From the NCBI GenBank assembly GCA_016235345.1, contig JACRLG010000024.1, positions 124,001-188,000 of the forward strand: a stretch of DNA of 64,000 nt. The letters run 5' to 3'. The position numbers were made by a program, and so were the translations under genes. Within the stretch, counting starts at the first letter, position 1; each line of letters starts with the position of its first letter. The notes below the pieces were generated by a model, which searched no databases, was not told the origin of the DNA, and was given only the letters and a program-made list of their open reading frames with translations. Below, piece after piece: positions 1-64,000 of this stretch. Origin of the DNA: Deltaproteobacteria bacterium. GTDB taxonomy: Bacteria; Desulfobacterota; Desulfobacteria; Desulfobacterales; Desulfatibacillaceae.

Positions 1-1
1 T

Positions 2-547
2 GCGGAAAACGGCGTGCCCCCCATGGCCGTTGCCGGGGACGGCTACTGTATCCATGTAACCGGGCTCACCCACGACGAAAAGGGCTACCCGGTGATGACC
101 GTGGAAGCCCAGGATTCAATGCAGACAAGGCTTTTCGCCAAGATCGAAAAGAACCTCGAAGACATAATAAAGGTGCGCGAGTTCGAGCTGGCGGACGCTG
201 AAATCGTGCTCGTCTCCTACGGGGTATCCACCCGCACCTGCCTTGCGGCGATGGAGGAGGCGAGGGCGGAGGGCCTTAAAGTCGGCCTTCTCCAGCTTCT
301 GACCGTATGGCCCTTTCCCGAAAGGATAATCGCCCGGCTGGCTGAAAAGGCGAAGGCCATGATCACCGTGGAAATCAACCTGGGCCAGGTTCATCTTGAA
401 GTCGAGAGGGCCGCCAAGGGCAGGGTTCCGGTGCATCTGGTGGGCCACTGCGGGGGGAGCCTGATTTCACCCGATACAGTCTTGGATAAAATCCAGGCCG
501 TCCTAAAACGCGAACTGCTGTGTTGCACTTCGCCGGGCGGCTCGTAA
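2..547 (+). CDS. korA: 2-oxoacid:ferredoxin oxidoreductase, alpha subunit (C-terminal part)
   Basis: The frame is open from base 2, so the gene begins upstream of the window and only about 181 C-terminal residues are visible. The segment carries the KorA-type C-terminal domain, including VSYGVSTRTCLAAMEEA and the LTVWPFPE...VEINLGQ stretch. It is followed by korB and korC, so it should be the alpha subunit of a 2-oxoglutarate or related 2-oxoacid:ferredoxin oxidoreductase, which oxidatively decarboxylates a 2-oxoacid to an acyl-CoA and reduces ferredoxin. The last residues (RELLCCTSPGGS) are encoded inside a palindromic repeat (493-617), so the native C-terminus may have been replaced or extended by that element. 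The choice of 2-oxoglutarate over another 2-oxoacid is inferred. Confidence 0.85.
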   Translation, partial: AENGVPPMAVAGDGYCIHVTGLTHDEKGYPVMTVEAQDSMQTRLFAKIEKNLEDIIKVREFELADAEIVLVSYGVSTRTCLAAMEEARAEGLKVGLLQLLTVWPFPERIIARLAEKAKAMITVEINLGQVHLEVERAAKGRVPVHLVGHCGGSLISPDTVLDKIQAVLKRELLCCTSPGGS

Positions 548-617
548 CGTACTTTTAGTACGCGTCCTCCCCGCCCGGCTCGTGCGCCTTGCATTTCATC
601 GTTTTTGATCGGCCTGG
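493..617 (+). repeat. Palindromic dispersed repeat, copy 1
   Basis: This 125-bp imperfect palindrome has outer arms CCAGGCCG (493-500) and CGGCCTGG (610-617), continued by an AAAACG/CGTTTT pairing. The inner arms are GCCGGGCGG and CCGCCCGGC, and the centre is GTACTTTTAGTAC (549-561). Between outer and inner stems lie the family words CTGCTGTGT (left) and CCTTGCATTTCATCG (right). It overlaps the last codons and stop of korA and is in the same orientation as that gene. Five other copies of the same design lie elsewhere in the window. Confidence 0.85.
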
Positions 618-677
618 GGGCTTATGGGTGATTAAGGATTTTTTCTAATCCTTTCGCAGTATAAAAAGGTTAAAAAA

Positions 678-1550
678 ATGGCCACAACAGCCAAAAAACA
701 GGAACAAGCCGCCGAAGGGTTCGATCATCATCCACTTGACGATCTTCTGCGCACGGACCGGATTCCTCACATCTGGTGTCCGGGCTGCGGCATAGGCCCC
801 ACCTTTTCGGCCACGCTTCGGGGAATCAAGGCATCCGGCGTTGACCTCGCCTCCACAGTAATGGTTTCCGGCATAGGCTGTTCGGGACGCGCGGCGGGGT
901 ATGTCAAGCTCGATTCCTACCACACCACCCACGGCAGGGCCATTCCCTTCGCCACGGGCTTGAAGCTCGCCAACCCGAAACTGAACGTCATCGTGTTTTC
1001 GGGCGACGGCGACCTTTTCGCAATCGGCGGAAACCACTTCATCCACGCGGCCCGGCGCAACATGGACTTAACAGTCATCTGCGTCAACAACTTGAACTAC
1101 GGCATGACGGGCGGCCAGGCCGCCGCCACCACCCCGCGCATGGCCAAGACCACCACCACCCCCAAGGGGAACCCGGACCGGCCCTTCAACCTGCCCCTTC
1201 TGGCATACGCGGCGGGCGCGACCTTCGTTGCCCGATGGACCATACTCCACAGCCGGGACCTGATGGAATCGGTGCAGACGGCCCTCACCCGCCGGGGCTT
1301 TTCCTTCATAGAGGTTCTGGCCCCATGCCCCATCAACTACGGCAGGCGGAACAAGGAACTGCCCCTGGTGACCCTCAGGAATTACCAGGGCAACACCATC
1401 ATCAAAAACGGCGCAAGCCCGGCAGAAATCGCCCCGCCGGGCCAGGGCCCGGTCGTTTTGGGGCGTTTCATCGACGAGGACCAGGACAGCTTTCTCTCCC
1501 TCTACGACAAGACATACCGGCCCCAGCTTGCCGAGACGGGAAAGGATTGA
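678..1550 (+). CDS. korB: 2-oxoacid:ferredoxin oxidoreductase, beta (thiamine pyrophosphate) subunit
   Basis: At 290 residues it matches the usual size of KorB. It has the CPGCG motif near residue 34, the SGIGCSGR segment, and the thiamine-pyrophosphate/Mg binding region GDGD...NNLNYGMTGGQ. It binds TPP and, with korA and korC, forms the catalytic core that transfers electrons from 2-oxoacid decarboxylation to ferredoxin. It starts 130 bp after korA, with repeat copy 1 in between, and korC follows after 5 bp. An AAGG about 9 bases upstream supports the start. The assignment is firm at family level; the exact 2-oxoacid cannot be read from sequence. Confidence 0.93.
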   Translation: MATTAKKQEQAAEGFDHHPLDDLLRTDRIPHIWCPGCGIGPTFSATLRGIKASGVDLASTVMVSGIGCSGRAAGYVKLDSYHTTHGRAIPFATGLKLANPKLNVIVFSGDGDLFAIGGNHFIHAARRNMDLTVICVNNLNYGMTGGQAAATTPRMAKTTTTPKGNPDRPFNLPLLAYAAGATFVARWTILHSRDLMESVQTALTRRGFSFIEVLAPCPINYGRRNKELPLVTLRNYQGNTIIKNGASPAEIAPPGQGPVVLGRFIDEDQDSFLSLYDKTYRPQLAETGKD

Positions 1551-1555
1551 AGGCC

Positions 1556-2128
1556 ATGACTGCAATCGGAAAAAAGGAAATCCTGGTCACCGGCTTCGGC
1601 GGCCAGGGCATAGTGCTTCTGGGAAAGATTCTGGGAGCCGCTGCGGCCATAGGCGATCACAAGGAAAGCACCCTTATCCAGGCATACGGGCCTGAATCGC
1701 GCGGCGGGGCCTGTTCGGCACAGGTGATGATCTCGGATTCCGTGATCCACTATCCCTTCGTGCGAAGGCCCGACGTTCTGGGCGCCATGAGCCAGGCCGG
1801 GTTCGATAAATACATAGGATCGGCCAAGGACGACACCGTGCTCCTCATCGACCAGGACCTCGTGAAGGCCAAGGGCACAAAGACCGAGGTCTTCGCCATT
1901 CCGGCCACCCGCCTTGCCGAGGAAATGGGCAAAAAGATGATGGCCAACATCATAATGCTCGGCTTCATCGTGGCCGTGAGCCGTGTGGTGACGGGGGACG
2001 CGGCCCGCAAGGCGGTGGTGAAGTCAGTCCCCAAGGGAACCGAGGACGCCAACCTGGCGGCCTTTGACAAGGGCCATGATTTTGGCCTGGCCGTCCTCAA
2101 GGGCCGCGAAAAAAAAGCAGCGCGATGA
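1556..2128 (+). CDS. korC: 2-oxoacid:ferredoxin oxidoreductase, gamma subunit
   Basis: This 190-residue protein has the gamma-subunit signature TGFGGQGIVLLGKIL at its N-terminus and the YGPESRGGACSAQVMIS stretch, both typical of KorC/PorC. It completes the KorABC enzyme. I chose ATG 1556 rather than an upstream in-frame start because the longer reading frame overlaps korB and encodes non-family sequence. A GAAGG lies just upstream, and the spacing to the korB stop is 5 bp, so korB and korC are translationally coupled. Its stop codon overlaps the first bases of repeat copy 2. Confidence 0.92.
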   Translation: MTAIGKKEILVTGFGGQGIVLLGKILGAAAAIGDHKESTLIQAYGPESRGGACSAQVMISDSVIHYPFVRRPDVLGAMSQAGFDKYIGSAKDDTVLLIDQDLVKAKGTKTEVFAIPATRLAEEMGKKMMANIIMLGFIVAVSRVVTGDAARKAVVKSVPKGTEDANLAAFDKGHDFGLAVLKGREKKAAR

Positions 2129-2254
2129 CCGGCTGCCCAAAACCGCGAACTGCTGTGTCACGCATCGCGGCGCGGGTCGTCATGTACGAAAAAGTACTAT
2201 TCCTCCCCGCGCCGCTCGCGTTCCTTGCATTTCATCGGTTTTGAGCAGCCGGTC
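2127..2254 (+). repeat. Palindromic dispersed repeat, copy 2
   Basis: This 128-bp element has outer arms GACCGGCTGC/GCAGCCGGTC continued by AAAACCG/CGGTTTT. The inner stem is GCGGCGCGGG/CCCGCGCCGC, and the centre is GTACGAAAAAGTAC. The unpaired family words are CTGCTGTGT and CCTTGCATTTCATCG. The pair closing the inner stem is ACGC/GCGT here, where copy 1 has GCAC/GTGC, so pairing is kept although the bases differ. It begins at the korC stop codon in the same orientation as korC. Confidence 0.87.
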
Positions 2255-2469
2255 GGGATAGATCAACATGGGTTGCTTGTTTGCTCAAATTTAATCGCGC
2301 GTTCGCGCTCAGCGGGCCGGGGCAGGATGACACAGGCGGGGCCGGACAATAAAGGCAGGCTTGTTGTGTGTGTTTGATTTCACAGCTTGCGACCGGTCAG
2401 CCCGAAAGCCGGGTTGGGGGCGGCGGCGTGAAAAACGAAATAAGTATCTCCGTGAAGGGGTGGTAATAG
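2129..2469. other. Intergenic region between korC and the HdrA/GltD gene
   Basis: The first 126 bp are repeat copy 2. The remaining about 215 bp hold no convincing gene or terminator, and I could not pick a clear promoter. A purine-rich ribosome binding site (GAAGGGGTGG, about 2452-2462) precedes the ATG at 2470. Confidence 0.5.
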
Positions 2470-5400
2470 ATGAAACGCACCAAGGACAGGCTTCACCGGG
2501 TAATGGTGATCGGGGCGACTCCGGCGGGAATCGCCGCCGTGAACAAGCTGGGCGAGCTTGGCGTTCCGGTGACCCTGGTGGACCCGGACCCGGACCTGAA
2601 CGAAAAGCTGGCCCGCGAGGAATGGCGGCTGCCGAGCGGTGTGGCACTAAATTACGCCCACCGGTCGGGCCTTCTGCGCATCCTGCGCAATCCGTCCATC
2701 AGGCTCATCGCTCCGGCTGAGGTTCTTTCGGTCAAGAACACCGCAGAAGGCTTTTCCGCCCGCATAAGAAGCCGTTCGGTCTACGTTGACGAAACCCGCT
2801 GCACCCTGTGCGGGGCCTGCGCCAAGGTCTGCCCGATCTCCATGCCGGACGGATCGAAACCCCTGGCCTACGCGGGCCGAATGAGCCTTCCGGGCAGGGC
2901 CAGAATCGAAAAACGGAACGAGCCGCCCTGCAAACAGGGCTGCCCCCTTGGGGTGAACGCCCAGGCATACCTTGCCCTTGCCAAGGCGGGCCGACACGCC
3001 GAGGCACTATCGGTGGTTCGGCGCGACAACGTCCTGCCGGGCATATGCGGCAGGGTTTGCAGCCACCCCTGCGAGAAGGACTGCCGCCGCGCGGAAATTG
3101 ACGCCCCACTCACCATCAGGGCCATCAAGCGCTTTCTGGCGGACTGGGAGATTTCCCATCCGCAGGATGACCCTTGCGCCTTCGAGCCTTTCCGGGGGCA
3201 GAAGGTGGCGGTTATCGGCTCCGGCCCCGCAGGGCTGGCCGCCGCTGCCGACCTTGCAGGGCTTGGGTATGAAGTGACCATTCTCGAACGGGAAAAGGAG
3301 GCGGGCGGCCTTCTGCGTTACGCCATAGGCCCCTACAGGCTCCCCCGCGAGATTCTGGACCGTGAAATCACCCGCATAGAGGCAATGGGCGTAAAAATCG
3401 AAACCGGGCGCGGACTCGATTTCAAAAAGGACCTGACCGCGCTTGCAAAGAAGTACGATGCGGTCTTGCTGGCCGTGGGCTCGTGGACCGACCGGAAGCT
3501 CGGAATGCCGGGCGAGGATTTGAAAGGAGTGGAAGGCGCAGTCTTCTTTCTTTCAAAGGTCCACCGCAAGGAAATAAGCTCGCTTCCGGGTAAAACCGCC
3601 ATAATCGGCGACGGCAACTCGGCCTTTGACGTGGCCCGCACGGTGAAGCGCCTTGGCGGCGATCCCACCATAATTTCCTGGTTTCCCGCCGACATGATTC
3701 CGGCTGACGAGGACGAGATACGGGCGGCGGCGGAGGAGGGCATCCCCATCATCTTCAAAACCCGTGTGGTGGAGTTTGAAGGCAGGGGCGGAAAGCTGGC
3801 GGGCCTTGTCTGCCGGGCCACCAGGCCCGGAAAGCCCGATGCAAATGGCATAGCCTGGCCGGTCACCGTGCCGGATTCAAAGCCTTTGGATATCCCCTTT
3901 GACCGGGCCATCGTGGCCATCGGTCAGGCCGGGCCTTTTTTCGGGACGGATGAAAAGCCGGGCGTCGGCGTGAACCAGGCCGGGTACATCGAGGCCGATG
4001 CCCATAAGACCAGCGCCGGGAAGGTCTACGCGGCGGGAGACTCCGTCACCGGACCCTCCACCGTGGTACACGCCATGGCCAGCGGCAGGAGCGCCGCAAG
4101 GGCCATTCACCGCGATCTTTCGGGCGAGGATGTTTTTCCCCGCGCCGTCCGTCCCACGGATAGGAATTTCGCGCCCATAGGGGCCGATCTTCCGTCCCTT
4201 TCCCGGGCCGTCGAGCCCGAACGCCGGGCCAACACCCGCGTTGCCGATTTCGGCGAGGCCGTGCTTGGGCTTTCGGAGGCCCAGGCGGTTTCCGAGGCCG
4301 AAAGATGCCTTCAGTGCGGCGGATGCTGCGAATGCCTCCTCTGCGAAACGGCCTGCGAGGCGGCGGGAGCCGTTGTCCACGATGCGCCGGATACGGAAAC
4401 CAAGGAGCACGCCGGGGTGGTGATTCTGGCCGACCCCGATCTTGCGCCATCGCTCAAGGGCGACGACGTTATAAGGGCCTACGGGCCCCCTGCCGCCAAG
4501 AGTGACGTTCACGCAATGATGCTGCGCGGTTTTGCGGCGGCGGGCCAGGCCATGACCCTTCTGGCCGAAACCTCCGAGCGGCCCCGTGGTCGCGGCGGCA
4601 TGGTTGCAGCAGCCGATACCGGCCTTGACCCTGAAATACGCGTGGGCGTTTTCGTTTGCAGGTGCAACGATTCCCTTGGCTGGAACGGCGAGTTATCGGA
4701 ATTCGTGGAAAACCTGGGCCAAAACCCGGACGTGGTTCACGCGGAAACAATAAGCTGCGCATGCTCCCCCGAAGGGGCCGCCGGAATCGTGCGCACCATA
4801 AAACGCAAGGGCATCACCCGCGCGGTTATGGCGAGCTGCGCCTGCTGCCCCTTGGATTTCGTCTGCTCGGCCTGCACCGATCAGAGAAGCCGCTTGAAAC
4901 ACGGCCTTTTCAAGGGGACCGGCGTGTCCCGCTCAATGGTGGAGACGGTGAACATCCGGGGCGAGGCCCTTTCCCTTCTGGCCGTAAACCCCGAAACCGC
5001 CCTTGGCCGGTTCAGGGGGCTCCTCACCCGCGCCATCCGCCGGGTCAAGAGGGTGAAAGCCCTTCCGGTTCCCCACCGCTCATACAACTTCACGGTGGCT
5101 GTGATTGGCTCCACCGAGGCCGCAGTTCAGGCCGCCGACACGCTGGCCCTTTCCGGCCACGAGGTTTTCGTGTTCTCCAACGACGAATCCCCGGAACTTG
5201 CGGAATTCGCCAACGTGCACCGCTTCCCGGAATCGGGGGTGGTCTCCCTTTCCGGCACGGTGGGGGATTTCCGGGTTCTCCTTTCAACGGAAACCGGACA
5301 GCGCACCGTTCACGCCGGGGCGGTGATACTGGGAACCGAGGACGACTCAGCGATATCCTACACCCCCCACGAGGGCATACCCGGACGAATCGTGGAGTCG

Positions 5401-5814
5401 GCCCTTCAGAAAGCGGGGGAGGCGGGGATACCCTTCCTGTTTCCGGGCGGCACCTCGGTTGCGGGGCTTTTCCTGGCCGACTGCATGGGCCTGAAGGTCT
5501 CCGAGCGCAAGAAGGGCCTTGCCGCCGCCGTGTGCGCGGCGTCCGTCATGCCAAGGGGCCCGCGCCAGAGCAAGGGCTACACCGTTTCGGTGGACGCCGA
5601 GCGTTGCCGGGGATGCGGGGCCTGCGTGGCCGTGTGCCCGTATCAGGCCGTGACTCTGGAAAGAAACGGCAACGGCGGTTACAGCGCCAGGGTGGACGAG
5701 GCCCTCTGCAAGGGCTGCGGCAACTGCATCAGCCTCTGCCCGCCATCGGCCATGGACAGCCCATACAGGAGCAGGGCCTATCTTGGAAGAATTTTGGAAG
5801 AAGTGCTGTCGTAA
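2470..5814 (+). CDS. Giant HdrA/GltD fusion flavoprotein (iron-sulfur, NAD(P)H-type)
   Basis: This 1114-residue cytoplasmic flavoprotein reads as joined modules. It opens with a dinucleotide-binding motif (residues 12-20) and a four-cysteine [4Fe-4S] motif, CTLCGACAKVCP (about 111). A GltD/NfnB-like part follows, with a Cys-rich adaptor (about 155-235), FAD motif VIGSGPAGLAAA (about 247) and NAD(P)H motif IIGDGNSAFDVAR (about 378). Next come an HdrA-type N-terminal module (VFVCRCN about 728, and a Cys-rich ASCACC segment), a second dinucleotide fold, and two [4Fe-4S] motifs at about 1046 and 1081. Large HdrA proteins with a GltD-like part are thought to bring NAD(P)H into Hdr-type electron bifurcation. 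Placement directly after korABC suggests exchange of electrons between ferredoxin, NAD(P)H and the Hdr proteins that follow; that role is inferred. Confidence 0.8.
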   Translation: MKRTKDRLHRVMVIGATPAGIAAVNKLGELGVPVTLVDPDPDLNEKLAREEWRLPSGVALNYAHRSGLLRILRNPSIRLIAPAEVLSVKNTAEGFSARIRSRSVYVDETRCTLCGACAKVCPISMPDGSKPLAYAGRMSLPGRARIEKRNEPPCKQGCPLGVNAQAYLALAKAGRHAEALSVVRRDNVLPGICGRVCSHPCEKDCRRAEIDAPLTIRAIKRFLADWEISHPQDDPCAFEPFRGQKVAVIGSGPAGLAAAADLAGLGYEVTILEREKEAGGLLRYAIGPYRLPREILDREITRIEAMGVKIETGRGLDFKKDLTALAKKYDAVLLAVGSWTDRKLGMPGEDLKGVEGAVFFLSKVHRKEISSLPGKTAIIGDGNSAFDVARTVKRLGGDPTIISWFPADMIPADEDEIRAAAEEGIPIIFKTRVVEFEGRGGKLAGLVCRATRPGKPDANGIAWPVTVPDSKPLDIPFDRAIVAIGQAGPFFGTDEKPGVGVNQAGYIEADAHKTSAGKVYAAGDSVTGPSTVVHAMASGRSAARAIHRDLSGEDVFPRAVRPTDRNFAPIGADLPSLSRAVEPERRANTRVADFGEAVLGLSEAQAVSEAERCLQCGGCCECLLCETACEAAGAVVHDAPDTETKEHAGVVILADPDLAPSLKGDDVIRAYGPPAAKSDVHAMMLRGFAAAGQAMTLLAETSERPRGRGGMVAAADTGLDPEIRVGVFVCRCNDSLGWNGELSEFVENLGQNPDVVHAETISCACSPEGAAGIVRTIKRKGITRAVMASCACCPLDFVCSACTDQRSRLKHGLFKGTGVSRSMVETVNIRGEALSLLAVNPETALGRFRGLLTRAIRRVKRVKALPVPHRSYNFTVAVIGSTEAAVQAADTLALSGHEVFVFSNDESPELAEFANVHRFPESGVVSLSGTVGDFRVLLSTETGQRTVHAGAVILGTEDDSAISYTPHEGIPGRIVESALQKAGEAGIPFLFPGGTSVAGLFLADCMGLKVSERKKGLAAAVCAASVMPRGPRQSKGYTVSVDAERCRGCGACVAVCPYQAVTLERNGNGGYSARVDEALCKGCGNCISLCPPSAMDSPYRSRAYLGRILEEVLS

Positions 5815-5874
5815 TAAACAGTGCGGCCTTTGTGTTTATCGCCGCACGCAATTTTAGGTTTTTGGGGAAAATTA

Positions 5875-7467
5875 ATGGATAACCGGGATGAATTGAAAAT
5901 ACTCGTGTTCCTGTGCAACTGGGGGCCGCACGCGGCCTTCCAGGCCCTGCAGGACGCGGGCAACCCCGTTCTTTCGCGCCTTCGGATGGTAAGGGTGCCC
6001 TGTTCGGGCCGCATGACCAAGGCCCTCATGTTCAAACCCTTCGAGATGGGAGCCGACGGCGTGGTTCTTCTGGGCTGCGGGGAGGGCTCCTGCCGCTACG
6101 GGGTGGGGACTTCCACGGCCAGGAACAACGTGGAAGACACCAGGGAAATTCTCGACATGCTGGGCCTTTCGGGCGAGCGCCTGGCCCACGCCCATTTCCG
6201 CGAGGAGGAATCCGAAGGCATGCTGGCCTTTCTGGCGGATTTTCTGGCCAGGGTGGAAGGCCTGGGCAAAAGCCCAATCAGGCCGCACCCTGTGGCCGAA
6301 GCAGCCGCCGAGCCGGCGGAGCGCATCCGGGAAATAGTAAAGGCCCACGACGTTTTTGCCTGCCAGGACTGCGGAAAATGCACCTCCGCCTGCTCCCTGA
6401 CCCTTGCCGGCAAGCCCTTTTCACCAAGGGCCATGGCGTCATCCCTCATAAGCGGCGATTTCGAGAGCGAGGCCGTAACCAAGGGCATATGGGCCTGCCT
6501 CACCTGCGGGCTGTGCTACGACCGCTGCCCAAGCGCCGTGAATTTCCCGGAATTCGTGCGGGAGGTAAGGGCGGTTCTATACGATGCGGGCCTTAAGGGG
6601 GTAACCGCGCACGACGGATTTTTCCAGTCCCTCTCCCGCGCGATGACCTCCAAGGACCTTGGTTTCAAGCGCTGGGACTGGCTTTCGCCCGATCTGTCCC
6701 TTGATCCTTCCGGCAAGACCCTCTTTTTCGGCGGCTGCGCCCCCTTCTTCGATGTTTTTTTCCGGCACAGCCTCAAGGTCAATACCCGGAAAATCCTTGA
6801 GGACAGCATAAGGCTGATGAATTTTTTCGACATCAAGCCGATGGTTCTCGAAAACGAACGATGCTGCGGCCACGACCTTTTGGTCTCCGGCGACCGGGAG
6901 AACTTTCTGGTGCTCGCAAGGCAGAACGCCGCCGCCATCAACGATTCGGGGGCCGAGGAAGTGGTTGTCGCCTGCCCGGAAGGCTATCGGGCTTTAACCC
7001 AGGATTACCCCCGTGAGGGCGCGCCCATCAACATCCCCGTTACGCACATACTGGACCTTGTGGAAAGAAACGTTGCCAAGGGCGCGGTTGCCTTCAAAAG
7101 CAAGGGGCAGAAATTCACCTTTCAGGACCCCTGCCGCCTAAGCCGCCACGCCGGGCTTTCGGCGCTTCCAAGGCAGCTTCTTGCTCGCTTCGGAAGATCG
7201 GCCCTAAAGGAGATGCCAAGGAAGGGAACCGGGGCGGTATGCTGCGGCAACTCGGCCTGGACCGGCTGCGACGGCTTTTCCAAGGCCCTCCAGGTGGAGC
7301 GACTGAAGGAAGCCAGGTCCACAGGGGCGAGCCTTCTGGTCACCGCCTGCCCAAAATGCCAGATTCACCTTGCCTGCGCCATGAATGACCCCTTCATGAA
7401 AAAGGACCTGGAAATGGAAATGGAGGACATAACCTGCCTTCTTTCCAAAACCATATACTGGGAATAG
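5875..7467 (+). CDS. MvhD-HdrC-HdrB fusion protein
   Basis: This 530-residue protein combines three modules. Residues 1 to about 140 resemble MvhD, a [2Fe-2S] electron-transfer subunit. An HdrC-like part follows with two [4Fe-4S] motifs ([11 protein letters not shown] and [12 protein letters not shown]). The C-terminal HdrB-like part has two CCG domains; the second is complete (C, 35 residues, CC, 34 residues, CPKC), while the first ends in CPEG and lacks its last cysteine. HdrB CCG domains hold the non-cubane clusters that reduce disulfides in heterodisulfide reductase. The MvhD part has CNWG where the family usually has CNWC. I chose ATG 5875 (GGGGAAA upstream) over a GTG at 5821. It sits 60 bp after the HdrA/GltD gene and 5 bp before hdrA. 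The final electron acceptor is unknown. Confidence 0.82.
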
Positions 7468-7472
7468 ACGCC

Positions 7473-9920
7473 ATGCAGAACCCAAGAAAGACATCGCCCG
7501 CCGGGGAGCCCAGAATCGGCGTTTACGTCTGCCATTGCGGCCACAACATAGGAAAGGTTGTGGACTGCGCGGCAGTCGCCGAAAAGGCCCTGGGCTATCC
7601 CTTTGTGGTGTCCGCCACCGACGTGGCCTACGCCTGCTCCGAGCCGGGGCAGGAGGCCATCAGGAACGACATCGCAGAAAAGAACATCAACCGCGTGGTG
7701 GTGGCGTCCTGCTCCCCAAGGCTTCACGAGCCCACCTTCCGACGGATGCTTTCCGACGCGGGTTTGAATCCGTATCTCCTGGAAATGGCGAACCTTCGGG
7801 AGCAGTGCTCCTGGGTCCACATGTTTGAGCCGGAAAACGCCACCATAAAGGCCGTTGATCTCGTGCGCATGTCGGCGGCCAGGGCTGCTGGCCTCGACTC
7901 CCTGTACGAGGAAAAGCATTCGCTGGTCAAACGCACCCTGGTGATCGGCGGCGGGGTCGCGGGCATCCAGGCGGCCCTGGACTTGGCCGATTCGGGCTAC
8001 GAGGTGGTCCTGGTGGAAAAAAGCCCCACCATAGGCGGGGTCATGGCCTTGCTGGACAAGACCTTTCCGACCATAGACTGCAGTATCTGAATACTTGGCC
8101 CGAAAATGACGGATGCCGGTCGGCATCCCAACATAACGATTCACACGCTTAGCGAAGTAACCGACGTATCCGGCTCAGTGGGCAATTTCTCCGTGACGGT
8201 CAGGAAAAAGGCCCGGTTCGTGAACGATAAGGACTGCACCTCCTGCGGCGACTGCTCCAAGGTCTGCCCGGTGGTGCGGCCCGACGAGTTCAACCAGGGC
8301 CTGGGCTCCCGCAAGGCCATATTCAAGCCCTTTCCCCAGGCCGTGCCGTCGAGCTACCTCATCAACGTGAACGAGTGCCTGGGGCATAACCCGGCGGTGT
8401 GCTCCAAGTGCGTGGACGCCTGCACCAAGGGCTGCATAGATTTTCACATGTCCGACTCTGAATTCACCGTGGACGTGGGAGCCGTTATCGTGGCCACCGG
8501 GCTTTCCGTGTACGACCCCACCGAACAGGACGAATACGGCTACACCCGGTTTGAGAATGTTCTCACCAGCATGGAGTTCGAGCGGCTCATAAACGCGGGC
8601 GGCCCCACAAAGGGCGAAGTCCTTCGGCCCACCGACCGCGAGGTGCCGAAGCGCGTGGGTTTCATCCAGTGCGTGGGAAGCCGGAACGCCAGGAAGGGCG
8701 GAAGCTACTGCTCGAACGTGTGCTGCATGAACACCGTCAAGTCCTCGCTCATGCTGAAGGAGCACTACCCCGGAATCGACGTCACGGTGTTTTACATGGA
8801 CATCCGGGCTTTCGGAAAGGGCTTCGAGGACCTGTATTTAAGAAGCCGCCGCCTGGGGACCCGCTATCTGCGCGGCCTTCCCGGAACGGTGTCGGAAAAC
8901 CCCGATAAAAGCCTCACCGTCTCGGTGGAAAACACGGCCACTGGCAAGGTGGAGACCGTAACGCTCGACATGCTGGTGCTGGCCGTGGGCATAAAGCCCT
9001 CCCCCGACACCCAGCGCATAAAGGAGATGCTGGGTCTTCAGCTTACCAGCGACGGATTTTTCCTGGAGGCCCACCCTAAGCTCCAGCCGGTGGACGCAGC
9101 CACCAGGGGCGTTTTTTATGCGGGCTGCGCCGAGGGCCCCAAGGACATCAAGGACTCGGTGACCCAGGCTTCCGCCGCTGCGGCGCGGGCCATAAGGCTT
9201 CTGCACAAGGGCGAGATAAGCTCTGAGCCCATAATCTCGGTGATAGACCCTGAAAAATGCAAGTTCTGCGGAAAATGCGCCGAGGTCTGCCCGTACAAGG
9301 CCATCACCGTTGACGTAAAGCGCAAAATCGCCGCCCAGGTGAATACGGCGGCCTGCGCCGGGTGCGGAACCTGCGCCGCCGAGTGCAGGTTCGATGCAAT
9401 TTCCATGAACCACTTCACCGATCCTCAAATCGAGAGCCAGGTGGACGCACTTCTGTGTGAAAACCCGGAGGGCAAGATTTTAACCTTCGCCTGCAACTGG
9501 TGCTCCTACGCGGGCGCTGACAACGCGGGCGTGGCAAGGCTCCAGTATCCGCCAAACGCCCGGCTCATCCGCACAATGTGTTCGGGGCGGGTGGATGAAA
9601 AATTCATCTGGCGGGGCCTTAAAAAAGGTGTGCCGGTGATTCTGGTTTCCGGCTGCCACATCGGCGACTGCCATTACATAGACGCCAACCACTGGACCGT
9701 GAAGCGCGTGGAAAAGGTACGCGAAAAAATGGCCAAGCTCGGCATACGTCCCGAACGGCTCCAACTCGAATGGATAAGCGCCGCAGAAGGAATACGCTTC
9801 GCCAATATAATGACCCGCATGGAGGAACTGCGCCGGGGAGTGACGGCTGAGGAAATAGCGGAAACCCGCCGGATACTCCTGGCCGAGGATGAAAGGAAGG
9901 CTGCGAAAAAGACATCCTGA
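7473..9920 (+). CDS. hdrA: HdrA-MvhD fusion, predicted selenoprotein (in-frame TGA = Sec206)
   Basis: A single 815-residue HdrA reading frame is interrupted only by TGA at 8088-8090. Upstream are the HdrA N-terminal cysteines (CHCG), the conserved [10 protein letters not shown] segment and the FAD motif [19 protein letters not shown]. The frame then reads [18 protein letters not shown], where ordinary HdrA has DCSxC followed by IL.PKM, so the TGA replaces a conserved cysteine. Downstream are further Fe-S motifs ([35 protein letters not shown]) and a C-terminal MvhD domain from about residue 670 ([26 protein letters not shown]). HdrA is the flavin-bifurcating subunit of Hdr complexes, and Sec-HdrA is known in some archaea and bacteria. 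QmoB, an HdrA-MvhD relative, is less likely because no qmoC, apr or sat genes are near. A simple nonsense mutation is the alternative. Confidence 0.85.
8088..8128 (+). promoter_or_regulatory. Predicted bacterial SECIS element (UGA codon plus downstream hairpin)
   Basis: The TGA at 8088-8090 is followed by a perfect 7-bp stem, GGATGCC (8111-8117) and GGCATCC (8122-8128), closing a GGTC loop. The loop starts 27 nt after the TGA, inside the usual range for bacterial SECIS elements, and contains the G-U expected for SelB binding. The hairpin lies within the hdrA coding sequence. Recoding is therefore predicted, not shown. Confidence 0.75.
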
Positions 9921-9946
9921 TCCGTGCTTGAAAGCAAAAGGATTTT

Positions 9947-11491
9947 TTGACCCCTGATCGGACAAATGCCATGACAACCGCCGCAAGCCTAACACGGGCA
10001 AAGTTTTTCTTCGCCTTGTCGGCTTCGACGGTTGTCCTGTTTCATGCGGCCTGGGCTTTTCTCTGGCCGGACGTTTTCTATTTCCCCGACTCCCTGGATT
10101 TTTTCGACACCCTGGAATACTGGGACCGGAACCACGCCCTTTTTGTGGGCTATCTCCGCACCCCCGCATACCCGCTCTTTTTCCTGGCTCTTCATAAGAC
10201 CTTAGGCCTTGGCCTCCTGGCCCTTGTCCAGCATTCAAGCCTCGCGGCCATGATCGCGCTTTCCGGCCTTGTTCTGGGCCGGATGCTCAAAAGCCGCCAA
10301 GGCTGGATCATCGCCGGAATTTTCACCCTGGTTGCGGGTTTCGCCCCTTCCCAGTTCATGTACGCCTCCCACGCCATGACCGAGGGGCTCGCAACCCAGG
10401 CGCTTCTTGCCGTAATCCTATGCTTTATCCTTTGGATGTCGCGCTCAAGCGCTCTTTCCGTGGCGGTATTGGGCCTTGTGCTCGCCGTGGCGGTTCTATT
10501 GCGGGCCGTGAACGTGATCCTGGTTCCGCTGGCCCTGGCTTTCGTCCTCGTTATCACCACAAAAAACCGGGGAGCCGGGAAAGCCCTTCTTCACGCGGCC
10601 ATATTATGCGCGGTGTTTTTCATCACGGTTTTTCCCTGGATGCGATACAATAAAATCGTTCACTCCCGCTTCGCCCTTTCCAACATGGGAGCCCTGGCCC
10701 TGGTCCACTCATACAGCCATCTCATCGACATGGATTCGGGAAGGTTTTCCGAAATCAAAAACGTCCTGCGGCCCGTCCATGAAAAGGAGATGGATGCCCG
10801 AAAAAGCCTGTCGCCGGAAGCGCTCATGTTTGACGGCATGAAAAGGGCCTGCGGGGAAAATTCCTACTTCGACATCCTCATGAAAAAATTCGGCTACACC
10901 ATCCCCCAACTGGACAAGGTGATGAAGGCCCTGGTTTTCGAGGGGATGAAAAAGCGCCCGGACGAGGTCGCCTCCCTGGTTCTGAGGCGCTTCTGGCATT
11001 TGATCACCAGGGCTCCGGGCCTTAGCGAGCGGGCGCTTGTGGAAAACCTTTATTTCTGGGTCGAAACCCCGCCTTCCCCCAACATGAGGCGGGACGCCCC
11101 GGCGCTTTTCACGCGATACGGACTTGTGACGCCGCTTTCCCCCGGCGCGGCGGCCCGGAAGGAGAGGGCGAGGCCTCTTTGGAGGATTGAGGAAATCCTT
11201 TCGGGCTTCTACGTAAAGGCCGCCCCGGCCTTTCTGTGGCTCGGCGTTCTCCTGCTTCCGGCGCTCAGGCGGCGGGGGCCTTTTGCCGTTGGCCTTTTCT
11301 GCGTGGGCCTGGTGCTTGCCCCTTTTGGGGTCACGGCGGCCATGACCCCGCCGGAGTTCCGTTTTTACCAGCCCTTCTCGGTTCCGGTGATGTTCCTCCT
11401 GGCCCTTGAAATTTCTGCCTTCTGGCCCCTTATGGCGAGAGCCGCAGAATACGTCTCCCGGCTCCTCAAAAAACCGGAAAGTTCCCCATGA
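9947..11491 (+). CDS. Membrane glycosyltransferase-like protein (GT39/ArnT-like)
   Basis: This 514-residue protein has many hydrophobic segments, starting around residues 20-42 and repeating through the first half, with another set in the last 110 residues. Short acidic loops such as FPDSLDFFDTLEYWDRN and the RTPAYPLF stretch near the first loop resemble polyprenol-phosphate-dependent mannosyl- or arabinosyltransferase membrane proteins. A catalytic role is not proven by any single motif. A TTG at 9947 has AAAGGA a few bases upstream; ATG 9971 (MTTAASLT...) is an alternative start. It follows hdrA by 26 bp, and its end overlaps the next gene by 4 bp (ATGA), so the two are likely cotranscribed. 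Confidence 0.55.
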   Translation: MTPDRTNAMTTAASLTRAKFFFALSASTVVLFHAAWAFLWPDVFYFPDSLDFFDTLEYWDRNHALFVGYLRTPAYPLFFLALHKTLGLGLLALVQHSSLAAMIALSGLVLGRMLKSRQGWIIAGIFTLVAGFAPSQFMYASHAMTEGLATQALLAVILCFILWMSRSSALSVAVLGLVLAVAVLLRAVNVILVPLALAFVLVITTKNRGAGKALLHAAILCAVFFITVFPWMRYNKIVHSRFALSNMGALALVHSYSHLIDMDSGRFSEIKNVLRPVHEKEMDARKSLSPEALMFDGMKRACGENSYFDILMKKFGYTIPQLDKVMKALVFEGMKKRPDEVASLVLRRFWHLITRAPGLSERALVENLYFWVETPPSPNMRRDAPALFTRYGLVTPLSPGAAARKERARPLWRIEEILSGFYVKAAPAFLWLGVLLLPALRRRGPFAVGLFCVGLVLAPFGVTAAMTPPEFRFYQPFSVPVMFLLALEISAFWPLMARAAEYVSRLLKKPESSP

Positions 11492-12372
11492 GCGCCCCTT
11501 ACCCCGACTATTCGTCGTACCTGAAGGGCCTTTTCGGATGCCGGGTGCACAAGATTACGGTGGACGCGGGGTTATCCTGCCCCAACCGGGACGGAACCAT
11601 AAGTTTCGGGGGCTGCATCTACTGCAACGAGCGGGGAAGCGGCACGGGGGCGGCGGCGCGCGGGCTTTCGGTGGCCGCCCAGTTGGAGGCGGCCATGCCC
11701 TACCTTGGCCGGCGCTTCAAGGCCGAAAAATTCATCGCCTATTTCCAGAGCTTCACCAACACCCACGCGCCGGTTGAAAGGCTTGCGGCTCTCTGGAACG
11801 AGGCCCTTTCGGTGGAGGGCGTCGTGGGGCTTTCCATCGGCACCCGGCCCGACTGCGTACCCGACCCCGTCCTCGATCTTGCCCGCAGGCTTTCCGAAAA
11901 ATGCCTTTTCTGGATGGAATACGGGCTCCAGTCCGCAAATGACAGGACCCTTTCCCTCATCAACCGGGGCCACGACTCCAGGGCCTTCGCCGACGCGGTG
12001 AAAAGAACGAAAGCGCGCGGAATCCCCGTGTGCGCCCACGCCATTCTTGGGCTTCCGGGCGAAACGCCCGCCGACATGGCCGCCACAGCCAATTTTCTGG
12101 CTGGTCTCGGCGTGGAGGGGGTGAAGCTCCATCTTCTCTACGTTGTGAAAAATACCCCCATGGAGGCGCTTTTTCGGGCGGGCGAATACCAATGCCTTCC
12201 CGAGGACGAATACGTGGCGCTGGCCGTGGATTTCATCCGCCGCCTTCCGCCTTCCACCATTATCCACAGGCTGACCGGCGACCCGCATCCCGACGAGCTT
12301 GCGGCCCCTTCCTGGCTGATCGGCTCCAAGAGCCGGGTGATCGCCAAAATTCGTGACAGCCTGGGAAAGTAG
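11488..12372 (+). CDS. Radical SAM protein, YhcC-like family
   Basis: The 294-residue protein carries the cluster motif CPNRDGTISFGGCIYC (about residues 31-46), whose three cysteines bind the SAM-cleaving [4Fe-4S] cluster. It also has the family segments GLSIGTRPDC, WMEYGLQSAND and HAILGLPGET. Length and motifs match the YhcC/TIGR01212 family. The biochemical role of that family is not settled, so I give no substrate. It starts inside the stop of the upstream membrane protein gene (ATGA overlap), indicating translational coupling. Confidence 0.82.
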   Translation: MSAPYPDYSSYLKGLFGCRVHKITVDAGLSCPNRDGTISFGGCIYCNERGSGTGAAARGLSVAAQLEAAMPYLGRRFKAEKFIAYFQSFTNTHAPVERLAALWNEALSVEGVVGLSIGTRPDCVPDPVLDLARRLSEKCLFWMEYGLQSANDRTLSLINRGHDSRAFADAVKRTKARGIPVCAHAILGLPGETPADMAATANFLAGLGVEGVKLHLLYVVKNTPMEALFRAGEYQCLPEDEYVALAVDFIRRLPPSTIIHRLTGDPHPDELAAPSWLIGSKSRVIAKIRDSLGK

Positions 12373-12492
12373 CCCATGAGGGCCGGATTTCGATGGAGGC
12401 AGGATTTCGTTGAATTTTGCCGGAGGCTCCGGTATGAAGCATATAATGATACACGAATCTGACGCCAAAAACTTCAACCGGCCGGGGGGACC

Positions 12493-14031
12493 ATGCTGGC
12501 AAGGGCATTTTCCGGGGCTGTAATCGGCATTGACGCCACCCTTGTGGAGGTGGAGGTGGACCTTTCCATAGGGCTTCCCTCCACCGCAACAGTGGGGCTT
12601 CCCGAGGCCTCGGTGAAGGAGAGCAAGGAGAGGGTTAAGGCGGCGGTGATCAATTCCGGCTACCTCTTCCCCGAAGACCGCATCACCGTGAACCTCGCGC
12701 CCGCCGATATCCGCAAGGAGGGCACGGGATTCGATCTCCCAATAGCTCTTGGCATTCTGGCCGCCATCGGCATGGTCCCGCGCGAAGCCCTGGACAACCA
12801 CCTCATAATCGGCGAGCTTTCCCTTGACGGCAGGGTGAAGCCCGTGCGCGGCGCGCTTCCGGTTGCCGTGGCAGCCAGGGACTGCGGCAAGCGCGGGGTG
12901 ATGCTTTCCCGCGAAAACGCGGCGGAGGCAGCCGTGGTTAACGGCATAGAGGTTCTTCCGGTGGACAACCTCGCAGACGCCGCCGAGTTTTTTAGAGGGG
13001 ACAAGGAAATCGCCCCGGCAAGCATCGACTTGAACGCTCTTTTCGACACCAAGCGTACCGGCTCGTCGGCGGATTTTTCCGAGGTCCAGGGCCAGGAGCA
13101 CGTCAAAAGGGCGCTCGAGGTGGCCTGCGCGGGCGGCCATAACGTGATACTCATAGGCCCGCCTGGTTCCGGCAAGACCATGCTGGCACGCAGGCTTCCC
13201 TCGGTGCTGCCCCCCATGTCATTCGAGGAGGCCCTTTCCACCACGAAAATCTACTCCGTGGCCGGGCTTCTTGGGAAGGGCCAGGCCCTAGTCACCGAGC
13301 GGCCCTTCCGCTCGCCCCATCACACCATAAGCGACGCAGGGCTCATCGGCGGCGGGCGCAACCCCCGCCCAGGCGAGGTGAGCCTGGCGCACAACGGCGT
13401 GCTTTTTCTGGACGAGCTTCCCGAATTCAAGAAAAACGTGCTGGAGGTCATGCGCCAGCCCCTGGAGGACCGCTTCGTCAACCTGTCGCGGGCCGCCATA
13501 GCAGTGTCCTACCCGGCCTCCTTCATGCTGGTGGCGGCCATGAACCCCTGCCCCTGCGGCTTTCTGGGCGACACCACCCACCAGTGCAGGTGTAACCCCC
13601 GGCAGGTAGCGGCCTACCGCTCGCGGGTTTCCGGGCCGCTTTTGGATCGAATCGACATCCATGTGGAGGTTCCTGCGGTGGCCTACAAGGAACTGGCCGG
13701 AACGGGCCTTAGCGAGCCTTCGGAGGCCATACGCGAGCGCGTGGCCAAAACCAGGAAAATGGGTGAAAAGCGCCTGGCCGGGCTTTCCATCTACTGCAAC
13801 GCCCAGATGCAGAACAGGCACCTGAAGAAATTCTGCCGCACGGATCAGGCGTCCGAGCGCCTTCTGGAGCAGGCGGTGGACAAGCTGGGGCTATCCGCCA
13901 GGGGTTACAACCGGGTCTTGAAAATAGCCCGCACCATCGCGGACATGGCGGGCCAGGAGGACATCAGCGTCCGTCATATAGCCGAAGCCATTCAGTACCG
14001 TTCTTTAGACAGAAACAGCCAGGGGGCCTGA
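12493..14031 (+). CDS. comM: YifB/ComM family Mg-chelatase-like AAA ATPase
   Basis: At 512 residues it matches the ComM/YifB family. The N-terminal ChlI-like domain (about 1-190) opens with LARAFSGAVIGIDA. The AAA core has Walker A GPPGSGKTMLARRLP (about 222) and Walker B VLFLDELPEF (about 303), followed by a C-terminal ChlI-type helical domain ending in HIAEAIQYRSLDR. A four-cysteine segment, CPCGFLGDTTHQCRC, is characteristic. ComM is a hexameric helicase that promotes branch migration during natural transformation in some bacteria; here the role is inferred from family. GGGGGGA precedes the ATG. The stop codon falls inside the left arm of repeat copy 3. Confidence 0.9.
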   Translation: MLARAFSGAVIGIDATLVEVEVDLSIGLPSTATVGLPEASVKESKERVKAAVINSGYLFPEDRITVNLAPADIRKEGTGFDLPIALGILAAIGMVPREALDNHLIIGELSLDGRVKPVRGALPVAVAARDCGKRGVMLSRENAAEAAVVNGIEVLPVDNLADAAEFFRGDKEIAPASIDLNALFDTKRTGSSADFSEVQGQEHVKRALEVACAGGHNVILIGPPGSGKTMLARRLPSVLPPMSFEEALSTTKIYSVAGLLGKGQALVTERPFRSPHHTISDAGLIGGGRNPRPGEVSLAHNGVLFLDELPEFKKNVLEVMRQPLEDRFVNLSRAAIAVSYPASFMLVAAMNPCPCGFLGDTTHQCRCNPRQVAAYRSRVSGPLLDRIDIHVEVPAVAYKELAGTGLSEPSEAIRERVAKTRKMGEKRLAGLSIYCNAQMQNRHLKKFCRTDQASERLLEQAVDKLGLSARGYNRVLKIARTIADMAGQEDISVRHIAEAIQYRSLDRNSQGA

Positions 14032-14145
14032 GGGCGCGATCTGCTGTGTCAGCGCGGGCGGGCCGGGTCGGAATGTATCGTTAAGTACTATCCCTCTCCG
14101 GCCCGTCCGCGCTTCCTTGCATTTCATCGCCCTCAGACCCCCTGG
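14019..14145 (+). repeat. Palindromic dispersed repeat, copy 3
   Basis: This 127-bp element has outer arms from CCAGGGGGCCTGAGGGCG to a near-perfect complement ending at 14145. The inner stem is GCGGGCGGGCCGG/CCGGCCCGTCCGC, and the core is GTATCGTTAAGTAC. The family words CTGCTGTGT and CCTTGCATTTCATCG are intact. The pair closing the inner stem is AGCGC/GCGCT. It contains the comM stop codon and is in the same orientation as comM. Confidence 0.87.
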
Positions 14146-14202
14146 TCACGCCGGTAGGGGAGGGGTGGAAAAGAAAGAACGGGAAACGATATTAAACCCG
14201 CC

Positions 14203-15378
14203 TCAGTCTTTCTCCCAGTGTCTGTTCTTTTTGTCCTCCGCCTCGATCTCCCTTCTCCTGCGCGCCTCCATCCACTCCGAAAGGCGGTTTCTGTAGGCCG
14301 AATTGAGGCGAAGGAACTCCTCCGTCTGGGCCGGGATGTTTTTGTAGAAAAAAATCACCTGGAAGATGGGAAGGATCGAAAGGGCGGGGTGGACCAGGGA
14401 GGCGGAAAAGGCCAGGGTGAGGGGCCAGGCCAGCTCCTGGAAGAAGTTGTTGTAAAAGGGAAGGTAGGGAACTTGGCCCGAACCCGCCGCAACACGCCAG
14501 TTCATGCCGATTTTTGAAAGCTCCATCAGAGAGTAAAGAATGAAGACCGGCAGAACAAGGGGAGCCGCAGGATAAATGCTGATGACCATCCCCGTGATGG
14601 CGAAAAGTTCCGCCGGATAGCAGATTTTGACCAGTATCCGGCGAAGGGTTGCTGGGCCTGTGGAAAGGGCGAATGTTATGGTTCCTGCGGCCCGGTCGTT
14701 TTCCCGGTCAAGGTCCTGATGGGTGAGTATGCCCTTGATTCCGGCAGCCAGAAGCTGGGTCAGGAGGAAAACGTCGAAGATTACGGCCCTGATCGGAATG
14801 TCCGGGGCCTTGCGGGAAAAGGCCAGGATGATGAAAAGGCCCGGAAGGAAGCCCGACGACAGCGCATCGGCCATTACTCCAAAAACGCCTCTTTCCTTGA
14901 GCCTTAAAGGAGAAATCGAATAGGCCGCCACCAGAAAAAACTCCAGGGCCAGAACCGTGTTTGCGGCAGGGCCGAAACCTCCCGCGAGGGCCGCGCCGCC
15001 TCCCGCCAGAAGGGGCAGAAGGACCGAGAAGGCGCGGGACCGGAGTTTTAAGCCAGCCATGGAGTTGGGTTTTTGAGCCAACTCGTCGCTTTTTCCGTCC
15101 GCCCACTCGTTTATGGCGTAGCCGAAAGCGGCTACCGAGCTCACGCAGAAAACCGCCGCCAGAAAATAAAGCTGCAAAAGTTCCGCCGGGGCCGTTCCAA
15201 GCAGCAGGGCCTGGGCTAAGGCCACTCCCAGCAGGGGCGGAATCTTCCACCTCCACCAGCATGAAACCCGCCAAGTTTTGACGGAGTCGGAAAAAAGGCC
15301 CATTTTTTGCGCCGTTTTATGGGTTTTACCGGGATGGGGCAGGCATTCGCATGAATTTTTCCCAAACATTGTTATCAC
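14203..15378 (-). CDS. UbiA-family prenyltransferase
   Basis: The 391-residue protein has about eight hydrophobic segments and two acidic motifs spaced as in UbiA-type enzymes: NEWADGKSDELAQKPN in the first half and HQDLDRENDRAAG in the second. These bind Mg-diphosphate of an isoprenoid substrate in the membrane. UbiA enzymes transfer prenyl chains to aromatic or other acceptors, as in quinone, heme or lipid synthesis; no neighbour fixes the substrate here. The N-terminal about 35 residues are non-hydrophobic and Cys/His-containing, and a downstream Met (MGLFSDSV) could be the true start. It is the only minus-strand gene between korABC and the PDZ gene. Confidence 0.72.
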   Translation of the reverse strand: MITMFGKNSCECLPHPGKTHKTAQKMGLFSDSVKTWRVSCWWRWKIPPLLGVALAQALLLGTAPAELLQLYFLAAVFCVSSVAAFGYAINEWADGKSDELAQKPNSMAGLKLRSRAFSVLLPLLAGGGAALAGGFGPAANTVLALEFFLVAAYSISPLRLKERGVFGVMADALSSGFLPGLFIILAFSRKAPDIPIRAVIFDVFLLTQLLAAGIKGILTHQDLDRENDRAAGTITFALSTGPATLRRILVKICYPAELFAITGMVISIYPAAPLVLPVFILYSLMELSKIGMNWRVAAGSGQVPYLPFYNNFFQELAWPLTLAFSASLVHPALSILPIFQVIFFYKNIPAQTEEFLRLNSAYRNRLSEWMEARRRREIEAEDKKNRHWEKD

Positions 15379-15402
15379 ATACGGTCAAGGCCCGCAACAA
15401 GG

Positions 15403-15431
15403 TTGACGTTGACACCGGGTTTGGTTAGACT
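15403..15431 (+). promoter_or_regulatory. Candidate sigma-70-type promoter for citrate synthase
   Basis: TTGACG (15403-15408) and TAGACT (15426-15431) are separated by 17 bp and lie 54 bp before the citrate synthase ATG. The -35 matches 5 of 6 and the -10 matches 4 of 6 consensus bases. The region lies between divergently transcribed genes, where a promoter is expected. Confidence 0.45.
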
Positions 15432-15484
15432 CCGTCAAAATTGAAACCGGCGGCCATGCCTGCCAACCGGGAAAGGATTGTGAA

Positions 15485-16774
15485 ATGGGAGAAAAAGCCA
15501 TCCTCACGGTGGGAGGAAAAACCGTCGAACTTCCGATAGTGGACGGGTCGGAGGGGGAAAAAGGAATCGACATATCGGCCCTAAACAAGCTCACCGGGTA
15601 TCTGGCGTACGATCCGGGTTTCGCCAACACGGCAAGCTGCTCAAGCGCCATCACCTTTCTAGACGGCGAGAAGGGAATTCTGCGTTACAGGGGAATTCCG
15701 GTCAACGAGCTGGCCGAAAAATCCACCTTCGTGGAAACGAGCTACCTTCTTATTAACGGTCGCCTTCCATCCAGGAAGGAACTGAACGATTTCTCGGTTC
15801 TTCTTAACGACCACTCCCTTGTCCACGAGGACATGAGGGTGTTTTTCCAGAATTTTCCGCGAGCCGCGCACCCCATGGGCATTCTGTCGGCAATGGTCAC
15901 GGCCCTTCGCGGCTTTTACCCGGAACTCGAGGGCCTTTCCAGGAGCGAGGCCCTAAACGTCCAGGTTACGCGCCTGCTTTCGAAGGTCCGCACCATGGCG
16001 GCCATGTCCTACAAGATTTCGCGCGGCCACCAGGTGGTCTATCCAAGGCCCGATCTTTCCTATTGCGCAAATTTTCTGAACATGATGTTCAACTCGCCCG
16101 TAAAGCCCTACGACATAGACGACGATCTCACCCGCGCTTTAAACGTTTTCTGGATTCTCCACGCCGACCACGAGCAGAACTGCTCCACGGCGGCGGTGAG
16201 GCTGGTGGGAAGCGCCAGGGTGAATTTTTACGCGGCGGTTTCGGCGGGCATGGCGGCCCTGTGGGGGCCCCTGCACGGCGGGGCCAACCAGGCGGTGATA
16301 GAGATGCTGGAGGAGATCGCCAAAAACGGCGGGGACTTCGCTCCTTTTCTCAAACGCGCCAAGGACAAGAACGACCCCTACCGGCTCATGGGTTTCGGCC
16401 ACCGGGTCTACAGGACCTACGACCCCCGCGCCCGGATAATGCGCGAGATGGCCGACAGGGTTCTTCAAAAGCTCAACAGGAGTGATCCGCTTCTGGACAT
16501 CGCCCGCCGCCTTGAGGACGCCGTCACCAAGGACCCCTATTTCGTGGACCACAACCTTTACCCCAACGTGGATTTTTTTGCGGGCATAGTTTTGCGGGCC
16601 ATAGGGATTCCCACCAACATGTTCACGGTGATGTTCGCCATAGGCCGCCTTCCGGGCTGGATAGCCCAGTGGAAGGAGGGGGCGGACGATCCCAAATGGA
16701 AGCTCAACCGGCCCAGGCAGGTCTACACCGGCCCCACGGAATGCCATTACGTGCCTTTTGATCAAAGGCCGTAA
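15485..16774 (+). CDS. gltA: Citrate synthase
   Basis: The 429-residue protein is a full-length type II-like citrate synthase, condensing acetyl-CoA and oxaloacetate to citrate. The catalytic residues can be placed: His264 in GPLHGGANQ, His306 in GFGHRVY and Asp363 in NVDFFAG, at nearly the same positions as in the E. coli enzyme. The ATG follows GGAAAGGATTGTGAA. It stands alone with its own candidate promoter, and nadE begins about 55 bp later on the same strand. Together with korABC nearby it fits a complete or reversible TCA-type pathway, which is an inference. Confidence 0.95.
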   Translation: MGEKAILTVGGKTVELPIVDGSEGEKGIDISALNKLTGYLAYDPGFANTASCSSAITFLDGEKGILRYRGIPVNELAEKSTFVETSYLLINGRLPSRKELNDFSVLLNDHSLVHEDMRVFFQNFPRAAHPMGILSAMVTALRGFYPELEGLSRSEALNVQVTRLLSKVRTMAAMSYKISRGHQVVYPRPDLSYCANFLNMMFNSPVKPYDIDDDLTRALNVFWILHADHEQNCSTAAVRLVGSARVNFYAAVSAGMAALWGPLHGGANQAVIEMLEEIAKNGGDFAPFLKRAKDKNDPYRLMGFGHRVYRTYDPRARIMREMADRVLQKLNRSDPLLDIARRLEDAVTKDPYFVDHNLYPNVDFFAGIVLRAIGIPTNMFTVMFAIGRLPGWIAQWKEGADDPKWKLNRPRQVYTGPTECHYVPFDQRP

Positions 16775-16829
16775 GAGGATTGAAGGCAATGGCGCGTAAT
16801 CGTCAGGAGCGCTTTTTCAAGGAATGGAC

Positions 16830-18515
16830 ATGAAAATCGGACTGGCCCAGATAAATCCCGTAATAGGGGATTTTTGCGCCAACGCTTCAAAAATACGCGA
16901 GTACTGCGAAAAGGCGCGAAAAGCGGGCTGCGATCTCGCCGTTTTTCCAGAGCTTTCCCTCTGCGGGTATCCGCCCAGGGACTTTCTGGAAAGGAGCGAT
17001 TTCCTGGACGCCTGCGAGAGGGCCTTTTGGGGGCTTGTGAAGGACGTGCGCGGAATAGGGGTGATCGCGGGCTATCCCGAAAGGATCGCGGACGAGGCAG
17101 GGCTGCCCATCGCCAACGCGGCGGTCCTGTTCGAGGACGGCGAAATCCTCCACACCGCCCACAAGAGGCTTCTGCCCTCCTACGACGTTTTCGACGAAAC
17201 CCGCTACTTCAGGCCGGGCCTCGATGCCGAGGTCTTTTCCTACAAGGGGCGGACCCTGGGCCTTTCCATCTGCGAGGACGCCTGGAACGACGCGGATTTC
17301 TTTCCCAGAAGGCTCTATACCTGGGACCCGGTGGAGGCCCTGGCCATCGAGGGGGCGGATCTGATAATAAACGTCGCAGCCTCGCCCTTTCACGCCGGAA
17401 AGTACAGGCTGCGCAGAAGCCTCATGGCTCACGCGGCGAAAAAGTACGGGGTATTCACCGTTTACGTGAACCAGGTCGGCGGAAACGACCACCTGGTTTT
17501 CGACGGATCTTCAACCGCCCACGACGCGACCGGCAGGCTGGTGGCTGCTGGGGCTGATTTTGCGGAAGACCTGGCCGTCTGCGCCCCCCCGACCGGGACG
17601 GGCGGCATAAGCCCCCAGTCGGAAACCGACACAGAGGCCCTGTACCGGGCATTGGTTCTGGGTACGAGAGATTACGTGAAAAAATGCGGCTACAGGAGCG
17701 CGGTGATAGGGCTTTCCGGGGGCATCGATTCGGCCCTCACGGCGGCAATAGCAGCCGAGGCCCTGGGGCCACCCAACGTCACCACGCTTTTCATGCCCTC
17801 GGTCTACACATCGCCCGACAATTTTTCCGACACCCGCATTTTGGCCGGAAATCTTTCCACGGCCTATGATATCATACCCATAACGCCTTTTTTCGAGGCC
17901 TATCTCGACAACCTGCCGGGCATCTGTTCAAGGAGCGCGCCCACCCTTGTGGAGCAGAACATCCAGGCCCGCATAAGGGGAATGATCCTCATGGCCTTTT
18001 CCAACCGCCACGGAGCCCTGGTGCTTTCAACGGGCAACAAGAGCGAGCTTGCGGTGGGGTACAGCACCCTTTACGGAGACATGTGCGGCGGGCTGGCGGT
18101 GATTTCCGATCTCTGGAAAACCACCGTTTACGAGCTTTCGCGTTACGTCAACCGCTCGCGGGAGGTTATCCCCACGAAAATTCTGACCAAGGCCCCGTCC
18201 GCAGAACTGAAGGCGGACCAGAAGGACCAGGACGACCTGCCGCCATACGACGACCTGGACGCCATCCTGAAGTCCTACCTGGAAGACGGGCTTGAGGCTT
18301 ATGCCATAGCAGGGCTTGGCTTCGCTCCTTCGGTGGTGGATGACGTGATACGCCGGGTGGTCCGAAACGAGTACAAGAGGCGGCAGGCCGCAGTGGGGCT
18401 TCGCATAACCCCCAAGGCCTTCGGCGAGGGCAGGCGCTGCCCCATCGCCCACGGCTACGCGCCCGGCTCGCTTAAGGCGGAAAATTCAGGCAAGACCTGC
18501 ACGGAGGCATCTTGA
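16830..18515 (+). CDS. nadE: Glutamine-dependent NAD+ synthetase
   Basis: This is a two-domain enzyme of 561 residues. The N-terminal nitrilase-like glutaminase has Glu in FPELSLCGYP, Lys in AHKRLLPSYDVFDE and Cys in SICEDAW. The C-terminal NAD synthetase domain has the pyrophosphate loop GLSGGIDSALTAAIAAEAL and the GNKSELAVGYSTLYGD segment. It converts deamido-NAD to NAD using glutamine nitrogen. I prefer ATG 16830 because AAGGA (16819-16823) lies 6 bases before it; ATG 16824 is in frame but abuts the ribosome binding site. The stop overlaps the TTG start of the next gene (TTGA). Confidence 0.94.
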   Translation: MKIGLAQINPVIGDFCANASKIREYCEKARKAGCDLAVFPELSLCGYPPRDFLERSDFLDACERAFWGLVKDVRGIGVIAGYPERIADEAGLPIANAAVLFEDGEILHTAHKRLLPSYDVFDETRYFRPGLDAEVFSYKGRTLGLSICEDAWNDADFFPRRLYTWDPVEALAIEGADLIINVAASPFHAGKYRLRRSLMAHAAKKYGVFTVYVNQVGGNDHLVFDGSSTAHDATGRLVAAGADFAEDLAVCAPPTGTGGISPQSETDTEALYRALVLGTRDYVKKCGYRSAVIGLSGGIDSALTAAIAAEALGPPNVTTLFMPSVYTSPDNFSDTRILAGNLSTAYDIIPITPFFEAYLDNLPGICSRSAPTLVEQNIQARIRGMILMAFSNRHGALVLSTGNKSELAVGYSTLYGDMCGGLAVISDLWKTTVYELSRYVNRSREVIPTKILTKAPSAELKADQKDQDDLPPYDDLDAILKSYLEDGLEAYAIAGLGFAPSVVDDVIRRVVRNEYKRRQAAVGLRITPKAFGEGRRCPIAHGYAPGSLKAENSGKTCTEAS

Positions 18516-19789
18516 CTACCGAATCCCGATTGAGCAAGGCCGTGGCCGTGGCCGAATGGGTTCTGAACATCGGGGTCCTGGCCTACGCGGTGCTTTTTCT
18601 GGCCACACTGTGGCGGGGCGGGGCGCTCTTCGAGTTCCGGTTCATGGGCGTGAACGTTTCGGCGTCCGACCCTGGAAAACCCCTGGCCATACTTTTCTTT
18701 CTCCTTTTCCTGCGCTTCTGCCTCAGCCTGGAAAAAAAGAACCTCGCCCTTCTGGTCTCCTCCATTGTTTTTTCCCTTTTCCTTGGAGAGGGGTTTCTTC
18801 GCCTCTGGCCGGTTCCCATAGCGAGCCAGTCGGCGCTTTCGGCCTGGCGGAGGCCGTCCCCCCTGCTTGGGTACGAACTCATTCCCGGCCTTTCCTACAG
18901 GGCCTCGGCCCGTTACGACGTGGAGATAAATTCCCACGGCTTACGTGACCGCGAGCGGACATGGAAAAAGCCCGAAGGAGTCCGGCGGCTTGTCTGCCTT
19001 GGGGATTCCTTCACCTTCGGAATGGGACTGGATATCGAAGACACATACGTAAGGCGGCTGGAAGGACTCCTGACCGGTTCGGGCATTCCGGTTGACGTGG
19101 TGAACGGCGGGGTCATAGGCTACAACATCTACCAGAGCCTCACCTGGTTCAAGGAAACAGGAATCCGTTACGAGCCGGACCTCGTGATTTACTTTTTCTT
19201 CATGGACGACGCCGAAGGCTGCACCGAACCCAACTGCATCAAAAATTATTACGAAAACGCCATGTCAGGTAAGGACAGGGACTACCGCCCGTCTTCCACC
19301 GGCCTTCCGTTCAACAGCCACCTCGTCAATTTCATAGTGAACGTTTACGCCCAGTTCTCGGCGCGCCTTCGCTACCTCACCGTGGACTGGGTGCATACGG
19401 TGGAGGGCCGCAAGGAGCACTTCGACCGCCTGAACCGCTCCTTTCTCACCGAGTCATTCAGGGTGGCGGCCTTTTCGGACAACCTGATGGAGCTCGACCA
19501 AGCCGTGAACGCCAAGGGTGCGAAATTTCTTGTGGTCCTGGTGCCCGACGCGGCCCAGCTCAACAATCCGCCCATGCAGAACACCAACAGGGTCCTGGAA
19601 GGGCTCTGCCGGGACGCCAAAATCGCCTACCTCGACCTTACGGCGGTTTTCGAGAAGGAGCCGGACGTCTCGTCCCTTTATCTGTTCCCGGTGGACGCCC
19701 ACACAAGCGCCAAGGGTGATGCGCTGGCTGCCCAGGCGGTGCGCAGAAGGATAATAGAGGACAACCTTTTGGCGCCCACGTCCCCATGA
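18512..19789 (+). CDS. SGNH/GDSL-like hydrolase with N-terminal membrane segments
   Basis: The 425-residue protein begins with about three hydrophobic segments (roughly 15-32, 48-66 and 72-92). The rest is an exported-looking SGNH domain with the nucleophile motif VCLGDSFTFG and a C-terminal VDAHTSAKG that supplies Asp and His. Such domains often act as O-acyl esterases or acetyltransferases on surface sugars; the substrate here is unknown. The start is a TTG with ACGGAGG about 5 bases upstream, overlapping the nadE stop. Its own end overlaps the next gene by 4 bp, so nadE, this gene and the MauE-like gene appear coupled. Confidence 0.68.
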   Translation: MTTESRLSKAVAVAEWVLNIGVLAYAVLFLATLWRGGALFEFRFMGVNVSASDPGKPLAILFFLLFLRFCLSLEKKNLALLVSSIVFSLFLGEGFLRLWPVPIASQSALSAWRRPSPLLGYELIPGLSYRASARYDVEINSHGLRDRERTWKKPEGVRRLVCLGDSFTFGMGLDIEDTYVRRLEGLLTGSGIPVDVVNGGVIGYNIYQSLTWFKETGIRYEPDLVIYFFFMDDAEGCTEPNCIKNYYENAMSGKDRDYRPSSTGLPFNSHLVNFIVNVYAQFSARLRYLTVDWVHTVEGRKEHFDRLNRSFLTESFRVAAFSDNLMELDQAVNAKGAKFLVVLVPDAAQLNNPPMQNTNRVLEGLCRDAKIAYLDLTAVFEKEPDVSSLYLFPVDAHTSAKGDALAAQAVRRRIIEDNLLAPTSP

Positions 19790-20709
19790 ATGGAAAAAGC
19801 ATGAGCGGAAAGAAGACGGAGTGGGCCGGAAGGCTCATGGCCTTGTGCCTTGGGGTGATGTTCCTGGTTTCGGGCGGAGCCAAGGTGGTTGACCTCTCCT
19901 CTTTCGTGAGGGAGTTTTCGGCCTACGGCATCATCACCGGCCAACCCCTGGCCCTGGTTTCCGCCTGGGGCCTGCTGGCCCTGGAACTCGCCCTTGGTGC
20001 GGCCCTTGTGGCTGGCTGGCGTCTTCGGCACAGTCTTTACGCCGCCGCCGCCCTCATGCTGTTGTTCATCGTCGCCGTGCTCTGGGCTTGGCAGGCCGGA
20101 ACAACCGAGGACTGCGGCTGCTTCGGCTCCCTTGTCAAGCGCTCCCCCTCGGAAGGACTGGTGGAAGACCTCGCCATCCTGGCGGTCATAGCCATTTCCT
20201 GGCTCTGTGTGCGGAAAGCCCCGTCCGACGGTTCCCTTCCCAGGTTTCTGGTCGTGGTTGCCGCCGGTCTCGCCGGAATTTTTTTGCCCTTCGCCTTCGG
20301 CTTTTCCCCTTCGGCGGTTCTGAATCCGCCCTTGCCCGGAGCCCCGCTTCCGGCCTTTGTCCTCTCCGCCCCCAATTCCCCTGATCTGCACAAGGGGGAC
20401 TACCTCCTTTTCGTCATGGAAACCGGCTGCGACCACTGCCGGAGCGACATCCCGGCTGTAAACGAAATTGCGCGGACACCGGGTCTCCCGCAGGTAGTGG
20501 CGCTTTGCCCCAACAGCCCTGCGGAGGTCGTCCGGTTCGTGTCACTTTTCGCTCCGCCCTTTTCGCTTTTCATGGTGAGCCAGCAGGATTTTTCAGCGCT
20601 TCTGGGCTCAGCGCCAACCACCCCGCGCTACCTTCTCGTCAGGGACGGCAGGATTCTGAAAAACTGGGACGGGCGCGCACCCACCATAGCGGAGCTATCC
20701 GCGAAATAA
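19786..20709 (+). CDS. MauE/DoxX-like membrane protein fused to a thioredoxin-like domain
   Basis: The 307-residue protein has four membrane segments in its first about 145 residues, with the MauE-type motif EDCGCFGSLVKR. A further hydrophobic stretch follows, then a C-terminal thioredoxin-fold-like domain with a METGCDHCRSD active-site motif (CxxC) near residue 213. MauE-like proteins handle disulfides in the periplasm, and the fusion suggests a membrane-to-periplasm thiol relay, which is inferred. The ATG overlaps the upstream stop; ATG 19801 is an alternative. The stop is 12 bp before the radical SAM gene. Confidence 0.7.
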   Translation: MNGKSMSGKKTEWAGRLMALCLGVMFLVSGGAKVVDLSSFVREFSAYGIITGQPLALVSAWGLLALELALGAALVAGWRLRHSLYAAAALMLLFIVAVLWAWQAGTTEDCGCFGSLVKRSPSEGLVEDLAILAVIAISWLCVRKAPSDGSLPRFLVVVAAGLAGIFLPFAFGFSPSAVLNPPLPGAPLPAFVLSAPNSPDLHKGDYLLFVMETGCDHCRSDIPAVNEIARTPGLPQVVALCPNSPAEVVRFVSLFAPPFSLFMVSQQDFSALLGSAPTTPRYLLVRDGRILKNWDGRAPTIAELSAK

Positions 20710-20721
20710 GAAGGGGGCGGA

Positions 20722-22134
20722 ATGGCGAGGATCTTCCTGGCAACGCCCCCGCATCCGGCGAAAGAGCGTTACGGCCCGCTTGCGGCAGCAGGGGCCAACC
20801 TGCCAAGCCTTGGGATTTTGTCCCTGGCTGCCGTGTGCGAGGCGGCGGGACACAGGGTGTCCCTGGCGGATGCCGTGGCGGAAGGCCTTTCCGAGGAGGA
20901 GGTCATCGCCCGCGTGGCGGCCTTTTCGCCGGACGTGCTGGGCCTTTCCGCCACCACCCCGGTCATTTCAAGGGCCGGGAGCCTGGCCGGAGCGGTCAGA
21001 AAGAGGTTTCCCGGCCTTTTTATCGTTCTGGGAGGCCCCCACGCCACGGCCCTCCCCGAAGGGACCCTGTCCGCCTTTCCCGCCTTCGACGCCGTTGTGA
21101 TAGGTGAGGGCGAGGCCGCGTTTTCCGAGCTGGTATCCGCCCTTTCAGCAAAAAGGCCGCTTTCGGGCGTTTCTGGTCTGGCCCTTCGCGCAAACGGGGC
21201 CGTCACCCGCACAGCCTGCCGAACCATGATTTCCGATCTCGACTCCCTGCCGTTTCCGGCCTGGCATCTTCTGCCAGGCTTTCCACGGGCCTTCCGTCCG
21301 GCTGTGTTCAACTACCGTAAAAGCCCGTCGGCCCACTGCGTGACCAGCAGGGGATGCGCTGGAGCCTGCACCTTCTGCGACCGCTCGGTTTTCGGGCGGA
21401 CACCCCGGTTCCACTCGGCCTTCTACATGGCAGAACTATCCGAGATGCTGGTGCGCCGGCACGGGGTGAGGGAGCTTGTTTTCGAGGACGACCAGTTTCT
21501 GGCCGACCCGGAAAGGATAGAGACTTTTTGCCGGATTCTTCTCGACAGGCGCTTGAACCTGGACTGGTCAGCCGCCGCAAGAGCGGGTTCGGTGAGGGAT
21601 GCGGCGCTCCTCGATCTGATGAAAAAAGCGGGATGCTGGCGGCTTTCCTTCGGCCTGGAGTCGGCGGACGAGGAAGTCCTCACAAGGGCCTGCAAGGGGA
21701 CCTCGCCCGATATGATGAGGCGGGCCGTCACCCTCACCAGGAGGACCGGGATGGAGGCCAAGGGCTTTTTCATCCTGGGCCTTCCGGGGGAAACCGAAGA
21801 GAGCATGGCCCGCACCATTTCCTTCGCAAAAAGCCTGCCCCTTTGCGATTGCGCCGTCTTTTTCGCCACGCCCTTTCCAGGCACCGCCATCTATGACGGA
21901 AAATGCCCGTCGCCAGATTTTTCCTCCATGAATCTTCTCACGCCCCACCCCTTTTCGGACGGGCCGGACCTGGAAGCACTGGTGGCGGCCCAGCGGAGAT
22001 TCGCCCGCGCATTTTACTTGCGCCGGGGTTCAATGGGCAGGTACCTTGGCCGCGCCATCAAAAGCCCAAAAAGCCTGCTTCGGCTTTTGAAGGCCGGAGC
22101 CGGATTTTTCAAGTTCACCATAACAGCCCGTTGA
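20722..22134 (+). CDS. B12-binding-type radical SAM protein
   Basis: This 470-residue protein has an N-terminal cobalamin-binding-type domain (about 1-140: PSLGILSLAAVCEAAGH, FSPDVLGLSATT, VLGGPHATALPEG). A radical SAM core follows, with cluster motif SRGCAGACTFCDRSVFG (about 210). Downstream are LSFGLESADEEVL and GFFILGLPGETEESM. It resembles the BchE-like B12-radical SAM group, often methyltransferases or cyclases; the substrate is unknown. It ends the nadE-SGNH-MauE run, with GGGGGCGG before the ATG. Repeat copy 4 begins 16 bp after its stop, in the opposite orientation. Confidence 0.8.
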   Translation: MARIFLATPPHPAKERYGPLAAAGANLPSLGILSLAAVCEAAGHRVSLADAVAEGLSEEEVIARVAAFSPDVLGLSATTPVISRAGSLAGAVRKRFPGLFIVLGGPHATALPEGTLSAFPAFDAVVIGEGEAAFSELVSALSAKRPLSGVSGLALRANGAVTRTACRTMISDLDSLPFPAWHLLPGFPRAFRPAVFNYRKSPSAHCVTSRGCAGACTFCDRSVFGRTPRFHSAFYMAELSEMLVRRHGVRELVFEDDQFLADPERIETFCRILLDRRLNLDWSAAARAGSVRDAALLDLMKKAGCWRLSFGLESADEEVLTRACKGTSPDMMRRAVTLTRRTGMEAKGFFILGLPGETEESMARTISFAKSLPLCDCAVFFATPFPGTAIYDGKCPSPDFSSMNLLTPHPFSDGPDLEALVAAQRRFARAFYLRRGSMGRYLGRAIKSPKSLLRLLKAGAGFFKFTITAR

Positions 22135-22150
22135 AAAAGGCTCGATACGA

Positions 22151-22270
22151 AGCCTGAATAAAAACGATGAAATGCAAGGAGAGCGAAAAGCCAATGAATA
22201 AGGGTACTTAAGGTACGTGACGGAATTGGCTTTGAAGCTCGACACCGCAGTTCGCGTTTTTAGGCAGGCT
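22151..22270 (-). repeat. Palindromic dispersed repeat, copy 4
   Basis: This 120-bp element lies in reverse orientation relative to copies 1-3. The outer arms pair AGCCTG...TAAAAACG with CGTTTTTAGGCAGGCT. The inner stem is AAAGCCAAT/ATTGGCTTT and the core is GTACTTAAGGTAC. On the minus strand the family words read CTGCGGTGT and CCTTGCATTTCATCG. Its inner sequence is nearly identical to that of copy 6. It lies between two convergent genes. Confidence 0.85.
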
Positions 22271-22283
22271 GATAAGAAACAAA

Positions 22284-22317
22284 AAGGGCGGCTGAGCCAT
22301 AAGGCCCATCCGCCCTT
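22284..22317 (-). terminator. Rho-independent terminator of the PDZ gene
   Basis: On the minus strand an AAGGGCGG/CCGCCCTT stem is followed by TTTTTGTTTCTT. It lies about 70 bp past the stop of the minus-strand PDZ gene. Confidence 0.65.
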
Positions 22318-22387
22318 CATCTGCATTGCCGGACAAGAGGGGGCTTTTACGCCTAAGAGCCCCGAATCCGGCATCATTCAAAGGCTA

Positions 22388-22927
22388 TCAGTGGGACGCC
22401 TTCTCGGCGTGCTCGTCAGCCTTTTTCTCTTCTTTTTTCTCGTCCTTCTTCTCATCGTCCTTCTTGGGCTCTTCCTTCTTCACTTCTTCCTTCTTGGCCT
22501 CTTCGGCCTTTTTCGGAGCCGGGGCCTTGGCCTCGGAGCTCTTCTCGTCGATCTCGCCCCTGGTGATGGCGATGGTCAGGGTCTTTGCCGCAGAGGCCCT
22601 TTTCACGGTAAGGGTGACGGCAGTCCCCTTTTCGCCCTTCATGGAGCCCACCAACTCGTTGAAATCGCGGCCTTCGGTGTCCTTGCCGTCGATCTTGATT
22701 ATGACGTCGCCGCGCTCCACACCCTTGGCAGCCGCCGGAGTTTCGGGAAGAACGTCAAGCACAACCAGGGGGCCCATGTTGCCCGGAACCTTGGGATCGA
22801 ACAGCTGGGCCACGTTGAGGCCAACTCCGCCGAAACTTTCCTTTCCGCAGGAAACACCGGCAAGACTGATGAACGCAATAACCACCGCCATGATGCAAAA
22901 TCCCAGGACCGGCCTTTTCGTGAACAT
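22388..22927 (-). CDS. Secreted or lipoprotein-like PDZ-domain protein with Lys/Glu-rich tail
   Basis: The 179-residue protein begins with a signal-like hydrophobic segment ending near SLAGVSCGKE; the cysteine could be lipidated, but the lipobox is imperfect. Residues about 45-125 form a PDZ domain (VVLDVLPETPAAAKGVERGD, VIIKIDGKDTEG). The last about 45 residues are low-complexity KKEE/KKDD repeats. PDZ domains bind protein C-termini, often in periplasmic quality control, but no protease domain is attached. An AAAGGAG precedes the ATG. Its partner is unknown. Confidence 0.6.
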   Translation of the reverse strand: MFTKRPVLGFCIMAVVIAFISLAGVSCGKESFGGVGLNVAQLFDPKVPGNMGPLVVLDVLPETPAAAKGVERGDVIIKIDGKDTEGRDFNELVGSMKGEKGTAVTLTVKRASAAKTLTIAITRGEIDEKSSEAKAPAPKKAEEAKKEEVKKEEPKKDDEKKDEKKEEKKADEHAEKASH

Positions 22928-23081
22928 GACTTCTCCTTTAAGTAATGGTTGTTGTTTCCTGCTGCACCGAAAGTTTCCGTGAGACGCCGGGCCGCGAATT
23001 TTTGGCGGCTGCTCCGGAAAAGGGGGAATCGGGTATCAAGACAGTTGGTCTTGATACCCGATGAAGAAGGCAAAATCAAGG

Positions 23082-24047
23082 CTAAACCAGAGGGTCGTCC
23101 GCGTCTTTTTTATCGTCCCGTTTTTCGGCCCATTCCCAGGCCAGAAAACCCAGGGCCGCTCCCAGGGCGGCTCCTGCCAAGGCGGCAAGGCCCAGAAAAA
23201 CAAAGAGGCTTGCAAGAACGGTGAAGAGCCACAAGGGGGTGAGCCTGCCCCCCGAAAGGGCCAGGATGGCGGTGAGCCCGGCCAAGCCGGAAACCGCGAA
23301 GCCCTTAAGGCCGAACCGGCGGGAGCACGGAACCACCAGTACCACGAGTGCTATGCATATGGCCGTTCGCCACCAGTTCATCCCGAAAAAAAGGTCGGAT
23401 CGGGCCAGGTAGCCGTACAGTGCCCCCGGAACCGTGAGGCACATCCCCAAAAAGGAGCCCGTTGCAATGGACTGGATCATGCGGTCGGGCTCTGTTTCGG
23501 TTTCTTCGGCCCGCCCGAAGGCGGCTTTTGCCCAGCGCTTAAAGCCGCTTCCAAGGGCCTTGGCCATCTGTCCCGGAGCGCTGGCCGCAAGGTCCAGAAT
23601 GGCCGCCGCGTAATCCGGGTCCTTCAGGTCATCTTCCACGGAGGCATCGACGCCGCTTGCCGCCGGGTCGGGCCGGATCGCCTGGGCTGCCGAAGACTCG
23701 TCCGGTGCCTCCGGGGCAGGGCCCGGACTTCCCGCGCAGGGGTCGCCCCCGGATTCGGGAAGGCACATGTCAAGAAGGGTCAGCGGCCCCTCCGGGCTTT
23801 TGGGGGCCCTGGGAACCGCCGATTGAACCGCAGCCAGCGCGCCTATCTTCAAAAGGGCGTTCTTGAGGCTCATGGCCTCGTCCTTGTCGCCGTCCTTCAA
23901 AAGAACCACGGGCCTGCCGGTTGACAGGCTCTCGATGTCCTTTGGGGAAAGCTCCAGGAGGCTTTTCACGGATTCCCGGACTTCGGCTGGGTCTTTGCCC
24001 GAAAGCGTTTCGCCGCTGTAAATCACGGTATAAAGTTTGATGGGCAT
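23082..24047 (-). CDS. Membrane protein of unknown function
   Basis: The 321-residue protein starts at ATG 24047, with GAGG about 9 bases before it; an upstream in-frame ATG at 24089 lacks as good a site. The first about 75 residues (LYTVIYSGETLSGKDP..., VVLLKDGDKDEAMSLKNALL) form a soluble domain. A Pro/Ala/Glu-rich linker follows, and the last about 120 residues hold four hydrophobic segments ending in a charged KRDDKKDADDP tail. I do not recognise the family. It is probably an inner membrane protein with a cytoplasmic sensor-like domain, which is a guess from layout. Confidence 0.5.
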   Translation of the reverse strand: MPIKLYTVIYSGETLSGKDPAEVRESVKSLLELSPKDIESLSTGRPVVLLKDGDKDEAMSLKNALLKIGALAAVQSAVPRAPKSPEGPLTLLDMCLPESGGDPCAGSPGPAPEAPDESSAAQAIRPDPAASGVDASVEDDLKDPDYAAAILDLAASAPGQMAKALGSGFKRWAKAAFGRAEETETEPDRMIQSIATGSFLGMCLTVPGALYGYLARSDLFFGMNWWRTAICIALVVLVVPCSRRFGLKGFAVSGLAGLTAILALSGGRLTPLWLFTVLASLFVFLGLAALAGAALGAALGFLAWEWAEKRDDKKDADDPLV

Positions 24048-24244
24048 GGGAACCGACCTCGCAAAAAAGTCGCCGACCGCCGGGAACACGGCGCATCATG
24101 AAGCGCAATGAGAGCGTAAATCTTAACATTTTCCCGGAATCCAGGAAAACACATTTTGTCTCCCGGATGCAAGGAAGATGAAAAAGCCGGGCGGGGCCGC
24201 GCCCAAGCCCCAAAAAATACGCGGAAATAAATACGCGGAAAAGT

Positions 24245-24273
24245 TTGCGCATGGGGAATATGGGCGTTATATT
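24245..24273 (+). promoter_or_regulatory. Candidate promoter for cooC
   Basis: TTGCGC (24245-24250) and TATATT (24268-24273) are separated by 17 bp and lie 57 bp before the cooC ATG, in an otherwise empty, divergent intergenic region. Confidence 0.45.
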
Positions 24274-24329
24274 GTCAGAAAGCGTGAAGGCGCAAGGCCT
24301 TTTTGTTTTTCACTGAAAGGAGCTTAAGA

Positions 24330-25091
24330 ATGAAGATCGCGGTGAGCGGCAAGGGTGGGGTGGGCAAGACCACTTTTTCCGCCCTTCTCATACGGACCCT
24401 GGATGAAATGGGAAAAAAGGTCCTGGCCATAGACGCCGACCCGGACGCTAACCTGGCCTCCGCCGTGGGGATCAAAGACGCCGACAAGATCGTGCCCATA
24501 AGCGAGATGAAGGAACTCATCTACGAGCGCACCGAGTCCAAGCCGGGAATGGGAGGCTGGTTCAAGCTGAACCCCAAGGTGGACGACCTCCCCGAAGCGC
24601 TTTCGGCGAAGCTGGGCAACATCAAGCTGATGCGCCTGGGAGGCGTGGCCAAGGGAGGAGGCGGATGCATCTGCCCGGAAAGCACCCTCTTGAAGGTCCT
24701 GGTGAGCCACGTAATACTTGCCCGCGACGAGGTGGTTGTCATGGACATGGAGGCCGGAATCGAGCACCTTGGGCGCGGAACCGCCATGGCGGTCAACAAG
24801 CTCATCGTGGTGGTGGAGCCGGGCCAGAGAAGCATTGAAACAGCCCGCCACGTGCGGGAACTCGCCAGCCAGATAAAGCTTGACCGCATAGCCATTGTCG
24901 GGAACAAGGTGAGAAATGAGGCGGACAGGGAGTTTTTGCGGAAAAACCTCTCGGATTTCGAAATCCTGGGCTTTCTCCCATACGACCCCAGCCTCATCGA
25001 GGCGGACGTTTCCGGCAAGAGCCCCTTTGACACGGAATCCGAATCCAAAAGACTGGTTGCGGAATTCATCCCGGCCCTGATGGGGGGATGA
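24330..25091 (+). CDS. cooC: CooC-type nickel-insertion ATPase (CO dehydrogenase maturation)
   Basis: The 253-residue protein begins with a deviant Walker A, KIAVSGKGGVGKTT, followed by LAIDADPDANLA, typical of MinD/CooC ATPases. The CooC-specific cysteine pair is present in GGGCICPE (Cys113, Cys115), and VVMDMEAGIEHLGRGTA follows. CooC/AcsF proteins load nickel into CO dehydrogenase or acetyl-CoA synthase. No cooS or acs gene is in the window, so its target must lie elsewhere. GAAAGGAG precedes ATG 24330, ruling out the longer in-frame start at 24303. Confidence 0.88.
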   Translation: MKIAVSGKGGVGKTTFSALLIRTLDEMGKKVLAIDADPDANLASAVGIKDADKIVPISEMKELIYERTESKPGMGGWFKLNPKVDDLPEALSAKLGNIKLMRLGGVAKGGGGCICPESTLLKVLVSHVILARDEVVVMDMEAGIEHLGRGTAMAVNKLIVVVEPGQRSIETARHVRELASQIKLDRIAIVGNKVRNEADREFLRKNLSDFEILGFLPYDPSLIEADVSGKSPFDTESESKRLVAEFIPALMGG

Positions 25092-25182
25092 GTTTTCAGC
25101 CTTCCCCATTCTTCCGGTCGATACCGCACGGCGAAATGTTCTCCGTCAGCCCGGAGGATTTTTCGCCGCGCGTATTTTTTGC

Positions 25183-25704
25183 CTATGCGGCCGATTTGAG
25201 TTTTTTATCGAAGTCGAGTCTGATTTCCCTGAAACACCGGCCCGTCTCGTGCATCATGCATCCCAAAACCTTGGGCGAGAAATCGTAGGGGATTTCCAGG
25301 GCGTCCAGCCAGCCCCAGAAGCGCTCGAAAATACCGCACTGATACTGACCGGCCATGCCCATTTTCACCATGCCGTCATGCGCGAAGCATTGGGGCATGG
25401 TGACCAGCATCATGTTTTCGGATGGAAACTCGATTTCAAATTTCATGAACTCGGCCCGCACCACCTGGTCGACTATCTCCATCAGAGCCTTGAAAGCGCC
25501 CATGGAAGCTACTTCGTCAAGACCTGAGGCCTTCAGGATTCGCTTGGCCTCGATTTTCGCCATCGAACGCACGGCGGCGCGATTTATCCTGTTGGTCGTT
25601 TCAATGCCGCTTTCCAGGACGCTGTGATAGAACCACATGGCGTCGTGGGTCATCCAGCCCTTGTGCAGAAGTTTTTTTACATCGCTGTCATCCAGAAGTT
25701 TCAT
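25183..25704 (-). CDS. DUF6125 / ATC-hydrolase-like protein
   Basis: The 173-residue soluble protein (starting MKLLDDSDVKKLLHKGW) has scattered Cys, His and Met residues, including MLVTMPQCFAHDGM, QYQCGIFERFWGW and CMMHETGRCFREI. The layout recalls the small DUF6125 / L-2-amino-thiazoline-carboxylate hydrolase-like group common in Desulfobacterota, from memory only. No function can be assigned. It lies 51 bp downstream of the tetR gene on the same strand and is probably its partner in a two-gene operon. Confidence 0.5.
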   Translation of the reverse strand: MKLLDDSDVKKLLHKGWMTHDAMWFYHSVLESGIETTNRINRAAVRSMAKIEAKRILKASGLDEVASMGAFKALMEIVDQVVRAEFMKFEIEFPSENMMLVTMPQCFAHDGMVKMGMAGQYQCGIFERFWGWLDALEIPYDFSPKVLGCMMHETGRCFREIRLDFDKKLKSAA

Positions 25705-25755
25705 GGCCTTCCCCCATTTTTCAATGCAGGCCGGGCCGTTACCCCGCCCCGGCCT

Positions 25756-26361
25756 TCAGTCCGCGCAGACCGCGCGCTCCGCCGCCCTTGCTATCTCCCG
25801 GGCGGCCCTGTTCCACTCGTCTTCCGTCACCCCCAAAAGCCTAAGCCTCCCGTATTCCTGGCAGGGTCCGAGCACCAGGGCTATTGCGACCCCAAGGGGG
25901 AGCCGTATTATCGAGCCAGACTCCATGTGGCGCTCGAAAAACCCGCACATGGCCGCGCCGAAAATGCGGTTCGCCTCGCTGATGGCGCCTTCGCTTTCCT
26001 TCATGAAGGAGGCGTGGCGCATTCTTTCAAGGTAACGCGCCCAGTCCGGGTTTTCCGCCATCCAGAAAAGATGGGCAAATACCAGGGCTTCCACGCCATT
26101 TTTGGCGGAATCCGCCTTGTTCAGGGCCTCGATCACAACTGCCTGAAAATCCTTTATCCCTTCGAGATACACTGCGGCGGCCAACTGCTCCTTGCTTTTG
26201 AAATGATGGTAAAGGCTTCCGTTGGAAACCCCCGCACGGGAGCGGATATCCTCCATTGAGGCATCGGTGAAGCCTTTCATGTTAAAGGAGGCTAGCGCCG
26301 AAAAAATGATGTGTCGCCTTTTTTCTGTGGTGGATGCGTTGACGGAGCCGGTTTTTCTCAT
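25756..26361 (-). CDS. TetR-family transcriptional regulator
   Basis: The 201-residue protein has the TetR helix-turn-helix at its N-terminus: KRRHIIFSALASFNMKGF, followed by MEDIRSRAGVSNGSLYHHF. The rest is an all-helical ligand-binding domain with VYLEGIKDFQAVVIEALN. It should repress its targets until a small ligand binds. An AAGGAAGG precedes the ATG. Two overlapping palindromes (26378-26403) just upstream are likely operators, so it probably regulates itself and the DUF6125-like gene. Confidence 0.88.
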   Translation of the reverse strand: MRKTGSVNASTTEKRRHIIFSALASFNMKGFTDASMEDIRSRAGVSNGSLYHHFKSKEQLAAAVYLEGIKDFQAVVIEALNKADSAKNGVEALVFAHLFWMAENPDWARYLERMRHASFMKESEGAISEANRIFGAAMCGFFERHMESGSIIRLPLGVAIALVLGPCQEYGRLRLLGVTEDEWNRAAREIARAAERAVCAD

Positions 26362-26377
26362 TGGGCCTTCCTTAGAG

Positions 26378-26403
26378 TGGATTTATAATCCAGAATAATA
26401 TTC
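26378..26403 (-). promoter_or_regulatory. Candidate TetR operator (two adjoining palindromes)
   Basis: TGGATT-TAT-AATCCA (26378-26392) is a perfect inverted repeat, and GAATA-A-TATTC (26393-26403) directly adjoins it. They lie 17-42 bp upstream of the tetR start codon. Position and symmetry suit an autoregulatory TetR site. Confidence 0.55.
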
Positions 26404-26581
26404 CAGTCAAGAAAAATCTCATCCCTTGCCGCAAGAACAGCACGGCGGGAACATGCCTTCGCATGCTGAAACGGATTCTCCAAAGGTCCATTGACTCCAC
26501 GCGTTACGGCTGTCATAATTCCATAGTGCTTCCCCCAAAAGCCCGCCGAAAATTTTGCCGAACCAACAAGGGAGCGTCATT

Positions 26582-29500
26582 ATGTCTTCAAGACCTTGGA
26601 CCGCCGGGATCGTGCTCGCCTTTGCCCTTTTTCTCTCCTGCTCCGTTTTCGCAGGCGAGGTGAACAGCGTACCAGCCCCGCCCGATCTCGCCGCCTGGAA
26701 GGGCTGGGTTTTGCATGACGCGGGCGAGGAACTCTGCCCTTCGGTGTACAACGATTCCGACTCCCACAGGTGCGTGTGGCCGTCAACCCTGAATATTTCC
26801 GTGGAGCCGACCGGCGGCGAGTTCGTGCAGGAGTGGCTCGTGTTCACAAGGGCCTGGGCCCCGCTTCCGGGAAGCGCCGAAATCTGGCCCCAGGGCGTCA
26901 CCGTGGACAACAAGCCCGCCTTTGCCGTGGACCGGGAAGGGGTGGCAAGCGTCCTGCTCGCGCCCGGACGGCACAGGGTGGCCGGGCGCTTCGCGTGGAA
27001 GGCAGTGCCTGAAATGATAAAAGTGCCGCCCGAAAGCGGGCTCGTGGGCCTTTCCATCAACGGGCGCAGGGTGGAAAACCCGGTTCTGGACCTAAGCGGA
27101 AACCTCTGGGTGGAGCGCCGGGCCACCGGTAAAAAGGAGGAGGACACCCTGTCGGTAAGGGTTTATCGCCTGGTTGAAGATACCATACCAATGAAGGTGG
27201 TGACCCGCATCCTCATGGAGGTGGGGGGAAGCGCCAGGGAGCTGGCCCTTCCTGGCCTCATGCTCCCGAAAGCCACACCCATGCAGCTTGAATCGAGCCT
27301 GCCCGCAAGAATAGCCCCGGACGGCGTTCTTTCGCTCCAGGCCCGGCCCGGGCGTTTCACCCTTATAGTGACATCCTATTTCAAGGCCCCCATGAAGGCC
27401 ATAGGCCCGGTGGAATGCCCCAACGGCACCGAGATATGGTCTTTTTCCCCTCAAAACGACCTTCGCATGGTGCGCGTCGCCGGGCTCGCCACAGTTGACC
27501 CGGCCCTTGCGGACGCCCCTGCCGAGTGGAAGGGCTTCCCGGCCTATGCGGTGACTAAGGGCCAGTCCATGAGCTTCGAGGAGCTCAGGCGGGGGGACCC
27601 GACGCCGCCCAAAAACAGGCTCACCCTCACGCGTACCCTATGGCTGGATTTTTCCGGGAAGGGCTACACGGTGCATGATGAGATAAGCGGTTCCATGAAC
27701 CGGCTCTGGTCCCTGGCCATGAACCCGCCCGTGGTCTTGGGCCGCGTTACCCTGAAAAATTCCCAGAACCAGGAAAACCAAGAGGAAGGCGCGCAGGAAG
27801 GGCCTGAAACCGACCTTCTCATCACCGCCCAGACCGACCGGAAAATTCCCGGAGTAGAATTGCGACGGGGAAGCCTTAACCTTTCAGCCGATTCCAGGCT
27901 TACGGGCTCCGTATCGCGGCTCTCCGCAGTGGGCTGGGACCACGATTTCGACAGAGTGACAACCGAGCTGCGCCTTCCACCCGGCTGGAAGCTCCTGGCG
28001 GCCCTGGGGCCGGATTACGTGTCCAGTTCATGGCTTTCCGACTGGAACCTTTTCGATTTCTTCGTGGTCCTTTTGACCGGCATAGCCGCATACCGCCTTG
28101 CGGGCGGCCTCTGGGCCGGGGTGCTGCTTCTTTTCCTGGCCATTTCACACAGGGAGCCGGGCGCGCCGCTTTTTCTCTGGCTCTTTCTTTTCGCGCCCAT
28201 AGCGCTTTTGAAGGTCCTGCCCGAAGGCGCCATGAGGCGTTTTTCCGAAAAGTGGCGAAAGCTCGCCCTGGTGATCCTGGCCCTCATTTCCGTGGGTTTC
28301 GTGAAAGAGCAGCTTCTGTATGGTTTTTATCCGCACCTCCAGAACGCCAGTGTTTCTTCGAGAGCCTTTTCGATACTGGACCTGCTGTCAGGTCTTCCGG
28401 GATGTGGCGGTGAGTTCAAAATGGCGGGGACCGTTGGGGACGGCCCGACCGTTTCATCTGACGAGAGGCCTGTGGCCTTCGCTCCGCCGGAACCTGCGGA
28501 TATGAGTAAATCTGATGACAGAGAGATGACGGATGGGACAGGTTGGTCAGGCATGCCGAAAAAGGGGGACAAAGCGTACTGGGACAGGCAGAAGGCCCAG
28601 GACCTCCTGAACGAGCCAGAGGCCCTTATTCAGACAGGTCCGGGCCTGCCGGGCTGGGAATTCGGCTCGGTTCAACTCAACTGGACCGGCTCGGTGGAGC
28701 GCGGCCAGACGCTCAGGCTTTTTTTGTGTCCACCCTGGCTTTTCAGAATTTTGTGCTTTCTGCGCACCATAATCCTTGTGGTGCTCCTTGCGGTTTTCAT
28801 CGCCGGGGCCGGGTGGCTCAACCGCTTTAAAAAATTCGCAGCAAGACCGAGGGGCGATTCTTCCGATCCGTCCCCAAATCCGTCCCCAAATCCGTCATCT
28901 GCCGCAACAATCGCCGTCATCGCCGCCTTTTTCGCCCTGGCCCTTTTCTGGGCGGGTGGCCGGGCCTGGGCGACCGAGCCTGTGGAGGAGTCTCCGGTAC
29001 AGGCTACGGCTGAGGCTCAACAAGCTGCGGATGCGCGGCAGGAAGCCGTGAATCCGTTAGCGCCGTCAAACGTGCCCACGCCCTCGGAAAGCCTTCTGGA
29101 TGAATACCGGAGAAGGCTTCTTGCGCCCTCCGACTGCTTTCCCTCTTGCGTTGACTGCCCGGCCATGGAGCTTACTGTAAGCCCGGACACCCTTTTGCTT
29201 CTGCTTGAAATCCACGCTGCGGCATCCGTGGCGGTTCCCCTGCCCGGCGGGGTGAAAAGCTGGATGGCGGTCCAGGTGATGGTGGACGGGAATATCGCCC
29301 AGGGCCTTTTGAAGGACAAGGACGGGGTCCTGTGGGTCCATCTTGGGCCGGGGGTGCATCGCGTGGCCCTTTTGGGGGGGATCGCCGACAAGAGCGCCAT
29401 CACCATTCCTCTTCCCATAAAGCCCCACAGGGCCACGGTTTCGGCCACGGGCTGGGAGGTTTTCGGAATTTTGGAAAACGGCTCGGTGGGGGCCTCCATC

Positions 29501-31054
29501 GATCTGGCCCGCATAAGAAAGGCCGGTGAAAAGGCTGCGGAAGACTCCGGCCAGGAAAACAAGCTGCCCGCGTTTCTCAGCGTGGAAAGGGTCTTTTCCC
29601 TTTCGCGCACCTGGACGGTAATAACCACCATAAGCCGGGTGAGCCCGGTGGGTGTCGCGGTGGTGGCCCTGGTGCCTCTCCTGCCTGGCGAAAGCGTAAC
29701 CCAGGCGGGGATTCCGGTGGAAAAGGGCAGGGCGGTGGTGACACTTAATCCCGAAGTGGAGGAGGTGTTTTTTTCCTCCACCCTTTCCATCTCGCCGAGA
29801 ATAGAGCTGAAGGCCCAGGAAAACGCGCCCTGGACCGAGACCTGGATATTCAACGTGGCGCCCATCTGGCACGCCGGTTTTTCCGGGATACCAGTCATCC
29901 GCCATCAGGACCAGGGGGTATGGCAGCCCATGTGGAAGCCCTGGCCCGGCGAGAGGCTTTCGGTCTCGGTGACCAAGCCGAAGCCGGTGGCCGGAAAGGT
30001 CCTCACCATCGACAGGGCGAATCTTTCCTGGTCAGCGGGCGAGCGCCTCTTGAAAGGGTCGCTAACCGTAGTCATCCGCTCCAGCCAGGGTGGGCAGCAT
30101 CCTCTTACCCTGCCTTCTGGGGTTGACCTGGAAAAGCTCACCGTGGGCGGCCAGGCCCAGCCCGTGCGGGTTTCCGGCAACAAGGTTCTGGTGGCCCTTG
30201 CGCCCGGCGCGCAGCAGGTAGACCTTGAATGGACCGTTTCCAAGAGCCTTGGTTTTTTGTACCGCACCGATTCGGTCGGCCTGGGCTCGGAGGCGGTGAA
30301 CGCCACCGTTTCCGTGGAGCCTCCCCATGACCGCTGGATACTGTGGACCATAGGACCAAGCCTTGGGCCCGCCGTGCTCTTTTACCGGTACCTGGCCCTG
30401 GTGCTTTTATTCGCGTTCGTTCTGGGCAGGCTTCCGGGAACGCCGCTTCGCACCCGCCAGTGGATACTTTTGGGCCTGGGCCTCACCCAGGCTTCATCAA
30501 TACTGGCCCTGGCGGTGGTGATGTGGTTCGTCGCGCTCCGCTCGCGCGGCATGGCCCACAAGGCCCCTGCTTCGCCGTCCTCGTTCAACCGGGGCCAGGT
30601 TTTCCTGGTGATCCTGACTCTTGTGGCCCTGGGCGGGTTTTTCGACGCCACCCTTTCCGGGCTTCTGGGCATTCCCGACATGGCGGTCGCGGGCAACGGC
30701 TCCGACCAGAGCCAGTTCAACTGGACCTGCGACAGGATAGCGGGCGACATGCCCCGAACCGGGATCATTTGGCTGCCCATGTGGATATTCCGGGTGCTCA
30801 TGCTGGCCTGGTCCCTGTGGCTGGCCTTCTCCCTGGTGGGCTGGCTCAGGTGGGCCTGGATCAACTTCAGCAAGGGGGGCCTTTGGATGCACATGAGCAA
30901 GGCATCCAAGCTCAAGACCCGCTACGGCGACTCGTTTTCAGGCAAAGGCCCGCATGAAGGCGGGAATGAGCCTCTGGGAACAGGAGGCGGTGAAGAAAGC
31001 GCTATGGAAAATGAAGGGCCGGAAGGAAACCAGGGGGAGAAGGAAGGAATTTGA
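26582..31054 (+). CDS. Very large exported/membrane protein of unknown function
   Basis: The 1490-residue protein has a signal peptide (TAGIVLAFALFLSCSVFAG). A long beta-rich exported region (about 25-485) follows, then a membrane block (about 486-590), a charged segment, and a membrane helix at about 720-745 ending in RFKKF. After a second hydrophobic segment (about 773-795) and a Pro/Ala-rich stretch comes another beta-rich region with VPTPSESLLDEYRRRLL and CFPSCVDCPAMEL. The last about 230 residues hold four membrane segments. Two FNW...LP.W.FR.L segments (about 697-754 and 1377-1432) look duplicated, suggesting the protein arose by doubling. I do not recognise a family. ATG 26582 has AGGGAG upstream; a TTG at 26555 is less likely. 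Confidence 0.55.
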   Translation: MSSRPWTAGIVLAFALFLSCSVFAGEVNSVPAPPDLAAWKGWVLHDAGEELCPSVYNDSDSHRCVWPSTLNISVEPTGGEFVQEWLVFTRAWAPLPGSAEIWPQGVTVDNKPAFAVDREGVASVLLAPGRHRVAGRFAWKAVPEMIKVPPESGLVGLSINGRRVENPVLDLSGNLWVERRATGKKEEDTLSVRVYRLVEDTIPMKVVTRILMEVGGSARELALPGLMLPKATPMQLESSLPARIAPDGVLSLQARPGRFTLIVTSYFKAPMKAIGPVECPNGTEIWSFSPQNDLRMVRVAGLATVDPALADAPAEWKGFPAYAVTKGQSMSFEELRRGDPTPPKNRLTLTRTLWLDFSGKGYTVHDEISGSMNRLWSLAMNPPVVLGRVTLKNSQNQENQEEGAQEGPETDLLITAQTDRKIPGVELRRGSLNLSADSRLTGSVSRLSAVGWDHDFDRVTTELRLPPGWKLLAALGPDYVSSSWLSDWNLFDFFVVLLTGIAAYRLAGGLWAGVLLLFLAISHREPGAPLFLWLFLFAPIALLKVLPEGAMRRFSEKWRKLALVILALISVGFVKEQLLYGFYPHLQNASVSSRAFSILDLLSGLPGCGGEFKMAGTVGDGPTVSSDERPVAFAPPEPADMSKSDDREMTDGTGWSGMPKKGDKAYWDRQKAQDLLNEPEALIQTGPGLPGWEFGSVQLNWTGSVERGQTLRLFLCPPWLFRILCFLRTIILVVLLAVFIAGAGWLNRFKKFAARPRGDSSDPSPNPSPNPSSAATIAVIAAFFALALFWAGGRAWATEPVEESPVQATAEAQQAADARQEAVNPLAPSNVPTPSESLLDEYRRRLLAPSDCFPSCVDCPAMELTVSPDTLLLLLEIHAAASVAVPLPGGVKSWMAVQVMVDGNIAQGLLKDKDGVLWVHLGPGVHRVALLGGIADKSAITIPLPIKPHRATVSATGWEVFGILENGSVGASIDLARIRKAGEKAAEDSGQENKLPAFLSVERVFSLSRTWTVITTISRVSPVGVAVVALVPLLPGESVTQAGIPVEKGRAVVTLNPEVEEVFFSSTLSISPRIELKAQENAPWTETWIFNVAPIWHAGFSGIPVIRHQDQGVWQPMWKPWPGERLSVSVTKPKPVAGKVLTIDRANLSWSAGERLLKGSLTVVIRSSQGGQHPLTLPSGVDLEKLTVGGQAQPVRVSGNKVLVALAPGAQQVDLEWTVSKSLGFLYRTDSVGLGSEAVNATVSVEPPHDRWILWTIGPSLGPAVLFYRYLALVLLFAFVLGRLPGTPLRTRQWILLGLGLTQASSILALAVVMWFVALRSRGMAHKAPASPSSFNRGQVFLVILTLVALGGFFDATLSGLLGIPDMAVAGNGSDQSQFNWTCDRIAGDMPRTGIIWLPMWIFRVLMLAWSLWLAFSLVGWLRWAWINFSKGGLWMHMSKASKLKTRYGDSFSGKGPHEGGNEPLGTGGGEESAMENEGPEGNQGEKEGI

Positions 31055-31102
31055 TCAAAAAATCCGGCGTGTTGAAGGTATTGTGGTAAGGAAGCGTTAC
31101 GA

Positions 31103-31128
31103 TGTCCTTCCCAGGAGGGCTTTTTTTT
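31103..31128 (+). terminator. Possible weak terminator after the giant membrane protein
   Basis: A short CCTTC/GGAGG stem is followed by eight T. It lies about 50 bp past the stop of the giant membrane protein gene. Confidence 0.4.
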
Positions 31129-31212
31129 AATCCGCACTTCGGCTATAAATCATTCCGAAAAGTGAAAACCATCAACACCGGCGGATGAACAGGCGTCCGT
31201 CAAGGAGCATCC

Positions 31213-32439
31213 ATGCATCTTTACGATCTTTCGGAATTTTTCAGCCTATCGCGCTCCCTCCATTACAACCTTTCATCAAAGACCTCGGCCCGCCACTATG
31301 TATTGAAATACATCACGGACATGAAATACGTGAGCACCTCGGACAAGGCCGTGCTCATGAGGGCGCTCGAGTTTCTGATGCAGGCCTACAAGCCCATAAA
31401 GCCCAGGAAACTTGGGACGCCCGCCGTGCTTCATCCAATTAGGGCCTGCGCCCTTTTGTGCAGGGCCATGACCAGGATCGAACTGGCCGACGTGCTGACC
31501 GAGATGTTTCACGACCTGTTTGAGGACGTGTACGAGTTCCGTGTGGATGACAAAAGCTGGTGCGATCTCATGAGCCGGGAGTTCACCGAATACCTGTTCA
31601 AATCCGGTGACGAGCCCCTGGGGCACCAGATTTTCAGCCGCTTGGTGCGCTTAACGCGCCGGGACAGCGAATCGTATTACCAATATATAGGGCGCGTGCT
31701 GGAAGCCCCCGGCGAAAGCGCGGTGATAGTGCGGGCCAAGCTCGCCGACCGGCTCGACAACACAATGGACATGCGGATCGACCTGGACGAGCCAAGGGAA
31801 AAGATGAATTTTTTCGAGGTGGTTTTTTCAAACCTCTTTTCCGGCACGGTTGAGCAGCCTCCCAAGGCTGAGATCCATCCGCCGCCAGGGCCCCTCAACG
31901 GGGCGTGGAGGCTTTACACGCTGTTCAAGAACGCCGTCCTGCTGTCCCTTGTGCGGCAAAAGGGCTTCGTGGTTGCGGGCCAGGGCTTCGACATCCTGTT
32001 TCACTCCCTTGCCGTGGCTTCGCTCAACGAGGCCATGCGCATTTATCTCCACATCTGGACCTTTCACAAAAAGATGCTGGACGACCCGCGCGGGCTTTTA
32101 CTGGACGCCATGTCTTATTGCGCCTCGGACCGGCTGAACATGGTCACCATACCGGACGAGCGCCACCGCCTGGACGGCCTTTTCTCCGCCTACTTCGACC
32201 CTCCCCGCGAGGAAGTCCCCGTCAACGCCAGAACCAAGGACGAGATGGAGGAAATCCGCAAGGCCCTGTCGCTCGAACGCAAAAGAAGGCTGGACGCCCT
32301 CTACGCGGACAAAAACCTGATGATCCAGGCGGCCATAGCTTTCGTGGTGATTTTTCTGAATTTTCTCCAGGACCCCGACTATTACATACAGGGAATCACC
32401 GAAACGGGAATTTCCCCGACAGAGCCCGAAGACAGGTGA
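31213..32439 (+). CDS. RelA/SpoT-like HD-domain protein without synthetase domain
   Basis: The 408-residue protein has the HD pattern of SpoT-type hydrolases: HPIRACALL (about 75), HDLFED (about 97) and KLADRLDNTMD (about 176). These supply metal-binding His and Asp residues. No (p)ppGpp synthetase or TGS/ACT domain follows; instead there is a helical region and a C-terminal hydrophobic segment (QAAIAFVVIFLNFLQD). It may hydrolyse (p)ppGpp or another nucleotide, which is inferred. AAGGAG precedes the ATG, and a strong terminator follows. Confidence 0.65.
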   Translation: MHLYDLSEFFSLSRSLHYNLSSKTSARHYVLKYITDMKYVSTSDKAVLMRALEFLMQAYKPIKPRKLGTPAVLHPIRACALLCRAMTRIELADVLTEMFHDLFEDVYEFRVDDKSWCDLMSREFTEYLFKSGDEPLGHQIFSRLVRLTRRDSESYYQYIGRVLEAPGESAVIVRAKLADRLDNTMDMRIDLDEPREKMNFFEVVFSNLFSGTVEQPPKAEIHPPPGPLNGAWRLYTLFKNAVLLSLVRQKGFVVAGQGFDILFHSLAVASLNEAMRIYLHIWTFHKKMLDDPRGLLLDAMSYCASDRLNMVTIPDERHRLDGLFSAYFDPPREEVPVNARTKDEMEEIRKALSLERKRRLDALYADKNLMIQAAIAFVVIFLNFLQDPDYYIQGITETGISPTEPEDR

Positions 32440-32460
32440 GCCCGATATTCCGGCGCAAAC

Positions 32461-32494
32461 AAAAAAGCCCGGCCTTAAAAGGCCGGGCTTTTTT
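32461..32494. terminator. Bidirectional Rho-independent terminator
   Basis: AAAAAAGCCCGGCC and GGCCGGGCTTTTTT form a perfect stem flanked by A and T tracts. It lies between two convergent genes, the HD-domain gene and the alcohol dehydrogenase, and should work in both directions. Confidence 0.9.
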
Positions 32495-32516
32495 ATGGGC
32501 TATACAAGGGCATTTA

Positions 32517-33707
32517 TCAGTCGAAGGCCTTCTTGATGAGGGAAAGGGCGTCGTTGTATTCCAACTCCTTGGGATTGAAGGTGTGGGAGCCGTCGTTGAT
32601 GGCGGTGGCGGCGATGTCCTCCAGCTTGTTACGCGGGACTCCCGCATCTTTAAGGGTGAGGGGCAGCCCGCACAGGCGGTTCAGCTCGCGGTTTAGGGCC
32701 TTTACAGTATCGATGGCCTTCTGGGCGCGCTTGGCCGGGGGGGTCGCAAGATAAACGTCCGTGCCCGCCAGGGGCAGGAGAAGCTCGGCGTAGTGGTCGG
32801 CCACAACGTCTAAGTTGTATTCCATTCCCACCGAAAGGAAGATGGCGTTGCCCACTCCGTGGGGAACGTGGCATACTCCGCCCGCCGCATGGGCCAGGGA
32901 ATGAACCACGCCCACCATGGCGTTGGTGAAGGCCACCCCGGCCAGGAGCGAGGCGTTGGCCATGGCGAAGCGGGCCTCCTTGTCGCTTCCGTCGGCCACG
33001 GCCCGGACCAGGTAGTCCCGGCAAAGGGCGATGGCGGTCACGGCATAGGCGTCGGAAAGGGGGTTCTTCTGCTTGCACGAAAACGCCTCGACCGCGTGGG
33101 TGAGGGCGTCCATGCCGGTGGCTGCGGTGATCTTGGGCGGCATGGTGAGGGTCATGCGCGGATCCAGAATGGCCACGTTGGGGAAGAGCCGGAACGAGGT
33201 GAAGGCCATTTTGATCTTTTTGTCCGGGTTGGCAACCACGGAAACCGAGGTGACCTCCGAGCCCGTACCCGCCGTGGTGGGAACCGCGATGAAGGGCTTT
33301 AGGGGCTTTTTGATGATTTCCGCGCCCATGTACTGCAAAAGGTCGTCGCCGCCCTCGGTCACCAGGATGTTCACGGCCTTGGCGGTGTCCAAAACGCTTC
33401 CTCCGCCCACCGCCACCAGGGAGTCGCATCCGGCCTCCCGGAACATTTTGGCCACGGAGTTGACCACGAGGTTGGATGAGTCCGGGGGGGTGTCCTCGAA
33501 AACGGCCCCGATGGTGACGTCGTTTCCGGCGAACCCGTCCACCACGATCTGGAGAAGGCCGGCGGCCACCACGCCCTTGTCGGTTATCAGAAGGGGGCGT
33601 TTGGCTCCGAGCTGGTCAAGCTCGTAGGCCACGTTGTCAACGGCCACCTTGCCCGCTATCACCTTCACGGGATTGGAAAACTCGTAATAGGAAGGAATGT
33701 TGATCAT
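32517..33707 (-). CDS. Iron-containing alcohol dehydrogenase
   Basis: The 396-residue protein is a typical group III alcohol dehydrogenase. It has the NAD-binding GGGSVLDTAK motif (about 97), PTTAGTGSEVTS, and the metal-ligand segments GMDALTHAVEAF and HSLAHAAGG...HGVGNA. It interconverts an alcohol and aldehyde with NAD(P)(H) in the cytoplasm; the substrate is not predictable. It is preceded on the same strand by the SCP2-like gene (about 44 bp gap), and the two may be cotranscribed. Confidence 0.88.
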   Translation of the reverse strand: MINIPSYYEFSNPVKVIAGKVAVDNVAYELDQLGAKRPLLITDKGVVAAGLLQIVVDGFAGNDVTIGAVFEDTPPDSSNLVVNSVAKMFREAGCDSLVAVGGGSVLDTAKAVNILVTEGGDDLLQYMGAEIIKKPLKPFIAVPTTAGTGSEVTSVSVVANPDKKIKMAFTSFRLFPNVAILDPRMTLTMPPKITAATGMDALTHAVEAFSCKQKNPLSDAYAVTAIALCRDYLVRAVADGSDKEARFAMANASLLAGVAFTNAMVGVVHSLAHAAGGVCHVPHGVGNAIFLSVGMEYNLDVVADHYAELLLPLAGTDVYLATPPAKRAQKAIDTVKALNRELNRLCGLPLTLKDAGVPRNKLEDIAATAINDGSHTFNPKELEYNDALSLIKKAFD

Positions 33708-33751
33708 TTAAGTCCTCCAGGATTTGTTTGGTTGCGCGTGGATCCGGCGCG

Positions 33752-34291
33752 TCACAGTTTGCGTAAGCCGTAGGGTACTCCCAATGCGTAAATGACGGCG
33801 CGGATGGCGTGTTTCTTGAGACTCATTGGAGGCACGCGCTTCAAGACCCTTTGGGAGATTATTTTGGGGAAGAGGTAGGCCTGGACGATGTTCAGGCAGC
33901 GGATGAGGCTCATGGCGCTGGAGACGTCGCCCTTCAGGGTGGCCCTGTGCTCTGCGTAGCTCTGGGGCGTGCCGATCTGGGCGGACATCACCAGAAACGC
34001 GCCTTCCAGGGTCTTGAAGCTGATGACCAGGTCCGCAGCCGCCTTTTTGGTGCCAAGGTAGCGAAGTCGCCCGCCTTTTTTTTCCAGAACCATGTAGGGC
34101 CCGGCGGGAAGAACCTCGAACATGACGGTCATGGGGTCTTTCCAGGTCTCGACTTCCTTGCGCACGTCCTCGTCCAGAATGGCGGCCGTTTCCATGGCGC
34201 TTCCCAGGGCCAGCATGGCGGAGGCCACCACGAACTTCTTGAACGGCTTCTCCCGTGGACGCCATTGGCCCACGGTGTTGGTTGCGGTCAT
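33752..34291 (-). CDS. SCP2-like lipid-binding protein
   Basis: This 179-residue protein has a central region (VMFEVLPAGPYMVLEKKGGRL through AAADLVISFKTLEGAFLVMSAQIG) like SCP2 sterol-carrier-type domains. Such domains bind hydrophobic ligands such as acyl-CoA. ATG 34291 follows AGGAGAG and is preferred over an upstream in-frame start at 34369. It lies upstream of the alcohol dehydrogenase on the same strand, which hints at fatty-alcohol or acyl metabolism; that link is an inference. Confidence 0.55.
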   Translation of the reverse strand: MTATNTVGQWRPREKPFKKFVVASAMLALGSAMETAAILDEDVRKEVETWKDPMTVMFEVLPAGPYMVLEKKGGRLRYLGTKKAAADLVISFKTLEGAFLVMSAQIGTPQSYAEHRATLKGDVSSAMSLIRCLNIVQAYLFPKIISQRVLKRVPPMSLKKHAIRAVIYALGVPYGLRKL

Positions 34292-34369
34292 CTTTGGCTC
34301 TCCTTCAATGGTGTATGACAAAAGCAAGCCGTAAGGTTGTCTTGAAAATCGTTTGGGCCGATAAACCAC

Positions 34370-34400
34370 GGGCGGATGAAGGAGTCCCCTTCGTCCGCCC
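34370..34400 (-). terminator. Hairpin after the VWA lipoprotein gene
   Basis: GGGCGGATGAAGG and CCTTCGTCCGCCC form a 13-bp stem with one G-T mismatch. No T tract follows, so it may be an attenuating hairpin instead of a true terminator. Confidence 0.4.
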
Positions 34401-34449
34401 GCCCTGAACCGGAATAACCGGCAAGTCCGGCCAACTTACGGAAGCTCGA

Positions 34450-35169
34450 TCATTCGAAAAAGACCTTTTTCACGAAATCGGCCACGCCGTCGGCGGTGGC
34501 AAGATCGGCCTCAGCCGAAAGCTCGCCGCAGCCGCCATGCTCAACGATGGACGAGAGAAGCTTCTTGCCGGCAACGTTTTCGCCGATCTGGATCACGTTT
34601 ATGCACAGCCGGTCGCCGTAGGCGGCCTTCATCTTTTTGGCGGCCAGTACGGGGTCGCCCACGTTGTTTCCGCCGTCGGAGAGGATGAGCACCGAAACCG
34701 TGCCCTTGGCGTAGCTCAAGTCTTTGGCGGCAAGATTGATGGAGTCGGCAAGGGGGGTCTTGCCCTTGGAGAGAATGGCGTGCTCCATGGCTTCCTTGTA
34801 GAGCTGGCGGTCATACCGGGTGGGGCCGTAGTAGAGCTTGGAAACGCTTTGGTTGAAGTTGAAGGGGCCGCTGGCTGAGCGAAGGGCCGCCATGAAGCCC
34901 ACGTTGGGCAGGGTGGCGTTGATGCGGGCCACTATGTCCCACGCCCGGTTGAAGCGGGTTACGCCCTTGAAAACGTCGGGTTCGGCCATGGACTGGGAAG
35001 CGTCCATGATGATCATGAAATTGTCGGCCTTGCGGACGATTTTTCCGGTTCTTGCGTCCGCTGAAAGGTCCACCGGTTTGAAGCCGGGGTCGGGCTGATG
35101 CGCCGCACAGGCTGTGATGAAAAGAAACAGCAGGGCTATAGCGGCGCGCGTCACGGTTTTTGCGGTCAT
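34450..35169 (-). CDS. VWA-domain lipoprotein
   Basis: The 239-residue protein starts with a lipoprotein signal (ALLFLFITAC), so Cys is probably lipidated. The rest is a von Willebrand factor A domain with the metal-site motif MDASQSM (about residue 60) and SVLILSDGGNN. VWA domains bind partners through a divalent metal, here at the periplasmic or outer-membrane face. AGGAGG precedes ATG 35169. The partner is unknown. Confidence 0.75.
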   Translation of the reverse strand: MTAKTVTRAAIALLFLFITACAAHQPDPGFKPVDLSADARTGKIVRKADNFMIIMDASQSMAEPDVFKGVTRFNRAWDIVARINATLPNVGFMAALRSASGPFNFNQSVSKLYYGPTRYDRQLYKEAMEHAILSKGKTPLADSINLAAKDLSYAKGTVSVLILSDGGNNVGDPVLAAKKMKAAYGDRLCINVIQIGENVAGKKLLSSIVEHGGCGELSAEADLATADGVADFVKKVFFE

Positions 35170-35242
35170 GCGTTCCTCCTTGCGCTCGGTTATTATGAAG
35201 CGTGAAATTTCGGTAAGGCGTAAGACAAAGGTAAAAAATCTC

Positions 35243-35403
35243 GGGGCTGTTTGCAAAAAAAGTTTGTCACACTTAAGGTTGCGAATTCGCCCTGCCGACA
35301 AGGCGCGCGACTGAGGTATAGCCAGCTATTCCGCAAGGAGCGCAACACAGTCGGCAGGGATGAAGACGCGACCGTTTGTAAAAATTTTTTTGCAAACAGC
35401 CCC
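35243..35403. repeat. Large nested palindrome, possible divergent member of the repeat family
   Basis: This 161-bp element is bounded by a perfect 19-bp inverted repeat, GGGGCTGTTTGCAAAAAAA (35243-35261) and its complement (35385-35403). A second perfect pair, CCCTGCCGAC/GTCGGCAGGG, lies inside. The central palindrome is ATAGC-C-AGCTAT-like. Read on the minus strand, the interior holds CTGTGTTGC and GCGCGCCTTG, words seen in the dispersed repeats. It lies between the minus-strand STAS-like gene and the VWA gene. Confidence 0.7.
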
Positions 35404-35470
35404 TAATGGAAGATTGACTTACATAGCACGAACAAAGAACCCGTACAACAGGAAAAAGCATGTTTATCGA

Positions 35471-35860
35471 TCAGCGGCGCGCGGGTTTTTTACCGAGTCC
35501 CGCCTGCCAGGCGTCCAGAAAGATTTCGGCCTCCTCCACTGTTTCCACCGTCCGGGACGGAAAGTCGGTTTCCCTGGCCCTCCGCTCCACCTGCATTTTC
35601 ACAACTGCGGAATTTACCACCCTCGCGCTCATGCCCATGCCCTTTCTGATGAGTATCTCCTGGGCCTTGGTGATCAACTGGGCGTCGTCCTGCCTTACCG
35701 GGAGGAATGCGGAAAAATCAGTCAGAACGGTGAAGCCGGGAGTGAGTTTTGAAAGCTCTTTCTTAAGATTTTCCATCACGCTCAGCTCGTCGCAGTCGTT
35801 TTTTTGGCCGAGCGTGACGTAGAGCCTGTTTTTGCCGGAATCGGCCTCGATGCGGTACAT
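35471..35860 (-). CDS. SpoIIAA/STAS-like small protein
   Basis: The 129-residue protein (MYRIEADSGKNRLYV...) has alternating strands and helices, including ENLKKELSKLTPGFTVLTDFSAF and GMSARVVNSAVVKMQVERRA, a pattern like SpoIIAA-like STAS-related domains. No phosphorylatable serine motif is evident. ATG 35860 follows GGAGG. Its function is unknown, possibly a regulatory or lipid-binding role. It directly follows nspC on the same strand (28 bp). Confidence 0.5.
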   Translation of the reverse strand: MYRIEADSGKNRLYVTLGQKNDCDELSVMENLKKELSKLTPGFTVLTDFSAFLPVRQDDAQLITKAQEILIRKGMGMSARVVNSAVVKMQVERRARETDFPSRTVETVEEAEIFLDAWQAGLGKKPARR

Positions 35861-35888
35861 GTCTGCCTCCGGTTGATTGAAGCCCCCC

Positions 35889-37025
35889 TCATGACAGCCG
35901 GTTGCGGAAATCCTCGTACGAAAAACGGCGCACCACAGAAAGCGCGCCGGAAGCATGTTTCAACACGATTGACGGCAGGCGGATGCCGTTGAAGGTGTTG
36001 TTCTTGACCATGGAATAAATGGCCATGTCGGTGAAAACCAGCCTGTCCCCGATCTTGAGCCTTTCGGGAAAGGAGTAGTCGCCTATCACGTCTCCCGCAA
36101 GGCAGGTCATGCCCGCAAGGCGATAGGTGAAAGGGAACTCCCCGTCAAGGCCCGCTCCGACTATGCAGGGCCGGTAGGGCATTTCAAGGACATCCGGCAT
36201 GTGGGCGGCGGCGGAGGTGTCAAGGACCGCGATTTTTTTGCCGTTGTCCACGATATCCAGTACGCCCGCCACCAGAAAGCCCGCGTTCAAGGCCACGGCC
36301 TCCCCCGGCTCCAGGTAGATTTGAAGATGCGGATGCCGCAGGGAGAATCCGCCGAGAACCCGGTACAGCCGGTCGATATCGTAGCCGGGGCGGGTTATGT
36401 GGTGCCCGCCGCCCAAGTTGACCCACTTCATGCCGGGCAGAAATTCCCCGAATTTCTCCTCGAAGGCGTCAAGGGTCCGTTCCAGGGAATCGGCATCAAG
36501 TTCGCAAAGGGTGTGGAAATGAAGCCCGTCGATTTCGTCCAGCAAATCGGCCCTGAAATTGGCCCTTGTGACCCCAAGCCTTGAAAACGGCCCGCATGGG
36601 TCATAGATGGCGGTCTTGACCTCGCTGTGCTCGGGATTGACCCTCATTCCGCAAGAGACCCTGCCCACGGCCCTTTCCCTGAACCGCTCCCACTGGGAAA
36701 AAGAGTTGAACACCACGTGGCCGCAGTACGACAAAAGCTCCTCGAATTCCTCTTCCTTAAAGGCCGGGGCCCCTGCGTGGACCTCGCCCGAAAACTCCTC
36801 CCTCCCCAGCCGCGCCTCATCCAGGCCGCTTGCGCAGACCCCCGCAAGATACCGGCTTATAAGCGGAAAGACGCAGAAGGCCGAGAAGCACTTTAAGGCC
36901 AGGAGAATCTTCGCCCCGGTCCTTTGGCTCACCTCGGACAGAATTTTCAGGTTGGCCTCCATAAGCCCCTCGTCGATGACGTAGGAGGGGCTGGGGACTT
37001 CATTTATCCAGTCAAACCCTTTCAT
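35889..37025 (-). CDS. nspC: Carboxynorspermidine decarboxylase
   Basis: The 378-residue protein is a PLP-dependent fold III decarboxylase of the NspC type: SPSYVIDEGLMEANL, LLALKCFSAF (the PLP lysine), GLHFHTLCE, NLGGGHHITRPGYD and TCLAGDVIGDYSF. It removes carbon dioxide from carboxynorspermidine or carboxyspermidine to give the polyamine. The gene for the preceding step overlaps its start by 4 bp (ATGA), so the two form a translationally coupled polyamine operon. Confidence 0.92.
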   Translation of the reverse strand: MKGFDWINEVPSPSYVIDEGLMEANLKILSEVSQRTGAKILLALKCFSAFCVFPLISRYLAGVCASGLDEARLGREEFSGEVHAGAPAFKEEEFEELLSYCGHVVFNSFSQWERFRERAVGRVSCGMRVNPEHSEVKTAIYDPCGPFSRLGVTRANFRADLLDEIDGLHFHTLCELDADSLERTLDAFEEKFGEFLPGMKWVNLGGGHHITRPGYDIDRLYRVLGGFSLRHPHLQIYLEPGEAVALNAGFLVAGVLDIVDNGKKIAVLDTSAAAHMPDVLEMPYRPCIVGAGLDGEFPFTYRLAGMTCLAGDVIGDYSFPERLKIGDRLVFTDMAIYSMVKNNTFNGIRLPSIVLKHASGALSVVRRFSYEDFRNRLS

Positions 37026-38200
37026 TCCGGGAAGGTTTCCGTCCAGGGGAGGCCGTGGCGGTTCAACCTTTCCATGAAAGGCGCGGGATCAAACTCCTCA
37101 ACGTTGAAAACTCCCTTGCCCCTCCACTGGCCGGTGAGCATCATAAGCGCCCCTATCATGGCCGGAACGCCCGTGGTGTAGCTGATGGCCTGGGCCCCCA
37201 CCTCCCGGAAGCATTCCGCGTGGTCGCACACGTTATAGATGTAGTATTTTTTTGGCTTGCCGTCTTTCACGCCCTCAATCAGGCAGCCTATGTTGGTCTT
37301 GCCCTGGTAGCCGTCGGCAAGGGAAGACGGGTCGGGAAGAAGGGCCTTCAGAAACTGGAGCGGAATGATGTCCACGCCGTTGTATCTTACCGGGTCGATG
37401 CGGGTCATGCCAACGTTTTCCAGGACCCTTAAGTGCGTGAGGTAGTTTTCCGAAAAGGTCATCCAGAAGCGCATCCGTTTCACCTCGGGGATGTTGACGG
37501 CCAGCGACTCCATCTCCTCGTGGTACATGAGATACATTTCCTTCGGGCCGATTTCCGGGAAATCGAAGGGCTTGTGGACCGAAAGGGGCGGGGTCTCGAT
37601 CCACTTGCCGCCTTCGTAGTATTTCCCGTTGGCCGTCACCTCGCGGATATTGATTTCCGGGTTGAAGTTGGTGGCAAAGGGGTGTCCGTGGTCGCCCGCG
37701 TTGCAGTCCATTATGTCTATGGTGTCGATGCGGTCGAAGTGGTTAATCTTTGCGTGGGCGCAGAAAACGTTGGTGACCCCCGGGTCGAAGCCGCAGCCCA
37801 GAAGCGCCATCAGGCCGCGGTCCCGGAAGCGCTCGCGGTAGTCCCACTGCCACTTGTAGCAGAACTTGGCCTCGTCCTTGGGCTCGTAGTTGGCGGTGTC
37901 CATGTAGTCGATGCCCGTTTCCAGGCAGGCGTCCATGATGGTGAGGTCCTGGTAGGGAAGGGCGACGTTCAGCACCAGATCGGGCTTTTCGGCCTTCAAA
38001 AGCGCCACCAGTTCCGGGACGTTATCGGCGTCGACCTGTGCGGTCTTTACCGGGCGCGGGGTTGATGCCGCGATTTTGTCGCATTTTTCCAGCGTTCTGG
38101 AAGCCAGCGTTATCTCGGAAAAAACTTCGGGAACCTGAGCGCATTTTTTGACAACAACGCTTCCGACGCCACCGGCCCCGATGACGAGAACTTTTTTCAT
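37022..38200 (-). CDS. Carboxynorspermidine dehydrogenase (saccharopine dehydrogenase-like)
   Basis: The 392-residue protein opens with an NAD(P)-binding motif, VLVIGAGGVGSVVVKKCAQ, and has the GCGFDPGVTNVFCAHA and NCGDHG-like segments of carboxynorspermidine/saccharopine-type dehydrogenases. It condenses a diamine with aspartate semialdehyde to the carboxy-polyamine used by the NspC partner, which it overlaps by 4 bp. ATG 38200 with a GGGAG upstream is preferred over in-frame starts at 38215 and 38305. A candidate promoter lies about 50-75 bp upstream. Confidence 0.87.
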   Translation of the reverse strand: MKKVLVIGAGGVGSVVVKKCAQVPEVFSEITLASRTLEKCDKIAASTPRPVKTAQVDADNVPELVALLKAEKPDLVLNVALPYQDLTIMDACLETGIDYMDTANYEPKDEAKFCYKWQWDYRERFRDRGLMALLGCGFDPGVTNVFCAHAKINHFDRIDTIDIMDCNAGDHGHPFATNFNPEINIREVTANGKYYEGGKWIETPPLSVHKPFDFPEIGPKEMYLMYHEEMESLAVNIPEVKRMRFWMTFSENYLTHLRVLENVGMTRIDPVRYNGVDIIPLQFLKALLPDPSSLADGYQGKTNIGCLIEGVKDGKPKKYYIYNVCDHAECFREVGAQAISYTTGVPAMIGALMMLTGQWRGKGVFNVEEFDPAPFMERLNRHGLPWTETFPE

Positions 38201-38527
38201 CAGCAAATCTCCCATGGAAATGGCTTGTTTCGGGTCTATAAAAAATAAGTATAATGCCGAACCGGAAAGTATGCAATTACATTTCAAAGCCGCCGCCCAA
38301 GGCAAACAAACCCTGGCCGAAAAGGGTGGGGCGAAGGCTCGCGGCGAATGGTGAGGCGAAAACGTCTTATGGACGCTTAAAAAGATGGTTCAAAACAGAG
38401 CGGATATTTTATCGAACCGAAAAATTGGCCACTTGCGAGTATTGTTCAAATTAAAGGTTTGTGATAGCATTCATAAATTATGCTTTGATCGGGCTTTTGC
38501 GCCAATCGGGATCGAAAGGAAATACCC
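38201..38527. other. Divergent intergenic region
   Basis: This AT-richer stretch separates the polyamine operon from the FlgO-like gene. It holds the minus-strand candidate promoter at 38248-38276 and AT-rich sequence near 38440-38490 that could contain the plus-strand promoter. I see no gene and no strong hairpin. Confidence 0.5.
38248..38276 (-). promoter_or_regulatory. Candidate promoter of the polyamine operon
   Basis: On the minus strand TTGCAT (38276-38271) and TATACT (38253-38248) are separated by 17 bp. They lie about 50 bp upstream of the carboxynorspermidine dehydrogenase ATG. Confidence 0.45.
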
Positions 38528-39580
38528 ATGCCGGTAAAGATATGCCGTGGAGCGTCTTCGCTTATCCTATGGCTTTCCGTAACGGTTTTTCTTGCAGCCT
38601 GCCTGCCCGCAAGCCTTATGGCGGGCGATCTGGAGGACGGGCTCGGCTACATGGTCAAGGACTTCGAGCGCCACATAGGCAAGGTTCCGGTCGGCCAGAA
38701 ATATTCCGTTGTCGTAAGATTCTTCAACACCGAGGAGAACAGGCAGCCGGCCCGCATCTGCTCCAGGATAGAGGCCATCATGATCTATCACTTGGTGGAG
38801 CGCTTCGCGGGCCGCGACATGATAGAGGTGCTGGACAGGGCCAGGGTGGAGGCGGCTGACGCGGAAATCGCCTTCCAGGCCGACCCCCTTAGGGGCGGAG
38901 CCGGGGAATGGGCGAAAAAATTCGGCCAGAAAAAGGGCGCGGGCTTCCTGATTACCGGAACCACCGCATTCATGAGCCGGGACTTCGAAGTATCCGCAAG
39001 CATGATAGACATAGTGAGCGGAGCAGTCGTGGCCAGCTCGCGCACGAAAATTCCGCTAAGCTCCATCGATCCCATTCTTCTGGCCGATTATCCGGGGCGT
39101 CCGGTCACGACCACCACCACCACTTATCCGACCACCACGTCCACCACCACCTATCGCGCTTATACGCCGCCCTACGTCGAGCCGCGTTCGTCCTATGTCG
39201 CCGGAGCGACCTATTCCCGCATCGACCAGGCCCAGTTGGAGGCCCTTCTCAGGAAGGCCGGTTACGAGCCCGTCGTGGTCAAGGACAGGACCCTTAGGGT
39301 GGACATGGACGGCATAAAGGTCCTGTTCTTCACCTCCGAAAACCAGATCAACCTCCAGGCCTACGCCGGTTTCAGCGGCGGGGGCGTCAGCCTGGAAACC
39401 ATCAACGAATGGAACAAGAACAAGCGTTTCTCCCACGCCTACCTGGACAAGGACAATGACCCGGCCATCGAGCTTGACCTGGACCTGGACGGCGGCTGGG
39501 TTACAGAGGAACATCTCATGAGTTTTTTCAGGCTTACGAGACTTTCCGTCACCAAGTTCAAGGCGCATATCTGGCCTTAG
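38528..39580 (+). CDS. Secreted FlgO-like protein with C-terminal YbjN domain
   Basis: The 350-residue protein has a signal segment (LILWLSVTVFLAACLPASLMA). An FlgO/CsgG-like domain follows (about 40-185), with VVVRFFNTEE, YHLVERFAGRDMIEVLDRA and KKGAGFLITGTTAF. A Thr-rich linker (about 195-210) leads to a YbjN domain with VLFFTSENQINLQAYAGFSG and NEWNKNKRFSHAYLDKDND. The C-terminal domain is closely similar to the next gene. FlgO-like proteins are outer-membrane-associated. AAAGGAA precedes the ATG. Confidence 0.62.
   Translation: MPVKICRGASSLILWLSVTVFLAACLPASLMAGDLEDGLGYMVKDFERHIGKVPVGQKYSVVVRFFNTEENRQPARICSRIEAIMIYHLVERFAGRDMIEVLDRARVEAADAEIAFQADPLRGGAGEWAKKFGQKKGAGFLITGTTAFMSRDFEVSASMIDIVSGAVVASSRTKIPLSSIDPILLADYPGRPVTTTTTTYPTTTSTTTYRAYTPPYVEPRSSYVAGATYSRIDQAQLEALLRKAGYEPVVVKDRTLRVDMDGIKVLFFTSENQINLQAYAGFSGGGVSLETINEWNKNKRFSHAYLDKDNDPAIELDLDLDGGWVTEEHLMSFFRLTRLSVTKFKAHIWP
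39107..39152 (+). repeat. Thr-codon low-complexity tract
   Basis: Repeated ACC/CCA triplets encode a threonine-rich linker in the FlgO-YbjN protein. Such a slippage-prone tract could vary in length between strains. Confidence 0.7.
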
Positions 39581-39639
39581 GGGTCTCTTCAGAATGTCGG
39601 CCCGCAAGGGAGACTGCCAACAACAAAGGGAGAAAAAAC

Positions 39640-40098
39640 ATGAAACGAATTGCCGCCGTGATGGTCATCGCCTTGTGTTTGGCAGGTTTTTCGGGTTTTC
39701 CCGCCTTTGCGGAAGACGGCGAGGCCATGACCAGCATTAACGCCGGAGTGCTTCAGGGCATAATAACCGAAGCGGGTTACAGCGCCGAACAGCAGAAGGA
39801 AAACGTGCTGAAGGTAAAAATGGGCGAGGTCACTGTGCTCTTCTTCGTCTCGGACAACTTGCAGAGCATCCAGGCCTACGCCGGTTTCAAGGGCGGGGAC
39901 GCGTCCCTCAAGAACATCAACGAGTGGAACAAGAACAAACGCTACTCAAGGGCCTACAAGGATAACGACGGCGACGCCGTGGTGGAACTGGACCTCGATC
40001 TGGAAGGAGGCGTTTCCAGAAGCCGGATCGTAAATTTCATCCAGACCGTGGCCCTTTCCGCAAAGGTTTTCAGGGAGCACATTTTCGGCGCCAATTAG
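39640..40098 (+). CDS. Secreted stand-alone YbjN-domain protein
   Basis: The 152-residue protein has a signal peptide (VMVIALCLAGFSGFPAFAE). The rest is a YbjN domain with VLFFVSDNLQSIQAYAGFKG and NEWNKNKRYSRAYKDNDGD, nearly the same signature as the C-terminal half of the preceding gene. The two are almost certainly products of a duplication. Their role is unknown; YbjN-type folds bind partner proteins. It lies about 60 bp after its paralog. Confidence 0.65.
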   Translation: MKRIAAVMVIALCLAGFSGFPAFAEDGEAMTSINAGVLQGIITEAGYSAEQQKENVLKVKMGEVTVLFFVSDNLQSIQAYAGFKGGDASLKNINEWNKNKRYSRAYKDNDGDAVVELDLDLEGGVSRSRIVNFIQTVALSAKVFREHIFGAN

Positions 40099-40140
40099 GC
40101 TCCGCAGCCCGATGATTTGCGTTCGGCCCTGAAACAGAAA

Positions 40141-40185
40141 CGCCCCCGCGAAGAATATCTCTTCCGGGGGCGTTCCTGCTTTTAT
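40141..40185. terminator. Bidirectional terminator-like hairpin
   Basis: CGCCCCCG-C-GAAGA and TCTTC-CGGGGGCG pair, followed by a T-rich stretch (TTCCTGCTTTTATTT). It lies between the convergent YbjN and UDP-glucuronate decarboxylase genes. Confidence 0.6.
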
Positions 40186-40195
40186 TTCCGGGCGT

Positions 40196-41146
40196 TCAGG
40201 CTTTTGAAAGAAGGTCGTCGAAATATTCCACCGTGCGGGAAAGGCCCTCGTCAAGGCCCACCTTAGGTTCCCAATTCAGAAGGCTCTTGGCGAGGCTTAT
40301 GTCGGGCTTTCTCTGCCTTGGGTCGTCAACGGGAAGAGGCTCGAACAGAATCTCGGATTTTGATCCCACCATTGCCCTGATTTTTTCCGCAAGCTCCAGG
40401 ATGGTGAATTCCCCCGGATTTCCAAGATTCACCGGGCCGGTCACGGAATCTCCGGTGTTCATGAGCGCAATGAAGGCTTTTATGAGATCATCCACGTAGC
40501 AAAAGCTGCGGGTCTGGCTGCCGTCGCCGTAAACGGTGATGGGCTGGTTTTTGAGGGCAGCCACGATGAAGTTGGAGACCACCCTGCCGTCGTTTTCGTG
40601 CATCCTTGGGCCGTAGGTGTTGAAGATGCGCGCCACCTTTATTCTTATGCCGTGCTGGCGGCGGTAATCGAAGAACAGGGTTTCGGCGCAGCGCTTGCCC
40701 TCGTCGTAGCAGGAGCGCGGGCCTATGGGGTTGACGTTGCCCCAGTAGGATTCCGGCTGGGGATGCACGAAGGGGTCGCCATAGACCTCGCTGGTGGATG
40801 CCTGGAAGATTTTCGCGCCCACGCGCCTGGCAAGCCCCAGTACATTGATGGAGCCGTGAACGTTCACCTTGGTGGTGGAGACCGGGTCGTTCTGGTAATG
40901 CACCGGCGAGGCCGGGCAGGCCAGGTTGTAGATTTCATCGGCCTGGGCGTAAAGAGGAAACGTGATGTCGTGGCGCAGAAGCTCGAAATCGGGGTTCCCC
41001 AGAAGATGGGCGATGTTCCGGCGGCTCCCGGTGTAGAAATTATCAACGCACAGGACCTCGCAGCCGGCCTCCATCAGGCGGTCGCAAAGGTGCGACCCAA
41101 GAAAACCCGCCCCGCCGGTCACCAGCACCCTTTTCTTGTTCGGCAC
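40196..41146 (-). CDS. UDP-glucuronate decarboxylase (UDP-xylose synthase)
   Basis: The 316-residue protein is an SDR-type sugar-nucleotide enzyme. It has the NAD motif [27 protein letters not shown], and the catalytic [11 protein letters not shown] (Tyr-x-x-x-Lys). The SCYDEGKR signature marks UDP-xylose synthase, which oxidises and decarboxylates UDP-glucuronate to UDP-xylose in the cytoplasm for surface polysaccharides. It stands alone, ending at the terminator-like hairpin; no other polysaccharide genes adjoin it. Confidence 0.88.
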
Positions 41147-41267
41147 TTTATAGCCTTTCGGTATGTGACGTCAGCCGGTCTTTACGTTTCGTGACCCAGG
41201 CCTTATCATAAATGAAGGCGGATTAACAATATCCCGTCTTCAGCCGCCGATTTGAAAGGAGTATCCA

Positions 41268-41786
41268 ATGAAGAGGATGTCGCTGATACCGGCCCTGCTG
41301 GCGCTTTCGTTGATCGCCACGGGCTGCGCCGGGGCTTTTAAGGACTACGGGCAGGTGAGGGCCAGCCGTGAGGCGACGGACATGTTCGAGGGCGGGCGGC
41401 TTCCGGCTGACCACCGCTATTACTACGTCGGCCCCGGTTCCGAACCCGACGCCATTATCGGCATAGCGCCCGGCTACACCCTTAAAAGCCGCCTGTGGAA
41501 ACCCGTGGACCTAAATGACGCCACCCTTTCGGCTTTGATTCGCACAATGACCCGAGGCCTTTCAAGTGGAACGGCTATCTGGGGCGCGACCCTCATGGAC
41601 AAGGACGGCAGGCAGGTGGGCGTCTGGTACTCGCCGGGTGAAACCACAACGCTCCGGGTGACAGAAAAAGGCGAGGTCTTCGTCAACCCGCCCCGGCCTT
41701 CCATACTGGACGAGGGCATCTCCCCCTTTTCCCCCATGAACCGCGAACTCTACGCGCCGGAGTTGCCTCGCGTCCCGAATCGTTAG
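41268..41786 (+). CDS. Lipoprotein of unknown function
   Basis: The 172-residue protein has a lipoprotein signal (ALLALSLIATGCAG), so Cys20 is probably lipidated. The remainder is a compact domain with HRYYYVGPGSEPDAIIGIAPGY and SGTAIWGATLMDKDGRQVG. AAAGGAG precedes the ATG. I do not recognise the family. It is probably an outer-membrane or periplasmic lipoprotein and stands alone between two minus-strand genes. Confidence 0.6.
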   Translation: MKRMSLIPALLALSLIATGCAGAFKDYGQVRASREATDMFEGGRLPADHRYYYVGPGSEPDAIIGIAPGYTLKSRLWKPVDLNDATLSALIRTMTRGLSSGTAIWGATLMDKDGRQVGVWYSPGETTTLRVTEKGEVFVNPPRPSILDEGISPFSPMNRELYAPELPRVPNR

Positions 41787-41926
41787 GATGCCCGGCCTCG
41801 ATTACCGGGCCTCTTGTGCTGTCGCACCCCGGCAACGAGAAAGCCTGGGCCACCCAAGGGATAGTCAATCGACGGGTGATCTTTTCTTTCGCCTTTGCCT
41901 TTTCTCCCCCATAAATTCCGGCTTGG

Positions 41927-42054
41927 AATAAACGGCGTAAAAGCGATGAGATGCAAGGAAGCGGGGGGCGGGCGGGGAGGCCGCGTACCCCAAGGTACGC
42001 AACGACCCGCCCGACCCCCGCTGACACCGCAGCTCGCGCTTTTAGCCGTTTATT
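41927..42054 (-). repeat. Palindromic dispersed repeat, copy 5
   Basis: This 128-bp element is in reverse orientation. The outer arms are AATAAACGGC/GCCGTTTATT continued by TAAAAGC/GCTTTTA. The inner stem is GCGGGGG.../CCCCCGC-rich and the core is GTACCCCAAGGTAC. On the minus strand the words read CTGCGGTGT and CCTTGCATCTCATCG, with AGCG/CGCT closing the inner stem. Its left arm (minus strand) overlaps the stop codon of the acyl-CoA reductase gene, in the same orientation as that gene. Confidence 0.86.
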
Positions 42055-44047
42055 ACCAGTGGACGCCGCGCATGAGTGTGGCAAACATAACCGCTTCGGC
42101 TGATGGAACGGCGTCCTTGGCGTCCTTGTCGCCGGATGCCGCCTTGGAATCCGGGAACAGGTGGTAGCTGGTGTTCTGGATGATGTCGCCCACCTTGGGA
42201 AGCAGGGTGTTGACGGCCTGCCCGAAAATCCCCAGGCGGGTGGCTATGCGCTTGGGCTTTTCCACTATGGCCTGGCAGATCATTTCAGCCGCGTCGTCGG
42301 CCTTTAAGGTCGGTACGTGCTCGTAGAACTTGGTGGGCCCTATCATGGGAGTGCGCACCAGGGGCATGTTGATGATGGTGAAATAGACGTTTTTATCAAG
42401 GAATTCCGGTTGGGCGATGCGGGTGAAGGCTTCCAGGGCGGATTTCGAGGCCACGTAGGCGGAAAAACGCGGCGGCTGTACCTGCACACCGATGGAGGAG
42501 ATGTTGATGATGTGGCCCCTCTGGTTTTCCGCCATCTTGGGAAGGAAGCCAAGAATGAGTTTGAGGGCCCCGTAGAAATTGACCTGCATGCAGCGCTCGT
42601 AGTCGTGGAAGCGGTTGTAGGAAAGGGCTATGGAGCGTCGGATGGAGCGGCCCGCGTTGTTGATGAGGATGTCCACCGATCCCTGCTCTTTCAGAACCCT
42701 CTCCACCAGGCTTTCGCACGAGTTGATATCGGAAAGGTCAGCCGGGTAGATGAAGGCCTTGCCGCCCTTTTCCTCGATTTCGGCCTTGGTTTCCTCCAGG
42801 TGGGAAAGGGTGCGGGCCACCAGGAGGACCTTGCCGCCCGCCGCCGCCACCTTGAGGGCCGTGGCCTTTCCGATGCCCGATGACGCCCCGGTGATGAGAA
42901 TCACCCGGTCCTTGACAGCGCCTTTCAAGGAGCGGTCCTTGAATAGGTCGGGGTCAAGATTGCGCTCCCAGTAGTCCCAGAGGCGGAAGCCGTAGTCTTC
43001 CAGGGCCGGGCAGGCGATCCCCGAACCCTTGAGTTCCTTTATGGTGTCCTGGCAGTCGAACTTGGTGGGATAGTAAAAATAGGAAAGCATGTGCCGGGGC
43101 ACGGCGATATCCGCCAAAATGGCGTCTATTATCCTGTGGGTGGGCGGAAGGCTCGCTATTCCCTGGATGAGCCAGCGGGGGATGAGCTTGAAGAACTGGG
43201 CGTCTATGCGCATGGTGAAAAGGGGTGAGTGGGCCGCCTTGGCGAAAAGGTTCATGAGCTCGCCAACCCGAAGCGGGGCCGGGTCGGTGAGGTGGAAGCA
43301 GCGCCCGTCGAGGTCCGGCTTGTGGGCCAGAAAATCCATGGCGTTGGCCACGTAATCCACGGGCACGATGTTGATGCGCGAGCCTTCGAGGCCAACAAGG
43401 GGAACCCAGCGGGGTATGGTGTCCCGGAGTTTCTGAAGGAACTTGAAAAGGTAGTAGGGCCCGTCGATCTTGTCTATCTCGCCGGTCGTGGAGTGGCCCA
43501 CCACGATTCCTGGGCGGTAGATTCTGTAAGGAATTGAGCATTCCTTTCGCACCACGCCCTCGGACATATGTTTCGTGCGGAAATAGGGCTGTTCGTAGTT
43601 CGTGGCCTGCTCGAACATGTCCTCCCGCCACACCCCCTTGTAAAGCCCGGCTGCCGCGATGGAACTCACGTGGTGGAAACAGCCCGCGCCGATGGCCTCG
43701 GCAAGTTTCACCGCCTGCCGGGTGCCGTTGACGTTGGTTTGTTCCTGGATGGCCTCGTCTTTCAGGGTCATGTCATAGATGGCGGCCAGATGAAAGAAGT
43801 GGTCGATCTTGCCCTTCATCTTCGCAAGGGCCGGCCCCGACACCCCCAGTTTCGGCTTGGTGATGTCCCCGGACACCGGCACCAGGCGTTCGGACGCGCC
43901 CTGCCACCATTGTTTCGCAAGGCCTTCCAGCTTGGCCTTGCTGCCTTTGCGGACAAGAATATAGACGGTGGCTTCGGGGCGGGCGAGGAGGTTTTTGACC
44001 AGGTACTTTCCGATAAAGCCTGTGGCGCCCGTGACAAAATAATTCAT
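42053..44047 (-). CDS. Two-domain fatty acyl-CoA reductase (AcrA1/Maqu_2507-like)
   Basis: This 664-residue protein joins two SDR domains. Residues 1 to about 370 form an extended SDR with TGATGFIGKYLVKNLL and YFRTKHMSEGVVRK (Tyr-x-x-x-Lys). Residues about 380-600 form a classical SDR with LITGASSGIGKATAL, INNAGRS, NISSIGVQ and YVASKSAL. The length and order match bacterial two-domain fatty acyl-CoA reductases that make fatty aldehydes or alcohols from acyl-CoA. This family-level role is inferred. AAAGGAG precedes the ATG. The stop is inside repeat copy 5. Confidence 0.7.
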   Translation of the reverse strand: MNYFVTGATGFIGKYLVKNLLARPEATVYILVRKGSKAKLEGLAKQWWQGASERLVPVSGDITKPKLGVSGPALAKMKGKIDHFFHLAAIYDMTLKDEAIQEQTNVNGTRQAVKLAEAIGAGCFHHVSSIAAAGLYKGVWREDMFEQATNYEQPYFRTKHMSEGVVRKECSIPYRIYRPGIVVGHSTTGEIDKIDGPYYLFKFLQKLRDTIPRWVPLVGLEGSRINIVPVDYVANAMDFLAHKPDLDGRCFHLTDPAPLRVGELMNLFAKAAHSPLFTMRIDAQFFKLIPRWLIQGIASLPPTHRIIDAILADIAVPRHMLSYFYYPTKFDCQDTIKELKGSGIACPALEDYGFRLWDYWERNLDPDLFKDRSLKGAVKDRVILITGASSGIGKATALKVAAAGGKVLLVARTLSHLEETKAEIEEKGGKAFIYPADLSDINSCESLVERVLKEQGSVDILINNAGRSIRRSIALSYNRFHDYERCMQVNFYGALKLILGFLPKMAENQRGHIINISSIGVQVQPPRFSAYVASKSALEAFTRIAQPEFLDKNVYFTIINMPLVRTPMIGPTKFYEHVPTLKADDAAEMICQAIVEKPKRIATRLGIFGQAVNTLLPKVGDIIQNTSYHLFPDSKAASGDKDAKDAVPSAEAVMFATLMRGVHW

Positions 44048-44223
44048 GGGATGCTCCTTTGGGGGTGGGGTGGGATGACGGGGGAAGGTGAAAAGAAATA
44101 CGACGCGTAATATGAAACAATTTTCAGGGGTCTTAAGTCAATAGTTGTTATCGGGATGTAAAAAAAAGTGAAATTTTTTTCCGCAGGAAGGGCAGGGCGA
44201 AGGCCCTGGGCCAAGGCGGGAAT

Positions 44224-44263
44224 AAAAAAGGGGGAAGCCCTTTTACGTCTAAAGGCTTCCCCC
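44224..44263 (-). terminator. Rho-independent terminator of the TRAP-like gene
   Basis: GGGGGAAGCC and GGCTTCCCCC form a stem extended by TTTA/TAAA. On the minus strand TTTTTT follows directly. It lies about 30 bp past the stop of the TRAP-receptor-like gene. Confidence 0.85.
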
Positions 44264-44290
44264 CAAGGCTTGGGCAAAAAATTTACCCGA

Positions 44291-45682
44291 TTATTTGATT
44301 ACACCCATGTGGCGAAGGAGTCTTTTGTCTACGGAGCCCGTTTCGGCAAGGCCCTTCTGCTTCTGGTATTTCATGACGGCCTCCCTGGTGTTGGGCCCTA
44401 TTATTCCGTCAACGTCATCATCGTAAAGGCCCATGCCTTTCAGCATTTTCTGGACCTCGAAAATCTGGCGCTTGCGCTCCTCCCAGGCTGAGAGCTTCTG
44501 GCCAGGGGCAGACGCTGCAACCTCCGCCTTCGCCTCGCCTCCGGCTTTTTTTTGCGCTTCGACGGTCGCTGCGTGGGCCTTGGCGATTTCCGCCGCGTGA
44601 GCCTTGTCCGCTACTTCAGCCCGTTCGGGCTTCGGAACCGAGGCCTTTACTGTGGCGGGCTTTCCCTTGCGGTAGGAATCGAGATAGCGGCGGACTTCCT
44701 TTAAAAGCTCAACCGGGTACATGTTGCCGCTCATGTCGTCGTAGACCTTCATGGCCCTTTTTTGAATGACAGCCATGGCGGCAGGCGTGGGCGTCACCTT
44801 CTGTACGCCGTAATCCAGCATGGCCTTTAAGCAGCGCTCGTTGTCGCGGCGGATATCCGAGCAGTAACGCTTCTGGATGTCGCCCTGCTCGTCCATGAGC
44901 TTGTCCTGGTACTTTTCGGGGATCGCATCCCAGGCCGCGTTGGTCAGAACCACCGTGGCGGGGGAGTAGCGGATTTTCATAGTGTTGACGTATTTATCGA
45001 TCGTGTAAAGCTGGCTTCCCACCTGCCAGATGGCCGGTGCGATGTTGGTGTCGATGATGCCGGCGCGCTTGGACGCCGGAGCGTCCGTAACGGCCAGGGG
45101 TACCGGGCTTGCGCCAAGGGCCCTCAGCATGGTGGCTTCCTGGGGACCGTACCATGTTAAAATCCGGGCGGCCTTGAAGTCCTCCAGCTTGTCGAACCTG
45201 TACTTGGTGGAATAGAAAAGGTCGAAGTCCTGGTCTATCCACAAAAAGAGCTTGTAGCCGCTTTCGGTGAAGTAATAGTCGAAGGTGGCGAACATCATGG
45301 AGCGGATGTAATCGACCTCATCGTAATTGTTGAAGAGGAAGGGAAGGCCCACAACCGAAAATTCGGGGCAGGCCTTGGTGGAACCCTGGCCTGAAAGACC
45401 TGCGCCCTGGAGCTGGCCCACCCTCATCTTGCGCAGGTAGTCGTCGTCGTTACCCATGACGCCGCCCCAGAACACCTTTATGGCGACGGTGTCGTTGGTT
45501 CCGCGCTGGAGCCAGGGGTTTATGTATTTCTGGAAGGAAACCGCCCAGCCGAGGTCCTTGGGGGCCAGGGTGGCTATCTTGAGTGCCGTTTTTGCGGCCT
45601 GGGCCTCTGGAACGGCCGCGACCGAGAAGGCCAGGGCCAGAATCATCACCAATGGGATGCACAGCGGTTTTATGGTTCTCAT
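44291..45682 (-). CDS. TRAP-type solute receptor fused to a peptidoglycan-binding domain
   Basis: The 463-residue protein has a signal peptide ending in AAVPEAQAAKT. A DctP-like TRAP receptor domain follows (about 30-330), with LKIATLAPKDLGWAVSFQK, LQGAGLSGQG, LGASPVPLAVTDA and the conserved TNAAWDAIP. An Ala/Lys/Glu-rich linker leads to a C-terminal peptidoglycan-binding domain (about 400-463): QKMLKGMGLYDDDVDGIIGP and REAVMKYQKQKGL. TRAP receptors normally deliver organic acids to a DctQM permease, but no permease gene is near. ATG 45682 follows AGGAGG; longer in-frame starts lack a site. The cell-wall anchoring is inferred. Confidence 0.78.
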   Translation of the reverse strand: MRTIKPLCIPLVMILALAFSVAAVPEAQAAKTALKIATLAPKDLGWAVSFQKYINPWLQRGTNDTVAIKVFWGGVMGNDDDYLRKMRVGQLQGAGLSGQGSTKACPEFSVVGLPFLFNNYDEVDYIRSMMFATFDYYFTESGYKLFLWIDQDFDLFYSTKYRFDKLEDFKAARILTWYGPQEATMLRALGASPVPLAVTDAPASKRAGIIDTNIAPAIWQVGSQLYTIDKYVNTMKIRYSPATVVLTNAAWDAIPEKYQDKLMDEQGDIQKRYCSDIRRDNERCLKAMLDYGVQKVTPTPAAMAVIQKRAMKVYDDMSGNMYPVELLKEVRRYLDSYRKGKPATVKASVPKPERAEVADKAHAAEIAKAHAATVEAQKKAGGEAKAEVAASAPGQKLSAWEERKRQIFEVQKMLKGMGLYDDDVDGIIGPNTREAVMKYQKQKGLAETGSVDKRLLRHMGVIK

Positions 45683-45903
45683 CAATCCTCCTTTTTGATT
45701 TTCGGAAAACGTGGAACTGCCGTGATGATTCAAGTTATTAAGCGGAGCATGGTTCTTTTCCATTTTTTAAGGAATCCGGCAAAGGGAAGAAAAGCGTGGG
45801 GCTTCTTCCCCCGTCTTTTTCGGGAAAACGAAAAATGGAAAAAATTGCGCTCCCAGTAATATCAGAATATTGCGCCCGTTGAAAGACGAATGTTAGCATA
45901 ACG

Positions 45904-46380
45904 TCAGTCGTCGTAATCGTATTTTTTCCTGTCCTTTCCCTTTTTCTTTCCTTTTCCGTGGTCATCGTCGTCATGGCCTTTTTTGGCCTGGCCCGGCGGA
46001 TACTTGGCCTTGTGGCTGTCGTGTTCGATGTAGGGCTTGTCAGAGTCCATCTCTATGAAGACCACACTTCCGAGCCTTCCGGAATAGTCGCCGGGCAGGC
46101 GGGTCGAGAATTTCCACGAACCGCTGAAAAAGTAGAAATAAAGGTCCCTGTCGGAGTCGAAATAGACGCTTGCGTCCGGATAATACCTGTAGCGGTACTT
46201 GGCCCGCCTTCCGTGGGCCGGGGCGTGATCCGGGGGGCCGCCCTTTTTGGTGACTGCGGGTTCCCTCTTTTGGGGCGGCGGAGCCCCGCCCGTAACTTCC
46301 ACACTTCGCACGGGATAACATCCGAAGGAGATGATGCAGGAAGCTGCAAGCGCCAAAAGAAGGCCTTGATTTATCTTCAT
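45904..46380 (-). CDS. Lipoprotein with acidic/Lys-rich C-terminus
   Basis: The 158-residue protein has a lipoprotein signal (LLLALAASCIISFGC). A central segment (YRYRYYPDASVYFDSDRDLYFYFFSG) is Tyr-rich and beta-like. The tail is a run of Asp, His, Gly and Lys (HDDDDHGKGKKKGKDRKK) that could bind metal or nucleic acid, but this is speculation. ATG 46380 follows AAGGAG and overlaps the HD-GYP gene stop by 4 bp, so it is the last gene of a three-gene signalling operon. Confidence 0.55.
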   Translation of the reverse strand: MKINQGLLLALAASCIISFGCYPVRSVEVTGGAPPPQKREPAVTKKGGPPDHAPAHGRRAKYRYRYYPDASVYFDSDRDLYFYFFSGSWKFSTRLPGDYSGRLGSVVFIEMDSDKPYIEHDSHKAKYPPGQAKKGHDDDDHGKGKKKGKDRKKYDYDD

Positions 46381-47651
46381 TTTTCGTTCTCCTTGTTTTT
46401 GACGGATGTAACGGACGGAACCTCTGCCGGTCTCGGCTGGAACATTTTCTGGATGTTCCTGAATTTTTCCTCGCAGGCGAGAAAGGCTTCCACGATCATG
46501 GGGTCGAAGTGTTTGCCCGCCTGCTCCTGTATGAAGGTTTTGGCGGTTTCGTGGGAATAGGGCTCCTTGTGGGGCCGCTTGTTGACCAGAGCGTCGTAAA
46601 CGTCGCAAAGGGCCGCGATCCTGCCGGAAAGAGGTATTGCCGCGCCCTTCAGGCCCTGGGGATATCCTGAACCGTCGAATTTTTCATGATGGGTGAAGGC
46701 GATTTCTGCGGCCATGCGCAGGTAGTCCGCGTTGGGGTCCCAGGACGCCGCGTCGTTCAGGGCGTCGCGCCCCGCCATGCAATGCCTTGTCACCAGTTCG
46801 AACTCGGTTTCGTTGAGGCGCCCGGGCTTTAAAAGCACGCTCTCAGGCACGTGGACCTTGCCTATGTCGTGGAGGACGCTTGTGAGAAAGATGTTTTCCG
46901 TGAAAAGCTGGTCTATCACGTCCGGAGGGGAGGGCATGGCTGCAAGCGCGCCGGTGATGGTTAGGGCGAAAAAGCGGAAGCGCTCCAGGTGGTTCGCCGT
47001 ATCGGGATCGCGCGATTCCACCAGCTTGGCCATGGAAAAGATGACGCCCTCCCTTGACTGGATGGAAAGGATTCTCGCGCCCGCCGCCACTCGCACGTAA
47101 AGCTCGTCGTCGGTGAAGGGCTTGGCCAGAAACTCGTCGGCCCCGGCGTTTCGGCCTTCAAGGATGTCTTCGGGGTTGTCCCGCACCGTGACCAGGACCA
47201 GGTAGGTATATCGGCTCCCCTCGGCCTCGCGTATGTTCCGGCAGAGGGTCAGGCCGTCCATGCCCGGCATCATCCAGTCCGTAACCACCATCCGTACCCG
47301 GTTTTTTTTCCATATCTCCCATGCCTCGGCCCCGTCGCCCGCAAGGATCACCTGATGGCCCATGCGCAAAAGGGCCTGCTCTGTGCGGGTTCTGCCTATG
47401 GGCTCGTCGTCGGCCAGAAGAATCTTCAGGGGCGCGGTCTTCGAGGCCCTGGCGGGCGGAGGCGATTTCTCCCGGCGCTTGAAAAGCTCCTGTTCAAAGC
47501 GCTCGACAATTTCTGAGTCGGGCAGGCTGCCAAGCTCTTCCAGAAACACTTGGCGCAGCCTGGCCACCGTTGGCTCCTTTTCGGCGGCGACGAACTGCAG
47601 AAGTTCGAGCTTCATGCCGGAAAGGGGCGGGCTTTCAATGGCGTTTTTCAT
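46377..47651 (-). CDS. Response regulator with HD-GYP phosphodiesterase domain
   Basis: The 424-residue protein has an N-terminal helical region (about 1-70), a receiver domain (about 75-190: LLADDEP, VTDWMMPGMDG with phospho-Asp, and ...LAKPFT Lys), then an HD-GYP domain (about 210-400). The HD-GYP motifs are HDIGKVHVPESVLLKPGRL and HHEKFDGSGYPQGLKG. HD-GYP proteins degrade cyclic di-GMP. It overlaps REC-Hpt upstream (ATGA) and the lipoprotein downstream, so phosphorelay input probably controls c-di-GMP turnover. Confidence 0.85.
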   Translation of the reverse strand: MKNAIESPPLSGMKLELLQFVAAEKEPTVARLRQVFLEELGSLPDSEIVERFEQELFKRREKSPPPARASKTAPLKILLADDEPIGRTRTEQALLRMGHQVILAGDGAEAWEIWKKNRVRMVVTDWMMPGMDGLTLCRNIREAEGSRYTYLVLVTVRDNPEDILEGRNAGADEFLAKPFTDDELYVRVAAGARILSIQSREGVIFSMAKLVESRDPDTANHLERFRFFALTITGALAAMPSPPDVIDQLFTENIFLTSVLHDIGKVHVPESVLLKPGRLNETEFELVTRHCMAGRDALNDAASWDPNADYLRMAAEIAFTHHEKFDGSGYPQGLKGAAIPLSGRIAALCDVYDALVNKRPHKEPYSHETAKTFIQEQAGKHFDPMIVEAFLACEEKFRNIQKMFQPRPAEVPSVTSVKNKENEK

Positions 47652-48448
47652 TTTTCATCCATGATGAGGTTCAAATTGCGTACATGTTCCCCAAAACCTG
47701 CAAGGCTTTGCCTGAGTTCAAGGATCAATTCCCCGAACGAATTACTTCTTCCTTCCGAGGCGGCCCTTTCAAGCGCGGCAGCCGCCTTGGAGAGCCGGGC
47801 CGCAGCCAGGGTAACGCCTGCGCCCCTTATGGAATGGGCCTCGTGGATCATGGCGGCCAGGTCCTCCGCCCTGTTGGCTTTCTCGATGATGGAAATCTGC
47901 GTCGCCGCATTTTTCAGGAAGGTTGACACGAGCCTGACCAGAAGCTCCCGGTCGTTGCCGAACTGAACAAGGGCTTTTGAAAGGTCGAAGACGGCCTCCC
48001 CTCCCTGGGCGTCCGGCCCGCAGCACTCCGGAATCCGTCCGCAGCCTTGATCAATTTTGGTCCATTCGGCCAGTTTGGTCAAGAGATCGGAGTAATCGAC
48101 GGGCTTTTTGATGCAATTGTCGAAACCGGCCCGAATGGCCCTTTCGCAGAAATCGGTTTCGGGATGGGCCGTAATGCAGGCTATGGAAATCCTTGCCTGC
48201 CCTTCAACCGGATTTTTTTCCTCCGCATCCCTGATGGCCCGGACCGCCTCCATGCCTCCCATGACGGGCATTTCGGCGTCCATGAGCACGCAAGCGTAGC
48301 GCTTTTTCAAAAACGCCTCAACGGCCTGCCGCCCGTTTTCGGCTGTGTCAACCGAGTAACCGGACGATTCCAGGATTTCCCTGGTCAGCATGAGGTTGAC
48401 TGGGTTGTCGTCGGCAACGAGTATGGGAATCGGCCCGCCTGTTTTCAC
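47648..48448 (-). CDS. REC-Hpt phosphorelay protein
   Basis: The 266-residue protein joins a receiver domain (about 1-120: ILVADDNPVNLML, VLMDAEMPVMGG with phospho-Asp, and IKKPVD with Lys) to a C-terminal Hpt domain. Its histidine lies in HEAHSIRGAGVTLAA, where Lys of the usual HxxKG is Arg. It should receive and pass phosphoryl groups, probably from the sensor kinase that diverges from it at 48729. I use GTG 48448 (AAAGGA about 6 bases upstream); a TTG at 48463 is an alternative. It overlaps the next gene by 4 bp. Confidence 0.8.
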   Translation of the reverse strand: MKTGGPIPILVADDNPVNLMLTREILESSGYSVDTAENGRQAVEAFLKKRYACVLMDAEMPVMGGMEAVRAIRDAEEKNPVEGQARISIACITAHPETDFCERAIRAGFDNCIKKPVDYSDLLTKLAEWTKIDQGCGRIPECCGPDAQGGEAVFDLSKALVQFGNDRELLVRLVSTFLKNAATQISIIEKANRAEDLAAMIHEAHSIRGAGVTLAAARLSKAAAALERAASEGRSNSFGELILELRQSLAGFGEHVRNLNLIMDEK

Positions 48449-48728
48449 CAGCCGTCCTTTCAAGGCGATTTTTCCCGCACTTCTGTGCGCAGACCTTCAC
48501 GGGCTGCACAACATGAAATTATAGCCCATGAATTCGCCGGTTGCTTCAAAAATACTTATGGGGTATTCTTTTGTCGCTGCAAGAGGTGCTGAAATTTATT
48601 ATAACATCAGTAAGATATAAGTTAAAAGCGATTTTTTTCACGGTGGTTTGACTGGTACCCGTATCAAGGCTTTCGGTACACGGCCATTTTGGCGATTTGG
48701 CGCATCGGTTGTTTGGGGGTCGGGCTTA

Positions 48729-51700
48729 ATGGCGAAGATACTGGTTGCGGACAGGGATACCGGCGATGCCTTGTCCCTGGCGGCAAAAATCGAAAAGCTG
48801 GGGCATCGGGTGTTGTCAGTGGCCGGGTCTGCCGCACAGGCCCTGGAGGACATGGCAAGGCTCAACCCCGATCTTCTTTTTTGGGATGTGTCCCTCACCG
48901 ATGAAAAGGAAGGCCCGGACCTGGCCGGTGTGCTGAACCGGGCGGGCGGGGCGGCCATGATCCTGACCGGCGCTCCTGCAAGGGGCAAAATTGCCCAACG
49001 GGGTAAAAACGGATCCCCTTGTTCCTTTCTGGCCAAGCCTGTTTACAAGCAGAACCTGAAACAGGCCATAGGAGCGGCCCTGGCCGAAAGGGAAAGGGAA
49101 ACCCTTCTTCAAAACAGCCTCAGGCTGAATTCATTGCTTCTTGACAGCCTGCCGTATCCGGCCCTTTTGATAAATCAGCAGCGAGTGATCATAAAGGCCA
49201 ATAAGGCGGCGCGTCTGATTGGCGCTTCCGAGGGCGCCGCCTGCTGGAAGATTTTTTCAAAAAATGAAATTCCTGCTGAAATCTTCTCCCCATGCTGCGG
49301 AGTGACAGAAAGGCCCCAGGAACCAGCCCGTTGCGACTTTTGCCGATTGGACGAAGTTTTGAAGACAGGACAGCCGACAAGTAATGAGTCGGTTGAACTG
49401 GATGCAAAAGTTTATGATTTTTTCTGGATTCCGGTGGATGGTGGAAACCTGATTCTGCATTACGCAGTGGATGTGACCAGGCGGGTGCGCAACCAGGAGG
49501 AGCTTTCCTGGGAACTGGCCGTCAACAATACCCTTTGCCGTCTTACAGAGCCCATTATCAGCGTTTCGTCCGATCTGGATGCCGTGGCCGACATGGTGCT
49601 GGCCGAGGCCATATCCCTTACGGCGAGCAGGAGCGGGTATATTCTTGAATATGGCTTGGGCGATATGGTGAAGGTTTTATGCAGCATCAACGATGATGTC
49701 TCTGCAGCCGGGGGCCTTTACGGGGATTTCTGCCTTCTGAACAACGATGAAACGGATGGATCTGACGAACAGTCCGACCCGCCGCCTTCCGGCCACACAC
49801 CCTCCTGTTATTCCGATGCATATGCCGACCCGTTCGTTGACTTCCAGGGCGCCCCTGGCAGGACATTGTCGGTGCCGGTGAAAATGGGAACTGAGGCAAT
49901 AGGCCGGATAATCCTTGCAGGCAGGAGGGATGAATACCGGGCCAGGGATTTCCAGGCCGCCCACGAGCTGGCTTCAATGTATGCACTGGCCGTCCAGAGG
50001 CGCAGGTGCGAGGACGCACTTGCCAAGAGCCGGCAGGAACTGGAGCAAAAGGTTTCCGAGCGGACTCACGAGCTTTTGGAGGCCAACCGGAATCTCACCC
50101 GCGAAATTGAGGAACGGAAACGGATGGAAGGCGTTCTCATGCAGCTCGCCCACACCGTTTCCTCATCCGGGGGGGACGAGATTTTCCCGATGCTGGCCGC
50201 AAACATCGCGGATATCCTCAAAGTCGATTTCGCCATGATCGGCGAGCTTTCCGAGGACCGTCAGGAAAGGGTCCGAACGATAGCGGTCATGTCGGGCGGC
50301 GAGAAGATGGACAACTTCGAATACGCGCTCGCCGGAACCCCCTGCGCCTACGTGGCGGGTAAAAATCTCTGCCTGTACCCGGATGGCGTGGCCGGTCTCT
50401 TTCCCGAAGACACCATGCTGAAGCAGATGAACATAGAAGGTTACGGCGGCATACCCCTGTTCGATTCCACGGGCCGCCTGTTCGGCATACTGGCCGTAAT
50501 GGACACCAAGCCCTTTTCCGACACCAGCTTCTTGGTTTCCATGCTGAGGGTCTTCGGAATAAGGGCCGCCGCCGAGTTGGAGCGCCGGAACAGCGAGGAG
50601 CGAGTACGAACCAGCAGGAGAATGCTCCAGACCATTTTCGACGGAATCCCTGAGCCCCTCCTGATGTTTTCCCAGGACCTGGCCGTCCACATGCTGAATC
50701 GTCCGGCTGCCGCCTATTTCCAGACAAGCAACGCGGGCGCGGTGGGCCGGAAATGCTACGAGGCCTTCATGGGCAGGGACATCCCCTGCGAAGGATGCGG
50801 CATAATAAAGGCTATCGAGGAGGGGGCCTCGTACCGGTTCGAGCGCAAGAGCCCCCATGATCCCGACCGGCTTGAAAAAGTGATAATCTATCCCATAAAC
50901 TCCGAAGCGTCCGACTCCGAGCGTTTCATAGTGCGCATAAGGGACATTACGGAGGAAAAACTTCTCCAGCGCCAGTTGATTCAAAGCGAGAAACTAACCA
51001 CCCTGGGGCTGCTGGTTTCGGGAATAGCCCATGAAATCAACAACCCCAACAGCTTCATCACCTTCAACATCCCCATAATGCAGGATTACGTGAACGCCAT
51101 CATGCCCATCGCCGACGCCCACTTTGAGGATTTGCATGATGCGGAGCTTTTCGGAATGAGCTACCCTGAGTTCAGGGAAGATCTTTTTCGCCTGCTGGAA
51201 AACATCAAGCACGGCTCGGATCGCATCAACGCAATCGTAAAGAAGCTCAAAAGTTTCGTCAAAATGGATTCCGTGGAGGAGAAAGCCTGGTTCGCTCCCC
51301 AGTCGGTCATTGAAAAGGGCGTCAACATGGTCAGAACCCAGGTCAACAAGAAGATCAGAATAATCACCATGGACATGGAAGAGGACATGCCGCTGGTTTA
51401 CAGCAACCCCATGGTGGTGGAGCAGGTTCTCATCAACCTCCTTCTGAACGCCTCCCACGCCGCCGACAAGGCCGACTCGTGGGTGAAGATTTCGGCCTCG
51501 GTGCGAAAGGGCGGGCAGGACATCCTTTCCATTGAGGTAAGGGACAACGGCTGCGGAATGGAGCCGGAGGTCAAAAGGAAGCTGTTCAGGCCATTTTTCA
51601 CCAGCCATTCGGCGGGAGACGGAACCGGGCTCGGCCTTTACATCACCAAGAACCTCATAGAGGGCCTTGGCGGCAACATAGAAGTGGAGAGCACCCCCGG

Positions 51701-51773
51701 CCTCGGAAGCACCTTTCAGATCAGCATGCCGGTAACGCCAAGGCGGAAAACCACGGAGCAGGCGGCGGGCTGA
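48729..51773 (+). CDS. Large multi-domain hybrid sensor histidine kinase
   Basis: The 1014-residue soluble kinase has an N-terminal receiver-like domain (about 1-115: KILVADRD, FWDVSLTDE, FLAKPVY). A PAS domain follows (about 135-255), then a GAF-like domain (about 280-430), a coiled coil, a second GAF-like domain (about 490-620), another PAS with a CEGC pair (about 635-750), and a histidine kinase core. The H-box GIAHEINNPNSF puts phospho-His at about 768. The ATP-binding region has NLLLNASHA, DNGCGM and GTGLGLYI. It likely senses a cytoplasmic signal and drives the next gene, an NtrC-type regulator. I chose ATG 48729, not an in-frame TTG at 48648. Confidence 0.82.
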   Translation: MAKILVADRDTGDALSLAAKIEKLGHRVLSVAGSAAQALEDMARLNPDLLFWDVSLTDEKEGPDLAGVLNRAGGAAMILTGAPARGKIAQRGKNGSPCSFLAKPVYKQNLKQAIGAALAERERETLLQNSLRLNSLLLDSLPYPALLINQQRVIIKANKAARLIGASEGAACWKIFSKNEIPAEIFSPCCGVTERPQEPARCDFCRLDEVLKTGQPTSNESVELDAKVYDFFWIPVDGGNLILHYAVDVTRRVRNQEELSWELAVNNTLCRLTEPIISVSSDLDAVADMVLAEAISLTASRSGYILEYGLGDMVKVLCSINDDVSAAGGLYGDFCLLNNDETDGSDEQSDPPPSGHTPSCYSDAYADPFVDFQGAPGRTLSVPVKMGTEAIGRIILAGRRDEYRARDFQAAHELASMYALAVQRRRCEDALAKSRQELEQKVSERTHELLEANRNLTREIEERKRMEGVLMQLAHTVSSSGGDEIFPMLAANIADILKVDFAMIGELSEDRQERVRTIAVMSGGEKMDNFEYALAGTPCAYVAGKNLCLYPDGVAGLFPEDTMLKQMNIEGYGGIPLFDSTGRLFGILAVMDTKPFSDTSFLVSMLRVFGIRAAAELERRNSEERVRTSRRMLQTIFDGIPEPLLMFSQDLAVHMLNRPAAAYFQTSNAGAVGRKCYEAFMGRDIPCEGCGIIKAIEEGASYRFERKSPHDPDRLEKVIIYPINSEASDSERFIVRIRDITEEKLLQRQLIQSEKLTTLGLLVSGIAHEINNPNSFITFNIPIMQDYVNAIMPIADAHFEDLHDAELFGMSYPEFREDLFRLLENIKHGSDRINAIVKKLKSFVKMDSVEEKAWFAPQSVIEKGVNMVRTQVNKKIRIITMDMEEDMPLVYSNPMVVEQVLINLLLNASHAADKADSWVKISASVRKGGQDILSIEVRDNGCGMEPEVKRKLFRPFFTSHSAGDGTGLGLYITKNLIEGLGGNIEVESTPGLGSTFQISMPVTPRRKTTEQAAG

Positions 51774-51820
51774 AGGCCCCGGCCCGGCGCAGGCCGGCTT
51801 CACGAAAGGCATCGATACCC

Positions 51821-53191
51821 ATGACCGATTCAATTTTGGTGGTCGACGACGAACCGCACTTCCTGGACACCATCAAAAGGGGCCTGTCCTTGGCCGGTTT
51901 TCGGGACGTGGCCACCGAGAGCAACCCGGTTGCCGCCCTGGCCCGCCTGGAAGATGGCGAAAAGGCCGACCTGGTTCTTTTGGATGTAAGTATGCCGGAG
52001 ATGGACGGGTTGACCCTTCTTTCCCGGATCAGGAACCTGTGCCCCGACACCGAATGCATAATGGTCACGGCCATCAACGACACCCGGATAGCGGTGGACT
52101 GCATAAGGAGGGGGGCCTACGACTACCTGTTAAAGCCCGTGAGTCGGGAGGACCTGGTTTTCGCCGTCAACAGGGCACTGGAGCGCAAGCGCCTCCTTGC
52201 CGTCTACAGCATGGGAAAGGCCGGTGACGACGTAAGGGACGACCTGCCGGAAGCCTTCGACCCCATTGTCACGCGCTCCCCGGCCCTGATACGGGTGCTC
52301 CGGGAGGCCTGCCTGCACGCCGGGAGCAATGTCCAAAGCCTGATCACGGGCGAAAGCGGCACCGGAAAGGAACTCCTGGCCAGGGCCATGCACCAGGCGA
52401 GCCTGAGAAGCGACATGCCCTTCACCGCCATCAACATGGCCTCCCTGGCTCCCACCCTTTTCGATGCGGAATTTTTCGGGCACACGCGCGGGGCATTTAC
52501 CGGAGCCCAGTCCGAACGCAAGGGCTACCTGGAAACCACCCACCGGGGGACCCTCTTTCTGGACGAGATAGGCCATCTTCCCCTGGAACTCCAAGGGAAG
52601 CTCCTCAGGGTCTTCCAGGAAGGCGAATACATGAAGCTCGGCACCAGCCGGGTCATGAAGGCCGATATCCGCTTCATAGCCGCCACCAACGCAGACCTTA
52701 CAGCCCTGGTGGAGTCGGGCCAGTTCAGGAAGGACCTCTACTACCGTCTCAAGGGGGCCTGGCTCAACCTGCCGTCCCTGCGGGAGCGAAGGGAGGATAT
52801 ACCGCTTCTGGTTTCGGATTTCATGGCTAAAAAAAGCGGCGGGGAAGGAAGGGCGGGGATCACCCAGGAGGCCATGAACCTTCTTATGGCTTACGATTTT
52901 CCGGGAAACGTGCGGGAGCTTCAGTCCATCGTAGCCTCGGCCATGAACCTGGCCCGGAAGGGAGACATAACGGCCCAGTGCATTCCGGCCTACGTGCACG
53001 AAAGCGCCAGGGTCGCCCCAACGCCCTGCCGCCCGGTTGCGGGCAAGGCAGAAAGCCTTTTTGCGGTGGAAAAAAACCACATCGTTTCAGTGTTCGAATC
53101 AACCGGGCGCAACAAGATGCAGACCGCCCGCATCCTCGACATAGGGCTCAACACCCTTAGGAGGAAACTCAAAACCTACGGCCTCGACTAG
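51821..53191 (+). CDS. Sigma-54-dependent response regulator (NtrC family)
   Basis: This 456-residue protein has a receiver domain (about 1-120: ILVVDDEP, LVLLDVSMPEMDG), an AAA+ sigma-54 activator domain (about 145-375) and a C-terminal HTH. The AAA+ part has Walker A TGESGTGKE (about 176) and the sigma-54 contact loop GAFTGA (about 224). The Fis-type HTH is RNKMQTARILDIGLNTLRRKL. Once phosphorylated, most likely by the upstream kinase, it should activate sigma-54 promoters. Two such promoters lie at 53479 and 56811, which makes them its probable targets. Confidence 0.9.
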   Translation: MTDSILVVDDEPHFLDTIKRGLSLAGFRDVATESNPVAALARLEDGEKADLVLLDVSMPEMDGLTLLSRIRNLCPDTECIMVTAINDTRIAVDCIRRGAYDYLLKPVSREDLVFAVNRALERKRLLAVYSMGKAGDDVRDDLPEAFDPIVTRSPALIRVLREACLHAGSNVQSLITGESGTGKELLARAMHQASLRSDMPFTAINMASLAPTLFDAEFFGHTRGAFTGAQSERKGYLETTHRGTLFLDEIGHLPLELQGKLLRVFQEGEYMKLGTSRVMKADIRFIAATNADLTALVESGQFRKDLYYRLKGAWLNLPSLRERREDIPLLVSDFMAKKSGGEGRAGITQEAMNLLMAYDFPGNVRELQSIVASAMNLARKGDITAQCIPAYVHESARVAPTPCRPVAGKAESLFAVEKNHIVSVFESTGRNKMQTARILDIGLNTLRRKLKTYGLD

Positions 53192-53192
53192 C

Positions 53193-53312
53193 AGCCCACC
53201 GAAAAACGCGATTTGCGGTGTTGCACTTCAAAGCCAATTCCGTCACGTACATTAAGTACGCTTACTCATTGTTTTTTCGTGCGCCTTGCGACTCATCGTT
53301 TTTCGGTGGGCT
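53193..53312 (+). repeat. Palindromic dispersed repeat, copy 6
   Basis: This 120-bp element has outer arms AGCCCACCGAAAAACG/CGTTTTTCGGTGGGCT and core GTACATTAAGTAC. The left word is TTGCGGTGT, and the right word is CCTTGCGACTCATCG, slightly degenerate. The inner stem is partly decayed (AAAGCCAAT against ATTGTTTTT). It shares a long inner stretch with copy 4. It begins 1 bp after the stop of the NtrC-type gene, in the same orientation. Confidence 0.82.
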
Positions 53313-53478
53313 TTACTTCCAGCCTTTTTCAACAGGCTGATAGGCTTTACGGGCGATGCCGTTTTGGACCGTATCAAAACGGCACGGCATCGTATTGGAA
53401 TGGCAGGCTTTCTGTTTTGGCCTGAGGCAGCCGACAGATTCAACCGCACCCCAGGGATAAAACGGGGCCCCATTATTA

Positions 53479-53495
53479 TTGGCACGGTGCTTGCT
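53479..53495 (+). promoter_or_regulatory. Sigma-54 promoter upstream of the REC-kinase gene
   Basis: TTGGCACGGTGCTTGCT matches the sigma-54 consensus in both the GG at -24 and the GC at -12, with 10 bases between them. It lies 76 bp upstream of the REC-kinase ATG and directly downstream of the NtrC-type regulator gene. Confidence 0.85.
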
Positions 53496-53570
53496 GATAT
53501 CGGGCTAAATGGACCGCCCTGAATTCCTTCAGGGCCTCAAAGTTCCGGATAGGTTGTGAAGGAGCCGTTA

Positions 53571-54623
53571 ATGAATGTCCTTATTGTTGATGACGAAAAG
53601 GTCCAGATCGAGACCCTTCGCCGTGGTCTTCGGAGCAAGGGGCACAGCGTTTTCTCCGCGCTTTCGGCGGAAGAGGCCATGGTTCGCCTGGAAGAAAAGT
53701 CCTCGGAGATTGATTTCGTCATCACCGACTATCTTCTGGACGGAGACGACGGCCTGTCCCTTTTGCGGAAAATTCGGGAAAAATACGGAAAGCTGCCGGT
53801 CATAATGATGACCGCCTACGGCGAAAAAAAGGTGCTGATCGACGCCTTGCGCAACGGCTGCAACGGTTTCCTGGAAAAGCCCTTCACCCTTGACGACCTT
53901 TCCGCCGAACTGGCCCGCGTACAGATGAGCGTTATCCAGAACACGCCCAGCTACCGCATTGAGGAAATCCTGCCCTATCTGGTCCACCAGGTCAACAATC
54001 CCCTAAACGCCATCATGGCCTCGGCCTATCTTGCCATGAACAAGCCGTATGAGAAGGATGCGCTCAAGGTTTACATGGAGCACATCATTTCAGCCATCAA
54101 CAGCATCAAGGACATAAACAAGAAGATCGGCCTCTTGAGCCGCCCAGCCGAGGAATACCTGGAAAAGGTGGACCTCTATGCCCTGGTGGAAAGCTGTGCG
54201 CGGATGTTCGATGAGCTTCTTGTATTGAAGGGCGTTTCCTTCGAGGGCGTGGAAGCCGCAGAGGGTGAATATTTTGTGAAAGGCAACGCCTTCGAGCTTG
54301 AGCAGGTTTTCAAGAATCTCATCCTGAACGCCATCGATTCCATGGACGGCTGCGTCAAAAAGGTTCTCGGCATAAGCCTGGGCCCCGGCGACGAAGCGGG
54401 CCTGGCAAAGGCCGTGATACGCGACACCGGATCGGGGATCGGGCAGGAGAACCTTGACAAAATCTTCAATCAGTATTTTACCACAAAGGAGCAGGGCACG
54501 GGCCTAGGCCTCCACGTGGTTAAAAGCATAGTGGAAAAACACCGTGGCAGGGTCTCGGTGGAAAGCGCTTTGAACAGGGGAACCGATTTTTCGGTGGTAC
54601 TGCCGCTGGCTGAGCCCGGTTGA
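53571..54623 (+). CDS. REC-histidine kinase (receiver domain N-terminal)
   Basis: The 350-residue protein has a receiver domain (about 1-115: VLIVDDEK, VITDYLLDGDDG, FLEKPFT) followed by a kinase core. The H-box YLVHQVNNPLNAI puts the phospho-His at 139. The ATP-binding motifs are NLILNAIDSM, DTGSGIGQ and GTGLGLHVVKSIVE. No membrane segment is present. ATG 53571 with GAAGGAG upstream is preferred over GTG 53556. Its sigma-54 promoter suggests that the neighbouring NtrC-type regulator controls it, forming a relay. Confidence 0.85.
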   Translation: MNVLIVDDEKVQIETLRRGLRSKGHSVFSALSAEEAMVRLEEKSSEIDFVITDYLLDGDDGLSLLRKIREKYGKLPVIMMTAYGEKKVLIDALRNGCNGFLEKPFTLDDLSAELARVQMSVIQNTPSYRIEEILPYLVHQVNNPLNAIMASAYLAMNKPYEKDALKVYMEHIISAINSIKDINKKIGLLSRPAEEYLEKVDLYALVESCARMFDELLVLKGVSFEGVEAAEGEYFVKGNAFELEQVFKNLILNAIDSMDGCVKKVLGISLGPGDEAGLAKAVIRDTGSGIGQENLDKIFNQYFTTKEQGTGLGLHVVKSIVEKHRGRVSVESALNRGTDFSVVLPLAEPG

Positions 54624-54884
54624 TCTTGCAACAGCCTGCCTGAAAGCTGTATACTTAAAGTTGCGTGAGAAATGAGCCGATTTGCATGCGGGTGGGACAA
54701 CCCGCTTGAATAGGTGTTTCCGCGCATTTTCGGTGTCTGTTTTCATCCGGCCATAGCGGTCAGCCGTTACAATCGGGCCAGCGGAGCCTCCCTCTGACCG
54801 GGAAACGAAAGGCCGCCCTGGCGCAGGGGCCATCCTGGGCGCCCGGCCCGGGGCTTTTTTCGATCCCCCCAAAGGAAACGGTTA

Positions 54885-56030
54885 ATGGACAACGTGCTCA
54901 TCGCGGAAGACGAGTCACGGTTCCTGTATTTTCTCGAAGAGGCCCTTGAGGAGTTTTCCGACCGGTTCAGGGTCCTTACCGCAGGCAACGGCCTGGAAGC
55001 CCTGGCCGTCCTGGAATCGAAGTCCGTTTCCGTTCTCGTCACCGATCTAAACATGCCGCGCATGGACGGCTTCACCCTTCTGTCCCACGTCAACGAACGT
55101 TACCCCGACCTTCCCATAATAGTGATGACGGGCTACGACCGGCCCGAAATACGCGCGAAACTCCCCAAGGATTTGGTTTCCTTCCTGGAAAAGCCCTTTT
55201 CTCCCGACAAGCTGGCCAACGCCATCATAGCAGCCCTGGCCAGGGATGCGCCGGAGGGAGCGGTAAAGGGCATAAGCCTGCCCAGCTTTTTGCAGCTCAT
55301 AGGCATGGAGCAGAAAACCTGCCTGATGGAGGTAAGCTCCAAGGGCCAGCCTCCGGGGATTCTCTATTTTGAAAAGGGTGTTCCCTTCGACGCGGTTTTC
55401 GGCCCGCTCACCGGCCAGGAGGCTGCCCTGAAGGTCATCGGCCTGGAAAATCCGGGGATCAAATTTTTGAAGCCGCCGTCCAAGAAGGTGAAGAGGCGCA
55501 TTTCATCAAGCCTGGCCAACCTTGTCATGGACGCCACAAGGGCCAAGGACGAGTTTGAGACCGATCTCGTTGGCGGGGACGAGGCGGTGTCCCGAAGCTG
55601 GGGCAACGGCCTTTCGGAAGGCGGCGAGCCGGACCTTTTTTCCGAAGACGAACAGGACGAGGATTCCGGGACTCACGACGAGCTTGCCAGGGGGCTCTCG
55701 GAAATGGCGGGTTGCCTTGCCGTGGCGGTCCTGGACGGGTCAGGGAGCCTGAAGGGCTCATTTGCGGGCGATTCGGGCATAGACATGAAAGGCCTCGCCT
55801 CAGCCGCATCCGACTGCATCATGGCGTCACAGAACGTCGCCCGCGCCTTGAACGCTCCCGGCGAGACCGAACTTTTCATAAGGCTTCCGGGCGATTTTCC
55901 GGCGGTGGCGGCGGTTCCGGTCGGCAGGGATTCCGATCTTACCCTGGTGGTCATTCTCGCTTTTGGGGTGGATGAAAAAGCGTTCCTGGGCCAATTCAGG
56001 GCAAGGGCCGGGGAACTGGCGGGCCTTTAA
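54885..56030 (+). CDS. Response regulator with PATAN-like (DUF4388) domain
   Basis: The 381-residue protein has a receiver domain (about 1-118: VLIAEDES, VTDLNMPRMDG, FLEKPFS). A DUF4388/PATAN-like domain follows (about 122-220), with SLPSFLQLIGMEQKTCLMEVSS and ILYFEKGVPFDAVFG. The acidic middle leads to a C-terminal domain (ELARGLSEMAGCLAVAVLDGSG) resembling Roadblock-type dimer domains. PATAN receivers occur in gliding and motility switches; a role in motility or chemotaxis is inferred from the neighbouring che genes. AAAGGAAA precedes the ATG. Confidence 0.75.
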   Translation: MDNVLIAEDESRFLYFLEEALEEFSDRFRVLTAGNGLEALAVLESKSVSVLVTDLNMPRMDGFTLLSHVNERYPDLPIIVMTGYDRPEIRAKLPKDLVSFLEKPFSPDKLANAIIAALARDAPEGAVKGISLPSFLQLIGMEQKTCLMEVSSKGQPPGILYFEKGVPFDAVFGPLTGQEAALKVIGLENPGIKFLKPPSKKVKRRISSSLANLVMDATRAKDEFETDLVGGDEAVSRSWGNGLSEGGEPDLFSEDEQDEDSGTHDELARGLSEMAGCLAVAVLDGSGSLKGSFAGDSGIDMKGLASAASDCIMASQNVARALNAPGETELFIRLPGDFPAVAAVPVGRDSDLTLVVILAFGVDEKAFLGQFRARAGELAGL

Positions 56031-56105
56031 AAACATCATCCGAACGGGGCGGCCTCCGCACCGGCTTCTGATACGGGCTTTAAAAAAAATCACGGAGACA
56101 ACCAC

Positions 56106-56507
56106 ATGACACAGGAGCCTTACGTTTCCGACCAGCGCAGGTATCCGCGAATACCCAAGGAAATCAAGGTGGAGGTGCAGCATCTCACGTATCCGCTCCC
56201 CAAAAATTCCGCAGCCACCGCAAAGAGCAAGGATATCAGCAGGGCCGGAATCTGTTTTTCCTCGGAATCGCCCTTTGAGCCAAAAAGCGTTTTAAGCTTG
56301 AAGATCAACCTTCAGGGCCTCGAAGGCTACAAGCGGCCCCATTCCAGGCTGGTGGACCTTTCGGAGGCACAGCCCTTGAGCGTCATCGGCGAGGTGGCCT
56401 GGTGCAAAAAATCTTCGGATGGCGCGAGTTTCGATGTGGGCATCCAATTCGTAAACGTTTACGAAGACGACGAACGCGCCCTGGCCCGGTATCTAAAGGA
56501 TACGTGA
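56106..56507 (+). CDS. PilZ-domain protein
   Basis: The 133-residue protein is a single PilZ domain with the c-di-GMP-binding signatures RRYPRIP (RxxxR) and DISRAGICF (D/NxSxxG). It binds cyclic di-GMP and links second-messenger levels to motility or exopolysaccharide output, consistent with the HD-GYP gene at 46.4 kb. CACGGAGA precedes the ATG. A strong terminator follows about 30 bp after the stop. Confidence 0.83.
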   Translation: MTQEPYVSDQRRYPRIPKEIKVEVQHLTYPLPKNSAATAKSKDISRAGICFSSESPFEPKSVLSLKINLQGLEGYKRPHSRLVDLSEAQPLSVIGEVAWCKKSSDGASFDVGIQFVNVYEDDERALARYLKDT

Positions 56508-56538
56508 GTAGCCTTTTCGATTTTGGAGTCTTTCCCCT

Positions 56539-56567
56539 GGGGCGGACCGGCGGTCCGCCCCTTTTTT
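56539..56567 (+). terminator. Rho-independent terminator after the PilZ gene
   Basis: GGGGCGGACC and GGTCCGCCCC form a perfect 10-bp stem, directly followed by TTTTTT. Confidence 0.92.
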
Positions 56568-56810
56568 GCGCCCGCAGTTTTCCGACCGTCCCGCCTTCCG
56601 GTTTGTCATGGTATGCCTAATTCTCACCATTCCAAAATGGCATGGGCCAATTTGGATAGCGCCCCTTTTTGGACATCCCTCCCGCCCATCCCCGTACCGC
56701 CCCTCTCCCTGCCGGGGGAAATCGGGGCCGCATCTGTGCACAATTTGTTTTATGCTGTTTTTACAATATGTTGAAAGCCTTTTTCGCATGTTGCCCTGTT
56801 TTTCCGGTTT

Positions 56811-56827
56811 CTGGCACGAGGCTTGCT
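56811..56827 (+). promoter_or_regulatory. Sigma-54 promoter of the chemotaxis operon
   Basis: CTGGCACGAGGCTTGCT matches the sigma-54 consensus perfectly at -24 GG and -12 GC, with the ten-base spacing. It lies about 124 bp upstream of the MCP ATG, leaving room for a leader. Confidence 0.9.
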
Positions 56828-56950
56828 AAGTTTTGCCTTGAGCAGGTTGTGTCTCGGAAACGAGGGTGGGCGTTCGCGGCTTTTCCGCCCCTATGGCGAA
56901 AGTCACGCGACGCCGGTTATTAATCAAACCGGAAAGGAAGGGGTGGAAAG

Positions 56951-59362
56951 ATGCTATTCAAGAACGCGAGTCTTCGAACCAAGCTGATCGGCGGATTCGT
57001 TGCGGTTGCGGTTATTCTGGCGATGGTTGCGGGCGTTTATCAATACGCCCTAAGCAAGACAACCGGCGACCTTCTGGAATTGAACGATCATGAACAAAAC
57101 ATCCGCTACAACGCCGTCAAGATTCTTGCCGACACCCTGTTCATGCGAGTCAATACCAACATTTATCTTCAGACCAAGAACATCGCATCATCCGATACAG
57201 GCATGGCAAGATTGACCGTTGTCGAGGAAACCCTCAAGAACCTGAAGCCGGTTATCGAAGCCGCCAAGGCCACCGGTATGGAAGCGGATCTCGAGCCTCT
57301 GCGTAAAACGGCTGAGGAAAACCTTATAGCCTACCACAGGGATTGGCTGGCCCTGGTCGAACTTTACAAAAAACAGGGCGTAAATGAAAAAGAGGGTATC
57401 CAGGGCATCATGGTCCAGGCAGGGCGCGACATTGAAGCCGGCATCACGGGCACGGGCAGTCTTACAGCGGTATCGGGCACTGCAGGAGAGTTGAAGGCAC
57501 AATCCCTGCTCCTGCAAATGCGCAGGCATGAGAAAAACTACATGTTGCGCAAACTGGTTGGTGTTACCGATGTGGAAGTTTTAAAGTACATCGAAATGGT
57601 TCACGACTTGGCGAAAAAGTTTTCAGCAGCGGTCTCGGAAAGCGGAATTCCCCAGGACAGGGCAATTGCCGTAAAGAAGGCCCTTGCCGATTACGAGAAG
57701 GCCCTGGATGATTTCGTGGCAATGGACAAGTCCATCGACGAACTCGTTGTAATTCTGCGCGGTTACTACGGCAAGGCTGACCCCGCCCTCAACGACATGG
57801 TCAAGGCGTCTGAAGAGCAGGTCACAAAGTCTGCAGAAGGCGCACGCAAAGACGCCAGAGGACTGTCGGTCCTTGCAGGCTCGATGGCCGTAATCGGCCT
57901 TGTGGTCACCATCCTCCTCATCATCCTGGTTACGGGCATCGTCCGCCTGGTGGTGAAGATTTCGGACATCATCCGGGAAGTGGCCCAGGAGCGCGACTTC
58001 ACCGTGAAGATTCCGGTGGAGTCCGAGGATGAAATCGGCAGCATGGCAGAAGAAATGAACACCCTGATCGAGATGCTGGACACCTCCCTGGGAGTCGTGG
58101 ACAAGAGCGCCGCCGACGTCAAGGCCCATGCCGCCGACGTGGCCCAAAGAGCCGCCGCCAACAGGGACCGCGCAGCCAAGGAAGCGGACCGCGCCCAGGA
58201 AGTGCAGAACACGGTTTCCGAAATGGGCCAGACAGCAGGCGAGGTTGCAGGAAGCTCCCAGGCCCAGAAAGTGGCAGCCGAGGAGTCCATGAAGAGCATC
58301 GAGGGCCTTGCGAAGGTTCTCGCCGAGGTGGTTGAAACCTCCAAGATTCAGACCGCTGAAGCAAACGTCGCCACCGACCGCGTGAACGACATGGGTGAGA
58401 CGGGCGGCAAGGTCGTGGCCACCGCCCAGAAGCAGGGCCAGGAAGTGGGTAACGCGTCCAAGGCGGTGAGCGAGATCGAAGTGGCCGTCAACGAGCTCAC
58501 CAACGCGGCGTCCCGCGCCATCAAGCACGGCCAGGACGTTCTGGACGCAGCCAACGTGGGCAGGGAATCGGTCAATGCCACCGTTGAAGGCATGAAGTCC
58601 ATTTCCGAGTCATCCAGCCAGATTTCGGAAATCATCCAGGTCATCACGGAAATCGCAGAGAAAACAGACCTTCTGGCCCTTAACGCAGCCATCGAGGCAG
58701 CCCGCGCAGGCGCGCACGGCAAGGGCTTCGCGGTGGTCGCCGATGAAGTCGGCAAGTTGGCCCAGCGGTCTTCCGAAGCGGCCAAGGAAATCACCTCCCT
58801 CATCAAGAACTCCGCCGTGCGCGTCGACCAGGGCTCCCAGCTCTCCGACCGTTCCGCCGCAGCCCTTGCAAGAATCGCCGAAGGCGGCAAGGTCAACATG
58901 GAAGCCATCGTGGAAATGGGCAACGTCGCCGAGCGCCTTGCGGCAGGCACCCGGAAGGTTAACGCCATGATGCAGGATTTGAACAAGCTGGCCCAGGAGA
59001 TCGGAACCATGGCAGGCGCCCAGGGCGACCGCCGCAAGGCCGCCGAAGCAGCCTTGGCCAACCTGGTGCAGAAGGCCAAGCTGGTCTTCGACCTTTCCTC
59101 CAAAATGGACGCTGCGGCAAGCGCGGTTTCCAGGGAAATGCAGGGCATCGTCTCCCGCACCGGCCAGATGGAGCAATTGACGTCCATGCAGGCCCAGCGC
59201 TCCAGAAAACTCGTCAGCCTTTCCAACGAGTCCCTTGACGCCGCCCGCCAGACGGTGCAGGGAGCGGGCAACGTCGTGAAAATCACCGGCGAGCTCCAGG
59301 AACTGTCCGAGGGTCTCACCGCCCAGGTCGACCAGTTCAAGGTGTCGGCCAAGAAGAAGTAG
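56951..59362 (+). CDS. Methyl-accepting chemotaxis protein (HBM-like sensor)
   Basis: The 803-residue receptor has an N-terminal membrane helix ([19 protein letters not shown]), a periplasmic helical ligand domain (about 33-300) and a second helix (about 303-330). A HAMP domain follows, then the cytoplasmic signalling domain with its conserved hairpin ([40 protein letters not shown]). The ligand domain carries [12 protein letters not shown], typical of HBM sensor domains, which often bind organic acids. AAGGAAGGGG precedes the ATG. It starts the operon with cheW, cheY and cheA under a sigma-54 promoter. Confidence 0.9.
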
Positions 59363-59440
59363 GATGCTTGAAACAGGCTTTGCGGTGGAGCTTTGTCCTC
59401 CCGGCGGACCCACCGCACAGACCGGCTTGGGCCGGTTGCA

Positions 59441-59486
59441 AGGCGCTCCCTTCGGAGATCGCCCCCCTCGAAGGGAGCGCCTTTTT
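59441..59486 (+). terminator. Rho-independent terminator between MCP and cheW
   Basis: AGGCGCTCCCTTCG and CGAAGGGAGCGCCT form a 14-bp stem, followed by five T. Some reads may stop here, raising MCP transcript over cheW-cheA; this is inferred. Confidence 0.85.
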
Positions 59487-59557
59487 CAAGCCAATATGCC
59501 TGCCGTCTTCATGGCGGTTGATCGAAAAGAACATCTCGCCATCAGGGAGAAGCCATA

Positions 59558-60085
59558 ATGGAGCGTTCATACGCTGACGACATGATGGAAGCCGTGGAAA
59601 AGGAAAAGGATCAGCTTCTTCAGCTGGTCGGTTTCATGATCGGCAAGGAGCATTTCGGAGTGAATATCCTGATGGTGCAGGAAATCATCCGTTCGGCCTT
59701 CATCACCACGGTTCCCAACGCGCCCGATTTCATCGAGGGCGTCATCAACCTTCGCGGCAACATCATTCCGGTCATAGACCTAAGGAAGCGCCTCAACCTC
59801 AAGAAGGACGACGGCGTGAGGGAAGACAACACCCGGATACTCATAATAAACGTAAGCGGCAGGGTTACGGGCTTCGTGGTGGACGCGGTTTCCAAGGTCC
59901 TCAAAATCCTGGCCTCCACCATCAAGCCGCCACCGGACATCGTGGTGGCGGGGCTAAAGAGCAAGTACATAGAAGGCGTCTGCGAGATTGACAACAGGCT
60001 GGTTATTTTGCTTGATTTCAACAAGATTCTCCAGATCAAGGAAATGGCCAACCTGAAAAAGTTCGGCGACGAAGCCCCGGCCTGA
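59558..60085 (+). CDS. cheW: CheW coupling protein
   Basis: The 175-residue protein is a CheW domain with LVGFMIGKEHFGVNILMVQE, APDFIEGVINLRGNIIPVID and ILIINVSGRVTGFVVDAVSKV. It links the receptor array to CheA at the membrane. A GGGAGAAGCC stretch precedes the ATG. Confidence 0.93.
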   Translation: MERSYADDMMEAVEKEKDQLLQLVGFMIGKEHFGVNILMVQEIIRSAFITTVPNAPDFIEGVINLRGNIIPVIDLRKRLNLKKDDGVREDNTRILIINVSGRVTGFVVDAVSKVLKILASTIKPPPDIVVAGLKSKYIEGVCEIDNRLVILLDFNKILQIKEMANLKKFGDEAPA

Positions 60086-60164
60086 CCAGGGCGTTTTTGA
60101 ATATCCTTTTTGGAGTCGGCCTAAGGCCGGCAAGTGAACGAATCGAGTAAGAAAGGGCCGGTAA

Positions 60165-60518
60165 ATGGGCAAGCGCGTACTTGTGGTGGATGATTCATCC
60201 ATGATGAGGAAAATGATCACGAAAACCCTGACTGACGGCGGCCACTCCGTTGTCGGGGACGCCAAGAACGGCCTGGAGGCCGTCGCCCTTTACAAGTCCT
60301 TGAAGCCCGACGTCGTGACCATGGACATAACCATGCGCGAGATGGACGGTTTCGCTGCGGCGCGGGAAATACTGGCCCATGACGCAAACGCGCGGATCAT
60401 TTTTCTTTCCAACCTGGAAGAGGACAAGTACAGGCAGGAGGTCGAAAAAATAGGGGCCAGGGCCTTCGTGAGCAAGCACGCTGCGGAGAAGATCCTCACC
60501 GTTATTGAAACCCTGTGA
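60165..60518 (+). CDS. cheY: CheY-like response regulator
   Basis: The 117-residue single receiver has the acidic pair D9/D10, the phospho-Asp D54 (VTMDITM), a Ser in IIFLSNL and Lys in FVSKHAAEK. The residue after the phospho-loop is Arg where CheY usually has Pro (ITMREMDG). It probably signals the motor, or acts as a phosphate sink. AAAGGGCCGG precedes the ATG. It sits between cheW and cheA. Confidence 0.88.
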   Translation: MGKRVLVVDDSSMMRKMITKTLTDGGHSVVGDAKNGLEAVALYKSLKPDVVTMDITMREMDGFAAAREILAHDANARIIFLSNLEEDKYRQEVEKIGARAFVSKHAAEKILTVIETL

Positions 60519-60541
60519 AGGCGGAGAGGGTCCCTTAAGCC

Positions 60542-61093
60542 ATGAAGGGTGCGAACGACCGGAAACACGTTTTGGCCGGATTATTCATAGCGGCGGCTTC
60601 GGGGCTCGCTTTGTCGTGCGTCCTGGCCGCCGCTTCCGGCGAGCTTGCGCTCCTTCTGCTGCTGGTTCTGGTGCTTGGGTTTTTCCTCGCGGGGGCGGTC
60701 CATTTTTATTACAGGTGGCACCTGCCCCTTGCCGAAAGCCTTGGCGTCATTATGGATATGGCTGACGGAAAGTTTGACGGGACAGCTCCCCCGACGCTTT
60801 TGGGAGACGCCGTAAACCAGGTTAGCGTCAACACCCAGGAGGCTTTTTTATTGGTCTGGAACCATACGAAAGACGCCTTGGGTTCCGTTGCCGGGGCCAG
60901 AGAGTCGATAGCCGCCCATGACGAGATGGCCGGGGCGGAAATTTTAAAGAATCTGGACAAGCTGGATGAGGCCCTGGCCGGAATAAGGGACGTCATATCC
61001 GCCTTCGGTTTTTACGGGGTCCATCTTGTGGACGAGGGGGGCGTGGCCGATTCCTGCGGTTGCGGAACGGCTCATGCCTCGCGGCCCGACTGA
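60542..61093 (+). CDS. Small membrane protein in the chemotaxis operon
   Basis: The 183-residue protein has two hydrophobic segments (about 10-32 and 35-55), then a HAMP-like stretch (RWHLPLAESLGVIMDMADGKFDG) and an Ala-rich helical part with DEMAGAEILKNLDKLDEALAG. It ends in a DSCGCGTAH motif. It resembles a chemoreceptor stump without a signalling domain. Its function is unknown; gene order suggests a scaffold or array-associated role. Confidence 0.5.
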   Translation: MKGANDRKHVLAGLFIAAASGLALSCVLAAASGELALLLLLVLVLGFFLAGAVHFYYRWHLPLAESLGVIMDMADGKFDGTAPPTLLGDAVNQVSVNTQEAFLLVWNHTKDALGSVAGARESIAAHDEMAGAEILKNLDKLDEALAGIRDVISAFGFYGVHLVDEGGVADSCGCGTAHASRPD

Positions 61094-61238
61094 AAAGGGG
61101 CGGCGCAAAAAGACCGCCCCGAATGAAAAATTTTAAACACTTACAGGCATATTTAAAGTCTACATATAACGGAGTCAACATCGCGCGCCGAAACCCGCAA
61201 GGGGAAGGCGGCCAAAAGTTCACCGAAGGGAGTTCGAC

Positions 61239-64000
61239 ATGGCGGATCCTTCCTTGTTCCAGGATTTCATTCCAGAGGCCGTGGAGGCCTTGGAGGAAAT
61301 GGAAACAGGGCTTTTGCAGCTCGAGGCCCAGCCCGGAAACAAACAGGTAATCAACACCATATTCCGGGCCGCCCATACCATCAAGGGGTCGGCGGAATAC
61401 CTGGGGCTCGAAAGCCTGTCAACTCTCGCCCACAAGCTGGAAAGCCTTCTCGAAACCTTCCGCCACGGCGACAAGGTTCCCGACGGCCCCACCCTGGACG
61501 TCCTCATGGCCTCCAAGGACCGTATGGTCCGGCTGGTTGGCGATCTGGACGCAAGCCAGGAAGAGAGAACCCCGGTGGACGATCTCGTCGGTCGTCTCGA
61601 GGAGCTTTCCCTGATACCGGCCAAGGCCGTAAAGCCCAAAAAGGCGGACCCGGTGAAACCTCCCCCCAAAAAGGCCGCCCCGAAAAAGGCGGCGCCCGAA
61701 GCGACAGTGACGGAGGCATCCATGGACGATCTCGGAGAACTCGACTCCCTTTTGGACGATGATGTACTGGAAGGCGGCCCGAAAAAAGCCGCGTCATCCG
61801 CTCCCGCCAGGCCCGTGGACGCGGCTTTTGCCTCCGATTCCCCGCTGATGAAGGACGCGCTCGCCGAAATGGACGCCTTCGCCACCCTGGAGGAGGAATA
61901 CGACAAGGAGCTCTTCTCCATCTTCGAGGAGCATCTGAAGGAGCAACTTGCCCTTCTGGCGGCGACAGTGAAACGACTGGCGGAAGGCGGCGGCGAGGAA
62001 GGCTGCCTTAAGGCCCTGGAAACGGTGGAAGCGCTGAAATCCTCCGCCGGCTACATGGACTACCAGAAGCTCGTGGCCCTTTACGATGAATGGAAGGCCG
62101 CTCTGGAAGGCTTCAGGCGCTCGTTCCCGCTCGGCGACCGGAACCTTGTGGGGATAATCGGAATCCAGGCGGGCCTTCTCCTTTCACACACGGCGAGCGT
62201 TCCCAAGGAGCCCGTGGCGGAGGATGCGGGTGAGGCCACCGAGGGCTTCGACCTGGCCTCGCTGGTGGGGCAGGCGGCCCCGGCCCCTGAGGCTCCGATC
62301 CGCAAAACGGCCCCGCCCGCCGTTTCGAGCCCGGCGGAGCCACTTTTCGAGGACCTTGCCCCCGCTCCTTCGGCCAGTGACAACCAGGGCCTTTTCGACG
62401 AGCTGGACAACGTATTCGACCCGCTGGCCGCACAGGCCCCGGTTGACGTGGCGGTGGCCGACCCGTTTGCAGACGATTTTGAGGAAAGCCTTTCCCGTGG
62501 CGCCGTGGTCCCACCCCGGACGCCCGCCCCAAAAAAGACCTTTTCCCCGGTTCCTGCGGACAGGCCTCAGCCCGGACCGGAGGCGCCCCCACCCATTGGC
62601 GCGCCTCCGGCCCCCCGGGCGGCGGGGAAGCCTCCGGCTCCTCCCGCAGCCGAGCCTTTCGTAATCGAGCCCCTGCTGAAGGCGGCTCTTGAAGATGCCG
62701 ACGCCGCAGAAATTTTGGATGCCGAGCCTGAAAAGGCCGTACCCGATGCGGCCCCGGAACCAGCGCCCGCAGATTCGGCTCTTGAATCAGCAAGCGCCCC
62801 TTCAGCCGAGCCCAGGCAGCCCGCCCAGGAAATGGCCGGTTTCGGCCAGGACGATCTCGTCACCGAGCGCATCGCCAAGCAGAGCCTTCGGGTGGACGCC
62901 ACCAAGGTGGACAACCTCATGAACCAGGTGGGCGAGCTGGTTGTCTCCAGGGCCTCCTACGGCCAGCTTTACTACGACATGAGGCAGTTCCAGCAGCGGC
63001 TTCACGAGATGCGCATAGATTCCAAGGAACTGAAGGCGGTGAGGGAGCTCACCTTCCGCCTTTCCGAGGCCACCGTCGCCTTGGGCCGGGTGGCCAACGA
63101 CCTTCAGGAAGGCGTGATGAAGGTCAGGATGCTGCCCATTTCCCAGCTTTTCAACCGCTATCCGCGCCTTGTCCGCGACCTTGCCCACGACACGGGGAAA
63201 AAGGTCCACCTGGAAGTGAAGGGCGAGGACACGGAACTGGACAAGATGGTCATAGAGGAAATAGCGAATCCTCTGGTCCACATCATAAGGAACGCCGTGG
63301 ATCACGGCATCGAGACTGTCGCGGAGCGCCTGCGGGCGGGCAAGCCCGAAACCGCCGTGGTGAAGCTGGAATCCTACCACGAGAGCAACCACGTGGTGGT
63401 GGAGATAACCGACGACGGCAGGGGCATCAACACCGACAGAATTCGCGAAACCGCCCTCATGAAGGGCTTCGCCACCCGCGAGGAACTGGACAGGATAGCC
63501 GGGAGGGAGTTGATCTCCTTCATCATGAAGCCCGGCTTCAGCACCGCCGCCTCGGTCACCAAGACGAGCGGACGCGGCGTTGGCATGGACGTGGTTAAAA
63601 AGAACATCGAAAAATTGAACGGCACGGTGGAGATAGAGAGCAAGGTGGGCCAGGGAACCCGTGTGCGCATCAAGATTCCCCTTACCCTGGCCATCATCCA
63701 GGCCCTCTTGGTCAGGGTGGGCAACGAGATTTTCACCCTGCCCCTTTCGGTGGTGGAGGAGACCCTTTCCTCGCAGATATCGGACATCGCCACCATCGAG
63801 GGCATGGAGGTCATCCAGATGCGCGACCGGGTGCTTCCGCTCCTGCGCCTCACGGACATCTTCCACCTAAAGTCCAAAAACACGGAAAGCGGCAAAATCT
63901 ACGTGGTTGTGGTCAACACCGGCATGAGGGACGTGGGCCTTGTGGTGGATTCCCTGATAGGCCAGGAAGAGGTGGTCATAAAGCCTCTGGTGGATTATCT
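61239..64000 (+). CDS. cheA: CheA histidine kinase (runs off the window)
   Basis: At least 920 residues are visible and the gene continues past the window. The first domain is Hpt, with phospho-His46 in RAAHTIKGSAEYLGL. A second, Hpt-like helical segment (about 205-300) has Glu264 where His would be (ETVEALKSSAGYMDY), so it is probably not phosphorylated. A long Pro/Ala-rich linker follows (about 300-545), then dimerisation and ATP-binding regions (HIIRNAVDHGIE, DDGRGI, GRGVGMDVVKKNIEKL) and the CheW-like domain (LTLAIIQALLVRVG). ATG 61239 follows GAAGGGA. CheA takes signals from MCP and CheW and phosphorylates CheY. Confidence 0.94.
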   Translation, partial: MADPSLFQDFIPEAVEALEEMETGLLQLEAQPGNKQVINTIFRAAHTIKGSAEYLGLESLSTLAHKLESLLETFRHGDKVPDGPTLDVLMASKDRMVRLVGDLDASQEERTPVDDLVGRLEELSLIPAKAVKPKKADPVKPPPKKAAPKKAAPEATVTEASMDDLGELDSLLDDDVLEGGPKKAASSAPARPVDAAFASDSPLMKDALAEMDAFATLEEEYDKELFSIFEEHLKEQLALLAATVKRLAEGGGEEGCLKALETVEALKSSAGYMDYQKLVALYDEWKAALEGFRRSFPLGDRNLVGIIGIQAGLLLSHTASVPKEPVAEDAGEATEGFDLASLVGQAAPAPEAPIRKTAPPAVSSPAEPLFEDLAPAPSASDNQGLFDELDNVFDPLAAQAPVDVAVADPFADDFEESLSRGAVVPPRTPAPKKTFSPVPADRPQPGPEAPPPIGAPPAPRAAGKPPAPPAAEPFVIEPLLKAALEDADAAEILDAEPEKAVPDAAPEPAPADSALESASAPSAEPRQPAQEMAGFGQDDLVTERIAKQSLRVDATKVDNLMNQVGELVVSRASYGQLYYDMRQFQQRLHEMRIDSKELKAVRELTFRLSEATVALGRVANDLQEGVMKVRMLPISQLFNRYPRLVRDLAHDTGKKVHLEVKGEDTELDKMVIEEIANPLVHIIRNAVDHGIETVAERLRAGKPETAVVKLESYHESNHVVVEITDDGRGINTDRIRETALMKGFATREELDRIAGRELISFIMKPGFSTAASVTKTSGRGVGMDVVKKNIEKLNGTVEIESKVGQGTRVRIKIPLTLAIIQALLVRVGNEIFTLPLSVVEETLSSQISDIATIEGMEVIQMRDRVLPLLRLTDIFHLKSKNTESGKIYVVVVNTGMRDVGLVVDSLIGQEEVVIKPLVDY

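Follow-up and report, generated by a model that had tools for sequence, protein, structure and literature searches.

An in-frame UGA codon in a fused HdrA-MvhD gene of the Desulfatibacillaceae is most probably read as selenocysteine

We analysed a 64,000-nucleotide stretch of DNA (the window) from a deltaproteobacterial genome of the Desulfatibacillaceae. The gene at positions 7473-9920, which appears to be broken by an in-frame TGA, most probably (we put the probability at about 0.95) encodes one 815-residue selenoprotein, an HdrA2 (type Ia) in which UGA206 is read as selenocysteine (Sec206). As such it would be a further example of an already described kind of enzyme, selenium-containing HdrA. 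That the enzyme carries Sec206 had been proposed in a preliminary description of this DNA, and the proposal now finds strong support in the exchange of TGA with cysteine codons among relatives, in the conservation of a downstream hairpin and in the presence of the selenocysteine machinery in the genome.

Results

An HdrA2-type frame with a single internal TGA

The elements of the gene are as follows:
7473-9920, + strand: hdrA2-type gene, HdrA with a C-terminal MvhD/FlpD domain; 815 amino acids with the TGA read through
8088-8090, + strand: in-frame TGA, probably read as selenocysteine (Sec206)
8091-8105, + strand: the I-L-G-P-K codons that separate the TGA from the next in-frame ATG; invariant amino acids with varied synonymous positions
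8111-8128, + strand: bacterial SECIS-like hairpin, 7-bp stem and GGTC loop; 20 nt between the TGA and the hairpin

Apart from the TGA at codon 206, which stands in the context DCSI-TGA-ILGPKM, no stop codon lies inside the frame, in agreement with the earlier claim of an HdrA frame broken only at 8088-8090; the terminal stop is also TGA. In a profile search the NCBI/NCBIfam model NF040770 (HdrA2) matches residues 14-794 of the product with 1189 bits (cut-off 1100), and PF02662 (FlpD/MvhD) matches residues 669-785. It is this near full-length match above the cut-off, combined with the C-terminal PF02662 domain, that identifies the product as HdrA2 (type Ia). The sequence of chain 5odc_A matches residues 12-660, and alignment to it places E370 and K423 of the product at E356 and K409, residues described as key for bifurcation in HdrA (PMC12054007); both are kept in 142/142 distinct full-length fused genes. 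The product is best explained as a flavoprotein, predicted to bifurcate electrons, to which an MvhD domain is fused.

The preliminary description had considered the fused MvhD an unusual architecture. This view is not borne out: the NF040770 match runs through residues 14-794, such fusions form a class with a name of its own (type Ia, HdrA2), and among 342 relatives found in named genomes the best 80 all match to residue 795 or beyond and all have TGA. Novelty of the HdrA-MvhD fusion is thus ruled out by the HdrA2 model and the named relatives, as well as by the descriptions in PMC12054007 and PMC6019823.

Selenocysteine and cysteine codons alternate at residue 206

In alignment, the counterpart of residue 206 is C197 in 5odc_A, which corroborates the earlier placement of the TGA at a conserved HdrA cysteine, and with X, a non-standard residue that is taken to be Sec, in 9sfi_A. 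The motif of the predicted product is C203-S-I-U206; CxxU is given as the motif of the heterodisulfide reductase alpha subunit, a known selenoprotein family under NF040770, in a 2026 review (PMC13188914).

The codon at this site was compared in three samples. The order-level set holds 66 loci, i.e. the window's own and 65 from a search of 146 order-level relatives; the site is covered in 64 of them (50 TGA, 11 TGC and 3 TGT, the window's own included). A search across the phylum gave 54 matches in 46/297 genomes, of which 29 were added, 6 were already in the set and 19 were left out (17 listed with one in-frame TGA and 2 with none). The enlarged set started from 175 loci, 173 of them with a match covering site 206; after dropping 15 copies identical around the site and then 16 that were not full length through MvhD (including unfused Cys-type HdrA), it comprised 142 distinct full-length fused genes. 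Some matches carry an extra TAA or TAG (G105, G117, G037, G130:C99, G274:C1 and G275:C34). Aligning the homologues for C or U at residue 206, a check put forward in the preliminary description, gave 123 TGA, 13 TGC, 6 TGT and no other codon in the 142 genes, the window's included; 123:19 is not a population frequency, the phylum additions having been chosen partly for lack of TGA. In these 142 genes the site is predicted to alternate between Sec and Cys only. Among the best 80 of 342 loci in named genomes the codon is TGA in 80/80, including those of Desulfatibacillum alkenivorans, Desulfobulbus rhabdoformis, Desulfobulbus elongatus, Desulfogranum marinum, Desulfogranum mediterraneum and Desulfoprunum benzoelyticum.

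On the tree, at least 4 changes between Sec and Cys are needed, the exact number being soft (FastTree, some long branches). The Cys genes nearest to Sec genes are two single ones, L066 (70.5% identical) and L199 (65.6%), both without the hairpin; L066 lies outside every well-supported small group. The genome G057 contains both a Sec copy (L045) and a Cys copy (L066) of the fused HdrA. In G274 the Cys copy L199 is accompanied by a second match (C2:12444-14822) listed with one in-frame TGA, and this genome probably has both forms as well.

A hairpin downstream of the TGA is conserved with it

The hairpin at 8111-8128 (GGATGCC-GGTC-GGCATCC) is a perfect 7-bp stem with a GGTC loop located 21-38 nt after the TGA, exactly as first reported. 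By itself it is uncommon and no proof of a SECIS element: with a loop of 3-8 nt and a stem starting 10-30 nt after a TGA in any frame, a perfect 7-bp stem follows 14/889 TGAs on the + strand of the window (8088 included) and 16/864 on the - strand. Folding energy was rejected as proof of the hairpin, being ordinary for the composition (z -1.20; 24/200 shuffles fold at least as well). We accept the hairpin as SECIS-like because it is conserved in relatives, and not because of its folding energy. Counting G-U as a pair, 123/123 TGA genes keep at least 6 of the 7 stem pairs at the same distance (all 7 in 113 genes, 6 in 10), and 19/19 Cys genes keep 2-5 of 7.

Covariation was scored in an alignment of 81 sequences without gaps, with 72 distinct rows counted. 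In the aligned hairpins 99.2% of cells are paired; sliding the partner by 1-3 columns lowers this to 23-58%. Two-sided changes occur in 26/504 cells, compared with 10.4 +/- 5.3 in shuffles (0/500 as high). All of them fall in one of the seven stem pairs, and five pairs never vary; the number of covarying pairs, i.e. those that change on both sides, is not above shuffles, 402/500 of which reach it. In the covarying pair, position 2 of an Ala/Val codon is matched with position 3 of an Arg codon; the pair is found as UA, CG and UG, never as C-A. Its Fisher p is 1e-14 in the 80 named loci, uncorrected for relatedness. When relatedness is corrected for, 14 independent lineage pairs differ at the first base, and the partner base changes along with it in an average of 10.9 of them, against it in 0 and not at all in 3.1 (sign test, median p 0.001). 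Third bases within the stem are frozen (0-0.32 bits) except in the covarying Arg codon (0.99), and codons 1-5 and 13 after the TGA are free (0.99-1.75 bits at the third base). What marks a SECIS hairpin, a position just downstream of the TGA and a footprint of selection, is found in 7473-9920. The Rfam gathering scan of the 64-kb window returned nothing and ARAGORN found no tRNA in it; both results are without bearing on the SECIS element.

The genome encodes the selenocysteine machinery

The window's genome (4.01 Mb in 36 contigs, 97.4% complete) contains selA (587.5 bits), selB (360.6 bits), selD (342.8 bits) and tRNA-Sec with anticodon tca (74.9 bits), all above the curated cut-offs. All four genes whose presence had been named as a check, with selC in the form of tRNA-Sec, are accordingly in place. 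Co-occurrence with selB was rejected as proof of Sec, as it does not discriminate: at E 1e-60 a match is found in 43/50 genomes with a TGA gene (the window's own included) and in 82/96 others. Among the 7/50 TGA-gene genomes lacking a selB match, G003, G040 and G102 are rated 91-100% complete and are each in about 330 or more contigs.

The selD gene (L032 at 1531) has an in-frame TGA of its own (RASG-TGA-AAKLGPG), which is consistent with a Sec-containing SelD.

Alternative readings of the TGA

The ORF listing gives 7473-8090 and 8106-9920 as separate frames, as expected if a short HdrA N-terminal protein ended at the TGA and a second protein started at the next in-frame ATG (8106). Yet the five residues in between, ILGPK (codons 207-211), are invariant as protein in 81/81 sequences while their synonymous sites vary, which is what translation in this frame by read-through would produce. 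The match to the HdrA2 model runs across the junction, and an ordinary Cys codon occupies the site in 19/142 distinct full-length genes, which leaves a pair of genes very improbable. A sequencing error or pseudogene, with the TGA a mutated TGC or TGT, would need a single base change at a site that is Cys in 19/142 genes; against this, 122 further distinct full-length genes share the TGA, none of the best 80 named loci lacks it, it is conserved together with the hairpin, and the frame has no other internal stop. We consider such an error or decay extremely improbable.

The open frame across the TGA, beyond which nothing further was found in its favour, would also suit insertion of a residue other than selenocysteine (Trp, Gly or the product of near-cognate read-through). 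However, a simple sense role for TGA is unlikely because the gene's own final stop is TGA, and the TGA alternates with Cys codons only, genes with Cys at the site have lost the hairpin, and the Sec machinery is present in the genome. Decoding as another residue is thus highly unlikely, and selenocysteine at UGA206 is the reading that we retain.

The gene closes a kor-hdr cluster

Five genes precede 7473-9920 on the same strand:
1-547, + strand: korA-like, 2-oxoacid:ferredoxin oxidoreductase alpha subunit, 3' part; the start lies upstream of the window (L065 9364-10548)
678-1550, + strand: korB-like, thiamine diphosphate subunit (profile match)
1556-2128, + strand: korC-like, gamma subunit; start codon deduced from the frame, with 1547-2128 used for the search
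2470-5814, + strand: GltD-type NAD(P)-binding domain with HdrA pieces (HdrL-like/type III-like), 1114 residues (profile match)
5875-7467, + strand: MvhD/FlpD fused to an HdrC/HdrB-like (HdrD-like) iron-sulfur protein (profile match)

The open frame of the last of these starts at GTG 5821, ATG 5875 being the likelier start as judged from where the relatives' matches begin. The order is korA, korB, korC, GltD-HdrA fusion, MvhD-HdrD and finally HdrA-MvhD. All five upstream genes are found in the same order and strand in 45/47 named loci with at least 7.5 kb of upstream sequence, the exceptions being L146 (MvhD-HdrD gene only) and L179 (none of the five). The hydrogenase subunits FrhG and FrhA are absent beside hdrA, the genes upstream being kor, GltD-HdrA and MvhD-HdrD. 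Inspection by eye of the translation of the downstream gene (9947-11491) revealed no iron-sulfur motif. A light literature check found no paper title describing the kor-hdr cluster.

Full-length fusions of the GltD-HdrA type occur in 52 of the best 80 named loci. All 52 retain, in alignment with the HdrA N-terminal domain, four cysteines (C730, C732, C765 and C790), and all 52 have the nearby C792 and C793. The first flavoprotein half has no Cys at the Cys197/Sec206 place (column 62) in any of the full-length named relatives (0/52); the second half has a gap at the Cys197 place and a Cys at column 918 in 17/52.

Further candidate selenocysteine sites in the genome

Two other HdrA-like copies have a TGA exactly at the residue-206 site, in the context DCAM-TGA: L185 (G000:C35, HdrA residues 152-583) and L186 (G000:C13, residues 152-295). 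The window's genome has, on alignment, at least three Sec-HdrA candidates. The copies L183, L184 and L187 have TGC at this site. Separate MvhD/FlpD-like genes with an in-frame TGA at MvhD cysteines are found at L182 (G000:C28:148707-149078), L184 (G000:C2:74949-75353) and L186 (G000:C13:84069-84428); the TGA corresponds to query C728 in two and to C677 in one, i.e. to two different candidate Sec sites in one family. Since the five paralogue TGA contexts fold into mixed hairpins (z -1.79 to +0.09), it is their alignment that suggests Sec in the paralogues.

Discussion

In the proposed mechanism, the ribosome would read UGA206 as selenocysteine by means of SelA, SelB, SelD and tRNA-Sec, and the hairpin 21-38 nt downstream would bring in SelB. 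The HdrABC-MvhAGD structure contains an HdrA dimer in which the N-terminal cluster of one copy, part of the ferredoxin branch, has Cys197 of the second copy as a ligand (PMC9012536). Because Cys197 plays this role, the homologous Sec206 should be a cluster ligand across the dimer rather than a thiol catalyst; probably it likewise coordinates the partner copy's N-terminal [4Fe-4S] cluster, which belongs to the ferredoxin side. As for the partners, the gene order suggests, at roughly even odds, a joint assembly of HdrA-MvhD with the GltD-HdrA fusion, MvhD-HdrD and the 2-oxoacid:ferredoxin oxidoreductase encoded beside it, in which electrons would be exchanged among 2-oxoacid/ferredoxin, a thiol/disulfide partner and NAD(P)H. 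We know of no established natural disulfide substrate for an HdrA2-type enzyme here.

The fact that GltD-HdrA (2470-5814) keeps its N-terminal cysteines and has no Cys197 equivalent in its first half suggests a pairing with Sec-HdrA. The Sec206 selenolate would then ligate in trans the N-terminal [4Fe-4S] cluster of GltD-HdrA, forming an asymmetric HdrA heterodimer within a 2-oxoacid:ferredoxin oxidoreductase-Hdr assembly. HdrA heterodimers have been proposed from the same kind of cysteine complementarity (PMC9012536). Against such a heterodimer, the HdrA of 7473-9920 has its own N-terminal cysteines, so that a plain homodimer would satisfy the residues, and GltD-HdrA has C792 and C793 close by (52/52) as well as the Cys at column 918 in 17/52 relatives. 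We regard the heterodimer as a tentative and rather unlikely arrangement.

Selenium-containing HdrA has been described from bacteria including Deltaproteobacteria, with 16 HdrA selenoproteins in Table 1 of a 2006 survey (Genome Biology 2006, PMC1794560). The survey stresses hdrA-frhD-frhG-frhA(-glpC) operons with a separate FrhD, whereas 7473-9920 lies in a kor-hdr operon and includes MvhD by fusion. In Desulfococcus multivorans, dmul_C02770/80 (heterodisulfide reductase subunit A) is one of five genes reported with a UGA upstream of a SECIS element (2016, PMC5109826), and hdrA1 adjoins mvhD1 and a pyridine nucleotide-disulphide oxidoreductase (PMC5109826). As judged from locus numbers and gene order rather than from sequence, dmul_C02770/80 is likely to be hdrA1 and the orthologue of 7473-9920. 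Desulfobacterium autotrophicum HRM2 is a sulfate reducer with Sec-HdrA and, like the window's genome, with selA-D (2009, PMC2702500). By the description in PMC2702500, its HdrA1-A3 are encoded by two or three genes with a separate MvhD, which sets them apart from 7473-9920. Its HdrL, an HdrA/glutamate-synthase fusion, resembles 2470-5814 by domain make-up as described (PMC2702500), as does the type III HdrA with an inserted GltD (PMC12054007, likewise compared by description). The HdrL type 'seems unique' to HRM2 according to PMC2702500, yet 52 of the best 80 named loci have a similar fusion at full length.

Like 7473-9920, the HdrA2 (type Ia) proteins described from Methanosarcina and further archaea have a C-terminal MvhD (PMC12054007, PMC6019823). 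They differ in that the bacterial protein is predicted to carry Sec, which the parts of PMC12054007 and PMC6019823 that deal with the archaeal fused form do not describe for it. In PDB 5odc (the methanogen HdrABC-MvhAGD complex) and 9sfi, MvhD is a separate chain, whereas here it is fused. A lightly targeted search of the literature, covering papers in part, found no description of Sec in the fused HdrA-MvhD form.

With UGA206 read as selenocysteine, the apparently broken gene 7473-9920 becomes an intact predicted selenoenzyme. Since the predicted fused Sec form is the only form among the best 80 of 342 named relatives, surveys that read TGA as a stop would miss or split the gene. Finally, the natural Sec and Cys copies in G057, and probably in G274, may offer a clean system for studying the role of a selenolate at the cluster ligand of a bifurcating enzyme, and the copies of these two genomes would form a natural pair for a study of selenium limitation.
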